Source: Arthrobacter antioxidans (GTDB lineage Bacteria > Actinomycetota > Actinomycetes > Actinomycetales > Micrococcaceae). Taken from it: 64,000 nt of DNA. Made by a program: the position numbers and the translations under genes. The notes below the pieces were generated by a model, which was not told the origin of the DNA, ran no database searches, and saw nothing but the letters and a program-made list of their open reading frames with translations. Of this stretch, positions 1-64,000 are shown piece after piece. Every line of letters starts with the position of its first letter. The stretch's first letter is position 1. The DNA lies in contig NZ_CP095501.1 in NCBI RefSeq assembly GCF_023100725.1, positions 434,001-498,000 on the forward strand. The letters run 5' to 3'.

Positions 1-1373
1 ATTCCCATGCGGTTGATGAGGACGTCGAGCATCTCGTCGACGGCCGTCATCACGCGCGCGGCGCCCTGGTAGGCGTGCTGGTACTGCAGCAGGTTGACCT
101 GTTCCTCGTCCATGCTGACCGAGGTGGCGCCCAGCTGCTGCTGCAGGGCGCTGGTGGCGGAGACCTCCGCGAGGGCGTTGCCCTGCAGTTCGGTGCGCGC
201 TGCTGCGCCGAGATCGACGACGAACGCCGACCATGCGGCGTCGGGCGATCCGGGGCGCGTGCCGAGTTCCGAGATCCTGTCGGCCACGGAGCCGTCGAAA
301 CCGCCCGCGCCCGGTTCGCCGGTGGCGAGGTCCCCGCGGCGGGTGGGCAGCACGTCGAGGGACGCCGCGGCGCGGTCCGCCTGGTAGGCGAAGAACGGAC
401 CCTTGCCCGCGCCGGTGTGGAGGGCGTTCACCTGGTCGGCGAGCGTCGTCGCGAACGCGTTGTACCCGGCAGCGGCCTCGGCGAAGGGACCGCCGTCGCC
501 GGCGGGAGCGAGGAGGGAGAGCGTCGCGGCAAGTTCGCCGCTCTCGACGCCGGCCGGAGCGCCCGGCTGGTCCGTCCACTCGATCCGGACGGTCCCGGGT
601 TCGCCGATCCCCGCGGGCCCGGTGACCTGCAGCGTGCGGGCCGTGGTGCCCGAGACGAGGGGGTTGCCGGCCACCAGGACGTCGGCCGTGCCGTCCGCGT
701 TGTCGCGGACCGTGGCGCCGGTCAGCCCGGCGAGGGTCGCCGTCAGCTGGGTCCTGCGGTCCACGAGCTCGTTGGCGGGGGTCCCGGCGTTGACGGCGGA
801 ACGGATCTGCCGGTTCAGGCCGGCCACCTGCGCGGCGGCGTCGTTGACCTCCGTGGCGAGGGAGGTGGCCGAGGAGCGTGAGGTGGCCCACTGGGACTCG
901 ACCTCGCGGTAGCCGGCGGCGATGCGGGAGGTCAGCTGCCCTGCGGCGGCGAGCAGCGTCGAGGCCGGGGCGTCCTTCTCGGGTGCGTTGGAGACCTCCT
1001 GCCAGCCGGCCCAGAACTCCTGGAGGGACGCCGAGACGCCATGGGCGCCGGGCTCCCTCAGCCCGTCCTCGAGGCCGGCGAAGGCCTGCGCCCGGACGGC
1101 GGTGTAGCCTGCGGCGCCGGCCGTGATGCGGACGCGTGCGTCGAGATGCGCGTCTCCGAGCCGGGTGATCCCCGCGGCGAGGACCCCTTCGCCGGGACGG
1201 ACGCCGGTGGTGAAGAGCGAGGGCCGGGGGGAGGCGGCGGCCGAGGTCTCGAGCCGCTGCCGCGTGTACCCCTGCGTGTTCACGTTGGCGATGTTCTGCC
1301 CGGTGACGTCGAGGCCTGCGCGCGCTGCGGCGAGTCCGGAGTACGCCCTGGTGAGTCCGCTGAATGTGCTCAT
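1..1373 (-). CDS. flgK: Flagellar hook-associated protein FlgK, 3' end cut by window edge
   Basis: FlgK (HAP1) forms the first junction ring between hook and filament outside the cell. Reading the minus strand from an ATG at 1371-1373 gives an open frame of 457 codons to the window edge. The N-terminus (MSTFSGLTRAYSGLAAARAG, then TGQNIANVNTQGYTRQR) is the standard flagellar rod/hook N-terminal motif. The last readable residues, LINRMG, match the usual FlgK C-terminus, so only a few codons are missing. It follows flgN by 7 bases and shares its promoter at 1924-1951. In most clusters flgL and then fliW follow flgK; if so here, they lie beyond the left edge. The family call is firm from both ends; the exact end is not visible. 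Confidence 0.93.
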   Translation of the reverse strand, partial: MSTFSGLTRAYSGLAAARAGLDVTGQNIANVNTQGYTRQRLETSAAASPRPSLFTTGVRPGEGVLAAGITRLGDAHLDARVRITAGAAGYTAVRAQAFAGLEDGLREPGAHGVSASLQEFWAGWQEVSNAPEKDAPASTLLAAAGQLTSRIAAGYREVESQWATSRSSATSLATEVNDAAAQVAGLNRQIRSAVNAGTPANELVDRRTQLTATLAGLTGATVRDNADGTADVLVAGNPLVSGTTARTLQVTGPAGIGEPGTVRIEWTDQPGAPAGVESGELAATLSLLAPAGDGGPFAEAAAGYNAFATTLADQVNALHTGAGKGPFFAYQADRAAASLDVLPTRRGDLATGEPGAGGFDGSVADRISELGTRPGSPDAAWSAFVVDLGAAARTELQGNALAEVSATSALQQQLGATSVSMDEEQVNLLQYQHAYQGAARVMTAVDEMLDVLINRMG

Positions 1374-1380
1374 CGTCGCG

Positions 1381-1878
1381 CTACATGTCCTTGTCGAGGA
1401 GGGTGGGGTGTGCGTGGCCCTGGCGGTGACCGCGGCTCGCGGCGCCGTCCGCGGCGTACGTGCCCGCGCCGGTGCCGATCCCCGCAAGGGTCTCCTGCGC
1501 CGACCGGCTGGCCGCCTTCAGGAAGTGCTGGTTGGTGTCGCGCAGCGCGCCGATCTGCGCCACGAGGACCGTCATCGCCTGGAGGTGGGCCGTCAGCAGT
1601 TCACCCCAGGGTTCGTCGGGGGCTGCCACGGCCAGCTCCCGGAGGGTGGCGGCGCCGTCGATCCCCCAGTCCTGCGCCACGGCGGAGGCATGGACGGCAC
1701 GGGCGAGCCCCGTGTCGCGGAGCCGTTCGAGCACCTGTTCCACCTCACGGGTGGCGTGGTGGAGCCAGCGGGTCTTGCCGGACGTGAGGAGGAGTTGTTC
1801 CTCCTCGAGTTTGAAGACGAGGAGCTCGAGCAGTTCGCGCTCCTGCCAGAGCAGGGCGGACAGATTCTGGGCGCTCAC
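1381..1878 (-). CDS. flgN: FlgN-like flagellar export chaperone
   Basis: A 165-residue, mostly helical protein with leucine- and glutamate-rich N-terminal segments (for example ERELLELLVFKLEEEQLLL) and no membrane segment, as in the FlgN family (FlgN/PF05130). FlgN binds the hook-filament junction proteins FlgK and FlgL in the cytoplasm and delivers them to the export gate. Placement directly before flgK, with a 7-base gap, supports this more than the sequence does, because FlgN proteins diverge strongly. The start is a GTG at 1876-1878 preceded by GGAGGTAGAACC, a strong ribosome binding site. The tail after about residue 130 is Gly/Ala/His rich and probably disordered. Expression is likely from the sigma28-type promoter about 45 bases upstream. 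Confidence 0.8.
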   Translation of the reverse strand: MSAQNLSALLWQERELLELLVFKLEEEQLLLTSGKTRWLHHATREVEQVLERLRDTGLARAVHASAVAQDWGIDGAATLRELAVAAPDEPWGELLTAHLQAMTVLVAQIGALRDTNQHFLKAASRSAQETLAGIGTGAGTYAADGAASRGHRQGHAHPTLLDKDM

Positions 1879-1923
1879 GGTTCTACCTCCTCCCCGGTAC
1901 CACGGACGGTGGAACCGGGGGAA

Positions 1924-1951
1924 CTATCGGCGTTGCCTGCCGCGATGTAAG
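1924..1951 (-). promoter_or_regulatory. Sigma28-type promoter of flgN-flgK
   Basis: On the minus strand CTTACA, 15 bases, then CCGATAG, ending about 45 bases before the flgN GTG. It matches the boxes before fliC, flgB, flbD and fliM and resembles the known FliA/SigD consensus TAAA-N15-GCCGATAA. Confidence 0.75.
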
Positions 1952-1993
1952 GGATCGTCGTCAGGCGCGTCGTCGACAACCTACCAGCAGGGC

Positions 1994-4255
1994 TCATCGG
2001 GGAACGGCGGTGACCTTCACGACCGGTGTGTTCCGGGTGATCCACGGGACCACCTTCGCGGCCGGCAGCGGCTTGGCGAAGTGGAAGCCCTGGGCGAGAT
2101 CGCACCCCAGCGCGCGCAGTTCCACCAGCGTCTCCGCGTTGTCGACTCCCTCGGCGACCACCCGCAGGTCGAGGCTGTGGGCGAGGTCGATGATCGAGCC
2201 CACGAGCCCGCCGGCGCGTGGATCCGTGCGCATGGCGGTGATGAAGGACCGGTCCAGTTTGAGCTCGTCGGCGGGAAGGTCACGCAGGTAGGCCAGGGAG
2301 CTGTAGCCGGTCCCGAAGTCGTCGATCGAGATCTCGATGCCCGCGGTGCGAAGGCGCGCAAGGATCTTCGCGGAATGGGCCGGATCGGCCATCAGCATGT
2401 CCTCGGTGATCTCCAGCATGAGGCACTTCGCCGGCAGGTTGTGCTGCTCGAGCAGGGTGAGGATCTGCCGGGGCAGATACTGCTGGATACAGGACCCGGA
2501 CAGGTTCACGGCGACGCTGATCGTCAGCCCGTCGTCATGCCAGCGCGAGGCCTGGTCCACCGCCGCTTCCAGCACGAGCGTGGAGAGCTGGGGCATCAGG
2601 CCGGCTTCCTCCGCCAGGGGGAGGAACGACGTCGGGGGCAGCTGCCCCAGAACAGGGTGGTTCCACCGGACCAGCGCCTCGACGCTCGTCACGGTGTCCT
2701 CGGACAGGCGCACCTTGGGCTGGTAGTGCAACTCGAACTGGTTCTCGAGCAGCGCGGTACGGAGCTCCTCGAGGGTCCTCAGCTTGCGTGCGCCGCCGTC
2801 GTCGTCCATCGAACTGTAGAGATGGTGCCCGCTCCGACTGGACTTGGCCCGGAACATGGCGATGTCCGCCTTCCGCATCAGGAGGCTGATGTCGGTGCCG
2901 TTCTCCGGTGTGAGGGCGATGCCGATGCTGACGCTGGTCTTCAGCGAGGCCGTCCCGATCCGGATCGGTTCCGCGAGTTCCGCTTCCAGCCGCCGCGCCA
3001 CCCTCAGGGCTTCCTCCGTGGACAGGCCGTCGAGGAACACCGCGAACTCGTCGCCACCGAGGCGGGCGAGGATGTCCTCCTGCCTCAGCGCCCGGGCGAA
3101 GCGCTCGCTCACCTGGACGAGGAGGGCGTCACCGACGTTGTGCCCCAGGGCGTCATTGACGTCCTTGAAACGGTCGAGGTCCAGGAAGAGCAGGGCGCCC
3201 GGGTGACGTTTGTCCAGCCGTCCGCGAAGATCCCTGACGAGCCCCCGGCGGTTCGGGAGCTTCGTCAGCTCGTCCGTGGTCGCGAGGGTGACCAGCATCC
3301 GGTTCCGGAAGAGGAGGGGCAGTGCCGCCAGGAGGAGGGTGAGGGCGGCGAGTACCTGGGCGAGGGGCGCGATGGGTACCTGGCACCCGATGAGCAGGAC
3401 GGCAACGGCCGAGGTCGTGGACCCCATGAGCATGGTGACGGCAGGCAGGCCACGATCCTGGTGGCGCAAAGCCGTCCCTCCCCGGGCGACGCCGTCGACC
3501 CAGAGGGCGATGGCGACGATTCCCAGGATCCAGCCGGTGTCGACGGCCGAGCCGACAACGTAGTCCTGCACGCCCAGCGCGAAGGCGATATCGGCGGCGG
3601 TGAAAAGGACCAGGCCGGCCACGAGCAGCAGCCAGCGCGGGCCGAGATCGAGCCCGCGTGAGGCCAGCAGGCCGCCGACGGCAGTGATCAGCAGGAGATC
3701 GAGGAGCGGGTAGATGACGACGACGATCATCCCGAACGTCGTGCCGCCGCCCGCTCCGGACCGCAGGATCGGCGCGAGGACCATGGCCATGACGGACGCG
3801 GCGGCCAGCGCTCCCACCAGGCTGTCCAGCAGCAGGGGCCAGGTCACGCCCTTCAGCTTCCGCACCGTCACCGCGAGGGCGCCGAGCATCAGAGGGTAGA
3901 AAACGATGTAGGCGACATCCGCAGCGGAGACGACGTCGTGGGCCTGCTGCCCGTCCAGCGTCGAGAGATAGTAGACGTCGCCTGCCGTGTAGGCGGTCAC
4001 GGCGGCGGCTCCGAACACCACCTGCCACTGGGACAGTCGGGTCCTCAGGACGGCGCTGACGCAGACGGCCACGGCGGCGAGTTCGGCGATGATGCCGAGC
4101 CATACGCCGACGACGTCGAAGCGCACCAGATCGCCGAGCAGGAGACCGACGACATACAGCAGGGATACGGCGACCGTCGTGATCACCGGAATCCGTGAGA
4201 TCTGCGTCCGCACAGCGCCACCCACGACAACTTCACGCTGCGCAACAGCACGCAC
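1994..4255 (-). CDS. Membrane GGDEF-EAL cyclic-di-GMP synthase/phosphodiesterase
   Basis: This 753-residue protein has about nine hydrophobic segments in residues 1-300, then a GGDEF domain (about 320-470) and an EAL domain (about 490-745). The GGDEF site is intact (RLGGDEF near residue 400). The EAL domain keeps SVEALVRW (near 525), the DDFGTGYSS loop and AEGV, so both diguanylate cyclase and c-di-GMP phosphodiesterase activity look possible. Cyclic-di-GMP usually controls the switch between swimming and surface growth, so a place between flgN-flgK and fliC suggests motility control; that is inference. No sensor domain other than the membrane part is seen. The start is GTG at 4253-4255, preceded by GGAAGGAAATACTG. 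No sigma28-type box is seen upstream of it, so it is probably transcribed separately from the structural genes. Confidence 0.92.
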   Translation of the reverse strand: MRAVAQREVVVGGAVRTQISRIPVITTVAVSLLYVVGLLLGDLVRFDVVGVWLGIIAELAAVAVCVSAVLRTRLSQWQVVFGAAAVTAYTAGDVYYLSTLDGQQAHDVVSAADVAYIVFYPLMLGALAVTVRKLKGVTWPLLLDSLVGALAAASVMAMVLAPILRSGAGGGTTFGMIVVVIYPLLDLLLITAVGGLLASRGLDLGPRWLLLVAGLVLFTAADIAFALGVQDYVVGSAVDTGWILGIVAIALWVDGVARGGTALRHQDRGLPAVTMLMGSTTSAVAVLLIGCQVPIAPLAQVLAALTLLLAALPLLFRNRMLVTLATTDELTKLPNRRGLVRDLRGRLDKRHPGALLFLDLDRFKDVNDALGHNVGDALLVQVSERFARALRQEDILARLGGDEFAVFLDGLSTEEALRVARRLEAELAEPIRIGTASLKTSVSIGIALTPENGTDISLLMRKADIAMFRAKSSRSGHHLYSSMDDDGGARKLRTLEELRTALLENQFELHYQPKVRLSEDTVTSVEALVRWNHPVLGQLPPTSFLPLAEEAGLMPQLSTLVLEAAVDQASRWHDDGLTISVAVNLSGSCIQQYLPRQILTLLEQHNLPAKCLMLEITEDMLMADPAHSAKILARLRTAGIEISIDDFGTGYSSLAYLRDLPADELKLDRSFITAMRTDPRAGGLVGSIIDLAHSLDLRVVAEGVDNAETLVELRALGCDLAQGFHFAKPLPAAKVVPWITRNTPVVKVTAVPR

Positions 4256-4269
4256 CAGTATTTCCTTCC

Positions 4270-4293
4270 GTTCAGGTTCAGGTTCAGGATCAG
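4270..4293. repeat. Short hexamer repeat upstream of the GGDEF-EAL gene
   Basis: GTTCAG occurs three times in a row followed by the variant GATCAG. It sits in the 286-base gap between the GGDEF-EAL start and fliC, about 15 bases upstream of the GGDEF-EAL GTG. The rest of the gap up to 4452 shows nothing else I can name. Confidence 0.6.
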
Positions 4294-4452
4294 GAGCCTG
4301 ACCGAACAGCGAGCTTACGGCGGACCCAGGGGCCCGATCCTCGATCCGGCCCGTTCCGGCTCAACCCACGGCGAAAACTACGGTTACCTTGCGTCTGGCC
4401 GGGCTGTGCGACGCACGTCATGGCATTCCCCGAAAAAAAGTTCAGCGGATTC

Positions 4453-4481
4453 CTAACGTCCCCAGGGGTCGGTTCCGATAG
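4453..4481 (+). promoter_or_regulatory. Sigma28-type promoter of fliC
   Basis: CTAACG at 4453-4458, 16 bases, CCGATAG at 4475-4481. Transcription would start about 4487, at the foot of the leader hairpin. Same box as before flgN, flgB, flbD and fliM. Confidence 0.82.
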
Positions 4482-4485
4482 CTAC

Positions 4486-4534
4486 GGTTGCCGGCCCATG
4501 GATGGGCCGGCGATAGCAACCCTTTCACGGAGGA
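4486..4534 (+). promoter_or_regulatory. fliC leader hairpin with probable CsrA sites
   Basis: A perfect 8-bp stem, GCCGGCCC (4490-4497) with GGGCCGGC (4504-4511), closes the six-base loop ATGGAT, which holds a GGA at 4500-4502. GGTT (4486-4489) and AACC (4518-4521) can extend the foot. A second GGA pair lies in the Shine-Dalgarno GGAGGA at 4529-4534, eight bases before the ATG. CsrA binds GGA in hairpin loops (consensus core CARGGAUG), and in Bacillus subtilis hag it uses one loop site plus one site over the ribosome binding site. The match in layout is direct; regulation is inferred. Confidence 0.65.
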
Positions 4535-4541
4535 ATACATC

Positions 4542-5369
4542 ATGGGTTTCCAGATCAACACCAACACCGCGGCCAACACCGCATACCGCAACCTCTCCAG
4601 CACCCAGGGCGACATGTCCAAGTCGCTCGAGAAGCTGTCCAGCGGTCTCCGCATCAACCGCGCAGCCGACGACGCCGCCGGCCTGGCGATTTCCGAGGGC
4701 CTGCGCTCGCAGATCGGTGGCCTGGGAGTTGCAGCCCGCAACGCGCAGGACGGCATCAGCGTGGTCCAGACCGCTGAAGGTGCGCTGACCGAGGTCCACA
4801 GCATCCTGCAGCGTGTCCGCGACCTGGCAGTCCAGTCGGGTAACGACTCCAACAACGCCGAGGCCCGTACGGCCATCCAGACCGAAGTGACGGCACTGGG
4901 CGATGAGCTCTCGCGTATCGCCACGTCGACCAACTTCAACGGCACGGACCTGCTGAGCTCGGCAGCAACGAGCCTTACGTTCCAGGTCGGAGCGGGCTCG
5001 GACGCTGCGAACGACCAGATCAGCGTTGCGGCCACCGACATCGAGGCAGTAGCGACCGCAGTCAAGACTCTCACGTTCGTCGACTCGGCAGCAGCCCTGA
5101 CGTCGATCGCCGAGCTCGACACGCAGATCACGGCCGTGTCCTCGGCGCGCTCCGAGCTCGGTGCCGTGCAGAACCGCTTCGAGTCCGCGATCAACAGCAT
5201 CAACGTCACGCAGGAGAACCTCTCGGCGGCCAAGTCCCGCATCACGGACACCGACATGGCGAAGGAGATGGCCGACTTCACCCGTGCGAACATCCTCTCG
5301 CAGGCCGGTACCGCGATGCTGGCCCAGGCCAACCAGATGAACCAGGGTGTCCTTCAGCTCCTCCGCTAG
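4542..5369 (+). CDS. fliC: Flagellin
   Basis: Flagellin is the subunit of the extracellular filament. The 275-residue product has the conserved N-terminal D0/D1 region (MGFQINTNTAANTAYRNLS, then LSSGLRINRAADDAAGLAIS) and C-terminal D1/D0 region ending NQMNQGVLQLLR. The middle between about residues 140 and 190 is short, so the variable outer domains D2/D3 are nearly absent, as in other short Gram-positive flagellins. The segment LQRVRDLAVQSGN is the conserved D1 helix. The start is set by the conserved MGFQIN and by GGAGGA eight bases before the ATG; an in-frame ATG at 4488 lies inside the leader hairpin and is not used. It has its own sigma28-type promoter, a probable CsrA-controlled leader and a hairpin terminator, so it is a single-gene transcript with strong expression expected. 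Confidence 0.97.
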   Translation: MGFQINTNTAANTAYRNLSSTQGDMSKSLEKLSSGLRINRAADDAAGLAISEGLRSQIGGLGVAARNAQDGISVVQTAEGALTEVHSILQRVRDLAVQSGNDSNNAEARTAIQTEVTALGDELSRIATSTNFNGTDLLSSAATSLTFQVGAGSDAANDQISVAATDIEAVATAVKTLTFVDSAAALTSIAELDTQITAVSSARSELGAVQNRFESAINSINVTQENLSAAKSRITDTDMAKEMADFTRANILSQAGTAMLAQANQMNQGVLQLLR

Positions 5370-5391
5370 ACGGTGAGTTCGTAGGCAAGAG

Positions 5392-5440
5392 TGCACGGTG
5401 GCGGGACTGATCCTGGACCGAGAGGTCCCGCCACCGTGCA
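5392..5440 (+). terminator. Hairpin terminator after fliC
   Basis: A perfect 16-bp inverted repeat: TGCACGGTGGCGGGAC (5392-5407) pairs with GTCCCGCCACCGTGCA (5425-5440) around a 17-base loop, 22 bases after the fliC stop. There is no T run, which is common for actinobacterial terminators. Confidence 0.75.
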
Positions 5441-5503
5441 TTCGCCGCGAAACATCCCTACTAGGTAAGCAACACCTTCCAGCCCCACCCGAGAGGTAGA
5501 CCC

Positions 5504-6880
5504 ATGGCGTTCTCCATCGACGGCATCGCGAGCGGGCTGGACACCACGAACATGATCAACCAGCTCATGCAGCTGGAAGCACGCCCGCAGACGCTCCTCA
5601 AGGCCAAGGCCACCTCGACGCAGGGCTTCGTCACCGCCCTGCAGCAGCTGAACAAGCAGCTCGGCTCCCTGACCGAGCTCGCCGCCAGGACCGCGAAGCC
5701 CGCGGCCCTCGACCTCTACACGGTCGCCAGCAGCTCCGACGCCGCCACCGCCACGGCCACCTCGTCCGCCGGCGCCGGCACCCTCGACTTCACCGTGAGG
5801 CAGCTCGCCTCCTCGCAGTCCTCCGTCTCGGGCTCCATGACGGCCTTCTCCCCGGCGGCCTCCACGCTCACCCTGCGGGCGAAGGACGGCACCACGACCG
5901 AACTCGCCACCACCGGAAGCCTCGACGACGTCGTCGCCCAGGTGAACAAGGCCGACGTCGGCATCACCGCCACGAAGGTCAGCGCCGGAAAGGACGCCGA
6001 CGGCGTACAGCAGTACCGGCTCCAGTTCACCGCGCAGGAGCCAGGGGCCGAGCACAGCTTCGCGGTCTACCGTGGCACGGCAGCGGACGTGACGGCCGGC
6101 ACCGCGACCGATCTCTTCACCGAGACCGGCGCGGCCACCGTGCGCGCCGCGCAGGACGCCGAGGTGGTCCTCTGGGGTGGAACCGCCGCCGAGCAGACCG
6201 TGGCGTCGTCGTCGAACACCTTCGCGGACATCCTCCCCGGCGTCTCCGTCACCGTCGCCAAGGCCACCACCGAGCCGGTGTCCGTGACCGTCTCCCGCGA
6301 CACCGAAGCCACCTCCACGAAGGCGAAGGAGCTCGTGGACGCACTGCGGGGCGTCTTCTCCTTCGTGGACGCCAACACCAAGGTCACGCCGGGTGCGACG
6401 GCTGGTGCCGCGCCGACATCGGGCCGCTTCACGGGCGACAGCGCCGTCCGCGGGATCGCCCAGTCGATCCTCACGGCGGCGACGGCGCCCATCAACGGCA
6501 GATCGACGTCGGAGCTCGGCATCACGCTGACCCGCTCCGGGACCGTGGAGTTCGACGCCGAGAAGTTTGCCGCCGCGCTCGCGGAGGACCCGGCCGTAGT
6601 GAAGGACGCCCTCACCCAGCTCGCAGGGCGCGTCGCTGAAGCGGGCAAGGCCGCCTCGGACAAGTTCGACGGCGAACTCACGCGCCGGATCACGAGCCAG
6701 GAATCGACGGTCCGCAGCCTCAACGACCAGGTGTCCGGCTGGGACCAGCGGCTCGAGAAGCGCCGCGCCACCCTGGAGCGCACCTATTCCGCGCTCGAGG
6801 TCCAGCTCTCACAACTCCAATCGCAGGGGGACTGGCTGTCATCCCAGCTGGCCGGCCTCCCCACCGGAAGCGGGCTCTAG
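5504..6880 (+). CDS. fliD: Flagellar filament cap protein FliD
   Basis: FliD (HAP2) caps the growing filament and guides flagellin assembly. The 458-residue product starts MAFSIDGIASGLDTTNMINQ, the typical FliD N-terminus, followed by a coiled N-terminal D0 helix rich in Gln and Leu. The middle is Ala/Thr rich beta structure, and the C-terminus (about residues 375-450) is a helical D0 partner with LNDQVSGWDQRLEKRRATLE and SQLQSQGDWLSSQL. A GAGAGG ribosome binding site precedes the ATG at 5504. It directly abuts fliS. I see no sigma28-type box in the 63 bases between the fliC terminator and this gene; transcription may come from readthrough or another promoter. Confidence 0.95.
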   Translation: MAFSIDGIASGLDTTNMINQLMQLEARPQTLLKAKATSTQGFVTALQQLNKQLGSLTELAARTAKPAALDLYTVASSSDAATATATSSAGAGTLDFTVRQLASSQSSVSGSMTAFSPAASTLTLRAKDGTTTELATTGSLDDVVAQVNKADVGITATKVSAGKDADGVQQYRLQFTAQEPGAEHSFAVYRGTAADVTAGTATDLFTETGAATVRAAQDAEVVLWGGTAAEQTVASSSNTFADILPGVSVTVAKATTEPVSVTVSRDTEATSTKAKELVDALRGVFSFVDANTKVTPGATAGAAPTSGRFTGDSAVRGIAQSILTAATAPINGRSTSELGITLTRSGTVEFDAEKFAAALAEDPAVVKDALTQLAGRVAEAGKAASDKFDGELTRRITSQESTVRSLNDQVSGWDQRLEKRRATLERTYSALEVQLSQLQSQGDWLSSQLAGLPTGSGL

Positions 6881-7345
6881 ATGCTGCAGATGAACGGATA
6901 CCAGGCCAAGCGCTCGCAGTACGTGCAGGATGCCGTCCTGTCGGCGACCCCCGCCGGACTGCTGACCATGCTCTACGACCGGCTGCTGCTCGACCTCGCG
7001 CGGGCCGGCGCCGCCCAGGAGGCGGGGGAGTGGTCGGTCGCCTCGGAGAACCTGCTGCACGCGCAGGACATCGTGGGCGAGCTGATGTCCTCCCTGCGCA
7101 CGGACGTCTGGGACGGTGCGGCCGGCCTCATGTCCCTCTACACCTATGTGCGGCAGACCCTGGTCGAGGCCAATACCCGGCGGGACCGCGCCAAGACAAC
7201 TGAGTGCGCCGAGATCCTCGAACCGTTACGCCAGGCCTGGCACGAGGCGGCCCGCACCGGGCACGCGCAGCCGGTGGACCAGACCCCCGCGTTCCAGCAG
7301 GACCAGGACGCGCCCCGCTCCCTCGGGGTCCTCGGTGTCGGCTGA
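6881..7345 (+). CDS. fliS: Flagellin export chaperone FliS
   Basis: FliS binds the disordered C-terminus of flagellin in the cytoplasm, stops early polymerisation and presents flagellin to FlhA. The 154-residue product has the family signature early on: YQAKRSQYVQDAVLSATPAG followed by LLTMLYDRLLLDL, then helical segments ending near LYTYVRQTLVEAN and a helix with AEILEPLRQAWHEA. The last 25 residues look disordered. Its ATG directly follows the fliD stop (no gap) and its end overlaps the next gene by 11 bases if that gene uses GTG at 7335. Confidence 0.93.
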   Translation: MLQMNGYQAKRSQYVQDAVLSATPAGLLTMLYDRLLLDLARAGAAQEAGEWSVASENLLHAQDIVGELMSSLRTDVWDGAAGLMSLYTYVRQTLVEANTRRDRAKTTECAEILEPLRQAWHEAARTGHAQPVDQTPAFQQDQDAPRSLGVLGVG

Positions 7346-7703
7346 TCCCGACAGCCCGATGGCCACCGCAGCCTTCACGGCCTGGACCGCCGTCCTCGAC
7401 GCGCTCGAAGCCGCGCTGGATGCCGCGCCCGATTCCGCGGTCGACGACGCGGGAGACTTCGCGGCCGGCGACCTCGTGCGTCAGACCGCCGTCCTCGCCG
7501 GCTGGATCCCGCCGCAGGTGGACGGACCCATCCCCGCCGAACTCCTCCCCCGTGCGCACAGCATCAGCGAACGACAGCAGGCCGTGCTCGGCCGCCTGAC
7601 GGCCGACGCCGACACCCTGCGGCGCCACCGGAGCGCCCTCGGGTCGGTCCGTGCAGCGACCGCCCGGCAGGAGTCGGCCGTCTACCTCGACGTCACGGGC
7701 TGA
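7335..7703 (+). CDS. Small helical protein at the FliT position
   Basis: This 122-residue protein is not recognised by sequence. It is Ala/Asp rich, predicted helical, with no signal peptide, cysteine or membrane segment; the C-terminal half (SERQQAVLGRLTADADTLR) looks like a coiled helix pair. In many genomes fliS is followed by fliT, whose product is a small helical chaperone for FliD, so a FliT-type role is possible from position alone. Start choice is uncertain: GTG at 7335 overlaps fliS by 11 bases, and ATG at 7359 is the alternative; neither has a strong ribosome binding site. It ends 18 bases before the flgB promoter. Confidence 0.65.
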   Translation: MSADPDSPMATAAFTAWTAVLDALEAALDAAPDSAVDDAGDFAAGDLVRQTAVLAGWIPPQVDGPIPAELLPRAHSISERQQAVLGRLTADADTLRRHRSALGSVRAATARQESAVYLDVTG

Positions 7704-7721
7704 AGTTCCCCCGGAGAGTAC

Positions 7722-7750
7722 CTAACGGCAGGCCCGGGCACGTCCGATAG
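7722..7750 (+). promoter_or_regulatory. Sigma28-type promoter of the flgB operon
   Basis: CTAACG at 7722-7727, 16 bases, CCGATAG at 7744-7750, followed by about 75 bases of leader before the flgB start. The boxes are identical to those of fliC. Confidence 0.82.
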
Positions 7751-7827
7751 TTCCCGGTGAGCATGGATCGCTCACTCCCAGGCCATGGATCGGCCGCTCA
7801 GCCTTGTCTGCAGAAGGTCCTCCCGCC

Positions 7828-8169
7828 GTGCTCGATTCAGTGTCCTCGCTCGCCATGCGCAGTGCCCTCGACGGGCTCGCCCTGCGCCAGCGCGTCACAG
7901 CGAACAACATCGCCAACGTCAACACCCCCGGCTTCCACGCCCAGCGAGTCAGCTTCGAGGACGCCCTCGCGCGGTCGGTGTCCATGGGGAACGGCAGCGT
8001 CCAGGCCACCACCGACACCTCCCTCGAACCCACCCGGCTCAACGGCAGCAACGTCAACATGGACACGGAGACCCTCTCCAACATCGACACCGTGCTGCGC
8101 TTCCAGTTCGCGGCCCGCGCCGTCGAAGGGCCCTTCACCAGCATCCGCACCGCGCTGAGGAGCAACTGA
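7828..8169 (+). CDS. flgB: Flagellar proximal rod protein FlgB
   Basis: FlgB is the first rod protein above the MS ring. The 113-residue product has the rod signature RQRVTANNIANVNTPGFHAQ and a C-terminal helix (NIDTVLRFQFAARAVEGPFTS) of the kind that packs in the rod core. I chose GTG at 7828, which gives the family N-terminus LDSVSSLAMRSALDGLALRQ and has AGAAGG ten bases upstream; a TTG at 7804 in the same frame would cover that ribosome binding site. FlgB is the first gene of the long rod-basal body-export operon. Its stop overlaps the flgC ATG by one base, as expected for translational coupling. Confidence 0.92.
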   Translation: MLDSVSSLAMRSALDGLALRQRVTANNIANVNTPGFHAQRVSFEDALARSVSMGNGSVQATTDTSLEPTRLNGSNVNMDTETLSNIDTVLRFQFAARAVEGPFTSIRTALRSN

Positions 8170-8561
8170 TGACCTTCGACGCCATCGGCATCTCCGGCAC
8201 GGGGCTGACCCTGCACCGCAAGTGGCTCGACGCCGTCGCGGACAACATGGCCAACGCCAACACCGTCACCTCGACCGACGGCGCAGCCTTCCAGCAGCGC
8301 TACATCACGGCGCGCGCTGACGGGAACGGGCAGGGCGCCTACGTGGCGGGGGCCGAGTTCGGCAGTGCCGAGGGCCGCCTGGTCCACGAACCCACCCACC
8401 CCCTCGCGGACGCGGACGGCTACGTCCGCTACCCCGACATCGACATGAGCGCCCAGATGGGGCAGCTCATCATGGCGCAGCGCGGCTACCAGGCCAACGC
8501 CGCCGTCGTCGACCGCGCCAAAGCCACCTACGAAGCCGCCCTCCAGATAGGACGCTCCTGA
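8169..8561 (+). CDS. flgC: Flagellar rod protein FlgC
   Basis: FlgC is a proximal rod subunit. The 130-residue product has the N-terminal rod motif LDAVADNMANANTVTSTDG and the C-terminal rod motif YVRYPDIDMSAQMGQLIMAQ followed by RGYQANAAVVDRAKATYEAAL. Both ends match the family; total length is close to the usual 135-150 residues. ATG at 8169 overlaps the flgB stop (TGATG) and the gene in turn overlaps fliE by one base, so the three genes are probably translated together. Confidence 0.94.
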   Translation: MTFDAIGISGTGLTLHRKWLDAVADNMANANTVTSTDGAAFQQRYITARADGNGQGAYVAGAEFGSAEGRLVHEPTHPLADADGYVRYPDIDMSAQMGQLIMAQRGYQANAAVVDRAKATYEAALQIGRS

Positions 8562-8863
8562 TGCCCGTCCCCGCCATCGGCGCCGTCCAGCCGGCCCCCA
8601 CCTCCTACCTGCCGTCCGTCGGTGCCGTGTCCGACGCCGGCGGCGAGGGATTCGCTACCTCCCTCACCTCCGCCGTGGACAACCTCCAGGGCCTGCAATC
8701 GGCGTCGAACGCGCTTTCCGTGCAGGCCGTCACCGGAGACCTCACCGACATCCACAACGCCACCCTCGCCTCCACGCGCGCCCAGGTGACGCTGGAGCTC
8801 GTCGCGGCCGTCCGGAACAAGGGCGTTGACGCCTTCAACGAGATCATGAGGATGCAGGCCTGA
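8561..8863 (+). CDS. fliE: Flagellar hook-basal body adaptor FliE
   Basis: FliE joins the MS ring (FliF) to the first rod protein. The 100-residue product has a disordered N-terminus and the conserved C-terminal part: DIHNATLASTRAQVTLELVA then VRNKGVDAFNEIMRMQA, the normal FliE ending. It overlaps flgC and fliF by one base each (TGATG on both sides). Confidence 0.94.
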   Translation: MPVPAIGAVQPAPTSYLPSVGAVSDAGGEGFATSLTSAVDNLQGLQSASNALSVQAVTGDLTDIHNATLASTRAQVTLELVAAVRNKGVDAFNEIMRMQA

Positions 8864-10503
8864 TGCCCACGCCCCTGTCCACCGCCGCCACCCGCCTGGG
8901 TGACGCCGTGAAGAGCTTCACCATCGCCCAGCGCACCATCGCCATCATCGGCGTCGCCATGCTCGTCCTCGGCGGGATCGCGCTTACGTCCTGGCTCTCC
9001 AAGCCCTCCTACACCCCGCTGTTCTCCGGGCTGAGCGGCGAGGACGCCAGCACCATCGTGGACCAGCTGCAGACCGACGGCGTGCCGTACGAGCTGACCC
9101 AGGGCGGCGGCACCATCCTCGTCCCCGAGACCGCGGTGTACGACCAGCGGATCAAGGCGGCCTCCGCCGGCCTGCCGTCGTCATCGACCGGCGGCTACTC
9201 GCTGCTCGACGACATGGGGGTCACGTCCTCCGAGTTCCAGCAGTCCACCACCTACAAGCGGGCACTCGAGGGGGAGCTCGCCGCGACGGTGTCCGCGATC
9301 GACGGCGTCAAGGCCGCGACCGTCCGCCTCGCCATCCCCGAGGACACCGTGTTCGTCGCCGAGCAGGGCAAGCCGACGGCCTCGGTCTTCGTGGAGACGA
9401 ACCCGGGCGCCACCCTCTCCACCGATCAGGTGCAGGCGATCACGCATCTCACCTCCGCCTCGATCGACCGCATGGACTCCGCGGACGTCGCCGTGATCGA
9501 CTCCGAGGGCCGGGTGCTGTCCGCGGTCGGCGTCGGCGCCACCGGTGGCAGCGACCAGCAGGCCTCGGACTACGAGCAGCGCATCCAGGCCTCCGTGCAG
9601 GCCATGCTCGACCGCGTGGTGGGGGTCGGCAACGCGACCGTCGCCGTGGCCGCGGACATGCAGCGCGAGAGCGCCGAGCGCGTCGAGGAGACCTTCACGA
9701 CGCCCGAGAACGCCCCCGCACTCAACGAGTCCACCTCCACCGAGGAGTACGAGGGCGCAGGAGGCGCGCAGGCCGGCGTCCTCGGGCCGGACAACATCGC
9801 CGTGCCGGAGGACGGCGCCGACGGGGACGGCACCTTCGCCTCCGAGACGAGCACGCGCAACAACGCCGTGAACAAGACCACCGAGTCCACCACGCTGCCC
9901 GCCGGCGGCATCAACCGCCAGACCATCTCCGTCGCGGTGGACCGGGCTGCCATGGCCAACATCGACGTCGCCGCACTCACCGCCGTCGTCTCGAGCGCCG
10001 CCGGCGTGGACGCCGCACGCGGCGACGTGGTGACGGTCGAGGAACTGGCGTTCAGCGAGGCCGGCGCCAACGCCGCCGCGGATGCCCTCGCGGAGGCGGA
10101 GGCCGCCGCCGCGGCCCAGCAGCGGGCGGACCTCATCCGGACGCTGTCCATCGTGGCGACCATCCTGTTCGTCGCCATCGTGGCGCTCATCATCTACGCA
10201 CGCCGGTCGCGCCGCCAGCGGCGCGAACCGCTGGACCTCGGGGAGCTGCAGGGCGTCTACCCGGCGATCCCCGCGCCCAGCACCCCTGCGATCGATCCCG
10301 CGATGGCCCTCCTCACCCCGCTGGAGCCGGCCCCGAACACCACCACGATCGACGTCGCCGCGGTGCAGGCCGCGCTGCAGGCCGGGGCGGCGGAATCCGA
10401 CCTCGAGCGCATGCGCGCGGAGGTCGACGCCCTCGCCTCCCAGGACCCGGCGAAGACCGCCGAGTTCCTGCGCAGCATGATGGATGACAGGCAGAGCGTA
10501 TGA
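8863..10503 (+). CDS. fliF: Flagellar MS-ring protein FliF
   Basis: FliF forms the MS ring in the inner membrane, the base on which the rod, export gate and FliG are built. The 546-residue product has membrane segments near residues 27-46 (IAIIGVAMLVLGGIALTSWL) and about 426-448 (ILFVAIVALIIYARRSRRQ), separated by the periplasmic ring-building motifs (LFSGLSGEDASTIVDQL, then EFQQSTTYKRALEGELAATV). The end, DPAKTAEFLRSMMDD, is the cytoplasmic FliG-binding tail. The part between about residues 280 and 345 is Glu/Gly/Asp rich and loosely conserved. fliF and fliG overlap by four bases (ATGA). Confidence 0.96.
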   Translation: MPTPLSTAATRLGDAVKSFTIAQRTIAIIGVAMLVLGGIALTSWLSKPSYTPLFSGLSGEDASTIVDQLQTDGVPYELTQGGGTILVPETAVYDQRIKAASAGLPSSSTGGYSLLDDMGVTSSEFQQSTTYKRALEGELAATVSAIDGVKAATVRLAIPEDTVFVAEQGKPTASVFVETNPGATLSTDQVQAITHLTSASIDRMDSADVAVIDSEGRVLSAVGVGATGGSDQQASDYEQRIQASVQAMLDRVVGVGNATVAVAADMQRESAERVEETFTTPENAPALNESTSTEEYEGAGGAQAGVLGPDNIAVPEDGADGDGTFASETSTRNNAVNKTTESTTLPAGGINRQTISVAVDRAAMANIDVAALTAVVSSAAGVDAARGDVVTVEELAFSEAGANAAADALAEAEAAAAAQQRADLIRTLSIVATILFVAIVALIIYARRSRRQRREPLDLGELQGVYPAIPAPSTPAIDPAMALLTPLEPAPNTTTIDVAAVQAALQAGAAESDLERMRAEVDALASQDPAKTAEFLRSMMDDRQSV

Positions 10504-11522
10504 GCACCCTCGCCCGCGCCGCCGTGACCGGGACCCAGAAGGTCGCCATGGTGCTCATGCAGTTGGACCAGCACCGGGCCGCGGAGGTCCTCAAGCAGAT
10601 GTCCGAGGCCGAGGCCGAGGAGATCGTCGCGGAGATCGTGCGCCTGCGCCGGGTGGAACCCGCCGCTGCCGAGGAGGCACTCGCGGAGTTCCACGAACTC
10701 ACTACGAGTGGCCGGCGCCGGACGCGCGGCGGCATGGACGTGGCCATCGGGCTCCTCGAGTCCTCGTTCGGTGCGGAGCGCGCTGCGGGCGTGGTGGGAC
10801 GCCTGGCGTCCACCGCGGCCGGCAAGTCCTTCGAGTTCCTCGACAGCGTGGAAGCCGGCCAGATCCAGACCGTCCTCGAGGGCGAGCTGCCGCAGACCAT
10901 CGCCCTGGTCCTCGCACACCTCAAGCCCGAACACGCGTCCACCGTCCTCGCCGGGCTGAACCAGGACACCGGCACCGATGTGGCCCAGTGCATCGCGACC
11001 ATGGGGTCCGCGACGCCCGAGGCCGTCTCCATCGTGGCCGACACCATCAAGATCCGGGCGGGCGCCGTGGCGGCACCACGTCGGGGCACGACGGCGATCG
11101 GCGGCATCCAGCCCCTCGTGGACATCATCAACCGGGCCGACATCAGCACCGAACGCGCGCTGCTCGACGGCCTCGAACTCCGTGACCCGGTGCTGGCCGA
11201 GGAGGTCCGCGCCCGGATGCTGACCTTCGCGGACATCGTCCACCTCGAGCGCCGCGACGTGCAGCAGGTGCTGCGCGGGATCGATTCGGCCGTGCTCGCC
11301 CTGGCGATGAAGGGCGCCGCCGAGGCCGTGGTGACCGTGATCCGCTCCAACGTCTCCGAGCGCAACCGGGAGATCCTCGACGACGAGATCCGCGCCGTCG
11401 GGCCCGTCCGCATGTCGCAGGTCGAGGAGGCCCGCGCCGAGGTGGTGCGTGCCATCCGCGACCTCGAGGCACAGGGCACCATCACCATCCAGCGTGGGGA
11501 CGAGGACGAGTATGTCGACTGA
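10500..11522 (+). CDS. fliG: Flagellar motor switch protein FliG
   Basis: FliG sits on the MS ring and receives torque from MotA. The 340-residue product has the three-domain layout of the family: an N-terminal FliF-binding domain (VAMVLMQLDQHRAAEVLKQM), a middle domain that touches FliM (LPQTIALVLAHLKPEHASTV), and a C-terminal torque helix region (MLTFADIVHLERRDVQQVLR, then ALAMKGAAEAVVTVIRSNVS). The family EHPQ motif of the middle domain is not exact here. Length matches the usual 330-345. It overlaps fliF by four bases and fliH by 11. Confidence 0.96.
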   Translation: MSTLARAAVTGTQKVAMVLMQLDQHRAAEVLKQMSEAEAEEIVAEIVRLRRVEPAAAEEALAEFHELTTSGRRRTRGGMDVAIGLLESSFGAERAAGVVGRLASTAAGKSFEFLDSVEAGQIQTVLEGELPQTIALVLAHLKPEHASTVLAGLNQDTGTDVAQCIATMGSATPEAVSIVADTIKIRAGAVAAPRRGTTAIGGIQPLVDIINRADISTERALLDGLELRDPVLAEEVRARMLTFADIVHLERRDVQQVLRGIDSAVLALAMKGAAEAVVTVIRSNVSERNREILDDEIRAVGPVRMSQVEEARAEVVRAIRDLEAQGTITIQRGDEDEYVD

Positions 11523-12111
11523 CGCCTTCACCCCCGTCGCCTTCCCGCGCCTCGGCCCCGGCCAGGCCTCGCACCATGCCGCCGTCGCCCAGGGCCACGC
11601 CGCCGGCTACGCCGACGGGCTGGCCCTCGCCCGCGCCGAACTCGCGGAGCGTCGGGCGCAGCTCGACGCCGAGCACGCCGCAGCCCGTGCGCAGGCCGAC
11701 GCCGTCCTCGCGCAACGCCTGCGGGTCCTCGATACGGCCGCGCGGGCCTTCGACGCGCGGACCGCCCCGGTCCTCGACGAGGCCCGCACCCGGATCCTCG
11801 ACGCTGCCGTCCACATCACCGAAGCCCTGCTCGGCCGCGCCCTGGAGGACGGGCCGTCCTCGGCACGGGCCGCCGTCGCGCGTGCCCTCCGGGGAGCGGA
11901 GGGTGAGGAGGTGCGCGCCGTGCGCCTGCATCCCGCGGACCTGGCCGTGCTCGCCCCGGACGACACGCCGACCGCCGTGCACCTCGTGCCCGATGCCACC
12001 CTCCAGCGCGGCGACGCCGTCGCGGAGTGCCCGGACGGCCATGTGGACGCGCGCCTCGGCTCCGCGCTCGCCCGCGTGCGGTCCGCCCTGGCCGCCGGGG
12101 GTGCCGCATGA
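11512..12111 (+). CDS. fliH: Flagellar export stator FliH
   Basis: FliH is the peripheral stalk that anchors and restrains the FliI ATPase of flagellar export. The 199-residue product has a long Ala/Arg/Glu helix (about residues 35-85, AELAERRAQLDAEHAAARAQ) as in FliH and V/F-ATPase b/E subunits, and a C-terminal V-ATPase E-like part ending with ECPDGHVDARLGSALARVR, where the DGxVDA signature of the family is seen. I chose ATG at 11512, inside the end of fliG, because upstream codons would only extend into fliG coding. It overlaps fliI by four bases (ATGA). Sequence divergence is high; order fliG-fliH-fliI supports it. Confidence 0.9.
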   Translation: MSTDAFTPVAFPRLGPGQASHHAAVAQGHAAGYADGLALARAELAERRAQLDAEHAAARAQADAVLAQRLRVLDTAARAFDARTAPVLDEARTRILDAAVHITEALLGRALEDGPSSARAAVARALRGAEGEEVRAVRLHPADLAVLAPDDTPTAVHLVPDATLQRGDAVAECPDGHVDARLGSALARVRSALAAGGAA

Positions 12112-13436
12112 GCCTCACCCTCGAGGACGCCGTGGGGCACGCGCTCGCCGCCGCCGCGCCCCAGCGGTTCGGCAGGGTCGCCTCCGTGGTGGGGCTCGGT
12201 GTCGACGTCGTGGGTTTGGACTGCGCCATCGGGGACGTCGTCACGATCGGTGACCCCTCAGCCGGCTCCGGAACCGTCGACGCCGAGGTGGTCGCCGCGT
12301 CGCTCACCGGGCTGCGCTGCATGCCGTTCGCCCACCTCTCCGGGATCCAGGCGGGTGCGCCCGTCCGTGCCCAGGGGGGACCGCTGCTGGTGCCGGTGGG
12401 CCCGGGCCTGCTGGGCCGCGTGCTCGACGGCGTGGGCCGGCCCATCGACGGGCGCGGTCCGCTCACCGATGTCGCGTGGGTGTCGCTGGACAACACCCCT
12501 CCGCCCGCGCTGGACCGCACCCGCATCACCGAACCCCTCCAGCTCGGCGTCCGCGTGATGGACACGCTCACCACCGTGGGCCGCGGGCAGCGCATGGGCC
12601 TGTTCGCCGGGTCCGGGGTCGGCAAGTCCTCGCTGCTGTCGATGATCGCCCGCGGCACCGACGCCGCCGTCTCCGTGATCGCCCTCGTGGGTGAGCGCGG
12701 CCGCGAGGTCCGGGACTTCCTGGAGGACGATCTCGGCGCCGAGGGCCTCGCCCGGTCGATCGTGGTGGTCTCGACCTCGGACGAGCCCGCCCTCCTCCGC
12801 CTCCGCGCCGCGTTCGTGGCCACGCGGATCGCCGAGGCGTTCCGCGACGGCGGCGCCGACGTCATGCTCATGATGGACTCGCTCACGCGCGTGGCGATGG
12901 CGCAGCGCGAGATCGGCCTCAGCGTCGGCGAACCTCCCGCCACCCGCGGCTACCCGCCGTCCACCTTCTCCCTGCTCGCCCAGCTCCTGGAACGTGCGGG
13001 GACCGGCGCGTCCGGCTCCGTGACCGGCATGTACACCGTGCTCGTGGACGGCGACGACCACAACGAGCCCGTCGCCGACGCCGCGCGCTCCATCCTCGAC
13101 GGGCACGTGGTGCTCGACCGCAAGCTCGCCGTCGCGGGACACTTCCCGTCGATCGACCCGCTGGCCTCGATCTCCCGGGTGGCGTCCCGTGTCACCACGC
13201 GCGAGCAGGCGGCGGTCGCCGCCGTGCTGCGCAGGACACTCGCCGCCCGGAAGGCCGCTCAGGACCTCATCGACGTCGGTGCGTATGCCCGCGGATCCAA
13301 CCCGCTGGTGGACGCCGCCCTGCACCACGAGGCCGGGATCAACGCGTTCCTGCAGCAGCGGATGGACGAGCAGACCCCGTTCGACGACGCCTGGAACCGC
13401 CTGGCCCACCTCACCACCTCGATGGGAGTCTCCTGA
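12108..13436 (+). CDS. fliI: Flagellum-specific export ATPase FliI
   Basis: FliI is the ATPase of the flagellar type III export system, related to F1 beta subunits. The 442-residue product has the P-loop GSGVGKSS (near residue 168), the Walker B strand VMLMMDSLTRVAMAQREIGL, and the ATPase signature GYPPSTFSLLAQLLERAG. The N-terminal beta barrel (residues 1-90) and the short helical C-terminus (QQRMDEQTPFDDAWNRLAHL) match the family. ATG at 12108 overlaps fliH by four bases; one base overlap joins it to fliJ. Confidence 0.97.
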   Translation: MSLTLEDAVGHALAAAAPQRFGRVASVVGLGVDVVGLDCAIGDVVTIGDPSAGSGTVDAEVVAASLTGLRCMPFAHLSGIQAGAPVRAQGGPLLVPVGPGLLGRVLDGVGRPIDGRGPLTDVAWVSLDNTPPPALDRTRITEPLQLGVRVMDTLTTVGRGQRMGLFAGSGVGKSSLLSMIARGTDAAVSVIALVGERGREVRDFLEDDLGAEGLARSIVVVSTSDEPALLRLRAAFVATRIAEAFRDGGADVMLMMDSLTRVAMAQREIGLSVGEPPATRGYPPSTFSLLAQLLERAGTGASGSVTGMYTVLVDGDDHNEPVADAARSILDGHVVLDRKLAVAGHFPSIDPLASISRVASRVTTREQAAVAAVLRRTLAARKAAQDLIDVGAYARGSNPLVDAALHHEAGINAFLQQRMDEQTPFDDAWNRLAHLTTSMGVS

Positions 13437-13870
13437 TGGCACGACAGTTCCCCCTCGCAGGCCTGCTCCGGCTGCGCCAGCTGCGCGAGGAGGAGGCCGC
13501 CGGATCCCTGGCGGCGGCGAACGAACGCCTCCGCGCATCGCGTACCCGCACCGACGTCCTCAGCGACGCCCTCGACGGCACGGACATCAGCCCCGCCGGA
13601 TCGGCGTCGCTCTACGCGGTGGCCGCGGCCCGGGCGTCGGCGCGCAGCATGCTCGCCGACCTGCGCGCTCTCGAGGAGCAGCTGCAGAGTGAGCAGGGCC
13701 GCGCACAGGACCAGTACCGCGCCGCACGAGCGGCGACCATGGGCCTCGAGAAGCTCGAGGACCGCCACCGGGACACGGAGGCGACGGCGCTGATCGGCGC
13801 CGAGCAGCGTGTCCTCGACGAACTCGCCTCGGTCAGCAGTGCCCGACGCAGTGCAGAGGAGAGAGCATGA
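13436..13870 (+). CDS. fliJ: Flagellar export protein FliJ
   Basis: FliJ is a two-helix coiled coil that inserts into the FliI hexamer and links it to FlhA. The 144-residue product starts FPLAGLLRLRQLREEEAAGS, the usual FliJ opening, and continues as two long charged helices broken near residues 45-55 (the LSDALDGTDISPAG turn). No membrane segment or cysteine. It is coupled to fliI (1-base overlap) and to the NlpC/P60 gene (4-base overlap). Confidence 0.88.
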   Translation: MARQFPLAGLLRLRQLREEEAAGSLAAANERLRASRTRTDVLSDALDGTDISPAGSASLYAVAAARASARSMLADLRALEEQLQSEQGRAQDQYRAARAATMGLEKLEDRHRDTEATALIGAEQRVLDELASVSSARRSAEERA

Positions 13871-14655
13871 CCATCACCGACGCGGTAGGCCGCATCCAGC
13901 AGATCCAGTCCACCCTCACCATGCTCTCCACACCGGCGGCGCGCGCGCAGGCCGCTCCGGCGACGACGGGCGCCTCCTCGGCGGGTTCCTCGAAGGCGGC
14001 GCCGGGTAGCTCCGCAGACCTGTTCGCCGATGCGCTCGCGGGTGTCTCCGGTGCTTCCGGTGGTGCAGCAGGCGCCGGGTCCGCCGACGCGGCTCCCGCC
14101 GTCGCGCCCGTTGCCGGGTCCTCGGCGCCGGCGCCCGTCGCCGGAGCCGGTACCGCCCCGGTCCCCGTTCCCGCCTCGGCGGACGCGGCCCGGCTCATCG
14201 AGGCCGCGCGGTCCTACGAGGGCGTCCCGTACGTGTGGGGCGGCACCGACCCGGCGTCCGGCCTCGACTGCTCGGGCTTCGTGCAGCGTGCGTACGCGGA
14301 CATCGGCATCCAGATCCCCCGCGTCACCTGGGACCAGATGAACGCCGGCACCCAGGTCCCGTCCCTCGCGGAGGCCCAGCCCGGTGACCTGCTGTTCAGC
14401 CTCGAGGGCGGCCACGTGTCCATGTACCTCGGGGGCGGCAAGGCGATCGACGCCCCGCAACCCGGCAAGACCGTCGCGGTCCGGGACATGTGGGAGACCG
14501 ACGCGAACATCACCACCATCCGCCGCATCCTGCCGGCCGATCCCGCCGGAACCGCGTCCGTGGCGGCCCCGGCGGTCGCCGCTGCCGCCGTTCCGGAATC
14601 CGCCGAGCCGGCGTACGCGGCCCAGGCGGCCTTCCTCGCGAGCATGGCGCGATGA
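13867..14655 (+). CDS. NlpC/P60 (C40) peptidoglycan hydrolase in the FlgJ slot
   Basis: The 262-residue protein has an N-terminal helix (MTITDAVGRIQQIQSTLTML), an Ala/Pro/Ser-rich linker to about residue 110, and an NlpC/P60 peptidase domain (about 115-225). Catalytic Cys is in GLDCSGF (C135) and His in GGHVSMY (H183); YVWGG before the Cys is also typical. C40 enzymes cut peptide bonds in peptidoglycan stems. In proteobacteria FlgJ carries a muramidase that opens the wall for the rod; here this gene lies between fliJ and fliK, so it probably does that job with another chemistry. No signal peptide is seen; export through the flagellar gate, as for FlgJ, would fit. It overlaps both neighbours by four bases. 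Confidence 0.9.
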   Translation: MTITDAVGRIQQIQSTLTMLSTPAARAQAAPATTGASSAGSSKAAPGSSADLFADALAGVSGASGGAAGAGSADAAPAVAPVAGSSAPAPVAGAGTAPVPVPASADAARLIEAARSYEGVPYVWGGTDPASGLDCSGFVQRAYADIGIQIPRVTWDQMNAGTQVPSLAEAQPGDLLFSLEGGHVSMYLGGGKAIDAPQPGKTVAVRDMWETDANITTIRRILPADPAGTASVAAPAVAAAAVPESAEPAYAAQAAFLASMAR

Positions 14656-16268
14656 CCCCCGTGCAGGGGCTTCCCGCGGCAGCCGTGGCGCGCGCTGCAC
14701 CGGATCCGTCACGTCCGACGTCGGGTCTCCGCGACAGGAACGCGGCGGCATCCTTCGGCGATCTGTACCGGACGCACGTGGGGGAGCGTCCGGGCGAGCG
14801 CGGTGTCGGCGGAGCTGTCGGTGGTGTCGCAGGCCGTGCGGCGGACCGCGGTGTCGCGGGAGCCGTGGCCGGTCGTACCCCGGGGGCGGATGCCGGTCGT
14901 GCCGCCGGTCCGGCGGCCGGACCAGGGGTCGACCCGGCCGTGAACCGCGCGCGCCCGGCCGCTCACGCTGAAGCAGATCGCTCGGACCGCTCGGACCGCT
15001 CGGACCGCTCGGACCGCGACGCCGTGCGTGGCGTCGCTCCCACGACCCGCCGCGACGGGTCGGACCCCGCTACCGTCCCGACAACCCACCCGGCGGCCGC
15101 GACACCGACGCAAGGCACGACATCGAGCATCGCCACCTCCTCGGCAGCGACTGAACAGGTTTCCCCGGGGTCCCTCGTCCTCTCCGCTGTCGACGCAGCC
15201 ACCGGCGCCGTCGACCCTGGAGCCGCGTCATCCAGCGGTACCGTCGGCGCTCCCGGGAGCCCGGCATCCTCCGAGCAGGCAGTTCCCGGTGCGGCCACCG
15301 GGGCGGCCCTGGCCGAGGCGGACAGCCATGCAACGCCGGTGCAGGATGCGGGAACGGGTGCGCCCGCGGCAGCAACCGTTGCCGGCGCGGCACCGGGCAC
15401 CGACGCAGCGACGACGTCGAGCACCGGCACGGCGACCCCGTCGGGCGCCGCTGCAGCGATGCCGTCGGATCCCCCGGCCGAGGCGGGCCTCACCGGCACG
15501 GGGGCTGCGCCTGCTCCGACCGGTCCCACTGCTCCGGCTGGTCCCACGGGCCCTTCCTCCACGGCGGACGGCGTGGTGCCTGCTGCGGCCACGACGCCCG
15601 GGTCCGCCCCCGCACCGGAGGCCGGAACGCCGGACGTCCTCGCAGCGGAGGCCGGAACGCCGGACGCCGCCGATCCCGGCGCGCCGACCCCGACCGACGA
15701 CGGAACGACCGACGACGGAGCGACCGAGCAGGCCGGGGCCGCCCCGCAACCCGCCTCCGGGCGCGCCGATCTGCCGGCGCCCGTGCATCAGGCGCCCGGG
15801 GGCGCCGTCGTCGGCTCTGCCGATGCGGCAGCAGCGGCACCGGCCCGACCGGCGGCACCGCCCCTGCCGCAGCAACTCGGTGGCCACGCCTTCGCGCTCG
15901 CCCAGTCCGCGGCCGACGCCCCGGGCGGCACGAGCACCATCACCGTCACCGTCGCACCCGACGACCTCGGGCCCATCACCATCCGCGCCAGTTTCACCGC
16001 GGACGGTACCCGGCTCGAGTTCTTCTCCTCCACGGACGGCGGACGCGAGGCCCTGAAGCAGGCGATGCCGGACCTGCGGCGCGAGGCGTCGTCGTCGGGC
16101 CTGTCCGCGTCGCTCGATCTCGGGACCGGTACGCCGGAGGACCGCAGCGACGGACGGCGGGACGAGCCGTCCGGCCGTGCCGCCCCAGCGGTCCACCGCC
16201 CGGTGCAGGACACCCCCTGGACCCGGAGCCCCGCCGCGGGCTCCTCCACCCTCGACCTCTTCGCCTGA
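14652..16268 (+). CDS. fliK: Flagellar hook-length control protein FliK
   Basis: FliK is the secreted ruler that measures the hook and switches export to filament proteins. The 538-residue product has a very long Ala/Pro/Thr/Gly linker (about residues 90-410) and a C-terminal Flg_hook-type domain (about 410-505) with STITVTVAPDDLGPITIRAS, the conserved part of the family. The linker holds SDR repeated four times (DNA unit CTCGGACCG, 14981-15016) and a duplicated EAGTPD stretch near 15620-15665. The start ATG at 14652 overlaps the hydrolase gene by four bases. The function rests on the C-terminal domain and its place before flgD. Confidence 0.9.
   Translation: MTPVQGLPAAAVARAAPDPSRPTSGLRDRNAAASFGDLYRTHVGERPGERGVGGAVGGVAGRAADRGVAGAVAGRTPGADAGRAAGPAAGPGVDPAVNRARPAAHAEADRSDRSDRSDRSDRDAVRGVAPTTRRDGSDPATVPTTHPAAATPTQGTTSSIATSSAATEQVSPGSLVLSAVDAATGAVDPGAASSSGTVGAPGSPASSEQAVPGAATGAALAEADSHATPVQDAGTGAPAAATVAGAAPGTDAATTSSTGTATPSGAAAAMPSDPPAEAGLTGTGAAPAPTGPTAPAGPTGPSSTADGVVPAAATTPGSAPAPEAGTPDVLAAEAGTPDAADPGAPTPTDDGTTDDGATEQAGAAPQPASGRADLPAPVHQAPGGAVVGSADAAAAAPARPAAPPLPQQLGGHAFALAQSAADAPGGTSTITVTVAPDDLGPITIRASFTADGTRLEFFSSTDGGREALKQAMPDLRREASSSGLSASLDLGTGTPEDRSDGRRDEPSGRAAPAVHRPVQDTPWTRSPAAGSSTLDLFA
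14981..15016 (+). repeat. 9-bp tandem repeat in fliK
   Basis: CTCGGACCG repeated four times without change, coding Ser-Asp-Arg repeats in the FliK linker. Confidence 0.85.
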
Positions 16269-16282
16269 CCCGGAAGGACACC

Positions 16283-16723
16283 ATGCCCATCGACCCCGTC
16301 GCGTCCGCGACCTTCGCCCCCACCGAGACCCCGGCCGCCGGTACCCGGAAGCAGGCCATGGACTCGGACGTGTTCATGTCCCTGCTCGTCAGCCAGCTCC
16401 GCAACCAGGACCCCAGCGCGCCGATGGACACGAACGACATGATCGCGCAGACCACGCAGCTGGCCATGATGGAGAAGATCACACAGATGACCGGCGTCAG
16501 CGAGGAGAACTTCCACCTCCAGATGCGCTCCTCGGCGGCCGCCCTGATCGGCAACGAGGTCTCCTACACGGGGACGGACGGCGTCGAGGCCAGCGGCCTG
16601 GCGACTGCCGTCTCCTACAGCGGGCCGGTCCCCACGGTCACCATCGGCGGGAAGAGCATCGCCCTCGATCTCGTCTCCGGTGTGGGCACGCTCCCTGCGC
16701 CGTCGCCCGCACCCGCTTCCTGA
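16283..16723 (+). CDS. flgD: Flagellar hook cap/scaffold protein FlgD
   Basis: FlgD caps the growing hook and is discarded when the hook is complete. The 146-residue product contains the family signature in residues 28-75: FMSLLVSQLRNQDPSAPMDT followed by AQTTQLAMMEKITQM. It is shorter than enterobacterial FlgD (about 230) because the outer Ig/tudor-like domains are reduced to a small beta region (NEVSYTGTDGVEASGLATAV). The ATG at 16283 has GGAAGGA eight bases upstream and lies 14 bases after fliK. Confidence 0.94.
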   Translation: MPIDPVASATFAPTETPAAGTRKQAMDSDVFMSLLVSQLRNQDPSAPMDTNDMIAQTTQLAMMEKITQMTGVSEENFHLQMRSSAAALIGNEVSYTGTDGVEASGLATAVSYSGPVPTVTIGGKSIALDLVSGVGTLPAPSPAPAS

Positions 16724-16774
16724 TCCCGCACCCCATTCCCTGATCCGCCCGCTCCGCTTTCGAAAGGCACCATC

Positions 16775-17620
16775 ATGCTTCGCTCGCTCTACTCCGGCAT
16801 CTCGGGTCTCCGCTCCCACCAGACCATGCTCGACGTCACCGGCAACAACATCGCCAACGTCAACACCACGGGCTTCAAGGGGTCCGCCACCCAGTTCCAG
16901 GACACGCTGTCCCAGCTGACGCAGGGCGCCGGCGCCCCCCAGGAAGCCCTCGGCGGCACCAACCCCGCCCAGGTGGGCCTCGGCGTGCAGGTGGCGGGCA
17001 TCGTCACCAACTTCTCGCAGGGTTCCACGCAGGCAACGGGCCGTGCCACGGACATGATGATCAGCGGTGACGGCTTCTTCATCACCCGTACGGGCGGCGA
17101 GACCCTCTACACGCGGGCCGGAGCCTTCACGCCCGACGCCGACGGCCGGCTCGTCACGCCCGACGGCTCCATCGTCCAGGGCTGGCCCGCCGTCGGCGGC
17201 GTGGTCCAGGAGGGCGCGGTCGGCAACCTGCAGATGCCCAGGACCGGCGAGGTCACCGCGAACGGTACCCTCGAGTCCTTCACCCTCGGCCCCGACGGCA
17301 CCCTGATGGGCGCCTTCAGTGACGGCACCCGCCAGCCGCTCGGCCGGATCGCGCTGGCGGGCTTCGTCAACCCCGCGGGGCTCGAGAAGGCCGGTGGCTC
17401 GTCCTACCGGGCGACGGCGAACTCGGGTGTCGCGGAGATCGGTGCGGCCGGAGCCAACGGCCTCGGGACGCTCGACGCCGGGGTCCTCGAGATGTCCAAC
17501 GTGGACCTCTCGCAGGAGTTCACCAACCTGATCGTCGCGCAGCGCGGGTTCCAGGCGAACGCGCGCATCATCACGACGTCGGACGAAGTGCTCCAGGAAC
17601 TCACGAACCTCAAGAGGTAA
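16775..17620 (+). CDS. flgE: Flagellar hook protein FlgE (short type)
   Basis: The hook subunit, forming the universal joint outside the cell. The 281-residue product has the N-terminal MLRSLYSGISGLRSHQTMLD and NNIANVNTTGFKGS, an internal DMMISGDGFFITRTG motif and the C-terminal pair LEMSNVDLSQEFTNLIVAQ and RGFQANARIITTSDEVLQEL. The length is like Bacillus FlgE (about 264) and lacks the outer D2 domain of enteric FlgE (about 400). FlgG rod proteins are similar in size and ends; placement right after flgD makes FlgE more likely. A GAAAGG ribosome binding site precedes the ATG. Confidence 0.88.
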   Translation: MLRSLYSGISGLRSHQTMLDVTGNNIANVNTTGFKGSATQFQDTLSQLTQGAGAPQEALGGTNPAQVGLGVQVAGIVTNFSQGSTQATGRATDMMISGDGFFITRTGGETLYTRAGAFTPDADGRLVTPDGSIVQGWPAVGGVVQEGAVGNLQMPRTGEVTANGTLESFTLGPDGTLMGAFSDGTRQPLGRIALAGFVNPAGLEKAGGSSYRATANSGVAEIGAAGANGLGTLDAGVLEMSNVDLSQEFTNLIVAQRGFQANARIITTSDEVLQELTNLKR

Positions 17621-17721
17621 GCAGCATCGGGCCGGTGACGGCGCCGGTGGGCCGCAGGGTCGGCCGACCGGCGCCCGAACGGTCATGCGGTCCCGCCGGT
17701 GCATCCACGAGGTGCCGGGAC

Positions 17722-17749
17722 CTTACGAAGCCGGGCCCCGTGCCGAGAG
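17722..17749 (+). promoter_or_regulatory. Sigma28-type promoter of flbD-motA-motB
   Basis: CTTACG at 17722-17727, 15 bases, CCGAGAG at 17743-17749, about 47 bases before the flbD ATG, in the 175-base gap after flgE. One base differs from the other -10 boxes (CCGAGAG for CCGATAG). Confidence 0.65.
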
Positions 17750-17795
17750 TGGGAGGAAGAGGCCCCGCCGGGGTGTCCCGAACGCAGGATGTCCG

Positions 17796-18167
17796 ATGAT
17801 CGTGGTGACCCGGCTCAACGAGAGCCAGTTCGCGGTGAACCCTGACCTCATCGAGCGCATCCATGAGAATCCGGACACCACCCTCGTGATGGTCGACGGC
17901 GCGAAATACATCGTCACGGAGTCCCTCGTCGAGGTGATCGAGCTCATCGCCGCCTACCGTGCGCGCATCATCTCGCTGGCACGGTTCATGCCCGGCGATC
18001 CGTCCGGTGACACCTTCGACGTCGGGGACCAGCCGACCCAGCGTCCCCTCGGCCTCGTCCGGGACACCCCCGCAGAGAAGGCCGACGCCACCGGGGCCAA
18101 CCAGAACGGGCATGCCGGCACCGATGGCGCCGGCTCGCCCGTCCAGTTCAGACCAAGGACCACGTAA
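17796..18167 (+). CDS. flbD: FlbD family flagellar protein
   Basis: FlbD family proteins (PF06289) are small proteins of unknown biochemical role found beside motA or flgE in Gram-positive and spirochaete flagellar clusters. Residues 1-62 match the family: MIVVTRLNESQFAVNPDLIE, then TTLVMVDGAKYIVTESLVEV. The usual length is 60-80 residues; here about 60 more follow, hydrophilic and Asp/Pro/Gly rich, probably disordered. The start is the ATG at 17796, which gives the conserved MI(V)VTRLN opening. Its stop overlaps the motA ATG by one base. Confidence 0.9.
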   Translation: MIVVTRLNESQFAVNPDLIERIHENPDTTLVMVDGAKYIVTESLVEVIELIAAYRARIISLARFMPGDPSGDTFDVGDQPTQRPLGLVRDTPAEKADATGANQNGHAGTDGAGSPVQFRPRTT

Positions 18168-18994
18168 TGGATCCCGCAACAATCATCGGTATTCTCGTCG
18201 CCTTCGGCGCGCTGTACGCGATGATCACTCTGGAGCATGCGAGCGTCGAGGCGCTCCTGCTGCCGGCGCCCATGATCCTCGTGTTCGGCGCGACGATCGC
18301 CATCGGGATCGCCGGCGGTACCTTCAAGGACTTCCTGGTCGCGGTGAAGGCCGTCCCGCCGGCCATGATGGGCAAGACGACCCCTCCGCAGGACACGATC
18401 GACAGCGTGGTGGTCCTCGCCGAGAAGGCCCGCAGTGAGGGGCTGCTCGCCCTCGAGGAGGAAGCCAACACCGTGGAGGACCCCTTCCTGCGCGGGGCCC
18501 TCCAGAACATCGCGGACGGGACGGATGGCGAGGAGCTGCGCGAGATCCTCGAGGACGAGATCGACTCCGCCTCCCAGACGCACCGTACGGCCTCGAAGTT
18601 CTTCGCGAGCCTCGGCGGGTACGCCCCGACCGTGGGCATCATCGGGACCGTCGTCTCGCTGACCCACGTGCTCGAGAACCTCTCCAGTCCCGACAAGCTG
18701 GGACCCATGATCGCCGCCGCCTTCGTCGCGACGCTGTGGGGGCTGCTGTCGGCGAACTTCCTGTGGCTGCCCATCGGCACCCGCATCAAGCGCCTGGGGG
18801 AGATGGAGACCGCACGCATGACCCTCCTGATGGAGGGGGTCCTCGCGGTGCAGGCCGGCAGCCAGCCCCGGCTGCTCGGTGAACGGCTGAAGGCGATGGT
18901 GCCGCAGCATGCGCAGGGCAAGGGCGGCAAGGATTCCGGCAAGGGCGCCAAGGGCGCCGAAGGGTCGGCCGCGCAGGGCAAGGCCGCAGCGTGA
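18167..18994 (+). CDS. motA: Flagellar motor stator protein MotA
   Basis: MotA surrounds MotB as a pentamer in the inner membrane and turns FliG with ion flow. The 275-residue product has four membrane segments (near residues 2-20, 28-48, 155-175 and 185-205). Conserved features include LGGYAPTVGIIGTVVSLTHV with the stator proline, and the cytoplasmic loop between segments 2 and 3 with acidic and basic residues. The C-terminal 35 residues are Lys/Gly repeats (QGKGGKDSGKGAKGAEG), an unusual soluble tail. It overlaps flbD by one base and motB by four (GTGA). Confidence 0.96.
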   Translation: MDPATIIGILVAFGALYAMITLEHASVEALLLPAPMILVFGATIAIGIAGGTFKDFLVAVKAVPPAMMGKTTPPQDTIDSVVVLAEKARSEGLLALEEEANTVEDPFLRGALQNIADGTDGEELREILEDEIDSASQTHRTASKFFASLGGYAPTVGIIGTVVSLTHVLENLSSPDKLGPMIAAAFVATLWGLLSANFLWLPIGTRIKRLGEMETARMTLLMEGVLAVQAGSQPRLLGERLKAMVPQHAQGKGGKDSGKGAKGAEGSAAQGKAAA

Positions 18995-19968
18995 GCAGAC
19001 GTCCGCACCGCCGGCGGCGCGGCGAGGAGCACGGCGAGGAGCACCCGGACGAGCGCTGGATGGCGTCCTACATGGACATGGTCACCGTGCTGATGTGCAT
19101 GTTCATCGTCCTGTACGCGATGTCCAGCGTGGACCAGCAGAAGTTCGAACAGCTGCGTGCCTCACTTGCCACGGGCTTCGGCACGGTCGAGACCGCAACG
19201 GTGGACACGGCGGAGGGAACCGTGGTCGCCGCGGAGAACGTCAACGCCGAGGGCGAGTCCTTCACCGGGGGAGCCGCGCTCGCGGACGCCGCCCCGGAGA
19301 CGCAGAAGGACCAACCCGGAGCCGCCGACGTCGCAGCGCCGACGCCGTCGCCCGCGCCGTCCGCAGGAGGAGCGTCCGAGACCACCGCGCCCACGCCGTC
19401 GCCCTCGCCGTCGGCCGGTGGGGACGCCGCGGAGCCGACGACGGACCGCGAGCGCGCGACGGCGGAGGTCGAGAACCTCCGGGCCCTGCAGGAGCGGATC
19501 GACGCCGGGCTGCGCGAGCGGGACCTCGAGACGGCTGTCCGGTACGTGATCGACGAGCGCGGCCTCACCATCCGGCTCGTCGGTTCCGAGACCTTCTTCC
19601 TCCCGGACAGCGCGCAGCTGACCGAGCAGACGCAGCGCGTGCTCGGGAGCGTGGGACCGATCCTGGCGACCATCCCCAACGAGGTGGGTGTCGAGGGGCA
19701 CACCGCGCGCCTGCCCGATTCCGTGCCGCGGCCGCTCGACTGGGAACTGTCCACCGAGCGGGCCGTCAACGTGGTCCGGAACTTGATCGACACCGGCAAG
19801 GTGCCCGCGCCCCGGCTGGTGGCCATCGGCTACGGCGAGTCGCGGCCCCTGGCGCCCGGCACCACCGAGGCGGAGCTCGAACTGAACCGCCGCGTGGACA
19901 TCGTGGTGCACTCCGACGAGCCCGAGAGCGTGCGCGCTCTCATCCCGGGAATCACCAGCGGCAACTGA
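18991..19968 (+). CDS. motB: Flagellar motor stator protein MotB
   Basis: MotB carries the ion path and fixes the stator to peptidoglycan. The 325-residue product has a basic N-terminus, one membrane helix with the essential Asp (ASYMDMVTVLMCMFIVLYAM), a plug/linker with two near-identical Pro-Ser blocks (TPSPAPSAGG and TPSPSPSAGG), and an OmpA-like domain (about residues 195-320) ending with LNRRVDIVVHS. The EGHTARLP and WELSTERAVNVVRNLI segments are the peptidoglycan-binding core. The GTG start at 18991 overlaps the motA stop. Confidence 0.96.
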   Translation: MSRRPHRRRRGEEHGEEHPDERWMASYMDMVTVLMCMFIVLYAMSSVDQQKFEQLRASLATGFGTVETATVDTAEGTVVAAENVNAEGESFTGGAALADAAPETQKDQPGAADVAAPTPSPAPSAGGASETTAPTPSPSPSAGGDAAEPTTDRERATAEVENLRALQERIDAGLRERDLETAVRYVIDERGLTIRLVGSETFFLPDSAQLTEQTQRVLGSVGPILATIPNEVGVEGHTARLPDSVPRPLDWELSTERAVNVVRNLIDTGKVPAPRLVAIGYGESRPLAPGTTEAELELNRRVDIVVHSDEPESVRALIPGITSGN

Positions 19969-19972
19969 ACCG

Positions 19973-20000
19973 CTAACGACCGGCCGACGTCGTCCGATAG
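19973..20000 (+). promoter_or_regulatory. Sigma28-type promoter of fliM, apparently leaderless
   Basis: CTAACG at 19973-19978, 15 bases, CCGATAG at 19994-20000. The fliM GTG begins only nine bases after the -10 box, so the transcript should start at or within two bases of the start codon. Confidence 0.75.
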
Positions 20001-20008
20001 TCGTTGGC

Positions 20009-20920
20009 GTGACGGTCCAGGAACAACTCTCCTTTGGCGTGCCCTCGGCACCCGCAAGGGCGGTGGATGTCTATGACTTCCGCCGTCCCACCACGCTCGC
20101 CCGCGAGCACTCCCGCGTGCTCGAACTCGCGTTCGAGACCTTCGCGCGCCAGTGGGGTACGCAGCTCACCGCGAAGGTCCGCGTGATCTCGCAGGTGACC
20201 AGCGAGCAGGTCCTCATGCAGACCTACAACGAGTACGCGGCATCGCTGCCTGCCACCACGGCGATGGTCCTGTGCGCCATCCCGGACCACACGAGCAAGG
20301 CGGTGATCCAGTTCCCCGCCTCGGCGGGCCTGTTCTGGGTGGATTCCATGCTGGGCGGCCACGGTACGGTCCCTCCGGGCGAGCGGAAGTTCACGCAGAT
20401 CGAGCAGGCCCTGATCCGGCGGCTCATGGACGACGCCCTCGAGGGGCTCCACTATTCGCTCGGGTCCGTGCTGACGCACCAGCTGGGGATCGACTCCCTC
20501 CAGTACAACTCGCAGTTCGCCCAGGCGGCCTCGACCACGGAGCTCATGATCGTGGGCACCTTCGAGATCCGCGTCGGGGAGCGGTCCTGCCCCGCGACGG
20601 TCGCCATCCCTGCGCAGCTCCTGCTGGCACAGCTCGGTGACACGAACCCGACCGCGACCGGCGAGGACGCCCGCGAACTGATCGAGCAGCAGGTGGCGCA
20701 CGTGCCCGTCGACGTCGCGGTGCAGCTCGCCGCGCTGCCCGTGCTGCCCTCACGCATCCTCGACCTCGCCGTCGGGGACGTCCTGAAGCTGCCGCATCCG
20801 CAGCACCGGCCTTTCGAGCTCGCCATCAACGGGCAGCGGCTCGGCGAGGCCGCCCTGGGCCAGAACGGATCCCGCCTTGCCTGCGTAGTAGTGACCACCG
20901 AGGAGAACCCCGCACCATGA
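20009..20920 (+). CDS. fliM: Flagellar motor switch protein FliM without the usual CheY-binding N-terminus
   Basis: FliM links FliG and FliN in the C ring. The 303-residue product has the CheC-like middle domain with the LGGHG motif (LFWVDSMLGGHGTVPPGERK) and a C-terminal SpoA domain (LPSRILDLAVGDVLKLPHPQ). The first 25 residues (VQEQLSFGVPSAPARAVDVY) lack the family N-terminal CheY-binding motif (LSQxEIDALL in enterics). GTG at 20009 is the start that keeps most sequence; a GTG at 20039 in the same frame is possible. No ribosome binding site precedes 20009, which fits the leaderless promoter. fliM and fliN overlap by four bases. Confidence 0.92.
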   Translation: MTVQEQLSFGVPSAPARAVDVYDFRRPTTLAREHSRVLELAFETFARQWGTQLTAKVRVISQVTSEQVLMQTYNEYAASLPATTAMVLCAIPDHTSKAVIQFPASAGLFWVDSMLGGHGTVPPGERKFTQIEQALIRRLMDDALEGLHYSLGSVLTHQLGIDSLQYNSQFAQAASTTELMIVGTFEIRVGERSCPATVAIPAQLLLAQLGDTNPTATGEDARELIEQQVAHVPVDVAVQLAALPVLPSRILDLAVGDVLKLPHPQHRPFELAINGQRLGEAALGQNGSRLACVVVTTEENPAP

Positions 20921-21621
20921 ACACCATCACCGCCGAGTTCGACGCCGCCGCAGCACTCGCCGCGCGTCTGCCCCTTCCCGGGCCGCTCACGGCCCAGACC
21001 TGCAACGCCTCCGAGGTTCCGTCTGCCAGCGCGTCGACCGCCGTCGTCGCCTCCTTCGTGGGCGCGTCCTCCGCGGACCTCGCGGTCGTCCTGATCGACA
21101 CCCAGCCCCTCGCCGCCGCCGCGGGCACGTCCTCACCCCTCGTCTCCCCGGCCGACGTGCTCGTGCCGGCGCTGGAGGCCGCCTCCTTGTCCCTCGGCGA
21201 CGGCGTGCTCGGCGCCCCCGCCGTGCAGGACGCCCTGCCGCTGTTCCGTGACGCCGAGACCTCCGTGTTCCGCCTCGCCGGGCCCTCCGGCACCGTGGGA
21301 TGGTTCGCCGTGCGCCTGCGCGGTTCCCGGCCCGGCGCCGCTCCCCGCCGCTCCTCCGCGCCCGCCGGTGCGGCCAACCTCGGCCGCATCAGCAACGTGG
21401 AGATGGCGATGACGGTGGAGATCGGCCGCACCCGGATGTCCGTCCGGGACGTCCTGGACCTCGAACCCGGTGCCGTCATCGAACTCGACCGCTCCGCCGG
21501 CGCTCCCGCCGACGTCCTGCTCAACGGCCGACTCGTCGCGCACGGCGAGGTGGTGGTCGTCGACCAGGACTACGCGGTCCGCATCACGCAGATCCTCGAC
21601 GTCGCCGACGGCGCCGTCTGA
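20917..21621 (+). CDS. fliN: FliN-type motor switch protein with long N-terminal region
   Basis: The C-terminal 80 residues are a clear SpoA/FliN domain (NVEMAMTVEIGRTRMSVRDV, then LNGRLVAHGEVVVVDQDYAV), which forms the base of the C ring and a docking site for FliH-FliI. The total of 234 residues is well above the 80-140 of simple FliN; about 145 residues precede the SpoA domain and may be a degenerate CheC-like region as in FliY. I cannot see the CheC phosphatase residues with confidence. It overlaps fliM by four bases and fliO by one. Confidence 0.88.
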   Translation: MNTITAEFDAAAALAARLPLPGPLTAQTCNASEVPSASASTAVVASFVGASSADLAVVLIDTQPLAAAAGTSSPLVSPADVLVPALEAASLSLGDGVLGAPAVQDALPLFRDAETSVFRLAGPSGTVGWFAVRLRGSRPGAAPRRSSAPAGAANLGRISNVEMAMTVEIGRTRMSVRDVLDLEPGAVIELDRSAGAPADVLLNGRLVAHGEVVVVDQDYAVRITQILDVADGAV

Positions 21622-22211
21622 TGGACGTCGTGGTCCTCGCGCTGCGGGTGCTGCTGTCCCTGGGCGTGGTCCTCGCGCTGCTCTTCGTGCTGCACCGCAA
21701 GGTCTCGAAGCTCAACGGCAACCGGGCCGGCGCGGGGCTGGTGTCCGTCGTCGCCCGTCAGGGCCTCGGCGCGAAGGCCTCCCTCGTGGTGGTCGACGCC
21801 GAGGGCACCCGGTTCTACCTGGGCGTCACCGAGCAGGCGGTGTCGGTCCTGCATTCCGCTGTCGCCCCGCGTGCGCTGCAGGCCGTTCCGGCGGCCGACG
21901 ACGCCGCCGCGCCGCCCCGCGCCGTCCAGTCCGCATCCTCCGGCCCGGCCACCCCCGTGCCGCCCCGCGCCGTCCAGTCCGGAGCCCCGAACCCGGGCAT
22001 CTCCTCCGCCCCGGACCCCGATGCGGACTTCGCGGCATCGCTGCGCCTCGCCACGGCGGGGAACGCCCCGATGCCCGCCACACGCCGGTCGGCCCGGGCC
22101 GCCCAGGCGTCCGGGACCGTGCGTCCCACGGCACCGCTGCAGGGCTCGATCCTCGCGCCCGCCACATGGAAGCAGACCGCAGCCTTCCTGCGCCAGGGAC
22201 GGGCCGGGTGA
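21621..22211 (+). CDS. fliO: Flagellar biosynthesis protein FliO
   Basis: FliO is a membrane scaffold for FliP assembly. The 196-residue product starts with one membrane helix (residues 3-24, VVLALRVLLSLGVVLALLFV) and a short soluble part with ARQGLGAKASLVVVDAEGTR and LGVTEQAV, which is the FliO pattern. The remainder is Ala/Pro rich and holds a repeated PPRAVQS block. FliO is weakly conserved; its place between fliN and fliP is strong support. ATG at 21621 overlaps the fliN stop, and its end overlaps fliP by four bases. Confidence 0.85.
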   Translation: MDVVVLALRVLLSLGVVLALLFVLHRKVSKLNGNRAGAGLVSVVARQGLGAKASLVVVDAEGTRFYLGVTEQAVSVLHSAVAPRALQAVPAADDAAAPPRAVQSASSGPATPVPPRAVQSGAPNPGISSAPDPDADFAASLRLATAGNAPMPATRRSARAAQASGTVRPTAPLQGSILAPATWKQTAAFLRQGRAG

Positions 22212-23209
22212 CGACGGCGCTCCTGCCGTCGGCCCACCCGGCACGCTCCGCCCGCGCACCCCACCCCGCGGCAAACGCGACTGCGGCCGGTCGTTCCGTC
22301 CCCGGTCGTTCCGTCCCCGTCCCCGTCCGCTCCGTTCCCGTCCGTTCCGTCCCCGTCCGGCCCGTCCGTGCGGCGTTCCTGACGCTGCTCATGGTGCTCG
22401 CGGCGCTCGTGCTCGCCGTCGTCGTCGTCCTCCTCGGCGCCGCCGCCGGCCACGCGGGCGAACTGGACCCGGGCGTCCCCGAACCCGCGGCGCCATCCGC
22501 ACCCGCCGATCCCACCGCGCCCGAGGCGCCGGGCAGCGACGACGGCCTCTCGGTCGAGATCAACGGCATCAACGGCGCACCGAGCTCCGCGGTCCTGACC
22601 CTGATCGGTATCACCCTGCTGTCCGTGGCACCGGCCCTGCTGCTGATGATGACGTCCTTCACGAAGATCTTCGTGGTGCTCGCGATGACCCGGAACGCGC
22701 TGTCCCTGCCGTCCATCCCGCCCAACCAGGTGCTCGCCGGGCTCGCCCTGTTCCTGTCGCTGTTCATCATGGCGCCGGTCCTCACCGAGATCAACAGCCT
22801 CGCCGTCCAGCCCTACCTCGACGGCACGACGACGTTCACGGAGGCGCTCACGGACGGCTCCGGACCGCTGCAGACCTTCATGCTGGCGCACACCCGCGAG
22901 GAGGACCTCGCGCTCATGACCCGCGCCGCCGGGCAGCCGAACCCCGAGGACGCCGCGAGCGTCCCGCTGACCACCCTGATCCCGGCGTTCATGATCTCCG
23001 AGCTGCGGGCAGCGTTCATCATCGGCTTCGTGATCTTCGTGCCGTTCCTCGTGATCGACCTCGTGGTGTCCGCGGCGCTGATGTCCATGGGCATGATGAT
23101 GCTCCCGCCGGTCATGATCTCGCTGCCCTTCAAGATCCTGCTGTTCGTCCTCGTGGACGGGTGGGGCCTCATCATCACGGCCCTCATCAACAGCTACCAG
23201 GGCGGTTGA
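22208..23209 (+). CDS. fliP: Flagellar export gate protein FliP with repetitive N-terminal extension
   Basis: FliP forms the export gate core with FliQ and FliR. The family part covers about residues 115-333: TLIGITLLSVAPALLLMMTS, then FTKIFVVLAMTRNALSLPSI and PPNQVLAGLALFLSLFIMAP, ending LPFKILLFVLVDGW. Typical FliP is about 245 residues; this one is 333. The extra N-terminus has VPVRSVP-type repeats (residues 31-54) before a hydrophobic segment (58-80) that may be the signal peptide. GTG at 22208 overlaps fliO. A shorter start, GTG further down, would remove the repeats but I see no better ribosome binding site. Confidence 0.93.
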   Translation: MTTALLPSAHPARSARAPHPAANATAAGRSVPGRSVPVPVRSVPVRSVPVRPVRAAFLTLLMVLAALVLAVVVVLLGAAAGHAGELDPGVPEPAAPSAPADPTAPEAPGSDDGLSVEINGINGAPSSAVLTLIGITLLSVAPALLLMMTSFTKIFVVLAMTRNALSLPSIPPNQVLAGLALFLSLFIMAPVLTEINSLAVQPYLDGTTTFTEALTDGSGPLQTFMLAHTREEDLALMTRAAGQPNPEDAASVPLTTLIPAFMISELRAAFIIGFVIFVPFLVIDLVVSAALMSMGMMMLPPVMISLPFKILLFVLVDGWGLIITALINSYQGG

Positions 23210-23210
23210 C

Positions 23211-23486
23211 GTGGATACCAACGCCGTCCTCGACATCGGGCTCGCCGGCATCTGGGTCGCCGCGAAGCTGTCCGCGCCGGTCCTCCTGACGGCCCTCGTG
23301 GTCGGGTTCGCGATCTCGCTGCTGCAGTCCATCACCCAGATCCAGGAGGTCACGCTCTCCTTCGTGCCGAAGGCCGCCGCCGTGTGCATCGCCCTGCTCG
23401 TCTGCGGCCACTGGATGATCTCCGAGATGATCTCCTTCACGCACGAGATGTTCGAGCGCATCCCCGGGCTCCTCGGGGGCGGCTGA
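23211..23486 (+). CDS. fliQ: Flagellar export gate protein FliQ
   Basis: FliQ is a two-helix membrane protein of the export gate. The 91-residue product has the two segments (about residues 14-36 and 50-72) and family residues SLLQSITQIQEVTLSFVPK. The GTG start at 23211 follows fliP by one base and has AGGGCGG upstream. Confidence 0.96.
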   Translation: MDTNAVLDIGLAGIWVAAKLSAPVLLTALVVGFAISLLQSITQIQEVTLSFVPKAAAVCIALLVCGHWMISEMISFTHEMFERIPGLLGGG

Positions 23487-23487
23487 C

Positions 23488-24246
23488 GTGGAGATCGTCC
23501 TGGACCAGTCCCGCATCGAGGCGATCATGCTCGCCGGTGTGCGGATCGTCGCGTTCCTCGTGATCGCGCCGCCCTTCTCCTACAGGGGCATCCCGGCGCG
23601 TGTGAAGGCGATGCTCGCCGTCGGGCTCGCCCTCGCGGTGTCCCCCACGGTCGAGGCCGGGTACGAGACCGGCGGGACGGGCCAGTACATCGGCGCGCTG
23701 GTCCTCGAACTCGTGGTCGGCGCCGCACTCGGGTTCCTCGTCCTGGTCGTGTTCTCCGCCATCCAGTCCGCCGGCAGCCTCATCGACCTCTTCGGCGGCT
23801 TCTCGCTGGCCCAGGGGTTCGACCCCCAGTCCATGGTCAGCGGCGCCCAGTTCACGCGCCTGTTCCAGCTGACCGCCCTGACGCTGCTCTTCACCTCGGA
23901 CGGCTACCAGCTGATCATCGGCGGACTCGTGCGCACCTTCGACGCCCTCCCGCTCGGCGGTGGGCTGGACCTCGCGGAGCCCGCGGAAGCACTCACCGGC
24001 GCCGTCACCGGGCTGTTCCTCGCCGCGGTGCAGATCGCCGGACCGCTCATCGTCGTCCTCTTCCTGGCCGACGTCGGACTGGGGCTCCTCACGCGCGTGG
24101 CCCCCGCGCTGAACGCGTTCGCGCTCGGGTTCCCGCTCAAGATCTTCATCACGCTCAGCCTCGGCGGCGTGGTGTTCATCGCCCTCCCGCGCGTGGTCTC
24201 GACCCTCGCGGACAACGCCGCCGAACTCCTGATGGGGGTGGGCTGA
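23488..24246 (+). CDS. fliR: Flagellar export gate protein FliR
   Basis: FliR completes the FliP5Q4R1 gate. The 252-residue product has about six membrane segments and family stretches APPFSYRGIPARVKAMLAVG, FSAIQSAGSLIDLFGGFSLA and LGLLTRVAPALNAFALGFPL. GTG at 23488 starts one base after fliQ; flhB begins two bases after its stop. Confidence 0.96.
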   Translation: MEIVLDQSRIEAIMLAGVRIVAFLVIAPPFSYRGIPARVKAMLAVGLALAVSPTVEAGYETGGTGQYIGALVLELVVGAALGFLVLVVFSAIQSAGSLIDLFGGFSLAQGFDPQSMVSGAQFTRLFQLTALTLLFTSDGYQLIIGGLVRTFDALPLGGGLDLAEPAEALTGAVTGLFLAAVQIAGPLIVVLFLADVGLGLLTRVAPALNAFALGFPLKIFITLSLGGVVFIALPRVVSTLADNAAELLMGVG

Positions 24247-24248
24247 CC

Positions 24249-25349
24249 ATGGCGGAGGATTCCGGGGAGAAGACCGAGCAGGCCACCGACAAGCGGATGA
24301 AGGACGTCCGCTCGAAGGGCCAGCTGTCCAAGTCCGAGGACTTCACGGCGTGGATCGGCGTCGGCGCCGCCGCGCTCATGCTGCCCTCCCTCATCTCCCG
24401 TTCGGCCGACGCCGCCACCGAGCAGCTCGTCCGCGTGACCGACACCATCGCGAGCCCCGACCCCGCGATCGCCCTGGACGCCCTGGCCGACGGCGGCGCC
24501 TCGCTCGCCGGGATCCTCGGCCCCTTCCTCGGCGTGCTGCTGGTCGCCGTCCTCGGGACCGCGGCCCTGCAGGGCGGGATCCACGTCAAGAAGTTCTCCG
24601 GCAAGTTCGAGCAGTTCAACGTGGTCACCGGCCTGAAGCGGATCCTCGGCGGGCAGGCCCTCTGGCAGGGCGCGAAGGCGCTCCTGAAGACCGGCGTCGT
24701 GGGCCTCGTGCTCGTCGTCGTCGTGCAGGGCCTGATGCCCGTGCTCATGGCGGCCGGAGGGCTGTCCGTGGCCGCACTCCTGAACACCGCGGGGGAGGGG
24801 ACGGCGGCGCTCCTGCAGGCCGCCGTCGTCGCCGGTCTCGCCCTCGCGGCGATGGACGTCCTCGTGGTGCAGCGCCGCAACCGCAAGAAGACCCGCATGA
24901 CCAAGAAGGAGGTCAAGGACGAGAACAAGAACTCCGACGGCGACCCCCTCATCAAGTCCCAGCGGCGCGCACGCCAGCTCGCCATGAGCAGGAACCGCAT
25001 GATCGCCGCCGTGGGCGGGGCCGACGTCGTCCTCGTCAACCCGACGCACGTCGCCGTCGCCCTGAAGTACGAACCCGGTCGCTCCGCGCCGCGCGTCGTC
25101 GCGAAGGGTGCCGGGGTGATCGCCGCGAGGATCCGCGAGGAGGCGGAGAAGAAGAACGTCCCCATGGTCTCCGACATCCCGCTCGCCCGCGCGCTGCACG
25201 CCGCGTGCGAACTGGGGCAGGAGATCCCGTTCGAGAACTACGACCAGGTGGCCCGCATCCTCGCGTTCGTCATGTCCCTGAAGACCAGGGGGGCCGCACG
25301 CGGCGTCCACACCCTGCCCGTCCGACCCGCAACCGCCGGAGGCCTCTAG
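24249..25349 (+). CDS. flhB: Flagellar export switch protein FlhB
   Basis: FlhB controls the switch from rod/hook to filament substrates by self-cleavage. The 366-residue product starts EDSGEKTEQATDKRMKDVRS, the usual opening, has four membrane segments (about residues 35-205) and a cytoplasmic domain with the cleavage motif NPTH (VNPTHVAVALKY, Asn near residue 263). The conserved C-terminal EIPFENYDQVARILAFV follows. It lies between fliR and flhA with gaps of two and three bases. Confidence 0.97.
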   Translation: MAEDSGEKTEQATDKRMKDVRSKGQLSKSEDFTAWIGVGAAALMLPSLISRSADAATEQLVRVTDTIASPDPAIALDALADGGASLAGILGPFLGVLLVAVLGTAALQGGIHVKKFSGKFEQFNVVTGLKRILGGQALWQGAKALLKTGVVGLVLVVVVQGLMPVLMAAGGLSVAALLNTAGEGTAALLQAAVVAGLALAAMDVLVVQRRNRKKTRMTKKEVKDENKNSDGDPLIKSQRRARQLAMSRNRMIAAVGGADVVLVNPTHVAVALKYEPGRSAPRVVAKGAGVIAARIREEAEKKNVPMVSDIPLARALHAACELGQEIPFENYDQVARILAFVMSLKTRGAARGVHTLPVRPATAGGL

Positions 25350-25352
25350 ACC

Positions 25353-27401
25353 ATGCGCTCATCCGCCCCCAAGTTCCTGGTGCCCGTCGGGGTCGTCGGC
25401 ATCATCCTGCTCCTCGTGGTGCCGGTGCCCTCGGTACTGCTGGACCTCCTGATCATCGTGAACATCCTGCTCGCGCTGGTGATCCTCCTCAACACCATGT
25501 TCATCCGCAAGCCGCTGGACTTCTCGGTGTTCCCGTCCCTGCTGCTCGTGGCCACGCTCTTCCGCCTGGGCCTCAACGTCGCCTCCACCCGCCTCGTCCT
25601 CGGGGACGGCTACGCCGGCGAGGTGATCGCCGCGTTCGGGCACGTCGCGGTCGGCGGCTCGATCATCATCGGCGCGGTGGTCTTCCTCATCCTCGTGGTC
25701 ATCCAGTTCGTGGTGGTCACCAAGGGTGCCGAGCGCGTGGCCGAGGTGGGGGCCCGCTTCACCCTGGATGCGATGCCGGGCAAGCAGATGGCCATCGACG
25801 CCGACCTCAACGCCGGGCTGATCACGGACACGCAGGCCCGCGAGCGGCGCGCCGAGGTCTCGGCGGAGGCCGACTTCTACGGGGCCATGGACGGTGCGTC
25901 CAAGTTCGTGAAGGGCGATGCGATCGCCGGCATCATCATCATCATCATCAACCTCGTGGGTGGCATCGCGATCGGGATGCTGCAGGACGGCCTGCCGGTC
26001 TCCGAGGCACTCACCACCTACGGCCTGCTCACCATCGGTGACGGCCTCGTCACCCAGATCCCGGCGCTGCTCATGGCCGTGTCCACCGGCATGATCGTCA
26101 CGCGCTCCAACGCCGAGGCGGACATGGGCTCCACCGCGGCCCAGCAGCTCGGCCAGTCGCAGAACGCCCTGCGCATCGCGGGTGCCGCGGCGGTCGTCAT
26201 GGCACTGATCCCGGGTATGCCGAAACTGCCGTTCATCGTGGTGGGCGCGGGCCTGATCGTCATCGCGCAGAGCATCAGGAAGTCCGAGGCCGATGCCCGC
26301 ACGGCCGCCACGGCGCTGGAGGCCGAGGCCGCCCGGCCGTCGACCGACAGCACCGACGACCTCCTGGAGCAGATGCGCGTCCACTCCCTGGAGGTGCTGC
26401 TGGCGCCCGACCTGGTGGACGTCGTCACCGGGGCGCCGGACGATCTCCTCGGCCGGGTCCGCGCCCTGCGGCGCAAGATCGCCCTGGAGCTCGGCGTCGT
26501 GGTGCCTCCGGTGCGCACGCGGGACAGCGTGGAGCTGCCGCCCGCCACGTACGTCATCAAGATCGCCGGCGTCGAGGCGGGGCGGGGCGAGGCTCCGCGC
26601 GGCAAGGTCCTGGCCCTCGGCGACCATCTCGCACACCTGCCGGGCACCGCCGTCGTCGAGCCGGTCTTCGGACTCGCCGGGAAGTGGGTGCCCGCCGAGC
26701 TCCGGCACAACGCCGAACTGGCCGGGGCCACCGTGATCGACCGCGTGTCCGTCCTCGTGACCCACCTGTCCTCGGTCATCACGGCGAACGCCGCGCGCCT
26801 GCTGTCCCGGGAGGACGTCCGGGTGCTGACCGACGGCGTCCGCCAGGTGAACCCGTCGGCCGTCGAGGAGCTCGTCCCCGGGCTGCTGTCCCTCGCCGAG
26901 GTCCAGCGCGTCCTGCAGGGACTCCTGTCCGAGCAGGTGCCGATCAACGATCTCTCCCGCATCTACGAGGCGCTGACGCTCAGGGCCAAGGCGTCCTCCG
27001 AACCCGAGGGGCTCATCGAGGCGGCGCGGCTCGCGCTCGGGCCGGCGGTCACCCAGCAGTACCTCGACGGCACGCTGCTGCGGGTCATCATGATCGACCC
27101 GCTGCTCGAGCAGTCGATGCTCGAGGGGCTCCGGCCCTCCGACCAGGGCACGCAGATCATGCTCGATCCGGCGCGCACCGATGCCGTGCTCTCCTCGGTC
27201 CGCTCGACGGTCGCCGACATCGAGGCCGCCGGGAACTCGGCCGTGCTCGTGTGCGCGCCCGCGCTGCGGCCCGCACTTCGGCGTCTCGTGGGACCGCAGG
27301 CGGCGAACCTGCCCGTGCTGTCCTACCAGGAGGTCACGAGCGCCAACGTCGCGATCGAGACAGTAGGAGTGGTCCGTGGTACCGCAGTTATTTCATCTTG
27401 A
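25353..27401 (+). CDS. flhA: Flagellar export gate protein FlhA
   Basis: FlhA is the nonameric export gate that docks chaperones and uses the proton gradient. The 682-residue product has about eight membrane segments in residues 1-310, including FSVFPSLLLVATLFRLGLNV and the FHIPEP-type loop region (KGAERVAEVGARFTLDAMPG, then KQMAIDADLNAGLITD). The cytoplasmic domain (about 340-682) has the expected LEQSMLEGLRPS and ALRPALRRLVG. ATG at 25353 has GGAGG upstream. The last 26 bases overlap the FlhF-like gene. Confidence 0.97.
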   Translation: MRSSAPKFLVPVGVVGIILLLVVPVPSVLLDLLIIVNILLALVILLNTMFIRKPLDFSVFPSLLLVATLFRLGLNVASTRLVLGDGYAGEVIAAFGHVAVGGSIIIGAVVFLILVVIQFVVVTKGAERVAEVGARFTLDAMPGKQMAIDADLNAGLITDTQARERRAEVSAEADFYGAMDGASKFVKGDAIAGIIIIIINLVGGIAIGMLQDGLPVSEALTTYGLLTIGDGLVTQIPALLMAVSTGMIVTRSNAEADMGSTAAQQLGQSQNALRIAGAAAVVMALIPGMPKLPFIVVGAGLIVIAQSIRKSEADARTAATALEAEAARPSTDSTDDLLEQMRVHSLEVLLAPDLVDVVTGAPDDLLGRVRALRRKIALELGVVVPPVRTRDSVELPPATYVIKIAGVEAGRGEAPRGKVLALGDHLAHLPGTAVVEPVFGLAGKWVPAELRHNAELAGATVIDRVSVLVTHLSSVITANAARLLSREDVRVLTDGVRQVNPSAVEELVPGLLSLAEVQRVLQGLLSEQVPINDLSRIYEALTLRAKASSEPEGLIEAARLALGPAVTQQYLDGTLLRVIMIDPLLEQSMLEGLRPSDQGTQIMLDPARTDAVLSSVRSTVADIEAAGNSAVLVCAPALRPALRRLVGPQAANLPVLSYQEVTSANVAIETVGVVRGTAVISS

Positions 27402-28908
27402 AGGCCCCTCCCTCGAGGAGCTGAAGGCGAAGGCCGCGGCGCTGTACGGGCCGCGTGCCCTCATCGTGTCCGCGGAACTCGTGACGGTGGGCGGGATTCG
27501 CGGTGTCCTCGCCCGGAAGCACTACGAGATCGTGGTCGAGGTGCCGGAGCCCGACGGCGAGGGTGGCCTTCGTGCCGGCACCGCCGGCAGCGCGCGCTCG
27601 CGGGGCGGGTCCCCGGACGGGCCCCGTGGCGGTCCCGTCGGTGGTCCTCGGGCCGGTTCTCGTGGCGGGTCCCCTGACGGGGCCCTCGGTGGAGCGCCCG
27701 GCGGCGCTTTCGGAGCGCCCGGCGGCGGTCGGCCGCGCGGGCGCCGGAGTGCGGCCGCCGGGCCATCAGGTCTCGATGCGCTCCTCCAGCAGGCCGAACT
27801 CGATGAGGTCCGCATAGCGTCCGGGCCCGATGCCGACCGCGCCGGGGCCCCGGAACCGCGCAGCGCGCCCCCGGCTGCGGTGTCCACGGATTCCGGTCTC
27901 TTCGCGGCCCTCATGGACGAACTGACGTTCGCCACCGACCCTGCGGCAGCGCCGGTCCCCTCCTCGATGCCGGGCGCCTCGGGTGACGCCGGGGCCGGGG
28001 CCGCCAGGACCCGGCGGTCGATCGCGGTGGACCGGGATGCGGTGGCTTCGTCCGCGTCGGGCCTACCGGATGTCCCCGGGGCCGGGACCGCCGGGACCCG
28101 GCGGTCGATCGCGGTGGACCGGGATGCGTGGGCCGAGGACCCGGACCGAGGATCCTCCGATTCCACCCGGGCCGGTGCGGGGTTCGGACGTGAGTCCGGT
28201 GCCGCATCCGACGCCGAGTTCCTCCGCGAGCGTGCCGGCGACCCGACGGATCTGCCCGAGGTCCGGGGCCAGGTTCTCAGGGTGCCCGTCGCCGCGCCGG
28301 CCGCGCCCTCGGTGCTGCGGGCGCCGGGTGATCTCGTCATCGTCGTCGGAGCGCCCGCCGCGGGCTGGGCGGTCGCCTCCTCGATGGCCACCGTCCTGGG
28401 CCGGGGAGCACCAGCAGCCGTCGCGGTCTCGGGGCCACCGGACCGGGTGCACCCCGAGGGCCGCTCGGTCGACGACCGGCTGGAGGCGAACGCCGCCCGT
28501 GCCGCAGGAGTCGACGGCGGGCACGCCGTCTTCGTCGCGTTGTCCTCGGAGGACCCCCTGGTGGACGCCCGCGCCCTGCTCGCGCTGCGACCCGACCAGG
28601 TGTGGCTCGCCGTCGATGCCGGCCGCAAGGAGGCGGACACCGCGGCGTGGGTCGGGGCACTGCGCCGCAGCATGGAGCGCGCCGGGCTCGCTCCGGCGGG
28701 ACTCGCCGTCGTCGGGTCGGCAACCACGGCGACGCCGGAGAGCGTGCAGGCGCTCGGCCTCCCCATCGGGTGGCTGGAGGGGCGTCCCGCAGGCGAGGTC
28801 GAGACTTCTCCTGCCGCTGCGTCGGCCGATGATCGCCTCTCTGCTCCTGCAGGGCCGCGCAGGCCGGGCAGCGGTCGACGCCGTGCCGAGCCGGCCGGGA
28901 TAGAGTGA
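27376..28908 (+). CDS. FlhF-like protein with a degenerate GTPase site
   Basis: The 510-residue product has an FlhF-type N-terminus (LEELKAKAAALYGPRALIVS, then TVGGIRGVLARKHYEIVVEV), a long Gly/Arg/Pro and Ala linker (about 60-310) and a C-terminal Rossmann-like domain (about 315-480). FlhF is an SRP-family GTPase that sets flagellar position and number. Here the expected P-loop GxxGxGKT is replaced by VVGAPAAGWAVASS, with no lysine, so GTP hydrolysis is unlikely. The linker holds a duplicated block TRRSIAVDRDA (28010-28043 and 28097-28130). GTG at 27376 has AGGAG upstream and overlaps flhA. Placement after flhA is the normal flhF position. I call it FlhF-like, not FlhF. Confidence 0.78.
   Translation: MVPQLFHLEGPSLEELKAKAAALYGPRALIVSAELVTVGGIRGVLARKHYEIVVEVPEPDGEGGLRAGTAGSARSRGGSPDGPRGGPVGGPRAGSRGGSPDGALGGAPGGAFGAPGGGRPRGRRSAAAGPSGLDALLQQAELDEVRIASGPDADRAGAPEPRSAPPAAVSTDSGLFAALMDELTFATDPAAAPVPSSMPGASGDAGAGAARTRRSIAVDRDAVASSASGLPDVPGAGTAGTRRSIAVDRDAWAEDPDRGSSDSTRAGAGFGRESGAASDAEFLRERAGDPTDLPEVRGQVLRVPVAAPAAPSVLRAPGDLVIVVGAPAAGWAVASSMATVLGRGAPAAVAVSGPPDRVHPEGRSVDDRLEANAARAAGVDGGHAVFVALSSEDPLVDARALLALRPDQVWLAVDAGRKEADTAAWVGALRRSMERAGLAPAGLAVVGSATTATPESVQALGLPIGWLEGRPAGEVETSPAAASADDRLSAPAGPRRPGSGRRRAEPAGIE
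28901..28906 (+). promoter_or_regulatory. Possible -10 element of a leaderless csrA transcript
   Basis: TAGAGT followed by exactly six bases and the csrA ATG. No convincing -35 is seen. The same spacing occurs before several other genes in the window. Confidence 0.4.
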
Positions 28909-28912
28909 CACG

Positions 28913-29188
28913 ATGCTTGTACTCACGCGAAAGGTCGGCGAGCAGATCCTGATCGGCGACGACATCGTCATCACGGTGCTCGATTCCCGTGGCGATGGTG
29001 TGCGCATCGGTATCGACGCACCCCGGGGCGTCAAGATCCAGCGCGAGGAAGTCCTCCGCGCGGTCACCGAAGCGAACCTGGCGGCCGCGGCGGCTGGGGC
29101 CGACGGCGCCGACGCACTGAAGGCCCTGCTGCAGTCCGGTGCGACGGTCTCCGCCGACGACGCGGGCGCCGACCAGCCGGACGCCTGA
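28913..29188 (+). CDS. csrA: Carbon storage regulator CsrA
   Basis: CsrA is a small dimeric RNA-binding protein that blocks translation by binding GGA sites; in Bacillus it represses flagellin until FliW removes it. Residues 1-60 are the full family domain: MLVLTRKVGEQILIGDDIVI and PRGVKIQREEVLRAV, with the key RNA-contact region KIQREEV intact. About 30 extra residues follow (Ala/Asp/Gly rich), making 91 against the usual 60-75. It is the last gene of the flagellar cluster, four bases after the FlhF-like gene. fliW is not in the window. The fliC leader holds probable target sites (4486-4534). Confidence 0.95.
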   Translation: MLVLTRKVGEQILIGDDIVITVLDSRGDGVRIGIDAPRGVKIQREEVLRAVTEANLAAAAAGADGADALKALLQSGATVSADDAGADQPDA

Positions 29189-29362
29189 CAGGCTTCTCCA
29201 CCGTGCCGGGGACCCGCGGCGGCCGGGTCGCCGGCGCCGGGAAGGTCCCCTCAGGTCCGGCGCGGCACGCCGGGCTCCGGCAGATCCCGGGACTCCGCGT
29301 CCCGGCGCTCGGCGCCCCGGGCAGGACGAGTCCCCGTACACATCGGCATCCGGACACGGAAA

Positions 29363-29388
29363 AGCCCCGGCGGCGAACCGACCGGGGC
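29363..29388 (-). terminator. Rho-independent terminator after tRNA-Thr
   Basis: On the minus strand GCCCCGG (29388-29382) and CCGGGGC (29370-29364) form a seven-bp stem with an 11-base loop, followed by TTTT. It ends the tRNA transcript. The 175 bases between csrA and this site hold GC-rich inverted segments but nothing I can name. Confidence 0.75.
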
Positions 29389-29393
29389 GACTA

Positions 29394-29469
29394 TGGGGCC
29401 TCCTGCCAGAGTCGAACTGGCGACCTTCTCATTACGAGTGAGACGCTCTACCGACTGAGCTAAGGAGGC
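29394..29469 (-). tRNA. tRNA-Thr (anticodon CGT)
   Basis: The minus strand folds into a full cloverleaf: acceptor GCCTCCT/AGGAGGC, D arm GCTC/GAGC, anticodon arm TCTCA-CTCGTAA-TGAGA with anticodon CGT (reads ACG), and T arm GCCAG-TTCGACT-CTGGC. A single discriminator base and CCA are encoded, giving 76 bases. Confidence 0.95.
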
Positions 29470-29684
29470 AATGCTTCCTGGTCCCGTACATCACCCGGGC
29501 CGATCCACAAGTCACAACTTTATAGGAGGGGTCGGCCCGCGGTCAAAACGGTGCCCGTGTCCGGGAGTTCGTCGACAGTTCACCCGCCGTCGGCCTTCTG
29601 GACGGCGGGGCGTCAGCGCCCTCCGAGAGCATGGTCGGCAGCGTGTCCCGCATCGGAGCGGGCCGGCCACCAGGGGGATGCCGC

Positions 29685-30497
29685 ATGACACAGGATCGTT
29701 CGTTCACGCTCGCCGTCATCGACATGGCCGGAACAACTGTGGACGAGGGCCGCCTGCAGGAGGAAGCCCTGACACGCGCCCTCGCCTCGCACGGGGTCCA
29801 GGAGGGTACCGGCGCCTTCGACCTGATGACGGCGTACGCCCGCCAGCAGATGGGCACCTCGAAGGAACTCGTCTTCCGCGATCTGTTCCCCGACGTCACC
29901 GCTGCAGCGCAGGTCAACCGGACCTTCGAGACGGCCTATGACGACCTGCTGGCGCGGCACGGGGTGCAGCCGATCCCCGGCGCCGAGGAGGCGATCCTGG
30001 AGTTGCGTGAGGCCGGACTCAGGATCTGCCTCGCCACCGGGTTCGGCCGGCACACCCAGAACATGATCCTGGAATCGCTCGGCTGGATGGGGCTGGCCGA
30101 CCTCAGCCTCTGCCCCTCCGACGCGGGGCGCGGCCGCCCCTACCCCGACATCATCCTCACCGCGGTCCTCGCGCTCGACATCGAGGACGTGCGCTCCGTG
30201 CTGGTCGCGGGGGACACGACATCGGACGTCACCGCTGGTCGGCGCGCGGGTGCGGGTGCCGTCGTCGGAGTGCTGACCGGCGCCCACCCCGAGGCCGCGC
30301 TGCGGCGTGCCGGGGCCGACGTCGTGCTGCCCTCCATGTGTCACCTGCCCCGATGGCTCGCGTCGGCGTCGACGGACACACCGCGCGTTGTTCCCGCGGC
30401 CGATGCCCTGCCGCGCCGCGTTCCCGTGGCGGATCCGCGGTCCGTCGGCGTGACGACGTCGGACGCGCTCGACGGCGTCGTCACGGAGCGGAACTGA
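29685..30497 (+). CDS. HAD family phosphonatase-like hydrolase
   Basis: The 270-residue protein belongs to the haloacid dehalogenase superfamily. Motif I is VIDMAGTTVDEG (nucleophile D13); the DxAGT form, with Ala where phosphatases have Asp, is typical of phosphonoacetaldehyde hydrolase. The cap has MGTSKELVF, where the Lys lies at the place of the Schiff-base lysine of PhnX. Motif II is LATGF and motif III/IV is LVAGDTTSDVTAGRRAGAG. It fits the PhnX-like phosphonatase group, but no phn genes are nearby, so the substrate is open. After about residue 225 the tail is poorly conserved. ATG at 29685 has GGGGGA upstream. The 215 bases before it, after the tRNA, show no clear element. Confidence 0.82.
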   Translation: MTQDRSFTLAVIDMAGTTVDEGRLQEEALTRALASHGVQEGTGAFDLMTAYARQQMGTSKELVFRDLFPDVTAAAQVNRTFETAYDDLLARHGVQPIPGAEEAILELREAGLRICLATGFGRHTQNMILESLGWMGLADLSLCPSDAGRGRPYPDIILTAVLALDIEDVRSVLVAGDTTSDVTAGRRAGAGAVVGVLTGAHPEAALRRAGADVVLPSMCHLPRWLASASTDTPRVVPAADALPRRVPVADPRSVGVTTSDALDGVVTERN

Positions 30498-30501
30498 CCC
30501 C

Positions 30502-32103
30502 TCAGCAGCGGGTGCCGTCCTCCGGGACCGTCCCGTCGACGAAGAAGGCGTCGACCAGGTCCAGGATGCAGTCGTTGGAGCGGCCGTACGCGGTGTGGCC
30601 CTCGCCCTCCCACGTGACGTGGACGCCGGAGTCGAGCTGGTCGGCCAACGCCGTGGACCACGCGTACGGGGTCGCCGGGTCGCCGGTGGTGCCGATGACG
30701 ACGATCGGGTCGGCGCCCGCAGCCTCCACGGGAGTGGGGCCGAGGACCGGCGGGTACTTCCACGCGGCACAGGTCACGCCGCCGAACGCGAGGAACCGGC
30801 CGAAGGTGGGTGACGCCGCGACGAGTTCCTTCTCGTCGGCGCGCATCTGGACGGGATCGCTCGTCATCGGATAGTCGAGGCAGTTGACGGAGAGGAACGC
30901 CGCCGTCGAGTTGCCCGCGTAGGTGCCGTTCTGTCCGCGTTCCGCGGAGAGGTCGGCGAGGTAGAGGATGCCGGACGCGTCGCCGTCGAGCGCGTCCGAG
31001 ACGGCCTGCGTGAGCGTGGGCCAGTTGCCGTTGTCGTACAGCGGCAGGAGGAAGCCCTGGACGAACGTGGAGATCGGCACCCGCCGGCCGTCCTCCGCCG
31101 TCATCGGCTCACGCTCGACGGCGGCGAACAGGTCCTGGATCTGTCGGACGCCGTCGTCCACCGTCCCGGTGTACGGGCATTCCGTGCCCTGCTGGCAGTC
31201 GGCGACGTAGGCGCGCAGGGCCTTCTCGAAGCCGCCGGCCTGGCCGAGGGTGATGTTCTCGCCGCTCAACGACGGATCGATCGCGCCATCGAGGACGAGG
31301 CGCCCGACCCGCTCCGGGAACAGCTCCGCGTAGGTTGCGCCGAGTTGCGTTCCGTAGGAGAAGCCCAGGAAGTTCAGCTTCTCGTCGCTGACCAGGGCCC
31401 GCAGGATGTCCATGTCCCGTGCGGCGGACTCGGTGTCCACGAAGCCCAGCAATTCGCCCGTGCGCTCGGCACATAGGGCCGCGAACTCCTCCGCGTCCGC
31501 CGTCATGAGGTCGAGGCGCTCGTCGGGGGAGGCCTCGACGGGGTAGCTCTCCTGCCGCGCCTCATCCTGCTCGGCGTCGGTATAGCACTCCACGGCGCTG
31601 GACCTGTTGACGCCCCGGGGATCGAAACCGACGACGTCGTAGTCCTCACGCAGGCGCTCGGTCGTGACGTAGTCGAGGGAGTCCTTCACGATGTTGAAGC
31701 CCGAACCGCCGGGTCCGCCCGGGTTGACGAGGATCGTCCCCTGGGCCTCGCCCGAGGCATCGGCGCGGATCGCGGCGATCTCGATGCTGTCCCGGCCGGG
31801 ATCGGTGTAGTCGAGCGGCACGTCGATCGTCGCGCAGGAGAACGATTCCTCACAGCTCTCCCACCGTACGTCCTGCGTGTAGAAGGTCCGGAGGTCCTCG
31901 CCCACCTCGCCGATCGTCGCCGGATCAGCGGTCTCCAGCTCACCCGAGGGCGGATCGGTCCGGTTGTCGGGCGCGAGCAGCATGCACCCGGACAGCCCCA
32001 GTACGACGGCGGTGGACGCCGCGAGGAGCGCGGTGGCACGACCGAGAGCGCCACGAGGACCACGGGGATCGCCGTCGTGGGGGTGGAGCGGTCTGCTGGT
32101 CAT
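30502..32103 (-). CDS. Alpha/beta-hydrolase lipoprotein, TAP-like peptidase family
   Basis: The 533-residue product has a lipoprotein signal with lipobox LGLSGC (Cys 40), so it should be anchored outside the membrane. The hydrolase core has the oxyanion segment TILVNPGGPGGSGFN, the nucleophile elbow GFSYGTQLG (Ser near residue 249), VVGFDPRGVNRS and the late acid/His region (GTTGDPATPYAW, then WEGEGHTAYGRS). This is the Streptomyces tripeptidyl aminopeptidase (SlpD/SlpE/TAP) type with a C-terminal TAP-like domain. Substrates are probably short peptides, but family members vary. The ATG overlaps the holB stop by four bases, so it is the third gene of tmk-holB-hydrolase. Confidence 0.9.
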   Translation of the reverse strand: MTSRPLHPHDGDPRGPRGALGRATALLAASTAVVLGLSGCMLLAPDNRTDPPSGELETADPATIGEVGEDLRTFYTQDVRWESCEESFSCATIDVPLDYTDPGRDSIEIAAIRADASGEAQGTILVNPGGPGGSGFNIVKDSLDYVTTERLREDYDVVGFDPRGVNRSSAVECYTDAEQDEARQESYPVEASPDERLDLMTADAEEFAALCAERTGELLGFVDTESAARDMDILRALVSDEKLNFLGFSYGTQLGATYAELFPERVGRLVLDGAIDPSLSGENITLGQAGGFEKALRAYVADCQQGTECPYTGTVDDGVRQIQDLFAAVEREPMTAEDGRRVPISTFVQGFLLPLYDNGNWPTLTQAVSDALDGDASGILYLADLSAERGQNGTYAGNSTAAFLSVNCLDYPMTSDPVQMRADEKELVAASPTFGRFLAFGGVTCAAWKYPPVLGPTPVEAAGADPIVVIGTTGDPATPYAWSTALADQLDSGVHVTWEGEGHTAYGRSNDCILDLVDAFFVDGTVPEDGTRC

Positions 32104-33293
32104 CGGTCGAGGTCCTTCCGGGACAGGAGGCTCACCGTCATTGCTTCGATCGCGAGCAGCGGGGACACGTTGGTGCTGACGAGCCGGGTGCGCACCTCGT
32201 TGATGGACTCGAGCCGGAGGAGGGTGTCTTCGGGGCTCTCCCGGCGGGCGAACTCCTCGAGTTCGGGTCGAAGAGGCTCGTTGACGAGCATCTGCCCGCT
32301 GGAGACCTGGAGCATCAGCACGTCCCGGTAGAAGGAGATGAGGTCCGTCAGCGCACGGTCGAAGTAGTCGTTCTTCGAACGCTTGGCCCGTCGCGTCTGG
32401 TCGTCCTCGAGCCTCTTGATCTGTGCGCGCATCGACGGCGGCAGGACGCCCGTCTCGGGAGCGCCCAGGGTGGCGAGCAGTGCGGTCCTCTCCTCGGCGT
32501 CGCGCTGCTCGAAGGAACTCTGCGCCTCCGCTTCGGCGAGCTTCACCAGATCAGCCGCGGCACGCATCGCGCCGGCCACCGAGCGCAGCGTGAGCGGGAG
32601 CCGGACGATCTGGTTGCGGCGCTCGCGGGCGCCGTCGTCCGTGGCGAGCCTCTTCGCGATGCCGATGTGGCTCTGGGCGGCGCGGGCGGCGGCCTCCGCC
32701 GTCGCGGGATCGATCCCGTCGCGGGCGACGAGCAGGTCGGCGACGTCCTGGACGGGAGGGAGCCGGAGGCCGACGGACCGGCACCGGGAGCGGATGGTGA
32801 TCAGCACGTCACCGGGGCTCGGAGCGCACAGCAGCCAGATGGTCCGCGGCGGTGGTTCCTCGATGGCCTTGAGCAGCACGTTGGTGCTGCGCTCCTGCAT
32901 GCGGTCGGCGTCCTCGACGATGATGATGCGCCAGCGCCCGGTGGACGGCTTGTCCTGCGCCTTGCGGACGAGTTCGCGTGCCTCGTCGATGCTGATGGTC
33001 ACTTTCTCGGTGGTGACGTTGGTGAGATCGGCGTGCGCCCCGGAGAGGACGGTCCGGCAGGCCTTGCACGTGCCGCACCCCCGCTCACCGAGGTTCTCGC
33101 GCTCGCAGAGCAGGGCGGCGGCGAAGGCGCGGGCGGCGTTGGACCTGCCCGAACCGGGTGGACCGGTGAAGAGCCAGGCGTGTGTCGGTGTGCCGGACTG
33201 TGCGGCACGGCGCAGCTGTTCGACCACCTGTTCCTGCCCGCGGAGATCGGCCCATACCCCGGACGCGGGGAGGCTGTGCGTCATGGCGCTCAC
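32100..33293 (-). CDS. holB: DNA polymerase III delta-prime subunit
   Basis: Delta-prime is part of the clamp loader of the replicative polymerase. The 397-residue product has an AAA+ fold with GPPGSGRSNAARAFA, where the Walker A lysine is replaced by arginine, which agrees with a non-hydrolysing delta-prime. It also has a zinc-type cysteine cluster (RGCGTCKACRTVL), the Walker B-like region IIIVEDADRMQERSTNVLLK and the AIEEPPPRTIWLL and TIRSRCR (SRC) motif. The N-terminal AAA+ part spans about residues 15-215. GTG at 33293 overlaps tmk by four bases (GTGA); ATG four codons in is an alternative. Confidence 0.94.
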   Translation of the reverse strand: MSAMTHSLPASGVWADLRGQEQVVEQLRRAAQSGTPTHAWLFTGPPGSGRSNAARAFAAALLCERENLGERGCGTCKACRTVLSGAHADLTNVTTEKVTISIDEARELVRKAQDKPSTGRWRIIIVEDADRMQERSTNVLLKAIEEPPPRTIWLLCAPSPGDVLITIRSRCRSVGLRLPPVQDVADLLVARDGIDPATAEAAARAAQSHIGIAKRLATDDGARERRNQIVRLPLTLRSVAGAMRAAADLVKLAEAEAQSSFEQRDAEERTALLATLGAPETGVLPPSMRAQIKRLEDDQTRRAKRSKNDYFDRALTDLISFYRDVLMLQVSSGQMLVNEPLRPELEEFARRESPEDTLLRLESINEVRTRLVSTNVSPLLAIEAMTVSLLSRKDLDR

Positions 33294-33937
33294 GCCGTCA
33301 CCCCGGGGAGGGCGGCGAGGATGGAGCGGTGGAGCTCCTCAGGCGTGCCGGACGCAGCCAGGACTAGGTACCGTTCGGGTTCCGCGCCGGCGAGTTCGAG
33401 GAAGGCCGCGCGGATACTGGCGTGGAAATCGTCGGGCTCCGACTCGAGGCGGTCCTCGGCGGCCGTGCCGGTGGTGCGGCGGCTCCGGCCCTCGGCGGGT
33501 TCGACGTCGAGCAGGACGGTCAGGTCGGGGCGGAGCCCGTCGGTGGCCCAGAGGTTCACGTCGAGGACGGCCCGTGCACCCAGTCCGCGCCCCGCACCCT
33601 GGTAGGCCACCGAGGAGTCGATGAAGCGGTCGCACACGACGACGTCGCCGCGTTCCAGTGCGGGCACGATCACCTGATGGACGTGGGCCGCCCGGGAGGC
33701 CGCGAACATGAGGGCCTCGGTGCGCGCATCGATCTCGCCGTGGCCGTGCTCGAGGACGAGTGAGCGCAGCTTCTCGCCGATCGGCGTGCCGCCGGGCTCA
33801 CGGGTGCGGATCACGGTGTGGCCGCCGGACTCGAGGGCCGTGCAGAGCAGTGCGGCCTGCGTGGACTTGCCTGCGCCGTCACCGCCTTCGAGCGCGATGA
33901 AGAGCCCGGGAAGCCCGTGCGGGAGGGGAAAGGTCAC
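33290..33937 (-). CDS. tmk: Thymidylate kinase
   Basis: Tmk phosphorylates dTMP to dTDP. The 215-residue product has the P-loop ALEGGDGAGKSTQ, the DR(F/Y) motif VVCDRFIDSSVAYQGAGRGL, and TREPGGTPIGEKLRSLVLEH, all standard. GTG at 33937 is preceded at six bases by TAGGCT and has no ribosome binding site, which suggests a leaderless transcript. It heads the tmk-holB-hydrolase operon. Confidence 0.96.
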   Translation of the reverse strand: MTFPLPHGLPGLFIALEGGDGAGKSTQAALLCTALESGGHTVIRTREPGGTPIGEKLRSLVLEHGHGEIDARTEALMFAASRAAHVHQVIVPALERGDVVVCDRFIDSSVAYQGAGRGLGARAVLDVNLWATDGLRPDLTVLLDVEPAEGRSRRTTGTAAEDRLESEPDDFHASIRAAFLELAGAEPERYLVLAASGTPEELHRSILAALPGVTA

Positions 33938-33943
33938 GCGCCC

Positions 33944-33949
33944 AGCCTA
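33944..33949 (-). promoter_or_regulatory. Possible -10 element of leaderless tmk
   Basis: Minus-strand TAGGCT, six bases, then the GTG of tmk. Confidence 0.45.
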
Positions 33950-34073
33950 CCGAGTACCCGTGACATCGAGGCCACGGGGTCGGCAGCGTGTGCTGTGCGT
34001 GCCTTCCCGCGAATGATGGGTGCGAGTTGTCCACATACGACGATTCTCCCGATTCTTCGAATCTCTGTACTAA

Positions 34074-34079
34074 TACGCT
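34074..34079 (+). promoter_or_regulatory. Possible -10 element of leaderless HNH gene
   Basis: TACGCT, six bases, then the ATG at 34086, with no ribosome binding site. The hexamer is the same as before the PLP enzyme gene at 36133. Confidence 0.45.
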
Positions 34080-34085
34080 TGTCCC

Positions 34086-36026
34086 ATGACGACAGCAGTA
34101 GCGGAGGATCAATCGACGACGGCGCCGGCTCTGGACCGGTTGCGGTCCCACCTCGCGCACGTTGCCGAGCAGTTCGAGGTCGAAGCCGGTCTGGCCTCCA
34201 CGGCCGATCTCGCCGCAACGCTGGGTGTTGTCGAGCACCTTGCCCGTGTGGTCGAGCACCTGCAGGTCGTGGGTGCGGCTGCGGCGGACCAGCAGGACAT
34301 CGCCCGGGTCGGGGAGACCCGGCACGGCCTGGGCTGGAGTGGACCGCTGGCCGTTCCCGGCGACAGCCACGAGTTCAGGGACACCGCGGAGTATCTCCGA
34401 GCCCGTCTGGGCATCACGCGGCTGGAGGCCCAGAGGCGGATCCGTCTGGGGAAGTCGGTGCTTCCACGGCGCACGGCAACCGGTGAGCCATGTCCTCCCG
34501 TGCTCGAGGCCGTCGGGGACGCGTTCAGGGCCGCTGTGATCAGTTCGTACGCAGCGACCCGGATCAGCGACGCGATGGAACGTGTCCGGCCCTGTGCATC
34601 GACCGCGCAACTGCAGGCCATGGAGGAGGCCCTGACGGCCCAGGCCACGGAATCCGATGCCGATCTGTTGAACCTGGTCATCCGGCGCTGGGAAGCAGCT
34701 CTCGATCCCGACGGGGCCGAGCCCACGGAGGAACTGCTGAAGGCGCAGCAGGGCGTATTCCTGCGGGGTAGGCGACGAGGCCTGCACCGGCTCGAGATCG
34801 CGGCGGACGACGAACAGTTCGAATACCTCCTCACCGTCATGAACGCCGCCACCAACCCGCGGACTGCGCACGACCGCGGTGGTCGTGGAGGGGATGGTCC
34901 GGGACGGGCCGACCGCGGGGGTGAGGCCTCGAGCGTCGGCGCGACCGATTCGACCGGCGCCGGCTGTTCGACGGGCGCGACCTATTCGACCGGCGTCGGA
35001 ACCGACTGCATCGGAGGCATCGGAGGCATCGGAGGCATCGGAGGCACCGGAGGCACCGGAAGCACCGGAAGCACCGGAAGCACCGGAAGCACCGGAAGCA
35101 CCGTCGGATGTGTGCGGAGCGACCCGGCGCCGCGTGGCGCGATGCCGGGGGACTCGATGCCGCATGGCGCGATGCCGGGCGACGCGGTGTTCGATGACTC
35201 CGTGCCGAGCTGGGAGCGACGGACCCGACCCCAACGCCACCTCGACGGGTTGGTCGGCGCCTGCCAGGTCGCCCTCTCCACGGATACTCTGCCTGCCACC
35301 GGCGGGCATCGACCCCAGGTGATGGTCACCATCGACTACCGGGCTCTCGTCGAGGACCTGTGCGACGGCGGAGTGGTACGGAGAAGAGTCCGAGGGGCGT
35401 CTGGGCATGCTGCCGACTCGGGCGACCACCAGCAGGACGGGCGTTCTTGGCATGACGCGCACCCTGGGCAAAGCAGGCAGTCCCGGCAGTCCTCGCAGGA
35501 TGAGCCTTCGGCGCAGGACGACCAGCCGAAGCGCGACCCGGGACCCGAGGGCTTCATCGACCCCTCAGGCACTTCACGACCGCATCCCGGCGGCGGTTAC
35601 ACCGTCTTCGGCGGTCCTGTCACCGCGCGGACCGTGCGCAAGATCGCGTGCGACGCAGACATCATCCCCGTCGTCCTGGGAGGGCGCGGGGAGGTCCTCG
35701 ACGTCGGTCGTGCCCGAAGGCTCTTCGGTGTGGCGCAGCGGCGAGCGCTGGTAGCCCGGGACCGGGGGTGTGCCTTCCCCGGGTGCACTGTTCCCGCTGT
35801 CTGGTCGGAGGCGCATCACATCACACCATGGGTCATCGGCGGAAGAACGGACGTCTCCAACGGATGCCTCCTGTGTTCCTTCCACCACCGGCTCATCGAG
35901 CGGGGCAACTGGACCATCCAGATGAAGCACGGCATTCCCTGGTTCACGCCACCGCCCTACATCGACCCCGACCGCACTCCCCGGCGGAACAGACACCGCG
36001 AGCTCACTCCTGGCGGGACGCCATGA
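34086..36026 (+). CDS. DUF222 protein with C-terminal HNH endonuclease domain
   Basis: The 646-residue product has an N-terminal DUF222 (13E12-repeat) domain, about residues 15-260, with LGITRLEAQRRIRLGKSVLP, and a C-terminal HNH domain, about 555-620: RGCAFPGCTVPAVWSEAHHI, then SNGCLLCSFHHRLIERGNW. Zinc-type cysteines and His residues are complete. Such genes occur in many copies in actinobacteria; the role is unknown. Between the domains are a Gly/Thr/Ser stretch coded by a 9-bp minisatellite and a low-complexity Gln/Ser/Asp stretch. No partner gene adjoins it. Flanking genes are on both strands and unrelated. Confidence 0.88.
   Translation: MTTAVAEDQSTTAPALDRLRSHLAHVAEQFEVEAGLASTADLAATLGVVEHLARVVEHLQVVGAAAADQQDIARVGETRHGLGWSGPLAVPGDSHEFRDTAEYLRARLGITRLEAQRRIRLGKSVLPRRTATGEPCPPVLEAVGDAFRAAVISSYAATRISDAMERVRPCASTAQLQAMEEALTAQATESDADLLNLVIRRWEAALDPDGAEPTEELLKAQQGVFLRGRRRGLHRLEIAADDEQFEYLLTVMNAATNPRTAHDRGGRGGDGPGRADRGGEASSVGATDSTGAGCSTGATYSTGVGTDCIGGIGGIGGIGGTGGTGSTGSTGSTGSTGSTVGCVRSDPAPRGAMPGDSMPHGAMPGDAVFDDSVPSWERRTRPQRHLDGLVGACQVALSTDTLPATGGHRPQVMVTIDYRALVEDLCDGGVVRRRVRGASGHAADSGDHQQDGRSWHDAHPGQSRQSRQSSQDEPSAQDDQPKRDPGPEGFIDPSGTSRPHPGGGYTVFGGPVTARTVRKIACDADIIPVVLGGRGEVLDVGRARRLFGVAQRRALVARDRGCAFPGCTVPAVWSEAHHITPWVIGGRTDVSNGCLLCSFHHRLIERGNWTIQMKHGIPWFTPPPYIDPDRTPRRNRHRELTPGGTP
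35013..35102 (+). repeat. 9-bp minisatellite inside the HNH gene
   Basis: Ten units of nine bases: GGAGGCATC three times, GGAGGCACC twice and GGAAGCACC five times, coding GGI, GGT and GST. Units differ by single transitions in blocks, as expected for slippage or unequal exchange. All units are whole, so the gene stays in frame. Confidence 0.92.
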
Positions 36027-36120
36027 CGACGGCCGTGGTGCCGGTGATGCAGGCGGGGGACGGCGGCACGATGCAGGCCATTGTGACCTCCCTCTTTTTC
36101 AGGCACGCGCTGTCCCGACT

Positions 36121-36126
36121 TACGCT
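36121..36126 (+). promoter_or_regulatory. Possible -10 element of leaderless PLP enzyme gene
   Basis: TACGCT, six bases, ATG at 36133. TTCAGG 17 bases upstream could be the -35. The 106-base gap holds nothing else clear. Confidence 0.45.
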
Positions 36127-36132
36127 GACCCC

Positions 36133-37422
36133 ATGACGACATCTCGCGAGGACCTGCTCCACGCCGGGCTCGCCCCGGACACCCTCACCGTCGCGGTAGG
36201 CCGACCTCCGCGCGAGCACGATGCCCCGGTCAACGCGCCGCTCGTGCTCTCGACGACCTACCACGAGACGCGTGCCCCCGAACCGGGCGACCGCATCTAT
36301 GCCCGAGGCTCCAACCCCACCTGGGATCCGTTCGAGGAAGCGCTCGGTGCACTCGAGGCAGCAAGCCTCCCTGCCCTTGTGTTCAGTTCCGGCCTCGGTG
36401 CGGCAGCAGCCGCGTTGTCCCTCGTCCCGACAGGGGGAGCGGTGGTGATGCCACGGCATGCCTATGCCGGGTCGATCAGTCTCGCCGCCGATCTCGCAGC
36501 ACAGGGCCGGTTCGAACTGCGCACCGTCGACGTCGCGGACACTGTGGGCGTCCTCGCGGAGCTCGACGCGCTCGCCGCACGATTCGATGCCGGCCAGGTG
36601 ATGCTGTGGCTCGAGAGTCCCACCAACCCGATGCTGGAGGTCGCCGAGCTGGCCGTTCTGACCGATGCGGCTCATGCGACCGGCGCGGTCGTCGTCGCCG
36701 ACAACACCTTCAACACGCCCCTCGTGCACCGACCCCTCGAGTCCGGGGTGGACGTCGTGCTGCACTCGGTCACGAAGTGGCTGGCCGGCCACTCCGACGT
36801 CGTTCTCGGCGCGCTGGTCACCTCCGATCCGGTGCTTCGTGATCGACTGCTGGCGCACCGCACCCTGCACGGCGCCATCGCCGGACCGTTCGAGGTCTGG
36901 CTCGCGCTGCGCGGACTGCGCACCCTCGCCCTGCGCATGGAGCGGAGCCAGGCAACCGCGGCCCTGCTCGCGCACCGCCTCGTCGGCCATCCTGGCGTCA
37001 ACCGCGTGCGGTACCCCGGGCTTCTCTCCGATCCGGGGCACGAGCGTGCGGCCCGTCAGTTCAACGGCTTCGGCGGGATCGTCAGCATCGAGCTCGACGA
37101 CGTCGCGACGGCGGACGCCCTCGTCGCGGCCGTGCGCCTCTGGCTCCCGGCGACGTCGCTGGGCGGCGTCGAGTCGCTGATCGAACGCCGTCGACGCCAG
37201 CCCGCCGAGCCGAAGACCGTCCCGGTCGCACTCGTCCGTCTGTCCGTGGGTATCGAGAACCCCGAGGATCTGTGGACGGACCTCGACCAGGCCCTCCGGC
37301 AGGCGTCCGGCCGGGATCGTTCGGACGCGACGGTGGATCGGGCAACGGGCAGAACGACAGGCATGCCGATCACGGTGAGCACGTCAGGCACGGCCGTCAT
37401 CGCGGGTGTGGCGACGGACTAG
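36133..37422 (+). CDS. PLP-dependent trans-sulfuration enzyme (Cys/Met metabolism family)
   Basis: The 429-residue product is of the cystathionine gamma-synthase/lyase fold. It has YARGSNPTWDPFEEALGALE, the cofactor-stacking region LWLESPTNPMLEVAEL, VVADNTFNTPLVHRPLESG and the PLP lysine in HSVTKWLAGHSDVVLG (Lys near residue 214). The SLGGVESLIE motif before the C-terminus is typical. The substrate (cystathionine, O-acylhomoserine or methionine) cannot be set by eye. The last 45 residues are not conserved and may be a late stop. The 148 bases after it before the DUF2516 gene hold no feature I can name apart from that gene's promoter. Confidence 0.9.
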   Translation: MTTSREDLLHAGLAPDTLTVAVGRPPREHDAPVNAPLVLSTTYHETRAPEPGDRIYARGSNPTWDPFEEALGALEAASLPALVFSSGLGAAAAALSLVPTGGAVVMPRHAYAGSISLAADLAAQGRFELRTVDVADTVGVLAELDALAARFDAGQVMLWLESPTNPMLEVAELAVLTDAAHATGAVVVADNTFNTPLVHRPLESGVDVVLHSVTKWLAGHSDVVLGALVTSDPVLRDRLLAHRTLHGAIAGPFEVWLALRGLRTLALRMERSQATAALLAHRLVGHPGVNRVRYPGLLSDPGHERAARQFNGFGGIVSIELDDVATADALVAAVRLWLPATSLGGVESLIERRRRQPAEPKTVPVALVRLSVGIENPEDLWTDLDQALRQASGRDRSDATVDRATGRTTGMPITVSTSGTAVIAGVATD

Positions 37423-37558
37423 GCGACTGGTTGGACACTGACGCGACGGGCTAGGCGACGGGCACGGCAGCGGGCGCGCCGGCGGAGCCCGGCCGTCGGT
37501 CTCGGGGCCGGACGTCCCGACCGTGGCGTCATCCGCACCGTGTCCGAGGCAACCGAGC

Positions 37559-37564
37559 TAAGCT
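37559..37564 (+). promoter_or_regulatory. Possible -10 element of leaderless DUF2516 gene
   Basis: TAAGCT, six bases, GTG at 37571. The same hexamer and spacing precede senX3. Confidence 0.5.
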
Positions 37565-37570
37565 GATTCC

Positions 37571-37900
37571 GTGGCCCTCGTGATTGCAATCCAGACCTAT
37601 CTGTACCTCGCCCTCGGCATCGTGGCCCTCGGTATCGAGGTGTGGGCCCTGTCGGACTGCGTACGGCGTCCAGGCACGGCCTTCGAGGCCGCCTTCAAGC
37701 GGACCAAGGGGTTCTGGCTGGCACTGACGGGCGGCGCCGTCGTCGTCGGCCTGTTGTCCGTGCTCGGCGGCGGGAGCGGCTTCAACCTCTTCCAACTGGT
37801 CGCCATCATCGCGGCCTGCGTCTACCTCGCCGACGTCAAACCGGCCGTCAGCCAGACCTCCGGTCGCGGTGGCAACCAGGGCCCGTACGGTCCCTGGTAG
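37571..37900 (+). CDS. DUF2516 family membrane protein
   Basis: A 109-residue protein with three hydrophobic segments (about residues 5-25, 47-66 and 71-88) and the conserved actinobacterial pattern ALSDCVRRPGTAFEAAFKRT followed by KGFWLALTGGA. This matches DUF2516, a family of unknown role found across actinobacteria. The C-terminus (GRGGNQGPYGPW) is short and polar. GTG at 37571 has no ribosome binding site; the promoter at 37559 suggests a leaderless transcript. It converges with the methyltransferase gene, with six bases between the stops. Confidence 0.82.
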   Translation: MALVIAIQTYLYLALGIVALGIEVWALSDCVRRPGTAFEAAFKRTKGFWLALTGGAVVVGLLSVLGGGSGFNLFQLVAIIAACVYLADVKPAVSQTSGRGGNQGPYGPW

Positions 37901-37906
37901 CAGCCA

Positions 37907-38707
37907 CTAGCCCGGAGCGACCGCACCCCAGGCCACGGTGACCTCACCCAGACGCCAGCGCGAGGGTCCGTCCAGCAAGGGCCAGCCGGCAGCCTTCATC
38001 GCCGCACACGTCGCCATCCACCGCTGCTGGTTCCCGAAGGACGCGAGGGACGCGGCATCGAGCCAGGCCCGGTCCAGCGCCTGCAGGTACCCGTGCACCC
38101 GCTCGCCCTCCACGTTCCGGTGGATCAGCGCCTTCGGCAGCCGCTCCGCGACATCGGACGGGAGCATGAACGCGCCGAACCGCAGGGAGATGCTCAGCGA
38201 CTCCGGTCCCGCCGGCCCGACAGCCGCCCAGGTCGAGCGGCGCCCGATCTCGTCGCACGTCCCATCGATGAGCAGGCCGTCAGGTGCCAGGCGCCCGCGC
38301 ACCTCGTCCCAGTAGGCCTCGTATTCATCCTCACCGTATTGCCGCAGCACGTTGAACGCGCGGACGACGACGGGCCGCCGGCCGGCGAGCGGCAACTCGA
38401 ACCCACCCTGCCGGAAGCTGAGTCCGGGACGCGCCAGGGGCTCGGCCCCCGCTACGCGTGCAGGATCGATCTCGATGCCGACCACCTCGACGTCGTCACG
38501 CACCGACTGCAGGCGGGTGAACAGTTCGACGGCGGTGACGGGAGCTGCCCCGTAACCGAGGTCGACCACGAGAGGATCGGCCGCCCGGCGCAGACGCGAA
38601 CCGTGGGAGCCGACGAGCCAGCGATCGACGCGGCGGAGGCGGTTGGGGTTGGTGGTGCCACGGGTGATGGCCCCCAGGGGCCTGGGGGGACGAAGACGCG
38701 AAGGCAC
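37907..38707 (-). CDS. Class I SAM-dependent methyltransferase-like protein
   Basis: The 266-residue product has a methyltransferase fold: motif I PLVVDLGYGAAPVTAVEL, acidic motif II VEVVGIEIDPARV, and the following strand GRRPVVVRAFNVLRQYGEDE. The DLGYG form of motif I and a long C-terminal half with the YLQALDRAW and MAAGWPLLDGPSRWR-like segments are seen in actinobacterial class I methyltransferases of unknown substrate. The GTG start at 38707 is the only start that covers the basic N-terminus (RLRPPRPLGAITRGTTNPNR). It stands alone, opposite to its neighbours. Confidence 0.8.
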   Translation of the reverse strand: MPSRLRPPRPLGAITRGTTNPNRLRRVDRWLVGSHGSRLRRAADPLVVDLGYGAAPVTAVELFTRLQSVRDDVEVVGIEIDPARVAGAEPLARPGLSFRQGGFELPLAGRRPVVVRAFNVLRQYGEDEYEAYWDEVRGRLAPDGLLIDGTCDEIGRRSTWAAVGPAGPESLSISLRFGAFMLPSDVAERLPKALIHRNVEGERVHGYLQALDRAWLDAASLASFGNQQRWMATCAAMKAAGWPLLDGPSRWRLGEVTVAWGAVAPG

Positions 38708-38864
38708 CCATCAACACTAGGGCACCGCGGGAGGACCGCCGTTCCGGGCGACAGGAGTCGAGCGGGGTTCCCCGGGTCTGCTCACAGGCCGCGGGCCCGC
38801 GCCGCCGTCCGTCACACGACACCCCGGCATGACCGCCGTAACACGATGCGGCAGACTAGGACGC

Positions 38865-39611
38865 ATGACCTACACACTGATCCTGCTGCGCCATGGCCAG
38901 AGCGAATGGAACGAGAAGAACCTCTTCACCGGCTGGGTGGATGTCGCCCTCACCGAGAAGGGACGCGAGGAAGCAACCCGCGGCGGCCACCTCCTGACCG
39001 AAGCCGGCATCCTTCCCGACATCGTGTACACGTCCCGGCAGAAGCGCGCCATCATCACCGCCAACCTCGCCCTCGAGGCCGCTGACCGCAGCTGGATCGA
39101 CGTCAAGAGGAACTGGCGGCTCAACGAGCGCCACTACGGAGCCCTGCAGGGCAAGGACAAGGCCCAGACCCTCGCGGAGTACGGCGAGCAGCAGTTCATG
39201 GAGTGGCGCCGGTCCTACGACACTCCGCCGCCGCCGCTCGACGACGCCAGCGAGTACTCGCAGGCCGCCGATCCCCGCTACGCCGATCTCGGCGACGCCG
39301 TCCCACGCACCGAATGCCTCAAGGACGTCCTCGAGCGCTTCCTGCCGTACTGGGAATCGGACATCACGGTGGACATCAGGGCCGGCAAGACGGTGCTCAT
39401 CGCCGCCCACGGCAACTCGCTCCGGGCCCTCGTCAAGCACCTCGACGGCATCAGCGACAAGGACATCGCCTCGTTGAACATCCCCACGGGCATCCCCCTC
39501 GTGTACGAGCTGGACGAGGATCTCCAGCCCGTCAAGGCAGGTGGCACCTACCTCGACGCCGACGCCGCAGCCGCCGCGATCGAGGCCGTCGCGAACCAGG
39601 GCAAGCACTAG
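38865..39611 (+). CDS. gpmA: 2,3-bisphosphoglycerate-dependent phosphoglycerate mutase
   Basis: GpmA interconverts 3- and 2-phosphoglycerate in glycolysis. The 248-residue product has the catalytic [19 protein letters not shown] (phospho-His 11 region), [16 protein letters not shown], and the second His in [19 protein letters not shown]. Length equals the family's. The start is the ATG at 38865, giving [12 protein letters not shown]; an upstream in-frame ATG at 38829 would add a non-conserved 12 residues. A long perfect inverted repeat follows the stop. The 157 bases before the start hold no clear element. Confidence 0.96.
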
Positions 39612-39647
39612 CAGCCCGGCCCCGGCGCCAGTAGAGCACCAGTACCG

Positions 39648-39689
39648 ACACAACGACGGCGGTCCCTGCAGGGACCGCCGTCGTTGTGT
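39648..39689. terminator. Perfect 42-base palindrome between gpmA and phoU
   Basis: ACACAACGACGGCGGTCCCTG (39648-39668 region) pairs perfectly with the following half, centred on CTGCAG. It lies between two convergent genes, so it should end transcription from both sides. Confidence 0.8.
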
Positions 39690-39704
39690 TCGAGCCGGGA
39701 AGAG

Positions 39705-40364
39705 TCAGTTCAGGGGAGCGGCGGGGTGCCATTCCCCTGTGACGAGGTAGGTGACCTTCCGGGCCACCGAGACGCCGTGGTCCGCGAAGCGCTCGTAGTA
39801 GCGGCTGGCGAGGGTGACGTCCACCGTCGTGGGTGCGCTCTCGGTCCAGTCGTCGGCCGCGACCGCCTTGAAGACGCTGGCGTGCAGTTCGTTGACACGC
39901 GCGTTGGCGGCACCGATCTCATTGCTCAGATCGAGGTTGCGTGTCTCGAGGAGCTCCTTGACCTTCGTCGCGATCTGCACGTCGAGTTCGGCGAGTTCGT
40001 CGAAGGTCGCGCGGATGCTTTCCGGGATCACGTTCGCGGGGAAACGCAGCCGGGCGAGCTGGGCCACGTGGCGGGCGAGGTCACCCATGCGCTCGAGCGA
40101 TGCGCTCATGCGCAGCGCGCCCACGATCATCCGGAGATCGGATGCCACAGGACCCTGGAGCGCGAGGATGTCGATGGCCCGCTCGTCGAGGGAGTTCTGG
40201 AGGAAGTCGATCCGCGCATCGGCAGCGATCACCTCCTGTGCGAGCTCGGTGTCGGCGCCCTGGAAAGCACTGTTGGCCTTCTGGATGGCCTCGGTCACCA
40301 GCTGGGAGATCTCGATGAGCTCCTCGCCGATCTGGTGGAGCTCGGCCTGAAAAACCTTACGCAC
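39705..40364 (-). CDS. phoU: Phosphate signalling protein PhoU
   Basis: PhoU restrains phosphate uptake and the phosphate-responsive sensor kinase when phosphate is plentiful. The 219-residue product is all helical with two PhoU repeats (about residues 20-105 and 120-205), including DARIDFLQNSLDERAIDILA, VASDLRMIVGALRMSASLER and MGDLARHVAQLARLR. The start is GTG at 40362-40364 (VRKVFQAELHQIGEELIEIS), with GGAAGGA upstream; 53 more upstream codons are open but not conserved and would run through the PHO box. It is divergent from senX3. Confidence 0.95.
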   Translation of the reverse strand: MRKVFQAELHQIGEELIEISQLVTEAIQKANSAFQGADTELAQEVIAADARIDFLQNSLDERAIDILALQGPVASDLRMIVGALRMSASLERMGDLARHVAQLARLRFPANVIPESIRATFDELAELDVQIATKVKELLETRNLDLSNEIGAANARVNELHASVFKAVAADDWTESAPTTVDVTLASRYYERFADHGVSVARKVTYLVTGEWHPAAPLN

Positions 40365-40431
40365 GTGGGCGTCCTTCCCTGGAAGTTTCGTATCGAACCG
40401 TTCCCACAGTTCTGCCGACGACCCTTCCAGC

Positions 40432-40475
40432 CAGCGGTGAACTGTTTCTCCGCATTGTGTGAACGTTAGTTGAAC
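40432..40475 (-). promoter_or_regulatory. Phased PHO box (RegX3/PhoP-type binding site)
   Basis: On the minus strand 11-base units GTTCAACTAAC (40475-40465) and GTTCACACAAT (40464-40454) are adjacent; a degenerate unit fills 40453-40443; then GTTCACCGCTG (40442-40432). All four keep the 11-base phase. Actinobacterial PHO boxes are 11-base direct repeats with GTTCA at the start. It lies between phoU and senX3, which are expected members of the regulon. Confidence 0.8.
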
Positions 40476-40522
40476 CCCTTGCCTAATGCCACCGCATGGG
40501 CTGGACCTGAAATGCCAGCGCA

Positions 40523-40528
40523 TAAGCT
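40523..40528 (+). promoter_or_regulatory. Possible -10 element of leaderless senX3
   Basis: TAAGCT, six bases, GTG at 40535; no ribosome binding site. Confidence 0.5.
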
Positions 40529-40534
40529 AGGTCC

Positions 40535-41779
40535 GTGGACCCCCTTCTCCTGACGCTCGTGGCCGGGCTGGTAGGCCTGGCCCTCGGCGTGACCGGCATG
40601 GCGGCGTTCCGCGCGAGCGAGGTACAGCGGCTCCGGCTCCTCTACGAGGACGAGCCCTCCCTGCCCGACGGCGCCGCGGAGGTCCTCTCCATCATCGGCA
40701 GGGCGTACGTGATCGTGGACGCGATCGACGGCGTCGTCCGGGCCAGTCCTGCGGCCTATGCCTTCGGCCTCGTCCGCGGCCATACCGTGGTCCACTCCGA
40801 GCTCCTCGAACTCACGGCCCGCGTCCGGCGCGACGGCGTGATCGAGCAGCAGCAACTCGAGCTCCCGCGCGGCCCCCTCGGCCAGGGGACGATCGTTGTG
40901 CAGGTCCGCGTCGCCGCCCTCGGCGCCGAGTACATCCTGATCCTGGCGGACGACCGCACCGAGCTCACCCGCACCGAGGAGATCCGCAACGACTTCGTCG
41001 CGAACGTCTCCCACGAGCTGAAGACGCCGGTGGGGGCGATCTCCCTCCTCGCCGAGGCGATCGACGACGCCGCCGAGGACGAGGTCGCCGTCCGTCGGTT
41101 CGCCCAGCGCATGCACAAGGAGTCCGGCCGGCTGTCCGCACTCGTGCAGGACATCATCGAACTCTCCCGTCTGCAAGGGACCGACGTGGTCCGCCGCGGC
41201 AAGCCTGTGGACATCAACTCCGTCGTCGCCGAAGCGGTGGACCGCAACAAGCTGCCCGCCGAGAGCAAGCAGATCGACATCGTGGTCGGCGGGTCGGTCT
41301 CCGCCCCCGTGCACGGCGACCGTGACCTGCTCATGACGGCCTTCCGCAACCTCATCGACAACGCCATCCGCTATTCGCCGGAGGGCACCCGGGTGGGCGT
41401 CGGTCTTCGGTCCCGCGACGGCCTCGTGCAGGTGTCGGTCACGGACCAGGGCGTGGGCATCACGCCCGAGGAACAGGAACGTGTCTTCGAGCGCTTCTAC
41501 CGTATCGACGCCGCGCGGTCCCGCCAGACCGGCGGCACAGGCCTCGGCCTCAGCATCGTCAAGCACGTGGTGTCCAACCACGGCGGCGAGGTCACCGTGT
41601 GGTCCCAGCCCGGTCAGGGCAGTACGTTCACTGTCCGGTTGCCCGAGATGGAGGGGACAGCGGACGACGACGCCGCATCAAGCAGTTCCGTTCCGAGCGG
41701 CGGTGCCACTTCGCCGGCGGAGCGGAAGCCAGGAAAGAAGGGCAGCAGTGCTGCCCACGAGCAGGGAGTCAAGGCTTGA
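40535..41779 (+). CDS. senX3: Phosphate-responsive sensor histidine kinase SenX3/PhoR type
   Basis: The 414-residue kinase has one clear N-terminal membrane segment (residues 3-25), a PAS-like region (about 45-145), the H-box FVANVSHELKTPVGAISLLA (His near residue 160), N-box NLIDNAIRYSPEG, G1 DQGVGITPEEQERVFERFYR and G2 GGTGLGLSIVKHVV. The architecture and the regX3 neighbour match mycobacterial SenX3, which works with PhoU and RegX3 in phosphate sensing. The tail after about residue 370 is Ser/Gly rich. Start GTG at 40535; it overlaps regX3 by four bases. Confidence 0.93.
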   Translation: MDPLLLTLVAGLVGLALGVTGMAAFRASEVQRLRLLYEDEPSLPDGAAEVLSIIGRAYVIVDAIDGVVRASPAAYAFGLVRGHTVVHSELLELTARVRRDGVIEQQQLELPRGPLGQGTIVVQVRVAALGAEYILILADDRTELTRTEEIRNDFVANVSHELKTPVGAISLLAEAIDDAAEDEVAVRRFAQRMHKESGRLSALVQDIIELSRLQGTDVVRRGKPVDINSVVAEAVDRNKLPAESKQIDIVVGGSVSAPVHGDRDLLMTAFRNLIDNAIRYSPEGTRVGVGLRSRDGLVQVSVTDQGVGITPEEQERVFERFYRIDAARSRQTGGTGLGLSIVKHVVSNHGGEVTVWSQPGQGSTFTVRLPEMEGTADDDAASSSSVPSGGATSPAERKPGKKGSSAAHEQGVKA

Positions 41780-42456
41780 GCCGAATTCTGATCGTTGAGG
41801 ACGAGGAGTCGTTCAGCGACCCGCTGTCCTATCTCCTCGGCAAGGAAGGCTACGAGGTGTCCGTCGTGGACAACGGCCTCGATGCCATTACCGAGTTCGA
41901 CCGCTCGGGCGCCGATCTCGTGCTGCTCGACCTCCAGCTGCCGGGGCTGCCCGGTACCGAGGTCTGTCGGCAGCTCCGCCAGCGCTCCAGTGTCCCGGTC
42001 ATCATGCTGACCGCGAAGGACGCCGAGATCGACAAGGTGGTGGGACTGGAACTCGGAGCCGACGACTACGTGACCAAGCCGTACTCGTCCCGCGAACTCG
42101 TGGCCCGCGTGCGTGCGGTGCTGCGCCGCCAGGGCGAACCCGAGGAACTCATCTCGAACACCATCCAGGCCGGTCCGGTCCGCATGGACATCGAACGGCA
42201 CGTCGTGAGTGTCGACGGCGACCAGGTGGCACTCCCGCTGAAGGAGTTCGAGCTGCTCGAGATGCTGCTCCGGAATTCGGGGAGGGTCCTGACCCGCGGC
42301 CAACTGATCGATCGGGTCTGGGGTTCCGACTATGTGGGGGACACCAAGACCCTGGACGTCCACGTGAAGCGGCTGCGCGGCAAGGTGGAACCCGACCCCT
42401 CGAATCCCCGCTACCTCATCACGGTGCGGGGTCTCGGCTACAAGTTCGAGCCCTGA
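41776..42456 (+). CDS. regX3: Response regulator RegX3/PhoP type
   Basis: The 226-residue OmpR-family regulator has a receiver domain (ILIVEDEESFSDPLSYLLGK; phospho-Asp in LVLLDLQLPGLPG near residue 52; Lys in DDYVTKPYSSREL) and a winged-helix DNA-binding domain (GRVLTRGQLIDRVWGSDYVG, then RYLITVRGLGYKFEP). It should bind the PHO box at 40432-40475. The start is TTG at 41776, within the senX3 stop (TTGA), because the conserved SRILIVEDE follows directly; codons upstream are inside senX3. Confidence 0.94.
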   Translation: MSRILIVEDEESFSDPLSYLLGKEGYEVSVVDNGLDAITEFDRSGADLVLLDLQLPGLPGTEVCRQLRQRSSVPVIMLTAKDAEIDKVVGLELGADDYVTKPYSSRELVARVRAVLRRQGEPEELISNTIQAGPVRMDIERHVVSVDGDQVALPLKEFELLEMLLRNSGRVLTRGQLIDRVWGSDYVGDTKTLDVHVKRLRGKVEPDPSNPRYLITVRGLGYKFEP

Positions 42457-42474
42457 GCCAGGGTCCGGACGGAA

Positions 42475-42502
42475 CCGTCGCTACGCCCCGGCGTAGCGAC
42501 GG
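42475..42502 (+). terminator. Hairpin after regX3
   Basis: CCGTCGCTACGCC pairs perfectly with GGCGTAGCGACGG around a two-base gap, 19 bases after the regX3 stop. Confidence 0.7.
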
Positions 42503-42525
42503 CCCGGAGACCTGCCGCACATGAC

Positions 42526-42559
42526 ACTGCCCGCACCCGATCGATCGGGTGCGGGCAGT
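42526..42559. terminator. 34-base palindrome between regX3 and the lipoprotein gene
   Basis: A perfect palindrome whose left arm is ACTGCCCGCACCCGATC. It lies between the convergent stops of regX3 and the lipoprotein gene and probably ends the latter. Confidence 0.72.
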
Positions 42560-42573
42560 CAGGACGCTGGAGG

Positions 42574-43104
42574 CTACTCGCCCTCGGCTGCTTCCTCGGT
42601 CGCTTCGGGCTCGCTCGGACGCGGCGTGAAACCACCGGGGACGAAGTCGCGGTATTCCTCGAGGGTCCCGTCCAGGACCGGCACCTCGAAGGTCGCCTGT
42701 TCGCCGTCGGTTTCGAAGTCGACCTCGACCAGCGAGCCCGGACGTCCGCTCAACCCCTCGAGGGTGGCGTCGTCCTCCATTTCGTCCTCGAACCTGAACT
42801 CGCCGTCGCCGTCGATGGTGATGCTGGTTTCAGCCCCGCCTGCCCGGATGGACAGGTCCGCGGGCTGGTCGGTCGTGTTGAACACGGTGCCCACAAGCCG
42901 GCCGGTGCGCCCATCCTCGGTGCCCACGATCAGGACGTTGCGCAGCAGGACCGGTCCGAGGTCCTTCACGATGCCGTCCGAGGCGGCGTACTGCGTCGTC
43001 GTGGACTGCTCCGTGGTGAAGGTGCAGCCGGACACGCCCAGCATCACCAGCACGGCGCCGGCAGCAACGGACTGCCGCACTCGGTTCTTCGGTGCAAAAT
43101 TCAC
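42574..43104 (-). CDS. Small lipoprotein of unknown function
   Basis: This 176-residue protein has a basic N-terminus, a hydrophobic core and the lipobox LGVSGC (Cys 27), so it is expected on the outer face of the membrane. The mature part is acidic and mostly beta, with the region TQYAASDGIVKDLGPVLLRN followed by VLIVGTEDGRTGRLVGTVFN, resembling a small immunoglobulin-like fold. The last 20 residues are Glu/Pro rich. I do not recognise a function. The GTG start has CCAGGAG nine bases upstream. It is divergent from carD and convergent with regX3. Confidence 0.82.
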   Translation of the reverse strand: MNFAPKNRVRQSVAAGAVLVMLGVSGCTFTTEQSTTTQYAASDGIVKDLGPVLLRNVLIVGTEDGRTGRLVGTVFNTTDQPADLSIRAGGAETSITIDGDGEFRFEDEMEDDATLEGLSGRPGSLVEVDFETDGEQATFEVPVLDGTLEEYRDFVPGGFTPRPSEPEATEEAAEGE

Positions 43105-43329
43105 AGCACAAACTCCTGGGGTTGAACAGGTGGGACAGGGACGTAATCCGGAGCGGACCTACAGGACAGACTATCGGCAACACCGGGCGACCGTGGTGTC
43201 GGTTTCGGTCGCCCGGCCGGGCCTGATGCACCTAAAGCCCGGTCCGTCAAGAGGCGAATGATAGCCACTTTCGCTTGATTCGAGCCCCTGACCTGCGAAA
43301 ACGCGCCTGTCGGCGTGTCGTTGCCGTGA

Positions 43330-43335
43330 TAAACT
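43330..43335 (+). promoter_or_regulatory. -10 element of carD
   Basis: TAAACT 27 bases before the carD ATG, followed by a leader with GGGAAAGGGGAAAG, a clear ribosome binding site. No -35 is obvious. Unlike its neighbours this transcript has a leader. The upstream 220 bases back to the lipoprotein gene show nothing else clear. Confidence 0.5.
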
Positions 43336-43361
43336 GATTCCCGGGAAAGGGGAAAGTCCAC

Positions 43362-43844
43362 ATGGTTTTTGAGGTCGGCGAAACAGTTGTTTACCCGCAC
43401 CACGGCGCAGCGAAGATCGAAGAGATCAAGATGCGTGTCGTCAAGGGCGAAGAGAAGATGTACCTCAAGCTCAAGGTAGCCCAGGGTGATCTGACGATCG
43501 AAGTACCAGCAGAGAACGTCGACCTCGTAGGGGTCCGCGACGTGGTGGGCAAGGAGGGCCTCGAGCATGTGTTCGACGTCCTTCGGGCCGAGTTCACCGA
43601 GGAGCCGACCAACTGGTCACGCCGCTACAAGGCGAACCTCGAGAAGCTCGCCTCCGGCGACGTCATCAAGGTTGCCGAGGTGGTCCGCGACCTCTGGCGC
43701 CGCGATCACGACCGCGGGCTGTCAGCCGGTGAGAAGAGGATGCTCGCCAAGGCGCGGCAGATCCTGATCTCCGAGCTCGCACTGGCGGAGAAGACCGACG
43801 AAGAGAAGGCTGCCAGCGTTCTCGACGAGGTCCTCGCCTCCTAG
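43362..43844 (+). CDS. carD: CarD family RNA polymerase-binding regulator
   Basis: CarD binds RNA polymerase and stabilises open complexes, especially at rRNA promoters, and is essential in mycobacteria. The 160-residue product has the RNA polymerase-interaction domain ([20 protein letters not shown], then [20 protein letters not shown]) and the helical DNA-binding domain with [18 protein letters not shown] and [20 protein letters not shown]. Length equals the family's. It has its own promoter, ribosome binding site and terminator. Confidence 0.97.
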
Positions 43845-43861
43845 GAGATGGGCCGATCATG

Positions 43862-43890
43862 AAAGAGGGACCCCCGGGTCCCTCTTTTTT
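43862..43890 (+). terminator. Rho-independent terminator after carD
   Basis: AAAGAGGGACCC (43862-43873) pairs with GGGTCCCTCTTT (43876-43887), followed by T residues to 43890. It is a textbook terminator 18 bases after the stop. Confidence 0.92.
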
Positions 43891-43902
43891 GTTGCGCTGT
43901 CA

Positions 43903-43908
43903 TAGGGT
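43903..43908 (+). promoter_or_regulatory. Possible -10 element of leaderless ispD
   Basis: TAGGGT, six bases, GTG at 43915; no ribosome binding site. Confidence 0.35.
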
Positions 43909-43914
43909 GACGGA

Positions 43915-44811
43915 GTGTCCGAGATGAATCCCCAGTACCCCACCCCGGTCGAGGTCGGCATCGTCATCGTCGCCGCCGGTTCCGGGCAACGCCTCGGCCA
44001 GGGCATCCCCAAGGCCCGGGTCCTGTGCGGTGGGCGCACCCTTCTGGACCATGCCGTCGAGGCCGTGCTCCGGTCGGGTGTCGCGACCGCCGTCGTCGTG
44101 GTGCTTCCGGAGGACGACGACGTCCTGGTCGCCGTCGTCACGGAGGCCGCAGCCCGGAGCGCAGCCGGACGTGCAGCCGACGGCAGTGCCGGAGACGCGA
44201 CGGACGGTCGGGGTGCCACCCCGAGCGTGGACGACACCGCCGGGACGCCCACCCCGGTCCGCATCTCGGCGGTGACGGGAGGCTCCACACGAACGGCGTC
44301 GGTGCGTGCCGGGCTCGACGCCCTGCCGACGACGGTCGGCGTCGTGCTGGTCCACGACGCCGCGCGGGCCCTCACGCCGCCTGCGGTCTTCCGGCGCGTC
44401 GCCGCTGCCGTCGCCGAGGGCTCGCCGGCGGTCATCCCGGTCCTGCCGGTGGTGGACACGGTCAAGGTCGTCGACGGCGACCTCGTCATGGCCACCCCCG
44501 ATCGCGCCGCGCTGCGGGCCGTGCAGACACCCCAGGGCTTCGACGCAGGCACTCTTCGCGCGGCCCATGCCGGTGACGCCGCAGCGCACCCCGGCGTCAC
44601 GGACGACGCCATGCTCATGGAAGCGCTGGGGCACACGGTACGCGTGGTGGACGGGGATCCCCTGGCGTTCAAGGTCACGACACCCCTCGATCTCGTCATC
44701 GCCGAAGCAGTCCTCGCACAGAGGGCTGCGGGCAGCGCCGGCCGGTCCCGTCCGGGTTCGGGCGACCAGGACCCCATCCCCCACCACCAGCAGGAGCAGT
44801 CGTGTACCTGA
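43915..44811 (+). CDS. ispD: 2-C-methyl-D-erythritol 4-phosphate cytidylyltransferase
   Basis: IspD makes CDP-methylerythritol in the MEP isoprenoid pathway. The 298-residue product has the nucleotide-binding [20 protein letters not shown], the [16 protein letters not shown] loop, [20 protein letters not shown] and the late motif [15 protein letters not shown] and [12 protein letters not shown]. Residues about 75-105 are an Ala/Gly/Asp insertion not usual in the family. The C-terminal 25 residues are Gly/Gln rich. GTG start; the last ten bases overlap ispF. Confidence 0.94.
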
Positions 44812-45341
44812 GTGAGCACCTCCACCTTCCCCGCACCGGGATCGGCGTCGACGTCCATGCCTTCGAGCCCGAGGCCGGACCGGAAAGCGCCCCGCTCTGG
44901 CTCGCCGGTCTGTTGTGGGAGGGGGAGCGCGGACTGTCGGGACACTCCGACGGCGATGTGGTGGCCCATGCGGCAGCCGACGCCCTGTTCTCGGCGGCCG
45001 GGGTGGGCGACCTCGGGACGCATTTCGGCACGGACCGCCCCGAATATGCCGGGGCCTCGGGCCATACCCTCCTCTCGGCCGCCGCTGGGATCGTGCGGGA
45101 GGCGGGGTTCGACATCGGCAACATCGCCGTCCAGCTCATCGGCAACCGACCGAAGTTCGGACCGCGCCGGGCCGAAGCGGAAGCGGTGCTGTCCGATGCC
45201 GCGCAGGCACCCGTCAGCATCTCGGCCACCACCACCGACGGCCTGGGCCTCACCGGCAGGGGCGAGGGCATCGCGGCCATCGCCACCGCCGTCGTCGTCC
45301 GGTCGGCTGCCCGGGCGACGCCTCCCGTGCAGGAAGGCTGA
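44802..45341 (+). CDS. ispF: 2-C-methyl-D-erythritol 2,4-cyclodiphosphate synthase
   Basis: IspF makes the cyclic diphosphate two steps after IspD. The 179-residue product has the zinc-site [12 protein letters not shown] (D and H ligands), [20 protein letters not shown], and the substrate region IGNRPKF and [19 protein letters not shown]. Length fits after a short N-terminal extension. GTG at 44802 lies within the last codons of ispD. The pair ispD-ispF is a usual actinobacterial arrangement. Confidence 0.96.
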
Positions 45342-45355
45342 CGCCCGCAGCCGGG

Positions 45356-45361
45356 TAATCT
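45356..45361 (+). promoter_or_regulatory. Possible -10 element of leaderless cysS
   Basis: TAATCT, six bases, GTG at 45368; no ribosome binding site. Confidence 0.45.
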
Positions 45362-45367
45362 GGACCG

Positions 45368-46828
45368 GTGAGCCTGCGATTCTATGACACCGCCCGCGCC
45401 GAAGTGCGCCCCTTCGAACCCCTCGAACCGGGCAGGGCGAGTCTCTACTACTGCGGCGCCACCGTGCAGGGCATGCCCCACGTGGGCCACGTCCGGTCCG
45501 CCATCGCCTTCGACCAGCTCACGCGCTGGCTCGAAGCGCGCGGCCTGCGCGTCACCGTCGTCCGGAACGTCACCGACATCGACGACAAGATCCTCGCGCG
45601 GTCGCAGGACTCCTTCCGCCCGGGGGCCACGGACGAGGACCCGTCCCTGAGGCCGGAGGAACCGTGGTGGGCCCTGGCCTTCCGCTTCGAGCAGGAGTTC
45701 CACCGGGCCTACGCGGCGCTCGGTGTCCGGCCTCCCACCTACGAGCCGCGCGCCACGGGACACATCCCGGAGATGCACGCCCTCATCCAGCTCCTCATCG
45801 ACCGCGGCCACGCCTACCCGGCGCCGGACGGCTCCGGCGACGTCTACTTCGACGTCCGGTCCTGGTCCGCCTACGGCAGCCTGACGCGGCAGGACATCGA
45901 CGACATGCAGGCCGCGCCCGACGCCGACCCGCGCGGCAAGAAGGATCCGCGTGACTTCGCGCTGTGGAAGGGCACCAAGGAGTCCGATCCGCCCACGGCG
46001 TCGTGGGCGAGCCCGTGGGGTGCAGGCCGCCCCGGCTGGCACCTCGAATGCTCGAGCATGGTGACCAGGTACCTCGGCACGGAATTCGACATCCACGGCG
46101 GCGGACTGGACCTGCGCTTCCCCCACCACGAGAACGAGATGGCGCAGTCCCAGGCCGCGGGCCACGCGTTCGCCCGCTTCTGGATGCACAACGGGATGGT
46201 CACCTACGGCGGCGAGAAGATGTCGAAATCGATCGGCAACACCGTGAGCCCGCAGGAGATGATCGACGCCGCCGGTCCCCGCGTGGTGCGCTACTACCTC
46301 GGCCAGGCGCACTACCGCTCGGTGCTCGACTACCGCGAGACCTCGCTGCAGGAGGCGGCCGCCGCCGTGGCACGCATCGACGGCTTCATCGCGAAGGCAA
46401 CCGCCCGCGTGGGCGCCCCGGACCGGGGGAGGCCCACGTCGGCCGATCTCCCCACGGCCTTCGTGGACGCGATGGACGACGATCTCAATGTGCCCCAGGC
46501 CCTCGCGGTGCTCCACACCGCGGTGCGCTCCGGGAACACGCGCCTCGCGGAGGGCGACGACGACGCCGTGCGCGCCGACCTCGCCGCCGTCGTGGCCATG
46601 ACCGGTGTGCTCGGGCTCGACGACGCCGGAGCCCCCGTCACGGTCGGGGACACGGCGGCAGCCACGGCCCTCGACGTTCTCGTCGGTGACCGCATCGCCG
46701 AACGGAGCGCTGCCCGCAGTGCCCGGGACTGGGCGAGGGCGGACGGCATCCGGGACGCCCTGGCCGCCGCGGGGATCACGCTCGAGGACTCTGCCGACGG
46801 CGCCACCTGGTCGCTGTCGGGGGACTGA
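45368..46828 (+). CDS. cysS: Cysteinyl-tRNA synthetase
   Basis: CysS charges tRNA-Cys. The 486-residue product has YYCGATVQGMPHVGHVRSAI with zinc Cys and the HIGH-type motif HVGH, the class I region VTDIDDKILARSQ, zinc ligand WHLECSSM, HHENEMAQSQA and the KMSKS loop GGEKMSKSIGNTVS (near residue 283). The C-terminal anticodon domain is shorter than in E. coli but normal for actinobacteria. GTG at 45368 gives the conserved SLRFYDTARAEVRPFEP start. Confidence 0.96.
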   Translation: MSLRFYDTARAEVRPFEPLEPGRASLYYCGATVQGMPHVGHVRSAIAFDQLTRWLEARGLRVTVVRNVTDIDDKILARSQDSFRPGATDEDPSLRPEEPWWALAFRFEQEFHRAYAALGVRPPTYEPRATGHIPEMHALIQLLIDRGHAYPAPDGSGDVYFDVRSWSAYGSLTRQDIDDMQAAPDADPRGKKDPRDFALWKGTKESDPPTASWASPWGAGRPGWHLECSSMVTRYLGTEFDIHGGGLDLRFPHHENEMAQSQAAGHAFARFWMHNGMVTYGGEKMSKSIGNTVSPQEMIDAAGPRVVRYYLGQAHYRSVLDYRETSLQEAAAAVARIDGFIAKATARVGAPDRGRPTSADLPTAFVDAMDDDLNVPQALAVLHTAVRSGNTRLAEGDDDAVRADLAAVVAMTGVLGLDDAGAPVTVGDTAAATALDVLVGDRIAERSAARSARDWARADGIRDALAAAGITLEDSADGATWSLSGD

Positions 46829-46858
46829 GCCGGGGCGTCCCGACGCCGTCGGCCCTCG

Positions 46859-46891
46859 CCCGGACGACGCCCGGACGACGCCCGGACGACG
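46859..46891. repeat. 11-bp tandem repeat before rlmB
   Basis: CCCGGACGACG three times without change, followed by a partial variant copy. It lies in the 144-base gap between cysS and rlmB. Confidence 0.85.
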
Positions 46892-46930
46892 CCGGGACGG
46901 GGCGTGCTGAGGCAGTCGGTGCGCTCCGCG

Positions 46931-46936
46931 TAAACT
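46931..46936 (+). promoter_or_regulatory. Probable -10 element of rlmB
   Basis: TAAACT 36 bases before the rlmB ATG, same hexamer as carD. The leader that follows is AT rich (TTCTATATAAAGGTG), unlike its surroundings. Confidence 0.5.
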
Positions 46937-46972
46937 GGAGTCGATTCTTCTTCTATATAAAGGTGTTCTTCC

Positions 46973-47956
46973 ATGGCCAGTCACGGACGTCCAGGCGCGG
47001 TTCGCAAAACGAAAAAGGGCCCCACCATCGGCACCGGCGGACACGGCCGCAAGTCGCTCGAGGGCAAGGGCCCCACTCCCAAGGCGGAGGACCGCCCGTA
47101 CCACAAGTCGTACAAGAACAAGGAGCTGGCCGAGCGTTCCGCGGCGAAGCGGGCCGGCGGCAAGAGCGCCGGCACCGGTCGCACGAAGGGCAAGGCGGCC
47201 GAGGAGGTCGTCACGGGCCGCAACTCGGTGGTCGAGGCGCTCCGCGCGGGCATCCCCGCGAAGGCGCTGCACGTCGCCATCCGCATCGAGATGGACGACC
47301 GCGTCCGCGAGTCCCTGAAGATGGCGGCCGAGCGCGGCATCCCCGTCATGGAGACCGGCAAGCCCGAGCTGGACCGCATGACCGACGGCGCCGTTCACCA
47401 GGGCCTCATGCTGCAGATCCCGCCCTACGAGTACGCCGACGCGCTCGACCTCGTCGACGAGACCATCGAGCGGTTCCGGCGCGGACACATCGGCAACGCG
47501 CCGCTCTTCGTCGCCCTGGACGGCATCACCGACCCCCGCAACCTCGGCGCCATCATCCGTTCGGCGTCGGCCTTCAGCAGCCACGGCGTGATCGTTCCCG
47601 AGCGGCGCGCCGTCGGCGTGACGGCGTCGGCCTGGAAGACCAGCGCCGGTGCAGCCGTCCGCGTGCCCGTCGCCCGCGTCGGCAACCTGAACTCCGCGCT
47701 GAAGTCCCTCAAGGCCAAGGGCATCTTCGTCCTCGGGCTCGACGGCGACGGCGACGTCTCCCTCCCGGAGCTCTCCCTCGGCCGCGACCCCATCTGCATC
47801 GTCGTCGGCTCGGAGGGCAAGGGCCTCTCGCGCCTGGTGCGCGAGAACTGCGACCAGATCGTCTCCATCCCGATCGAGTCCGCCATGGAATCGCTCAATG
47901 CGTCGATGGCGGTGGGGATCACGCTGTACGAGGTCTCCCGCCAGCGCTCTGCCTGA
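46973..47956 (+). CDS. rlmB: 23S rRNA (guanosine-2'-O-)-methyltransferase RlmB
   Basis: RlmB methylates a guanosine of 23S rRNA (G2251 in E. coli numbering). The 327-residue product has a basic Lys/Gly N-terminus (about 70 residues), the substrate-binding domain (VTGRNSVVEALRAGIPAKAL) and the SpoU domain (about 170-325) with motif 1 ALDGITDPRNLGAIIRSASA, motif 2 ICIVVGSEGKGLSRLVRENC and motif 3 VSIPIESAMESLNASMAVGI. cysS before rlmB is common in actinobacteria. The TrmH-type knot is complete. Confidence 0.95.
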   Translation: MASHGRPGAVRKTKKGPTIGTGGHGRKSLEGKGPTPKAEDRPYHKSYKNKELAERSAAKRAGGKSAGTGRTKGKAAEEVVTGRNSVVEALRAGIPAKALHVAIRIEMDDRVRESLKMAAERGIPVMETGKPELDRMTDGAVHQGLMLQIPPYEYADALDLVDETIERFRRGHIGNAPLFVALDGITDPRNLGAIIRSASAFSSHGVIVPERRAVGVTASAWKTSAGAAVRVPVARVGNLNSALKSLKAKGIFVLGLDGDGDVSLPELSLGRDPICIVVGSEGKGLSRLVRENCDQIVSIPIESAMESLNASMAVGITLYEVSRQRSA

Positions 47957-47962
47957 CCGCCG

Positions 47963-50065
47963 ATGGTGAATCCCGCCCCGCTTCCGCGCCCCTCGCGAGA
48001 GTTCCCGCTGGGGCTCCACGCCATCACCGGGGCGCGGGGGCGGGAGGCGCACGCCAACGCCGCGGTATGGGCCCCGGCCATCCCGTCCATCGACATGCAT
48101 TGGCGCCGCGCCGACGGGTCCTGGACCTCGGAGACGCTGGTAGGGCTCGACGGCGGCGTCCACCACGGCGTCGTGGGCCCCGTGTCCCCAGGGTCCCTGT
48201 ACGCCTTCTGGCCCACCGGCAAGGAGCTGCCGGGGAGGGTCGGCGAGGCGCAACTGCTGCTCGACCCGTACTCCCGTGCGATCGAGGTCGTCGACACACC
48301 GCCCGGTGCGGACGAGCCGACCTCGCGCTCCTACTACTCCGTGTTCCTGGAGCACGCCTTCGACTGGGGGGCGAGCGAGCGGCCCCACACCCCGTGGCGG
48401 GACACCGTCATCTACGAGGCCCACGTCAAGGGGCTCACGAAGCTCCACCCGGACATCCCCGAGGAGCTGCGGGGCACGTATGCGGGGCTGGGGCACCCGG
48501 CCATGGTCGACTACCTGCGCGACCTCGGGGTGACCGCCGTCGAGCTCCTGCCCATCCACTTCCACCTCGACGAGCCGCACCTCGAACCGCTGGGCCTCGC
48601 CAACTACTGGGGCTACAACACCCTCGGGTTCTTCTCGGCGCACACCGGCTACGCGACGGCCGCCGCACGGGCCGCGGGCCCCGCCGCGGTGCTCGACGAG
48701 TTCAAGGGCATGGTCCGCGCGCTCCACGAGGCCGGTCTCGAGGTGATCCTCGACGTCGTGTACAACCACACGGCGGAGGGTGAGCAGCACCGGCCGGCCC
48801 TCTGCTGGCGTGGGCTGGGCGATCTCGACTACTACCGGCACGACCACGCCGGGCACTATGTGGACACGACCGGCTGCGGCAACAGCCTGGACTTCTCCCA
48901 GCCCCGGGTCGTCGAGTTCGCGCTGGACTCGCTGCGCTACTGGGTGGAGGAGTGCCAGATCGACGGGTTCCGGTTCGACCTCGCCGTCACGCTGTCCCGC
49001 GACGAGCACAACGACTTCACCCCGAGGCATCCCTTCCTGGTCGCGGCCGGGGCCTCCAAGGCGCTCCGCGGCACGAAGCTCATCTCGGAGCCGTGGGACA
49101 TCGGCCCGAACGGCTGGCAGACCGGACGGTTCCCCGTGGGCTGGGCCGACTGGAACGACGGCTTCCGCGACACGGTCCGCGACTTCTGGCTCCGCGATAT
49201 CGCCTCCCTGACCAACGGCGGCACCGGGTCCTCGCCCGCCCGCCTGGCCGGCTGCCTCGCCGGCTCGGCGGACACCTTCGCACACTCCGGTCGCAGCGCC
49301 CTGGCCTCCGTCAACCTCGTGACCGCCCACGACGGGTTCACACTCGCGGACCTGACGGCGTACGAGCGCAAGCACAACGAGGCCAACGGCGAGGGCAACC
49401 GCGACGGCCACAACGACAACCGCAGTTACAACCACGGGGCGGAGGGCCGCACGGAGGACGAGGCGATCCTCGCGGCCCGCGAGCGCACGGCGCGCAACAT
49501 CATGGCGTCGCTGCTCATCTCGCTGGGCGTCCCGATGCTCACGGCCGGCGACGAGTTCGGGCGCACCCAGGGCGGGAACAACAACGCCTACTGCCAGGAC
49601 AACGAGCTCGCCTGGGTGCACTGGCCCGACGACGCCGCGTCCCGGCGCCTGCTCGGATCGACCCGCACCCTGCTGGCCATCCGCCGGGCGTTCCTGGCGC
49701 AGCAGCCGCCGTCCTTCCCGTCCCGCAGCGACCAGTCGACCCTGCTGTGGTTCAACGCCGCCGGGCTCCCGATGACCACGCACGAGTGGGAGGATCCGCG
49801 GACCAGGACCGTGCAGCTGATCCTCGGCTCGGCCGGCGGGACGGTCAACGGGCTCGTCGTGATCAACGGATCGCTCCAGGACACCCGTATCCACCTGCCC
49901 TCGGCGTGGATCCTGCAGGGGCAGGGCATCGAACAGGAGCAGCCCCGCTGGTTCAGCCCGGTCTTCGACTCCGCCTCCCGCGAGCCGGCCCCCGCCAGCA
50001 TGCGGCTGTGGTCGGGCGACGCCGACACCGTCACCGCTGACTCGGTGCGCATCTACCACTGCTGA
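47963..50065 (+). CDS. glgX: Glycogen debranching enzyme GlgX
   Basis: The 700-residue GH13 enzyme cuts alpha-1,6 branches left after phosphorylase action. It has a beta-sandwich start, then the catalytic barrel with NYWGYNTLGFFSAHTGYATA, VILDVVYNHTAEG, nucleophile in GFRFDLAVTLSRDEH, acid/base in LISEPWDIGPNGWQTGRFPV, and AHDGFTLADLTAYERKHNEA with the transition-state Asp. These are the isoamylase/GlgX signatures. ATG at 47963 follows rlmB by six bases, so it may share transcription. It is convergent with glgP. Confidence 0.94.
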   Translation: MVNPAPLPRPSREFPLGLHAITGARGREAHANAAVWAPAIPSIDMHWRRADGSWTSETLVGLDGGVHHGVVGPVSPGSLYAFWPTGKELPGRVGEAQLLLDPYSRAIEVVDTPPGADEPTSRSYYSVFLEHAFDWGASERPHTPWRDTVIYEAHVKGLTKLHPDIPEELRGTYAGLGHPAMVDYLRDLGVTAVELLPIHFHLDEPHLEPLGLANYWGYNTLGFFSAHTGYATAAARAAGPAAVLDEFKGMVRALHEAGLEVILDVVYNHTAEGEQHRPALCWRGLGDLDYYRHDHAGHYVDTTGCGNSLDFSQPRVVEFALDSLRYWVEECQIDGFRFDLAVTLSRDEHNDFTPRHPFLVAAGASKALRGTKLISEPWDIGPNGWQTGRFPVGWADWNDGFRDTVRDFWLRDIASLTNGGTGSSPARLAGCLAGSADTFAHSGRSALASVNLVTAHDGFTLADLTAYERKHNEANGEGNRDGHNDNRSYNHGAEGRTEDEAILAARERTARNIMASLLISLGVPMLTAGDEFGRTQGGNNNAYCQDNELAWVHWPDDAASRRLLGSTRTLLAIRRAFLAQQPPSFPSRSDQSTLLWFNAAGLPMTTHEWEDPRTRTVQLILGSAGGTVNGLVVINGSLQDTRIHLPSAWILQGQGIEQEQPRWFSPVFDSASREPAPASMRLWSGDADTVTADSVRIYHC

Positions 50066-50197
50066 CGCCGCGCGCGTCGTCGTTCCTCCTTCTCCCGATC
50101 GGTGTGGCCGACGGGAGGCGTGTCGAGGGGAGACACGCGCCCCCGGGAACAGGGAACGACGGCGGGTCCCGCCACGCGCGACGGGCCGGAGCAGGGA

Positions 50198-50237
50198 ACG
50201 ACGGAGCCCGGGACCATCCGGTCCCGGGCTCCGTCGT
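50198..50237. terminator. Hairpin between glgX and glgP
   Basis: ACGACGGAGCCCGGGACC (50198-50215) pairs perfectly with GGTCCCGGGCTCCGTCGT (50220-50237) around a four-base loop. It lies between convergent genes and should stop both. The rest of the 200-base gap shows repeated GGGAACGACGG blocks (near 50150 and 50193). Confidence 0.82.
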
Positions 50238-50266
50238 GCTCTGCCCCGCCCGGAGACGGTCGGCGG

Positions 50267-52879
50267 TCAGGCGTTGACGACGAGCCCTAGCTCCGCCTTG
50301 GTGGCGAGGGTCGTGTGCTTCGGCAGCACGCGCACCGTGTAGCCGAAGGAGCCGGAGTGGTCGATCCTGATGCCGCCCCTGAACAGGTAGCGGCCGCTGC
50401 CGAGGTTCTCGGCGACCTCCAGGTCCTGGACCGTGACATCGCTCAGCTCGTCGGTCTCGAGGGCGCGGCCGTAGGCCACCTCGACGGCGACGTCGTCCGG
50501 GTCGAGCCCTCCGAGGGACACATAGGCATCGACCGTCAGCGAGTCACCGATCTGCGGGTCCTCCGTGACGCCGCTGGAATCGACGTGTTCCACCTGGACG
50601 GCAGGCCAGCTGCCCTGCACGCGGGAACGCCACGCGGCGGTCCTCTTCGCGAGCGAGTAGCCGTCCACCGCTGCGGCGTGGCCGGCGCGCCAGGCCGGGC
50701 GGTACAGCTTCTCCACGTAGTCCTGCAGCATGCGCTCGGCCGACACGGCGGGGCCGAGGGTCGCCATGGTGTGCTTGATCATCGCGATCCACTGGTGCGG
50801 CACGCCGTCACGCGAGGGCTCCGACGGACCGGCGGCCCCGGCGCCCTCGGCGGGCACCTGCGAGTAGAAGCGCGGAGCGACCTGCGTCTCCAGGAGGTCG
50901 TACAGTGCGGACGCCTCGATGTCGTCCCGCTCGTCGGCGGAGGCCCCGTTGTTGGCCGTCGGGATCGCCCAGCCGTTGTCGCCGTCGTACATCTCGTCCC
51001 ACCAGCCGTCCAGCACGGACAGGTTGAGGCCGCCGTTGATGGCGGCCTTCATGCCCGAGGTGCCGCAGGCCTCCAGCGGCCGCAGCGGGTTGTTCAACCA
51101 GACGTCGCAGCCGGGGAACAGGGTGCGGGCCATCGCGATGTCGTAGTTGGGCAGGAACACGATCCGGTGGCGGACCTCGGGGTCGTCGGTGAAACGGACC
51201 AGGTCCTGGATCATCCGCTTGCCCTGTTCGTCCGCCGGGTGCGACTTCCCGGCGATCACGAGCTGGATGGGATGCTCCGGGTGCAGGAGCAGGGCCTTCA
51301 GGCGGGCCGGGTCACGCAGCATGAGCGTGAGGCGCTTGTAGGTCGGCACGCGGCGCGCGAAGCCGATCGTGAGGACGTCCGGGTCGAGCACCGAATCGGT
51401 CCACTTCAGTGCGGCGTCGGCCGCGCCGCGCTTCTTCCACGAGGAGCGCAGGCGCTGGCGCACGTCGTCGACCAGGTTGGAGCGGAGGCTGCGGCGCAGC
51501 GCCCAGATGTCGGTATCCGGGACGTCGTATACCCTGTTCCACTGCGGGTCGAGGACGGACTCGGCGCCGAAGGTGGTGCGGGCGAAGTCCGCGATCTGCG
51601 GGTCGACCCAGCTCGGTACGTGCACGCCGTTGGTCACCGACGTGATGGGCACCTCCTGGGTGTCGAACCCCGGCCAGAGTCCCGAGAACATGCCACGCGA
51701 CACCTCGCCGTGCAGCTTCGCCACACCATTGGCACGCTGGGCGAGGCGCAGGCCCATCACGGCCATGTTGAACTTCGAGCGGTCGCCGTCCTCGTAGTTC
51801 TCGGCGCCGAGGGCGAGGACGCGGTCCGTGGGCACGGCCGGCGCGAGGCCGGCGTGGAAGAAGTGCTCGATCTGCGCGCGGTCGAACCGGTCGATACCTG
51901 CCGGCACCGGGGTGTGGGTGGTGAAGACGGTGGAGGCCCGGCCGGCCGTGAGCGCCTCCTCCCAGCTCATGGGCGTCTCGTTGGACGGGTCCATGAGTTC
52001 GCGGATGCGCTCGATGCCGAGGAAGCCGGCGTGGCCCTCGTTGGTGTGGAACACCTCGGGGGCCGGCGTGCCGGTGAGCCGCTCGAAGATGCGCAGCGCC
52101 TTCACGCCACCCATACCGAGGAGCAGCTCCTGCTGCAGCCGCTGGTCGCCACCACCGCCGTACAGCCGGTCGGTCACGTTCCGCGCCGCCTCGTCGTTGC
52201 CCGGGACGTTGGAGTCGAGGAGCAGCAGGGGGACGCGGCCGACGTCGGCACGCCAGATGTGCGCGGAGAGCTGGCGGCCGTTGGGCAGCGGCAGCACCAC
52301 CTTCGCGGCCGAGCCGTCCTGCTCGCGGAGCAGGGTCAGGGGCAGGCCGTCCGGGTCGAGGACGGGGTAGGTCTCCTGCTGCCAGGCGTCCTGCGAGAGG
52401 GACTGCTTGAAGTAGCCGGACTGGTAGAGCAGGCCGACGCCGATGAGGGGGATGCCGAGGTCGGACGCGGACTTCAGGTGGTCGCCCGCCAGGATGCCGA
52501 GGCCGCCGGAGTACTGGGGGAGGACCGCGGCGATGCCGTACTCGGGGGAGAAGTAGGCGATGCTGCGGGGAGCGTCCTCGCCGAGCCCCTGGTACCAGCG
52601 CGGTTGCGTCAGGTAGTCGTCGAGGTCGGCGCCCACCTCCTGGATGCGCTGCACCAGCGTCTCGTCATCGGCGAGCTGCTCGAGCTTCTCGCGGGTCACG
52701 GAGCCGAGGAAGGACACCGGATCATGGCCGCTCTCCTCCCAGGCCGCGCGGTCGATCTCCTCGAACAGGCGCGAGGTCGGCAGATGCCACGACCAGCGCA
52801 GATTGCCCGCGAGTTTGCCGAGCGGTGCGATCTTCTCGGGGAGGACGGTTCTGACGGTAAATCTGCGGATTGCCTTCAC
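50267..52879 (-). CDS. glgP: Alpha-glucan (glycogen/maltodextrin) phosphorylase
   Basis: GlgP releases glucose-1-phosphate from alpha-1,4 glucans with a PLP cofactor. The 870-residue product has the DUF3417 actinobacterial N-terminus (NLRWSWHLPTSRLFEEIDRA), the YFSPEYGIAAVLPQYSGGLG region, HTNEGHAGFLGIERIRELM, and the PLP site ACGTSGMKAAINGGLNLSVL with Lys, then DGWWDEMYDGDNGW. This is the GlgP-like (GT35) group of actinobacteria and not the E. coli MalP type. GTG at 52877-52879 has TAGCGT seven bases upstream and no ribosome binding site. It is divergent from glgE across 134 bases. Confidence 0.95.
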   Translation of the reverse strand: MKAIRRFTVRTVLPEKIAPLGKLAGNLRWSWHLPTSRLFEEIDRAAWEESGHDPVSFLGSVTREKLEQLADDETLVQRIQEVGADLDDYLTQPRWYQGLGEDAPRSIAYFSPEYGIAAVLPQYSGGLGILAGDHLKSASDLGIPLIGVGLLYQSGYFKQSLSQDAWQQETYPVLDPDGLPLTLLREQDGSAAKVVLPLPNGRQLSAHIWRADVGRVPLLLLDSNVPGNDEAARNVTDRLYGGGGDQRLQQELLLGMGGVKALRIFERLTGTPAPEVFHTNEGHAGFLGIERIRELMDPSNETPMSWEEALTAGRASTVFTTHTPVPAGIDRFDRAQIEHFFHAGLAPAVPTDRVLALGAENYEDGDRSKFNMAVMGLRLAQRANGVAKLHGEVSRGMFSGLWPGFDTQEVPITSVTNGVHVPSWVDPQIADFARTTFGAESVLDPQWNRVYDVPDTDIWALRRSLRSNLVDDVRQRLRSSWKKRGAADAALKWTDSVLDPDVLTIGFARRVPTYKRLTLMLRDPARLKALLLHPEHPIQLVIAGKSHPADEQGKRMIQDLVRFTDDPEVRHRIVFLPNYDIAMARTLFPGCDVWLNNPLRPLEACGTSGMKAAINGGLNLSVLDGWWDEMYDGDNGWAIPTANNGASADERDDIEASALYDLLETQVAPRFYSQVPAEGAGAAGPSEPSRDGVPHQWIAMIKHTMATLGPAVSAERMLQDYVEKLYRPAWRAGHAAAVDGYSLAKRTAAWRSRVQGSWPAVQVEHVDSSGVTEDPQIGDSLTVDAYVSLGGLDPDDVAVEVAYGRALETDELSDVTVQDLEVAENLGSGRYLFRGGIRIDHSGSFGYTVRVLPKHTTLATKAELGLVVNA

Positions 52880-52886
52880 CCCGGTT

Positions 52887-53006
52887 ACGCTAGCGCACTT
52901 GCCGAGCGGTATGGCGGAAGCGTCGCGTGGACACCTGCTCGATGTGTTATCGGCGCGGATGTTACGCGAAGGTCCCTTAGCAATTCAGGCCATTACTCGC
53001 TAACGT
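52887..53006. promoter_or_regulatory. Divergent promoter region glgP/glgE
   Basis: In the 134-base gap, minus-strand TAGCGT (52892-52887) lies seven bases before the glgP GTG, and TAACGT (53001-53006) lies seven bases before the glgE GTG, with TTAGCA (52977-52982) as a possible -35. Both transcripts look leaderless and the two genes oppose each other in function. Confidence 0.5.
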
Positions 53007-53013
53007 CGTACGG

Positions 53014-55053
53014 GTGACCACCACTACCGACCAGAACCGAAATGCCCCTTATCCCGAAGGACTGCGGTTCGGCCGCATTCCCATCACCGCGGTCAGTCCC
53101 GTCGTCGAGGACGGACGCTTCCCTGCCAAGGCGCTTCCCGGCTCGGGTATCGCCGTGGGCGCCACCGTCTTCAGGGAAGGACACGACCAGCTGGGTGTAT
53201 CGGCGGTCCTGTACGACCCCCGGGGCAAGGAGGTGCAGCGCATCCGCATGACACCGGTCGGCTCGGGGCTGGACCGCTGGGCCGGCACCCTGACCCCGCG
53301 CACCAAGGGCCTGCACACCTTCACCATCGAAGGCTGGTCCGACCTCTTCGGCACGTGGGAGCACGACGCGACCATCAAGATCGCGGCCGGCGTCGACGTC
53401 GAGCTGATGCTGGCGGAAGGCGCCGCTCTCTTCACCCGCGCGGCAGCGGAGCGCAACGCACGCGACGCTTCTCTCTTCCGCCGCACCGCCGCCACCCTCG
53501 CCGATGCTTCCCTGACCGTCGACGAGCGTCTCGCCGCCGGCCTGACGCCACAGATCCACGAGGCGATCGCCCGCCAGCCCCTCCGCTCGCTGGTCACCGC
53601 GTCCCGGGCGTACCCCATCGACGTCGAGCGGGAACTCGCCGGGCGGGCTGCCTGGTACGAGTTCTTCCCCCGCTCGGAAGGCGCCACCTACGACCCCGAG
53701 ACGGCGCAGTGGACCTCCGGCACGTTCCGGGAGGCCGCCAAGCGCCTCGACGCCGTGGCCGCCATGAACTTCGACGTCGTCTACCTCCCGCCGATCCACC
53801 CGATCGGACACACGCACCGCAAGGGCCCGAACAACACCCTCACCGCCGCCCCCGGCGACCCGGGCTCGCCGTGGGCGATCGGATCCGCGGACGGCGGCCA
53901 CGACGCCATCCACCCCGACCTCGGCACCTTCGAGGACTTCGACGCGTTCGTCGCACGGGCCGGGGAACTCGGTCTCGAGGTGGCCCTGGACCTCGCGCTG
54001 CAGGCCGCACCCGACCACCCCTGGGTCCAGTCGCACCCCGAGTGGTTCACCACCCGCGTCGACGGCACCATCGCCTACGCGGAGAACCCGCCGAAGAAGT
54101 ACCAGGACATCTACCCCATCAACTTCGACAACGACCCCCAGGGCCTGGCGAAGGAGATCCTGCGGATCGTCCTCATGTGGGTCCAGCACGGCGTGAAGAT
54201 CTTCCGGGTGGACAACCCGCACACCAAGCCCGTGCAGTTCTGGGAGTGGCTCATCGCCAAGGTGAACAAGAAGCACCCCGACGTCATCTTCCTCGCCGAG
54301 GCCTTCACGCGCCCGCCCGTGATGCACGCCCTGGGCCGCGCCGGGTTCCAGCAGTCCTACTCCTACTTCACGTGGCGCAACACCAAGACGGAGCTCGAGG
54401 AGTACTTCACGGAGATCAGCCAGGTCTCCCCGGCGTACTTCCGGCCCAACTTCTTCGTCAACACCCCGGACATCCTGACCGAGTACCTCCAGTACGGCGG
54501 CCCGGCCGCCTTCAAGATCAGGGCCGTGCTCGCCTCCATGGCGAGCCCGCTGTGGGGCGTCTACTCCGGCTACGAGCTCTTCGAGCACGTGGCCCGGCCC
54601 GGGGCCGAGGAGTACATCGACAACGAGAAGTTCCAGTACCGCCCGCGGGACTACGCCGCCGCCGAGGCCGAGGGCCGCTCGCTGGCCCCGTTCATCACGA
54701 GGCTCAATGCCATCCGGCGTGCCCACCCGGCGCTCGGTGACCTCGAGAACCTCTCGATCCACAGCAGCACCGATCCGGCCACGCTGGTCTTCGTCAAGCA
54801 CAAGCAGACGGCGGAGGGCAAGGACACGATCATCGTCGTCGTCAACGTCGATCCGCACAGCATCCGGGAGAGTACCGTGTCGCTCGACCTGGCGAAGCTG
54901 GGGCTCGATGCGGCAGATGTCGACGAGAGCGGTACGTTCCTCGTGGACGACCTCATCACGGGACAGACCTTCGCATGGGGCGAACACAACTACGTCCGGC
55001 TGGACGCCCACGTGGAACCGGCTCACATTCTCTCAATCAGGAGGCAGCACTAG
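53014..55053 (+). CDS. glgE: Alpha-1,4-glucan:maltose-1-phosphate maltosyltransferase
   Basis: GlgE extends alpha-1,4 glucan with maltose from maltose-1-phosphate. The 679-residue product (GH13_3) has the N-terminal domain with GLRFGRIPITAVSPVVEDGR, then ARAYPID and WYEFFPRSEGATYDPETAQW, the signature ENPPKKYQDIYPINFDNDP, nucleophile in VKIFRVDNPHTKPVQFWEWL and acid/base in VIFLAEAFTRPPVMH. The C-terminal beta domain follows from about residue 590. GTG start; stop overlaps the treS GTG by one base. Confidence 0.97.
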   Translation: MTTTTDQNRNAPYPEGLRFGRIPITAVSPVVEDGRFPAKALPGSGIAVGATVFREGHDQLGVSAVLYDPRGKEVQRIRMTPVGSGLDRWAGTLTPRTKGLHTFTIEGWSDLFGTWEHDATIKIAAGVDVELMLAEGAALFTRAAAERNARDASLFRRTAATLADASLTVDERLAAGLTPQIHEAIARQPLRSLVTASRAYPIDVERELAGRAAWYEFFPRSEGATYDPETAQWTSGTFREAAKRLDAVAAMNFDVVYLPPIHPIGHTHRKGPNNTLTAAPGDPGSPWAIGSADGGHDAIHPDLGTFEDFDAFVARAGELGLEVALDLALQAAPDHPWVQSHPEWFTTRVDGTIAYAENPPKKYQDIYPINFDNDPQGLAKEILRIVLMWVQHGVKIFRVDNPHTKPVQFWEWLIAKVNKKHPDVIFLAEAFTRPPVMHALGRAGFQQSYSYFTWRNTKTELEEYFTEISQVSPAYFRPNFFVNTPDILTEYLQYGGPAAFKIRAVLASMASPLWGVYSGYELFEHVARPGAEEYIDNEKFQYRPRDYAAAEAEGRSLAPFITRLNAIRRAHPALGDLENLSIHSSTDPATLVFVKHKQTAEGKDTIIVVVNVDPHSIRESTVSLDLAKLGLDAADVDESGTFLVDDLITGQTFAWGEHNYVRLDAHVEPAHILSIRRQH

Positions 55054-56819
55054 TGCCCAACCCCTTCCAGCTCAACGCACCTGGACTGGCCCACGACCCC
55101 CTCTGGTACCGCAAGGCGGTCTTCTACGAGGCTCTGGTGCGCGGTTTCGCCGATGCGAACGGGGACGGCTCCGGTGACCTGTCCGGTCTGATCGAGAAAC
55201 TGGACTACCTCCAGTGGCTCGGTGTCGACTGCCTCTGGCTGCCGCCCTTCTTCAAGTCCCCGCTGCGGGACGGCGGGTACGACATCTCGGACTACTACGA
55301 CGTCCTCGACGAGTTCGGCTCCCTCAGCGACTTCAAGCGGCTCGTCGCCGAGGCGCACGCCCGCGGCGTCCGGGTCATCATCGACCTGCCCGTGAACCAC
55401 ACCTCGGACCAGCACCACTGGTTCCAGGAGTCGCGGCGCGACCCCGAGGGGCCGTACGGCGACTTCTACGTCTGGAGCGACACCGACGAGAAGTACGAGG
55501 ACGCGCGCATCATCTTCGTCGACACCGAGGAGTCCAACTGGACGTTCGACCCGGTGCGTCGGCAGTTCTTCTGGCACCGCTTCTTCAGCCACCAGCCGGA
55601 TCTCAACTTCGAGAACCCCAAGGTGCAGGAAGCCATCTTCGACGTCGTGAGGTTCTGGCTGGACCAGGGCATCGACGGATTCCGCGCGGACGCCATCCCC
55701 TACCTGTTCGAGGAGGAGGGCACCAACTGCGAGAACCTGCCGAAGACGCACGAGTTCCTCAAGCGTCTGCGCGCGATGGTCGACGAGACCTACCCGGGCC
55801 GCGTCATCATCGCCGAGGCGAACCAGATGCCCGACGAGGTCGTCGAGTACTTCGGCGACGCCGACGGACCGGAGTGCCACATGGCGTTCCACTTCCCGAT
55901 CATGCCGCGGCTCTTCTACGCGCTGCGGGACCAGAAGGCGGCGCCGATCATCGAGACGATGAAGGAGACGCCCGACATCCCGGCCGGGGCGCAGTGGGGC
56001 ACCTTCCTCCGCAACCATGACGAGCTGACGCTCGAGATGGTCACCAGCGAGGAGCGCGAGGCCATGCTCGGCTGGTACGCACCGGATCCGCGCATGCGCG
56101 CGAACGTCGGTATCCGCCGTCGCCTGTCCCCGCTCCTGGACAATTCACGCGCCGAGGTGGAGCTCATCCACGCCCTCCTGCTGTCCCTGCCGGGCAGCCC
56201 GTTCCTCTACTACGGGGACGAGATCGGCATGGGCGACAACATCTGGCTGGAGGACCGCGACGCGTCGCGCACGCCGATGCAGTGGAACCCGGACCGCAAC
56301 GCGGGCTTCTCCCCGGTGGATCCCGGCAAGCTGTACCTGCCGGTCGTGCAGTCGCTCGTCTACCACTACAACCACGTGAACGTCGAAGCCCAGATGGCCA
56401 GCTCGAGCTCCCTGCTCCACTGGGTGCGCCAGATGCTCGCGGTGCGCAAGACGCACCCCGCGTTCGGGCTCGGCTCCTACCGCCATGTGGCCGTCGAGTC
56501 CGAGCACGTGCTCGCCTTCCTCCGGGAGATCGACGAGGGCAACGCCGAGGGCGAGCAGGCGGAGTCGGTCCTGTGCGTCTTCAACCTCTCGCAGCACCCC
56601 GTCGCGGCGAGGATGCGCCTCCCCGAGTTCGCGGGCCGCGGCCTGCGTGACCTCTTCGGCGGTTCGGTCTTCCCTGCGTTCGGCGAGGACGGCGAGGTCA
56701 CCCTGACGCTCGGCAGCCACGACTTCTTCTGGCTCCGGGTCCGTTCCGCCAGCTCCAACACGTCCTCCCCGAACACCCAGGCCCTCCCGGTCATCCCCAT
56801 CCCGGAAGGGATCCGATGA
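55053..56819 (+). CDS. treS: Trehalose synthase / maltose alpha-D-glucosyltransferase
   Basis: TreS interconverts trehalose and maltose. The 588-residue product has [39 protein letters not shown], nucleophile in [20 protein letters not shown], acid/base in [20 protein letters not shown] and [12 protein letters not shown], the TreS signatures of GH13_16. GTG at 55053 has CAGGAGG upstream and overlaps the glgE stop. It ends with ATGA overlap to the maltokinase-GlgB gene, so maltose is made next to its kinase. Confidence 0.96.
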
Positions 56820-59800
56820 TGGCGGGGCATACACCGTTCATCCCCGAGATCCTCACCGCCTGGCTCCCCACCCAGCGATGGTTCCCCGCACGGGGACAGT
56901 CGGTGGAGCTGACGGTCGTCGGCGGGACGGTCCTCGAGGACCCCACGGGGGCGGCGAACTTCGAGGTACAGTTCCTCGCGATCGCCTCGGGACGGCGCAC
57001 CGACGTCGTCAGCGTGCCGATCAGCTACCGCAGCGAACCGCTCGACGACGCATCCGGCCTGATCGGCGAGGTGGAACACCCCGAACTGGGGCGGCGATGG
57101 GCCTACGACGCGACGCACGACGCCGCTTTCGTGCGCCTCTGGGTGGACTTCATGCTCAATGCGGGCAGCACGGCGGACGGGCGCCTGAACGGCGTCGCCA
57201 TCAAGGCGCCGGCCCACCAGGAGCCCGGCACCGTCCAGCCCGTCAAGGTCCTGCAGGGCGAGCAGTCGAACACCTCGGTGATCTACGGTTCCGGGCCCGG
57301 CTCCATGATCGTGAAGTTCTTCCGGGTGCTCGCCGCGGGTGACAGCCCCGATGTGGAGCTCAGCGCCCAGCTCACCGCAGGCGGTTCCACCGACACACCG
57401 GACACCTTCAGCTGGGTGACCGGCACGTGGCAGCACGCCGACGCCGCACCGGGCCACCAGGTCACGGGGCACGTGAGCGTGCTGCGTGACTTCGTCGAGG
57501 GCAGTACCGACGCCTGGCGCACGGCGTCCCTCGCCGCGTCCACTGCCGCCGACTTCACCACGGAGGCCCGCGGACTCGGGCAGGCCGTCGCGAGGATCCA
57601 CCGGCAGCTCGACGTCGCCCTCGGGCACCGCACGGCGACCGACGCCGAGAAGAAGGGCTTCAAGGAAGCCCTCGCCGCGCGCATCCGCTGGGCCTGGGAG
57701 GAAGCCGGCGACGCCGTCGGACCGCTCGGCGCGGAGGTGGAGCGCGTCATCCGCGCCGTGGAGACGCTCGCGGACATCCCGCCCCTGCAGCGGATCCACG
57801 CCGACCTGCACCTCGGTCAGGTCCTGCAGGCGCCGGACGGCACCTGGCTCGTCATCGACTTCGAGGGCGAGCCGCTTCGGCCCACCGCCGAGCGGAGCGT
57901 CCCTGACGTGCCGCTGCGCGACGTCGTCGGTATGGTCCGCTCGCTCGAATACGCGGCGGCGTCCCGTGGCGCCGCACCAGTGGGTTCGCCCGCGGCGGCC
58001 GAGACCGAGCGGTGGTCCGACGCCGCCCGCGAAGCATTCCTCGCCGGCTACGCGCAGGAAGCCGGTACGCCCGTCGACACCGACGGCCCGCTCTTCCGCG
58101 CACTCTGGCTCGACAAAGCCCTGTACGAAGTCGTCTACGAGATCCGCAACAGACCGGACTGGGTCGAGATGCCCGTCCGGGATGTCCGACGCGCGCTGGG
58201 TGCACAGCCCGGTGCGGACGCCACGAAAGCAGCTGACATGAATCCCCCCAAGAAGGCCGGTCCCGCCAAGGGCGCAGGCAAGGAAACCCTCGCGGGCAAG
58301 GCAGCGAAGGCCGTGACCGAGACCGCCAAGGCGGTAGCCGACAAGGCGAAGAGCGCGACGACGGAGATCGCCGACAAGGCGAAGGACGTGGCCACGGAGG
58401 CGAAGGGTTCATCTCCCGCCCCGGCTGCCGACCCCACGCCCGTGGCGGTCGAGCAGTCCGTCCTGCAGCAGGTCTCGGAGGGCTCCTACCACCAGCCCCA
58501 CGCCGTCCTCGGCGCGCACCTGGACAGCGACGACATCGTCACCATCCGCACGCTGCGACGCCTCGCCCGGTCCGTCGCCGTCGTCACCGGAACCGGCCGC
58601 ACGGAGCTGGCCCACGAGCACAACGGCATCTGGGTCGGCGCACTGCCGGCCGAGAACCCAGGCCACGTCCCCGACTACCGGCTCGAGGTGGTCTACGACG
58701 GCGACCCCGTCACGGTCGACGACCCGTACCGGTTCCTGCCGACCCTCGGCGAGATCGACATGCACCTCATCGGTGAAGGTCGGCACGAGACCCTGTGGAC
58801 CGCGCTGGGCGCGCACGTCCGCCGGTACTCGTCCGTCCTCGGCGACATCCAGGGTGTGTCCTTCGCGGTCTGGGCCCCGAACGCCCGCGCGGTCCGCGTC
58901 ATGGGCGAGTTCAACGGCTGGGACGGCAGCGTCAACGCGATGCGCGTGCTGGGCAGCACGGGCATCTGGGAGATCTTCATCCCCGGGGCCGGCGCCGGCA
59001 CGTGCTACAAGTTCGAGATCCTCGGCAACGACGGACAGTGGCGCCAGAAGGCCGACCCGATGGCGCGGGGCACCGAGATCCCGCCGCTCACCGGTTCCAA
59101 GGTCGTCGAGTCGACCTACGTCTTCGGCGACGACGAGTGGATGCAGGCACGTGCGGCCACCGATCCGCACAACGGGCCCATGAGTGTGTACGAAGTGCAC
59201 CTGGGCTCCTGGCGCCAGGGGCTCGGCTACCGGGAACTGGCGGAGCAGCTCGTGGAGTACGTCTCCTGGCAGGGCTTCACCCACGTGGAACTCATGCCCG
59301 TCGCCGAGCACCCGTTCGGCGGGTCGTGGGGCTACCAGGTCACCTCCTACTTCGCGCCGACGTCCCGTTTCGGCTCGCCGGACGACTTCAAGTACCTCGT
59401 CGACAAGCTCCACCAGGCCGGGATCGGCGTCATCATGGACTGGGTCCCCGCGCACTTCCCCAAGGACGAGTGGGCGCTGGCCAACTTCGACGGCGGAACC
59501 CTGTACGAGCACGGCGACCCGTTCCTCGGCGAACACCGGGACTGGGGCACGCTCATCTTCGACTTCGGTCGCCGTGAGGTGCGCAACTTCCTCGTCGCGA
59601 ATGCCCTGTACTGGCTCGAGGAGTTCCACATCGACGGTCTCCGGGTCGATGCCGTCGCGTCGATGCTGTACCTGAACTACTCGAGGGAGGAAGGCGAGTG
59701 GCGTCCGAACAAGTTCGGCGGCCAGGAGAACCTCGAAGCCATCTCCTTCCTGCAGGAGGTCAACGCAACCGCCTACAAGAGGGCCCCGGGCATCGTCATG

Positions 59801-60616
59801 GTGGCCGAGGAATCGACGGCGTTCGACGGCGTCACCCGGGCGACCAGCGCCGGTGGCCTCGGGTTCGGCATCAAGTGGAACATGGGCTGGATGCACGACA
59901 CCCTCGAGTACATCGCCGAGGAACCGATCAACCGGATGTACCACCACGGCAAGGCAACGTTCTCCATGGTGTACGCCTACACGGAGAACTTCATGCTGCC
60001 CATCAGCCACGACGAGGTCGTGCACGGCAAGGGTTCCCTGCTGCGCAAGATGCCGGGCGACCGCTGGCAGCAGCTCGCGAACGTCCGCGCATACCTCGCG
60101 TTCCAGTGGGCGCACCCGGGCAAGCAGCTGATCTTCATGGGGACCGAGTTCGCCCAGGAATCCGAGTGGGCGGAGCAGCACAGCCTCGACTGGTGGCTGA
60201 CGGATACCCCGTCCCACAAGGGAGTCCAGCAGCTCGTCCGGTCCCTGAACGCCGTGTACCGGGAGACCCCGGCGCTGTATGCGCGTGACAACGAGCCGGC
60301 CGGCTTCCAGTGGATCGACGAGAACGACGGCGAGCACAACACGCTGTCCTTCATCCGCTGGGACCACCAGGGCAACCCGCTCGTCTGCATCGCGAACTTC
60401 GCCGGCGGCCCGCACGAGGGATTCCGGGTGGGACTCCCCTGGGCGGGGGAGTGGACCGAAGTGCTCAACACCGACTCGGAGGAGTTCGGTGGGTCTGGCG
60501 TCGGGAACTCCGGGGTCGTCACGGCCCGCGAGGGTGCGCACAACGGCCAGCCCGCCTACGGGGATGTCCGTGTCCCACCGCTCGGCGTGCTGTACCTGAA
60601 GCCCACCACCTCCTGA
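56816..60616 (+). CDS. Maltokinase-GlgB fusion: maltose-1-phosphate synthesis and glucan branching
   Basis: One 1266-residue frame holds two enzymes. Residues 1-460 are maltokinase (Pep2/Mak): [20 protein letters not shown] at the start, [20 protein letters not shown] with the catalytic Asp and [11 protein letters not shown]. Residues about 465-540 are a Lys/Ala/Thr linker ([20 protein letters not shown]). Residues about 545-1266 are branching enzyme Glg[21 protein letters not shown], nucleophile in [35 protein letters not shown] and [15 protein letters not shown]. An ATG at residue 475 (58238) could start GlgB alone, but only a weak GAAAG lies upstream. No frame break is seen. Maltokinase feeds GlgE, and GlgB branches its product. 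Confidence 0.92.
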
Positions 60617-60632
60617 CACCCGAGCAACACGG

Positions 60633-60665
60633 CAGCGGCGGACCCCTGGGGTCCGCCGCTGTTTT
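60633..60665 (+). terminator. Rho-independent terminator after the glgE operon
   Basis: CAGCGGCGGACCCC (60633-60646) pairs with GGGGTCCGCCGCTG (60648-60661), followed by TTTT. Confidence 0.93.
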
Positions 60666-60803
60666 GCATCCGGTCCCCGCCGGTGCTATCGTTTATATCC
60701 GCGCCGACGAAGTAATCTGGTCGGCCGACAACCTCAGAACCGGGATTCGCCTCCTGTCCACGCGGACAGGAACGGGTAGCGGGAACGACGGGAATCGGCG
60801 GAT

Positions 60804-60833
60804 TTGCGGTTACGGGGTGGGTGCGGGTAAGCT
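60804..60833 (+). promoter_or_regulatory. Probable rRNA operon promoter
   Basis: TTGCGG (60804-60809), 18 bases, TAAGCT (60828-60833). It is 240 bases before 16S, the usual distance. The 60666-60800 stretch before it has a second -10-like TTTATAT near 60690 and no open frame. From about 60840 to 61071 the leader is T rich. Confidence 0.6.
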
Positions 60834-60892
60834 TTGAAAGTTGCTCCGGAGCGAGGACATGATGGTTTGGTCGTGTTTGGTGCCGGTTGTTC

Positions 60893-60919
60893 CTGTTGTT
60901 TGAGAACTCAATAGTGTGC
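60893..60919 (+). promoter_or_regulatory. boxA-type antitermination site in the rRNA leader
   Basis: TTGTTTGAGAACTCAATAGT, the actinobacterial form of the rrn boxA region bound by NusB/NusE. A second copy (GGTTGAGAACTGCATAGTGG) lies in the spacer at 63030-63049. Confidence 0.7.
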
Positions 60920-61071
60920 CAAGTTTGTTGATACCGATTGTTTTTTGATTGGTTGAATTGGCTGGTTGTCGCGCATTTTTGTGTGTGGTGGCTGGTTTTT
61001 TTGGCTGGTTTCGAATTTTGTGCAGTGGTGTCGCCCGTTTTCCCGGGTGTCATTGTTGTGTCTGTAATGCA

Positions 61072-64000
<2,929 letters not shown>

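Follow-up and report, generated by a model that had tools for sequence, protein, structure and literature searches.

Candidate CsrA sites in conserved fliC and flgB leader RNAs of Arthrobacter antioxidans and other flagellated Actinobacteria

In Arthrobacter antioxidans, two flagellar leader RNAs, one ahead of the flagellin gene fliC and one ahead of flgB, present conserved hairpin loops that are candidate sites for CsrA. We consider it very probable (roughly 0.88) that CsrA represses fliC translation, that FliW relieves this repression, and that flgB is a second CsrA target, likely one whose expression is promoted. The observations behind this reading are the covarying fliC hairpin, both fliC sites, the two-hairpin flgB leader, the presence of CsrA and FliW, the residues of CsrA, and the co-occurrence of the leaders with csrA; from them we infer all CsrA binding, the sign of control on flgB, the starts and extents of the transcripts, and the logic of the switch. 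The analysis followed up a first-pass annotation of a 64,000-nucleotide stretch of contig NZ_CP095501.1 (positions 434,001 to 498,000; hereafter the window), to whose first letter all coordinates refer unless a contig is named.

The fliC leader and its conservation

The features of the fliC leader are listed below in the order in which they occur.

4452..4480, plus strand: sigma-28-like promoter of fliC, CCTAAC - 17 nt - CCGATA, read from the sequence
4487..4514, plus strand: fliC leader hairpin, core stem 4491-4497/4504-4510, from RNA folding and covariation in relatives
4498..4503, plus strand: hexaloop ATGGAT, CsrA-type site 1 (ANGGAN), kept in 81/81 leaders
4526..4534, plus strand: CACGGAGGA, Shine-Dalgarno overlapping CsrA-type site 2, with CANGGA here in 79/81 leaders
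4542..5369, plus strand: fliC, flagellin (275 aa), with Flagellin_N and Flagellin_C (Pfam)

The leader comprises a GGA-loop hairpin and the ribosome site CACGGAGG, followed by the ATG at 4542. The first-pass annotation had described a GC hairpin with an ATGGAT loop, a second GGA in the Shine-Dalgarno, and a transcript beginning at the hairpin foot. These elements can all be read at 4491-4510 (CCGGCCC-ATGGAT-GGGCCGG) and 4526-4534, and the -10-like CCGATA at 4475-4480 places the predicted 5' end at that foot. The stem and loop are present as described, but the predicted stem is longer than had been stated, with 12 base pairs in the minimum-energy fold, in which the two end bases of the loop, A and U, are paired with each other as well. 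Only 43 of 81 leaders have T as their last loop base, so this extra A-U pair lacks conservation and the conserved form is the hexaloop ANGGAN, which is the form described for RsmE/CsrA (PMC7652899). The loop had been scored as matching the CsrA core CARGGAUG at 7 of 8 positions; the core is indeed matched, and the fit is better than this count because the differing base is free in the ANGGAN structural consensus.

The leader has a predicted folding energy of -29.7 kcal/mol, compared to -21.4 +/- 3.1 for shuffled sequences (z -2.7; 2 of 200 shuffles were as good), and GGA hairpins of at least 5 pairs occur in only 2.0% of 14032 background windows of 110 nt taken from relatives. Rfam returned no match for either the fliC or the flgB leader up to E = 1 (window 4300-8000). 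Within 4517-4547, an AACCC ahead of the Shine-Dalgarno is able to pair with GGGUU at the start codon.

Relatives were collected by a flagellin-similarity scan with one genome per species, which gave at least 80 loci chosen by protein and not by leader; they include Arthrobacter and other Micrococcaceae, Microbacterium, Leifsonia, Curtobacterium, Frigoribacterium, Cellulomonas, and one Nocardioides. The loop CANGGANG is kept in all 81 leaders (the window and 80 relatives), while the stem varies by compensatory pairs. All 74 distinct sequences have a paired C and G closing the loop, and in 66 of them stem pair 3 is CG, GC, TA, or AT. When sequences were folded singly, 68 of the 81 leaders had a free loop GGA (paired <0.2); in the other 13 it was partly paired.

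Covariation was scored on 28 of the 81 leaders, which are less than 80% identical in the first 26 nt (L068 was left out beforehand). In this alignment 83.3% of cells are paired vs. 62.4% after shuffling, and double changes are found at 7 of the 9 stem pairs. The covariation score is 0.522, in contrast to 0.171 for shuffled data and at most 0.145 when the partners are slid by 1-3 columns. Among non-Watson-Crick stem pairs G-U is enriched (0.38 vs. 0.23 expected), which points to RNA rather than DNA as the acting form. To judge from these alignments, a GGA that stays constant while its stem drifts under pairing constraint is an RNA site in an ANGGAN hexaloop. The two-site CsrA reading put forward for this leader is thus supported: CA(C/T)GGANG is present outside the Shine-Dalgarno in the window's leader and in 80 of 80 relatives, the stems of the 28 diverse leaders covary, and both CsrA and FliW are present.

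A phylum set of 29 fliC leaders consisted of the best-scoring flagellin matches with our own genome left out, and is a non-random sample in which several come from one genus. An A(N)GGA hairpin with at least 3 pairs was found in 17 of the 29, compared to 1.3 expected from shuffling, and CANGGA at the Shine-Dalgarno in 25. In six distant leaders (L098, L110, L112, L115, L117, L119) the loop AAGGAT is flanked by C and G, which gives CARGGAUG exactly. Four of the 12 hairpin-negative leaders (L097, L099, L100, L111) keep a short stem, by eye, with the loop ATGAG or ATGAA, and retain the ribosome-site GGA despite having lost that of the loop. Orthologous leaders with the stem kept and the GGA lost had been named as evidence against CsrA control; no such case occurs among the 81 near leaders, but these four distant ones look like it. 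By this count, some deep lineages are without the fliC GGA hairpin.

The flgB leader and the flagellar gene run

A second leader and the surrounding genes involve the following features.

1381..1878, minus strand: flgN, first of flgN-flgK-flgL-fliW (Pfam FlgN)
7721..7749, plus strand: sigma-28-like promoter of the flgB gene run, CCTAAC - 17 nt - CCGATA
7756..7776, plus strand: flgB leader hairpin A, GGTGAGC-ATGGATC-GCTCACT; folds and is conserved
7781..7795, plus strand: flgB leader hairpin B, GGCC-ATGGATC-GGCC; conserved, absent from the minimum-energy fold of the window's leader
7828..8169, plus strand: flgB, first gene of the rod/basal-body/export run, with Flg_bb_rod (Pfam)
19972..19999, plus strand: sigma-28-like promoter before fliM, 9 nt from fliM, practically leaderless and without a GGA hairpin
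28913..29188, plus strand: csrA (91 aa), Pfam CsrA at 85 bits, the only CsrA-family match in the genome
G000:C1:432735-433103, about 0.9 kb left of the window, minus strand: fliW, directly after flgL, Pfam FliW, one match in the genome

The first-pass annotation had tied the CsrA layout to fliC. The fliC leader does have it, but so does the leader of flgB, which contains two GGA hairpins with a GGA-to-GGA distance of 22 nt. A common rule was used to scan 120 nt upstream of flagellar genes for an ANGGA loop of 6-8 nt closed by at least 4 Watson-Crick pairs. Two such hairpins are present in 61 of 70 related flgB leaders, and at least one in 69. For fliC the rule finds 74 of 80 leaders, as it is stricter than the CAYGGA-anchored count of 81/81. 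Six other flagellar genes gave 0 to 4% (flgN 0/67, flgK 0/67, flgL 1/67, fliW 0/65, fliD 3/78, fliS 0/77), and background windows 549/25698. In the genome under study, the hairpin of the flgN leader, viewed by eye as an internal control, has a loop without GGA.

In the 61 two-site flgB leaders the sites are spaced 21-28 nt apart, and the last of them is 34-71 nt upstream of the start codon, leaving the ribosome site uncovered. This is a layout of the flhDC type, in which two candidate CsrA sites are close to the predicted 5' end and at a distance from the start codon. The flgB alignment holds 40 of 42 leaders chosen from 68 (67 relatives and the window); L040 and L052 were left out because of a wrong site pair, and L028, L039, and L076 were not located. 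Covariation in it is weak (2 of 9 pairs; score 0.091 vs. 0.072), since the hairpins are nearly invariant. The window's own flgB leader folds no more stably than shuffled sequences (z 0.98).

A strict sigma-28 pattern occurs at 3 places in the genome, two of which are before fliC and before flgB. A looser pattern matches 58 of 81 fliC leaders (85-nt zone), compared to 153 of 17155 background windows of 85 nt, and 54 of 70 related flgB leaders (115-nt zone). The run that begins with flgB includes basal-body, motor, and export genes and then csrA, all on one strand, with an internal promoter before fliM; csrA had been named as the last gene of the cluster, and it does end this flgB-to-csrA run. 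The promoter before fliM ends 9 nt ahead of the fliM GTG (19972-20011), which predicts a nearly leaderless transcript and could provide a route for csrA supply that bypasses the flgB leader.

Several other genes of the cluster were recorded. A GGDEF-EAL protein of 753 aa (Pfam; 1994-4255, minus strand) is encoded divergently from fliC, between fliC and flgN, and is likely a cyclic-di-GMP enzyme within the flagellar cluster. The large ORF at 27376-28908 (plus strand), between flhA and csrA, has no Pfam or NCBIfam match and seems to be of low complexity beyond its first 60 residues, which may resemble the N-terminus of FlhF. An NlpC/P60-family gene is located at 13867-14655, inside the window's flagellar gene run. 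The FlgL of flgN-flgK-flgL-fliW is a flagellin-type FlgL. Several Curtobacterium leaders of flgN-flgK-flgL-fliW (L048, L053, L055, L066, and others) have, by eye, a hairpin with the loop CAGGATG; none of these hairpins passes the ANGGA-hairpin rule, and fliW itself may be a CsrA target in that genus.

Co-occurrence with csrA, and the CsrA and FliW proteins

Searches were made with two covariance models, R1 for the fliC leader and R2 for the flgB twin hairpins. Each has one strong place in this genome: R1 at fliC (63.4 bits; next 16.9) and R2 at flgB (57.4 bits; next 20.5). The gene csrA is present in 87 of 297 genomes of the order. At E <= 1e-5, R1 matches 59 genomes with csrA and 2 without, leaving 28 csrA genomes without a match; the corresponding values for R2 are 50, 2, and 37, and under either model 208 of the 297 genomes have neither csrA nor a match. 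The four matched genomes that lack csrA (G423, G548, G514, G570) are assemblies of 570-1060 contigs. With thresholds of 1e-3 (R1) or 1e-4 (R2), at least one leader is found in 81 of the 87 csrA genomes and neither in 6. At E <= 1e-3, R1 also matches 8 genomes without csrA. At E <= 0.01, R2 matches 112 of the 297 genomes, 44 of them without csrA, which is far more than the nominal rate would give; this model was therefore applied only at 1e-4 or below. E-values are rough, and the filters applied to the 297 genomes were stricter, at the cost of some weak matches. Both leaders track csrA across the 297 genomes, in counts that ignore shared ancestry. In the phylum set described above, R1 at E <= 0.001 matches only 3 of the 29 fliC leaders.

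All 30 loci among the best R1 matches (own genome included; 84 genomes had matches) precede flagellin genes, 23 recognized by pattern and 7 by reading. For R2, 34 matches were examined, a non-random choice made up of 12 fetched automatically, extra copies, and other strong matches; 30 precede flgB, and of the remaining four, one each is ahead of fliP and fliH and two are ahead of an NlpC/P60 peptidase gene. Those before flgB include matches in large genomes of family f88 (G506, G520, G492). At one locus, L154 (G645:C3:115500-134000), twin-hairpin leaders occur three times in 14 kb, ahead of flgB, fliH, and fliP, and two others, L155 and L158, have an extra twin-hairpin leader before an NlpC/P60 peptidase gene.

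The first-pass annotation saw no fliW, which is true inside the window, but its suggestion to search beside flgL to the left was borne out, as fliW was found there. The FliW protein is divergent, passing the Pfam cut-off and falling below those of NCBIfam. In CsrA, R6, R44, and N55 are present in 21 of 21 sequences checked, the window's included. Residue 51 is V, I, or L in 7, 11, and 3 of the 21, and residue 43 is Q in this genome and H in 11 of 21. The features of a partner switch are found on both sides: the proteins offer the RNA-binding Arg44, a C-terminal extension with the FliW-contacting Asn55, and a fliW gene in the genome, and the flagellin leader offers a GGA in its hairpin loop and a second over the Shine-Dalgarno.

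In a phylum sample of 396 genomes, 60 have a flagellin-family match; of these flagellated genomes (own included), 58 have csrA and 57 have fliW. The two without a csrA match, G197 and G359, are unsafe as csrA-less flagellate controls, G359 being 85% complete and the fliW of G197 lying 537 bases from a contig end.

Proposed mechanism, alternatives, and known systems

In the mechanism we propose, a CsrA dimer would dock on the ANGGAN hexaloop of the fliC leader and reach the ribosome site 29 nt downstream; one dimer can bridge two sites at 10-63 nt, best at >18 (PMC7652899). CsrA on the Shine-Dalgarno would block flagellin translation. FliW, whose gene is the last of flgN-flgK-flgL-fliW, a run with no such site in its leader, would bind CsrA around N55, a residue needed for FliW binding in Campylobacter jejuni and Bacillus subtilis (PMC7829508), and would lift the block, with cytoplasmic flagellin sequestering FliW until the hook is complete. 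On the two 5' hairpins of flgB, clear of the start site, CsrA would most likely stabilise or otherwise promote the message. Free CsrA would then mean basal body on and filament off.

Three other explanations of the fliC leader were considered. As a strong hairpin at the predicted 5' end, it could be a cap against mRNA decay with its GGA kept by descent. This is very improbable: a cap needs no GGA, yet A-N-GGA is kept in 81/81 leaders while 7 of the 9 stem pairs have changed in both partners, and this loop is found again ahead of flgB but is almost absent from the leaders of the six other flagellar genes scanned. We find it barely conceivable that this near-perfect inverted repeat next to a promoter is a DNA palindrome, immediately after the sigma-28 promoter, to which a transcription regulator binds, because G-U pairs exceed chance, the arms vary between species around a constant loop (the opposite of an operator), and flgB has two different stems with an identical loop. 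A protein-free RNA switch, in which CCCA-AUGGG pairing hides the start codon and CsrA is secondary, would account for the fact that 57 of 81 leaders have CCCA in the 18 nt ahead of their Shine-Dalgarno, where base composition predicts 19, and for the mean predicted AUG pairing of 0.59. It is nonetheless improbable, as the pairing spans only 4-5 bp across a long loop and the upstream hairpin and its GGA are left unexplained.

The more serious question concerns the sign of control at flgB. The twin leader might be a repressing CsrA site, or might titrate CsrA as a decoy, instead of stabilising the message; we hold this to be a substantial possibility, though short of even odds. The spacing of its sites suits a single dimer, given the bridging range cited above (PMC7652899), but the uncovered ribosome site makes direct blocking unlikely (a decoy role is still conceivable), and two 5'-proximal sites are the layout of flhDC, whose mRNA CsrA protects in Escherichia coli (PMC7652899). 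Protection of the flgB message by CsrA is somewhat favoured over ribosome blocking, because the sites lie near the predicted 5' end and the last is 34-71 nt before the start. One regulator would then probably balance motor building against filament building, and csrA may be under its own control via the flgB leader, if one transcript reaches csrA. More tentatively, and with slightly less than an even chance in our judgment, flagellated Actinomycetes may share a two-armed CsrA checkpoint that acts through previously undescribed conserved leader RNAs, holding flagellin off and basal-body genes (and thereby csrA) on until FliW flips both at hook completion.

Candidate CsrA RNA sites are thus conserved widely in Actinobacteria and extend to the early flagellar run that ends in csrA, and the timing of basal body vs. 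filament by CsrA is now directly testable. Together they point to a clear-cut putative CsrA regulon in a phylum for which no direct test of CsrA was found in the available text of the literature on CsrA with Arthrobacter, Actinoplanes, Microbacterium, FliW, or actinobacterial flagellin; literature on CsrA, flgB, and leader hairpins gave no report of the flgB leader. The earlier view that Arthrobacter-like actinobacteria offer no firm example of such control fits this literature, but proposals do exist. CsrA control of the Kineococcus radiotolerans flagellin was proposed in 2008 from its Shine-Dalgarno sequence (PMC2587704). A 2015 study suggested, on the basis of gene presence, that FliW controls CsrA in several phyla, Actinobacteria included (PMC4682653). 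In the available text of a 2023 study of actinobacterial flagella, CsrA and FliW are named once each, in a gene list (PMC10746217).

The Kineococcus case shares with ours an actinobacterial flagellin, csrA in a motility cluster, and a noted Shine-Dalgarno site; the available text of that paper contains no upstream hairpin site, FliW, cross-actinobacterial leader comparison, or flgB leader (PMC2587704). In E. coli, flhDC is likewise an early flagellar message with a pair of CsrA sites close to its 5' end (PMC7652899), but the gene here is flgB and not a master regulator, and protection is what we infer for it. FliW, present here, is absent from Gammaproteobacteria (PMC7652899). CsrA control of flagellin has been demonstrated in both Campylobacter and Bacillus (PMC4894983, PMC7652899). 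The flaA leader of C. jejuni is similarly short and has two ANGGA stem-loops, of which the second covers the ribosome site, as well as compensatory stem changes, and fliW is likewise not adjacent to csrA in that organism; however, its flgB mRNA was hardly enriched with CsrA (<=1.6-fold; PMC4894983), whereas flgB here has a two-hairpin leader. The CsrA-FliW-Hag system of B. subtilis has the same elements, namely CsrA, FliW, and two flagellin-leader sites with one over the Shine-Dalgarno (PMC7652899). In contrast to that system, csrA here is not beside fliW but ends the flgB-to-csrA run, and a second leader, that of flgB, carries candidate sites of this kind.
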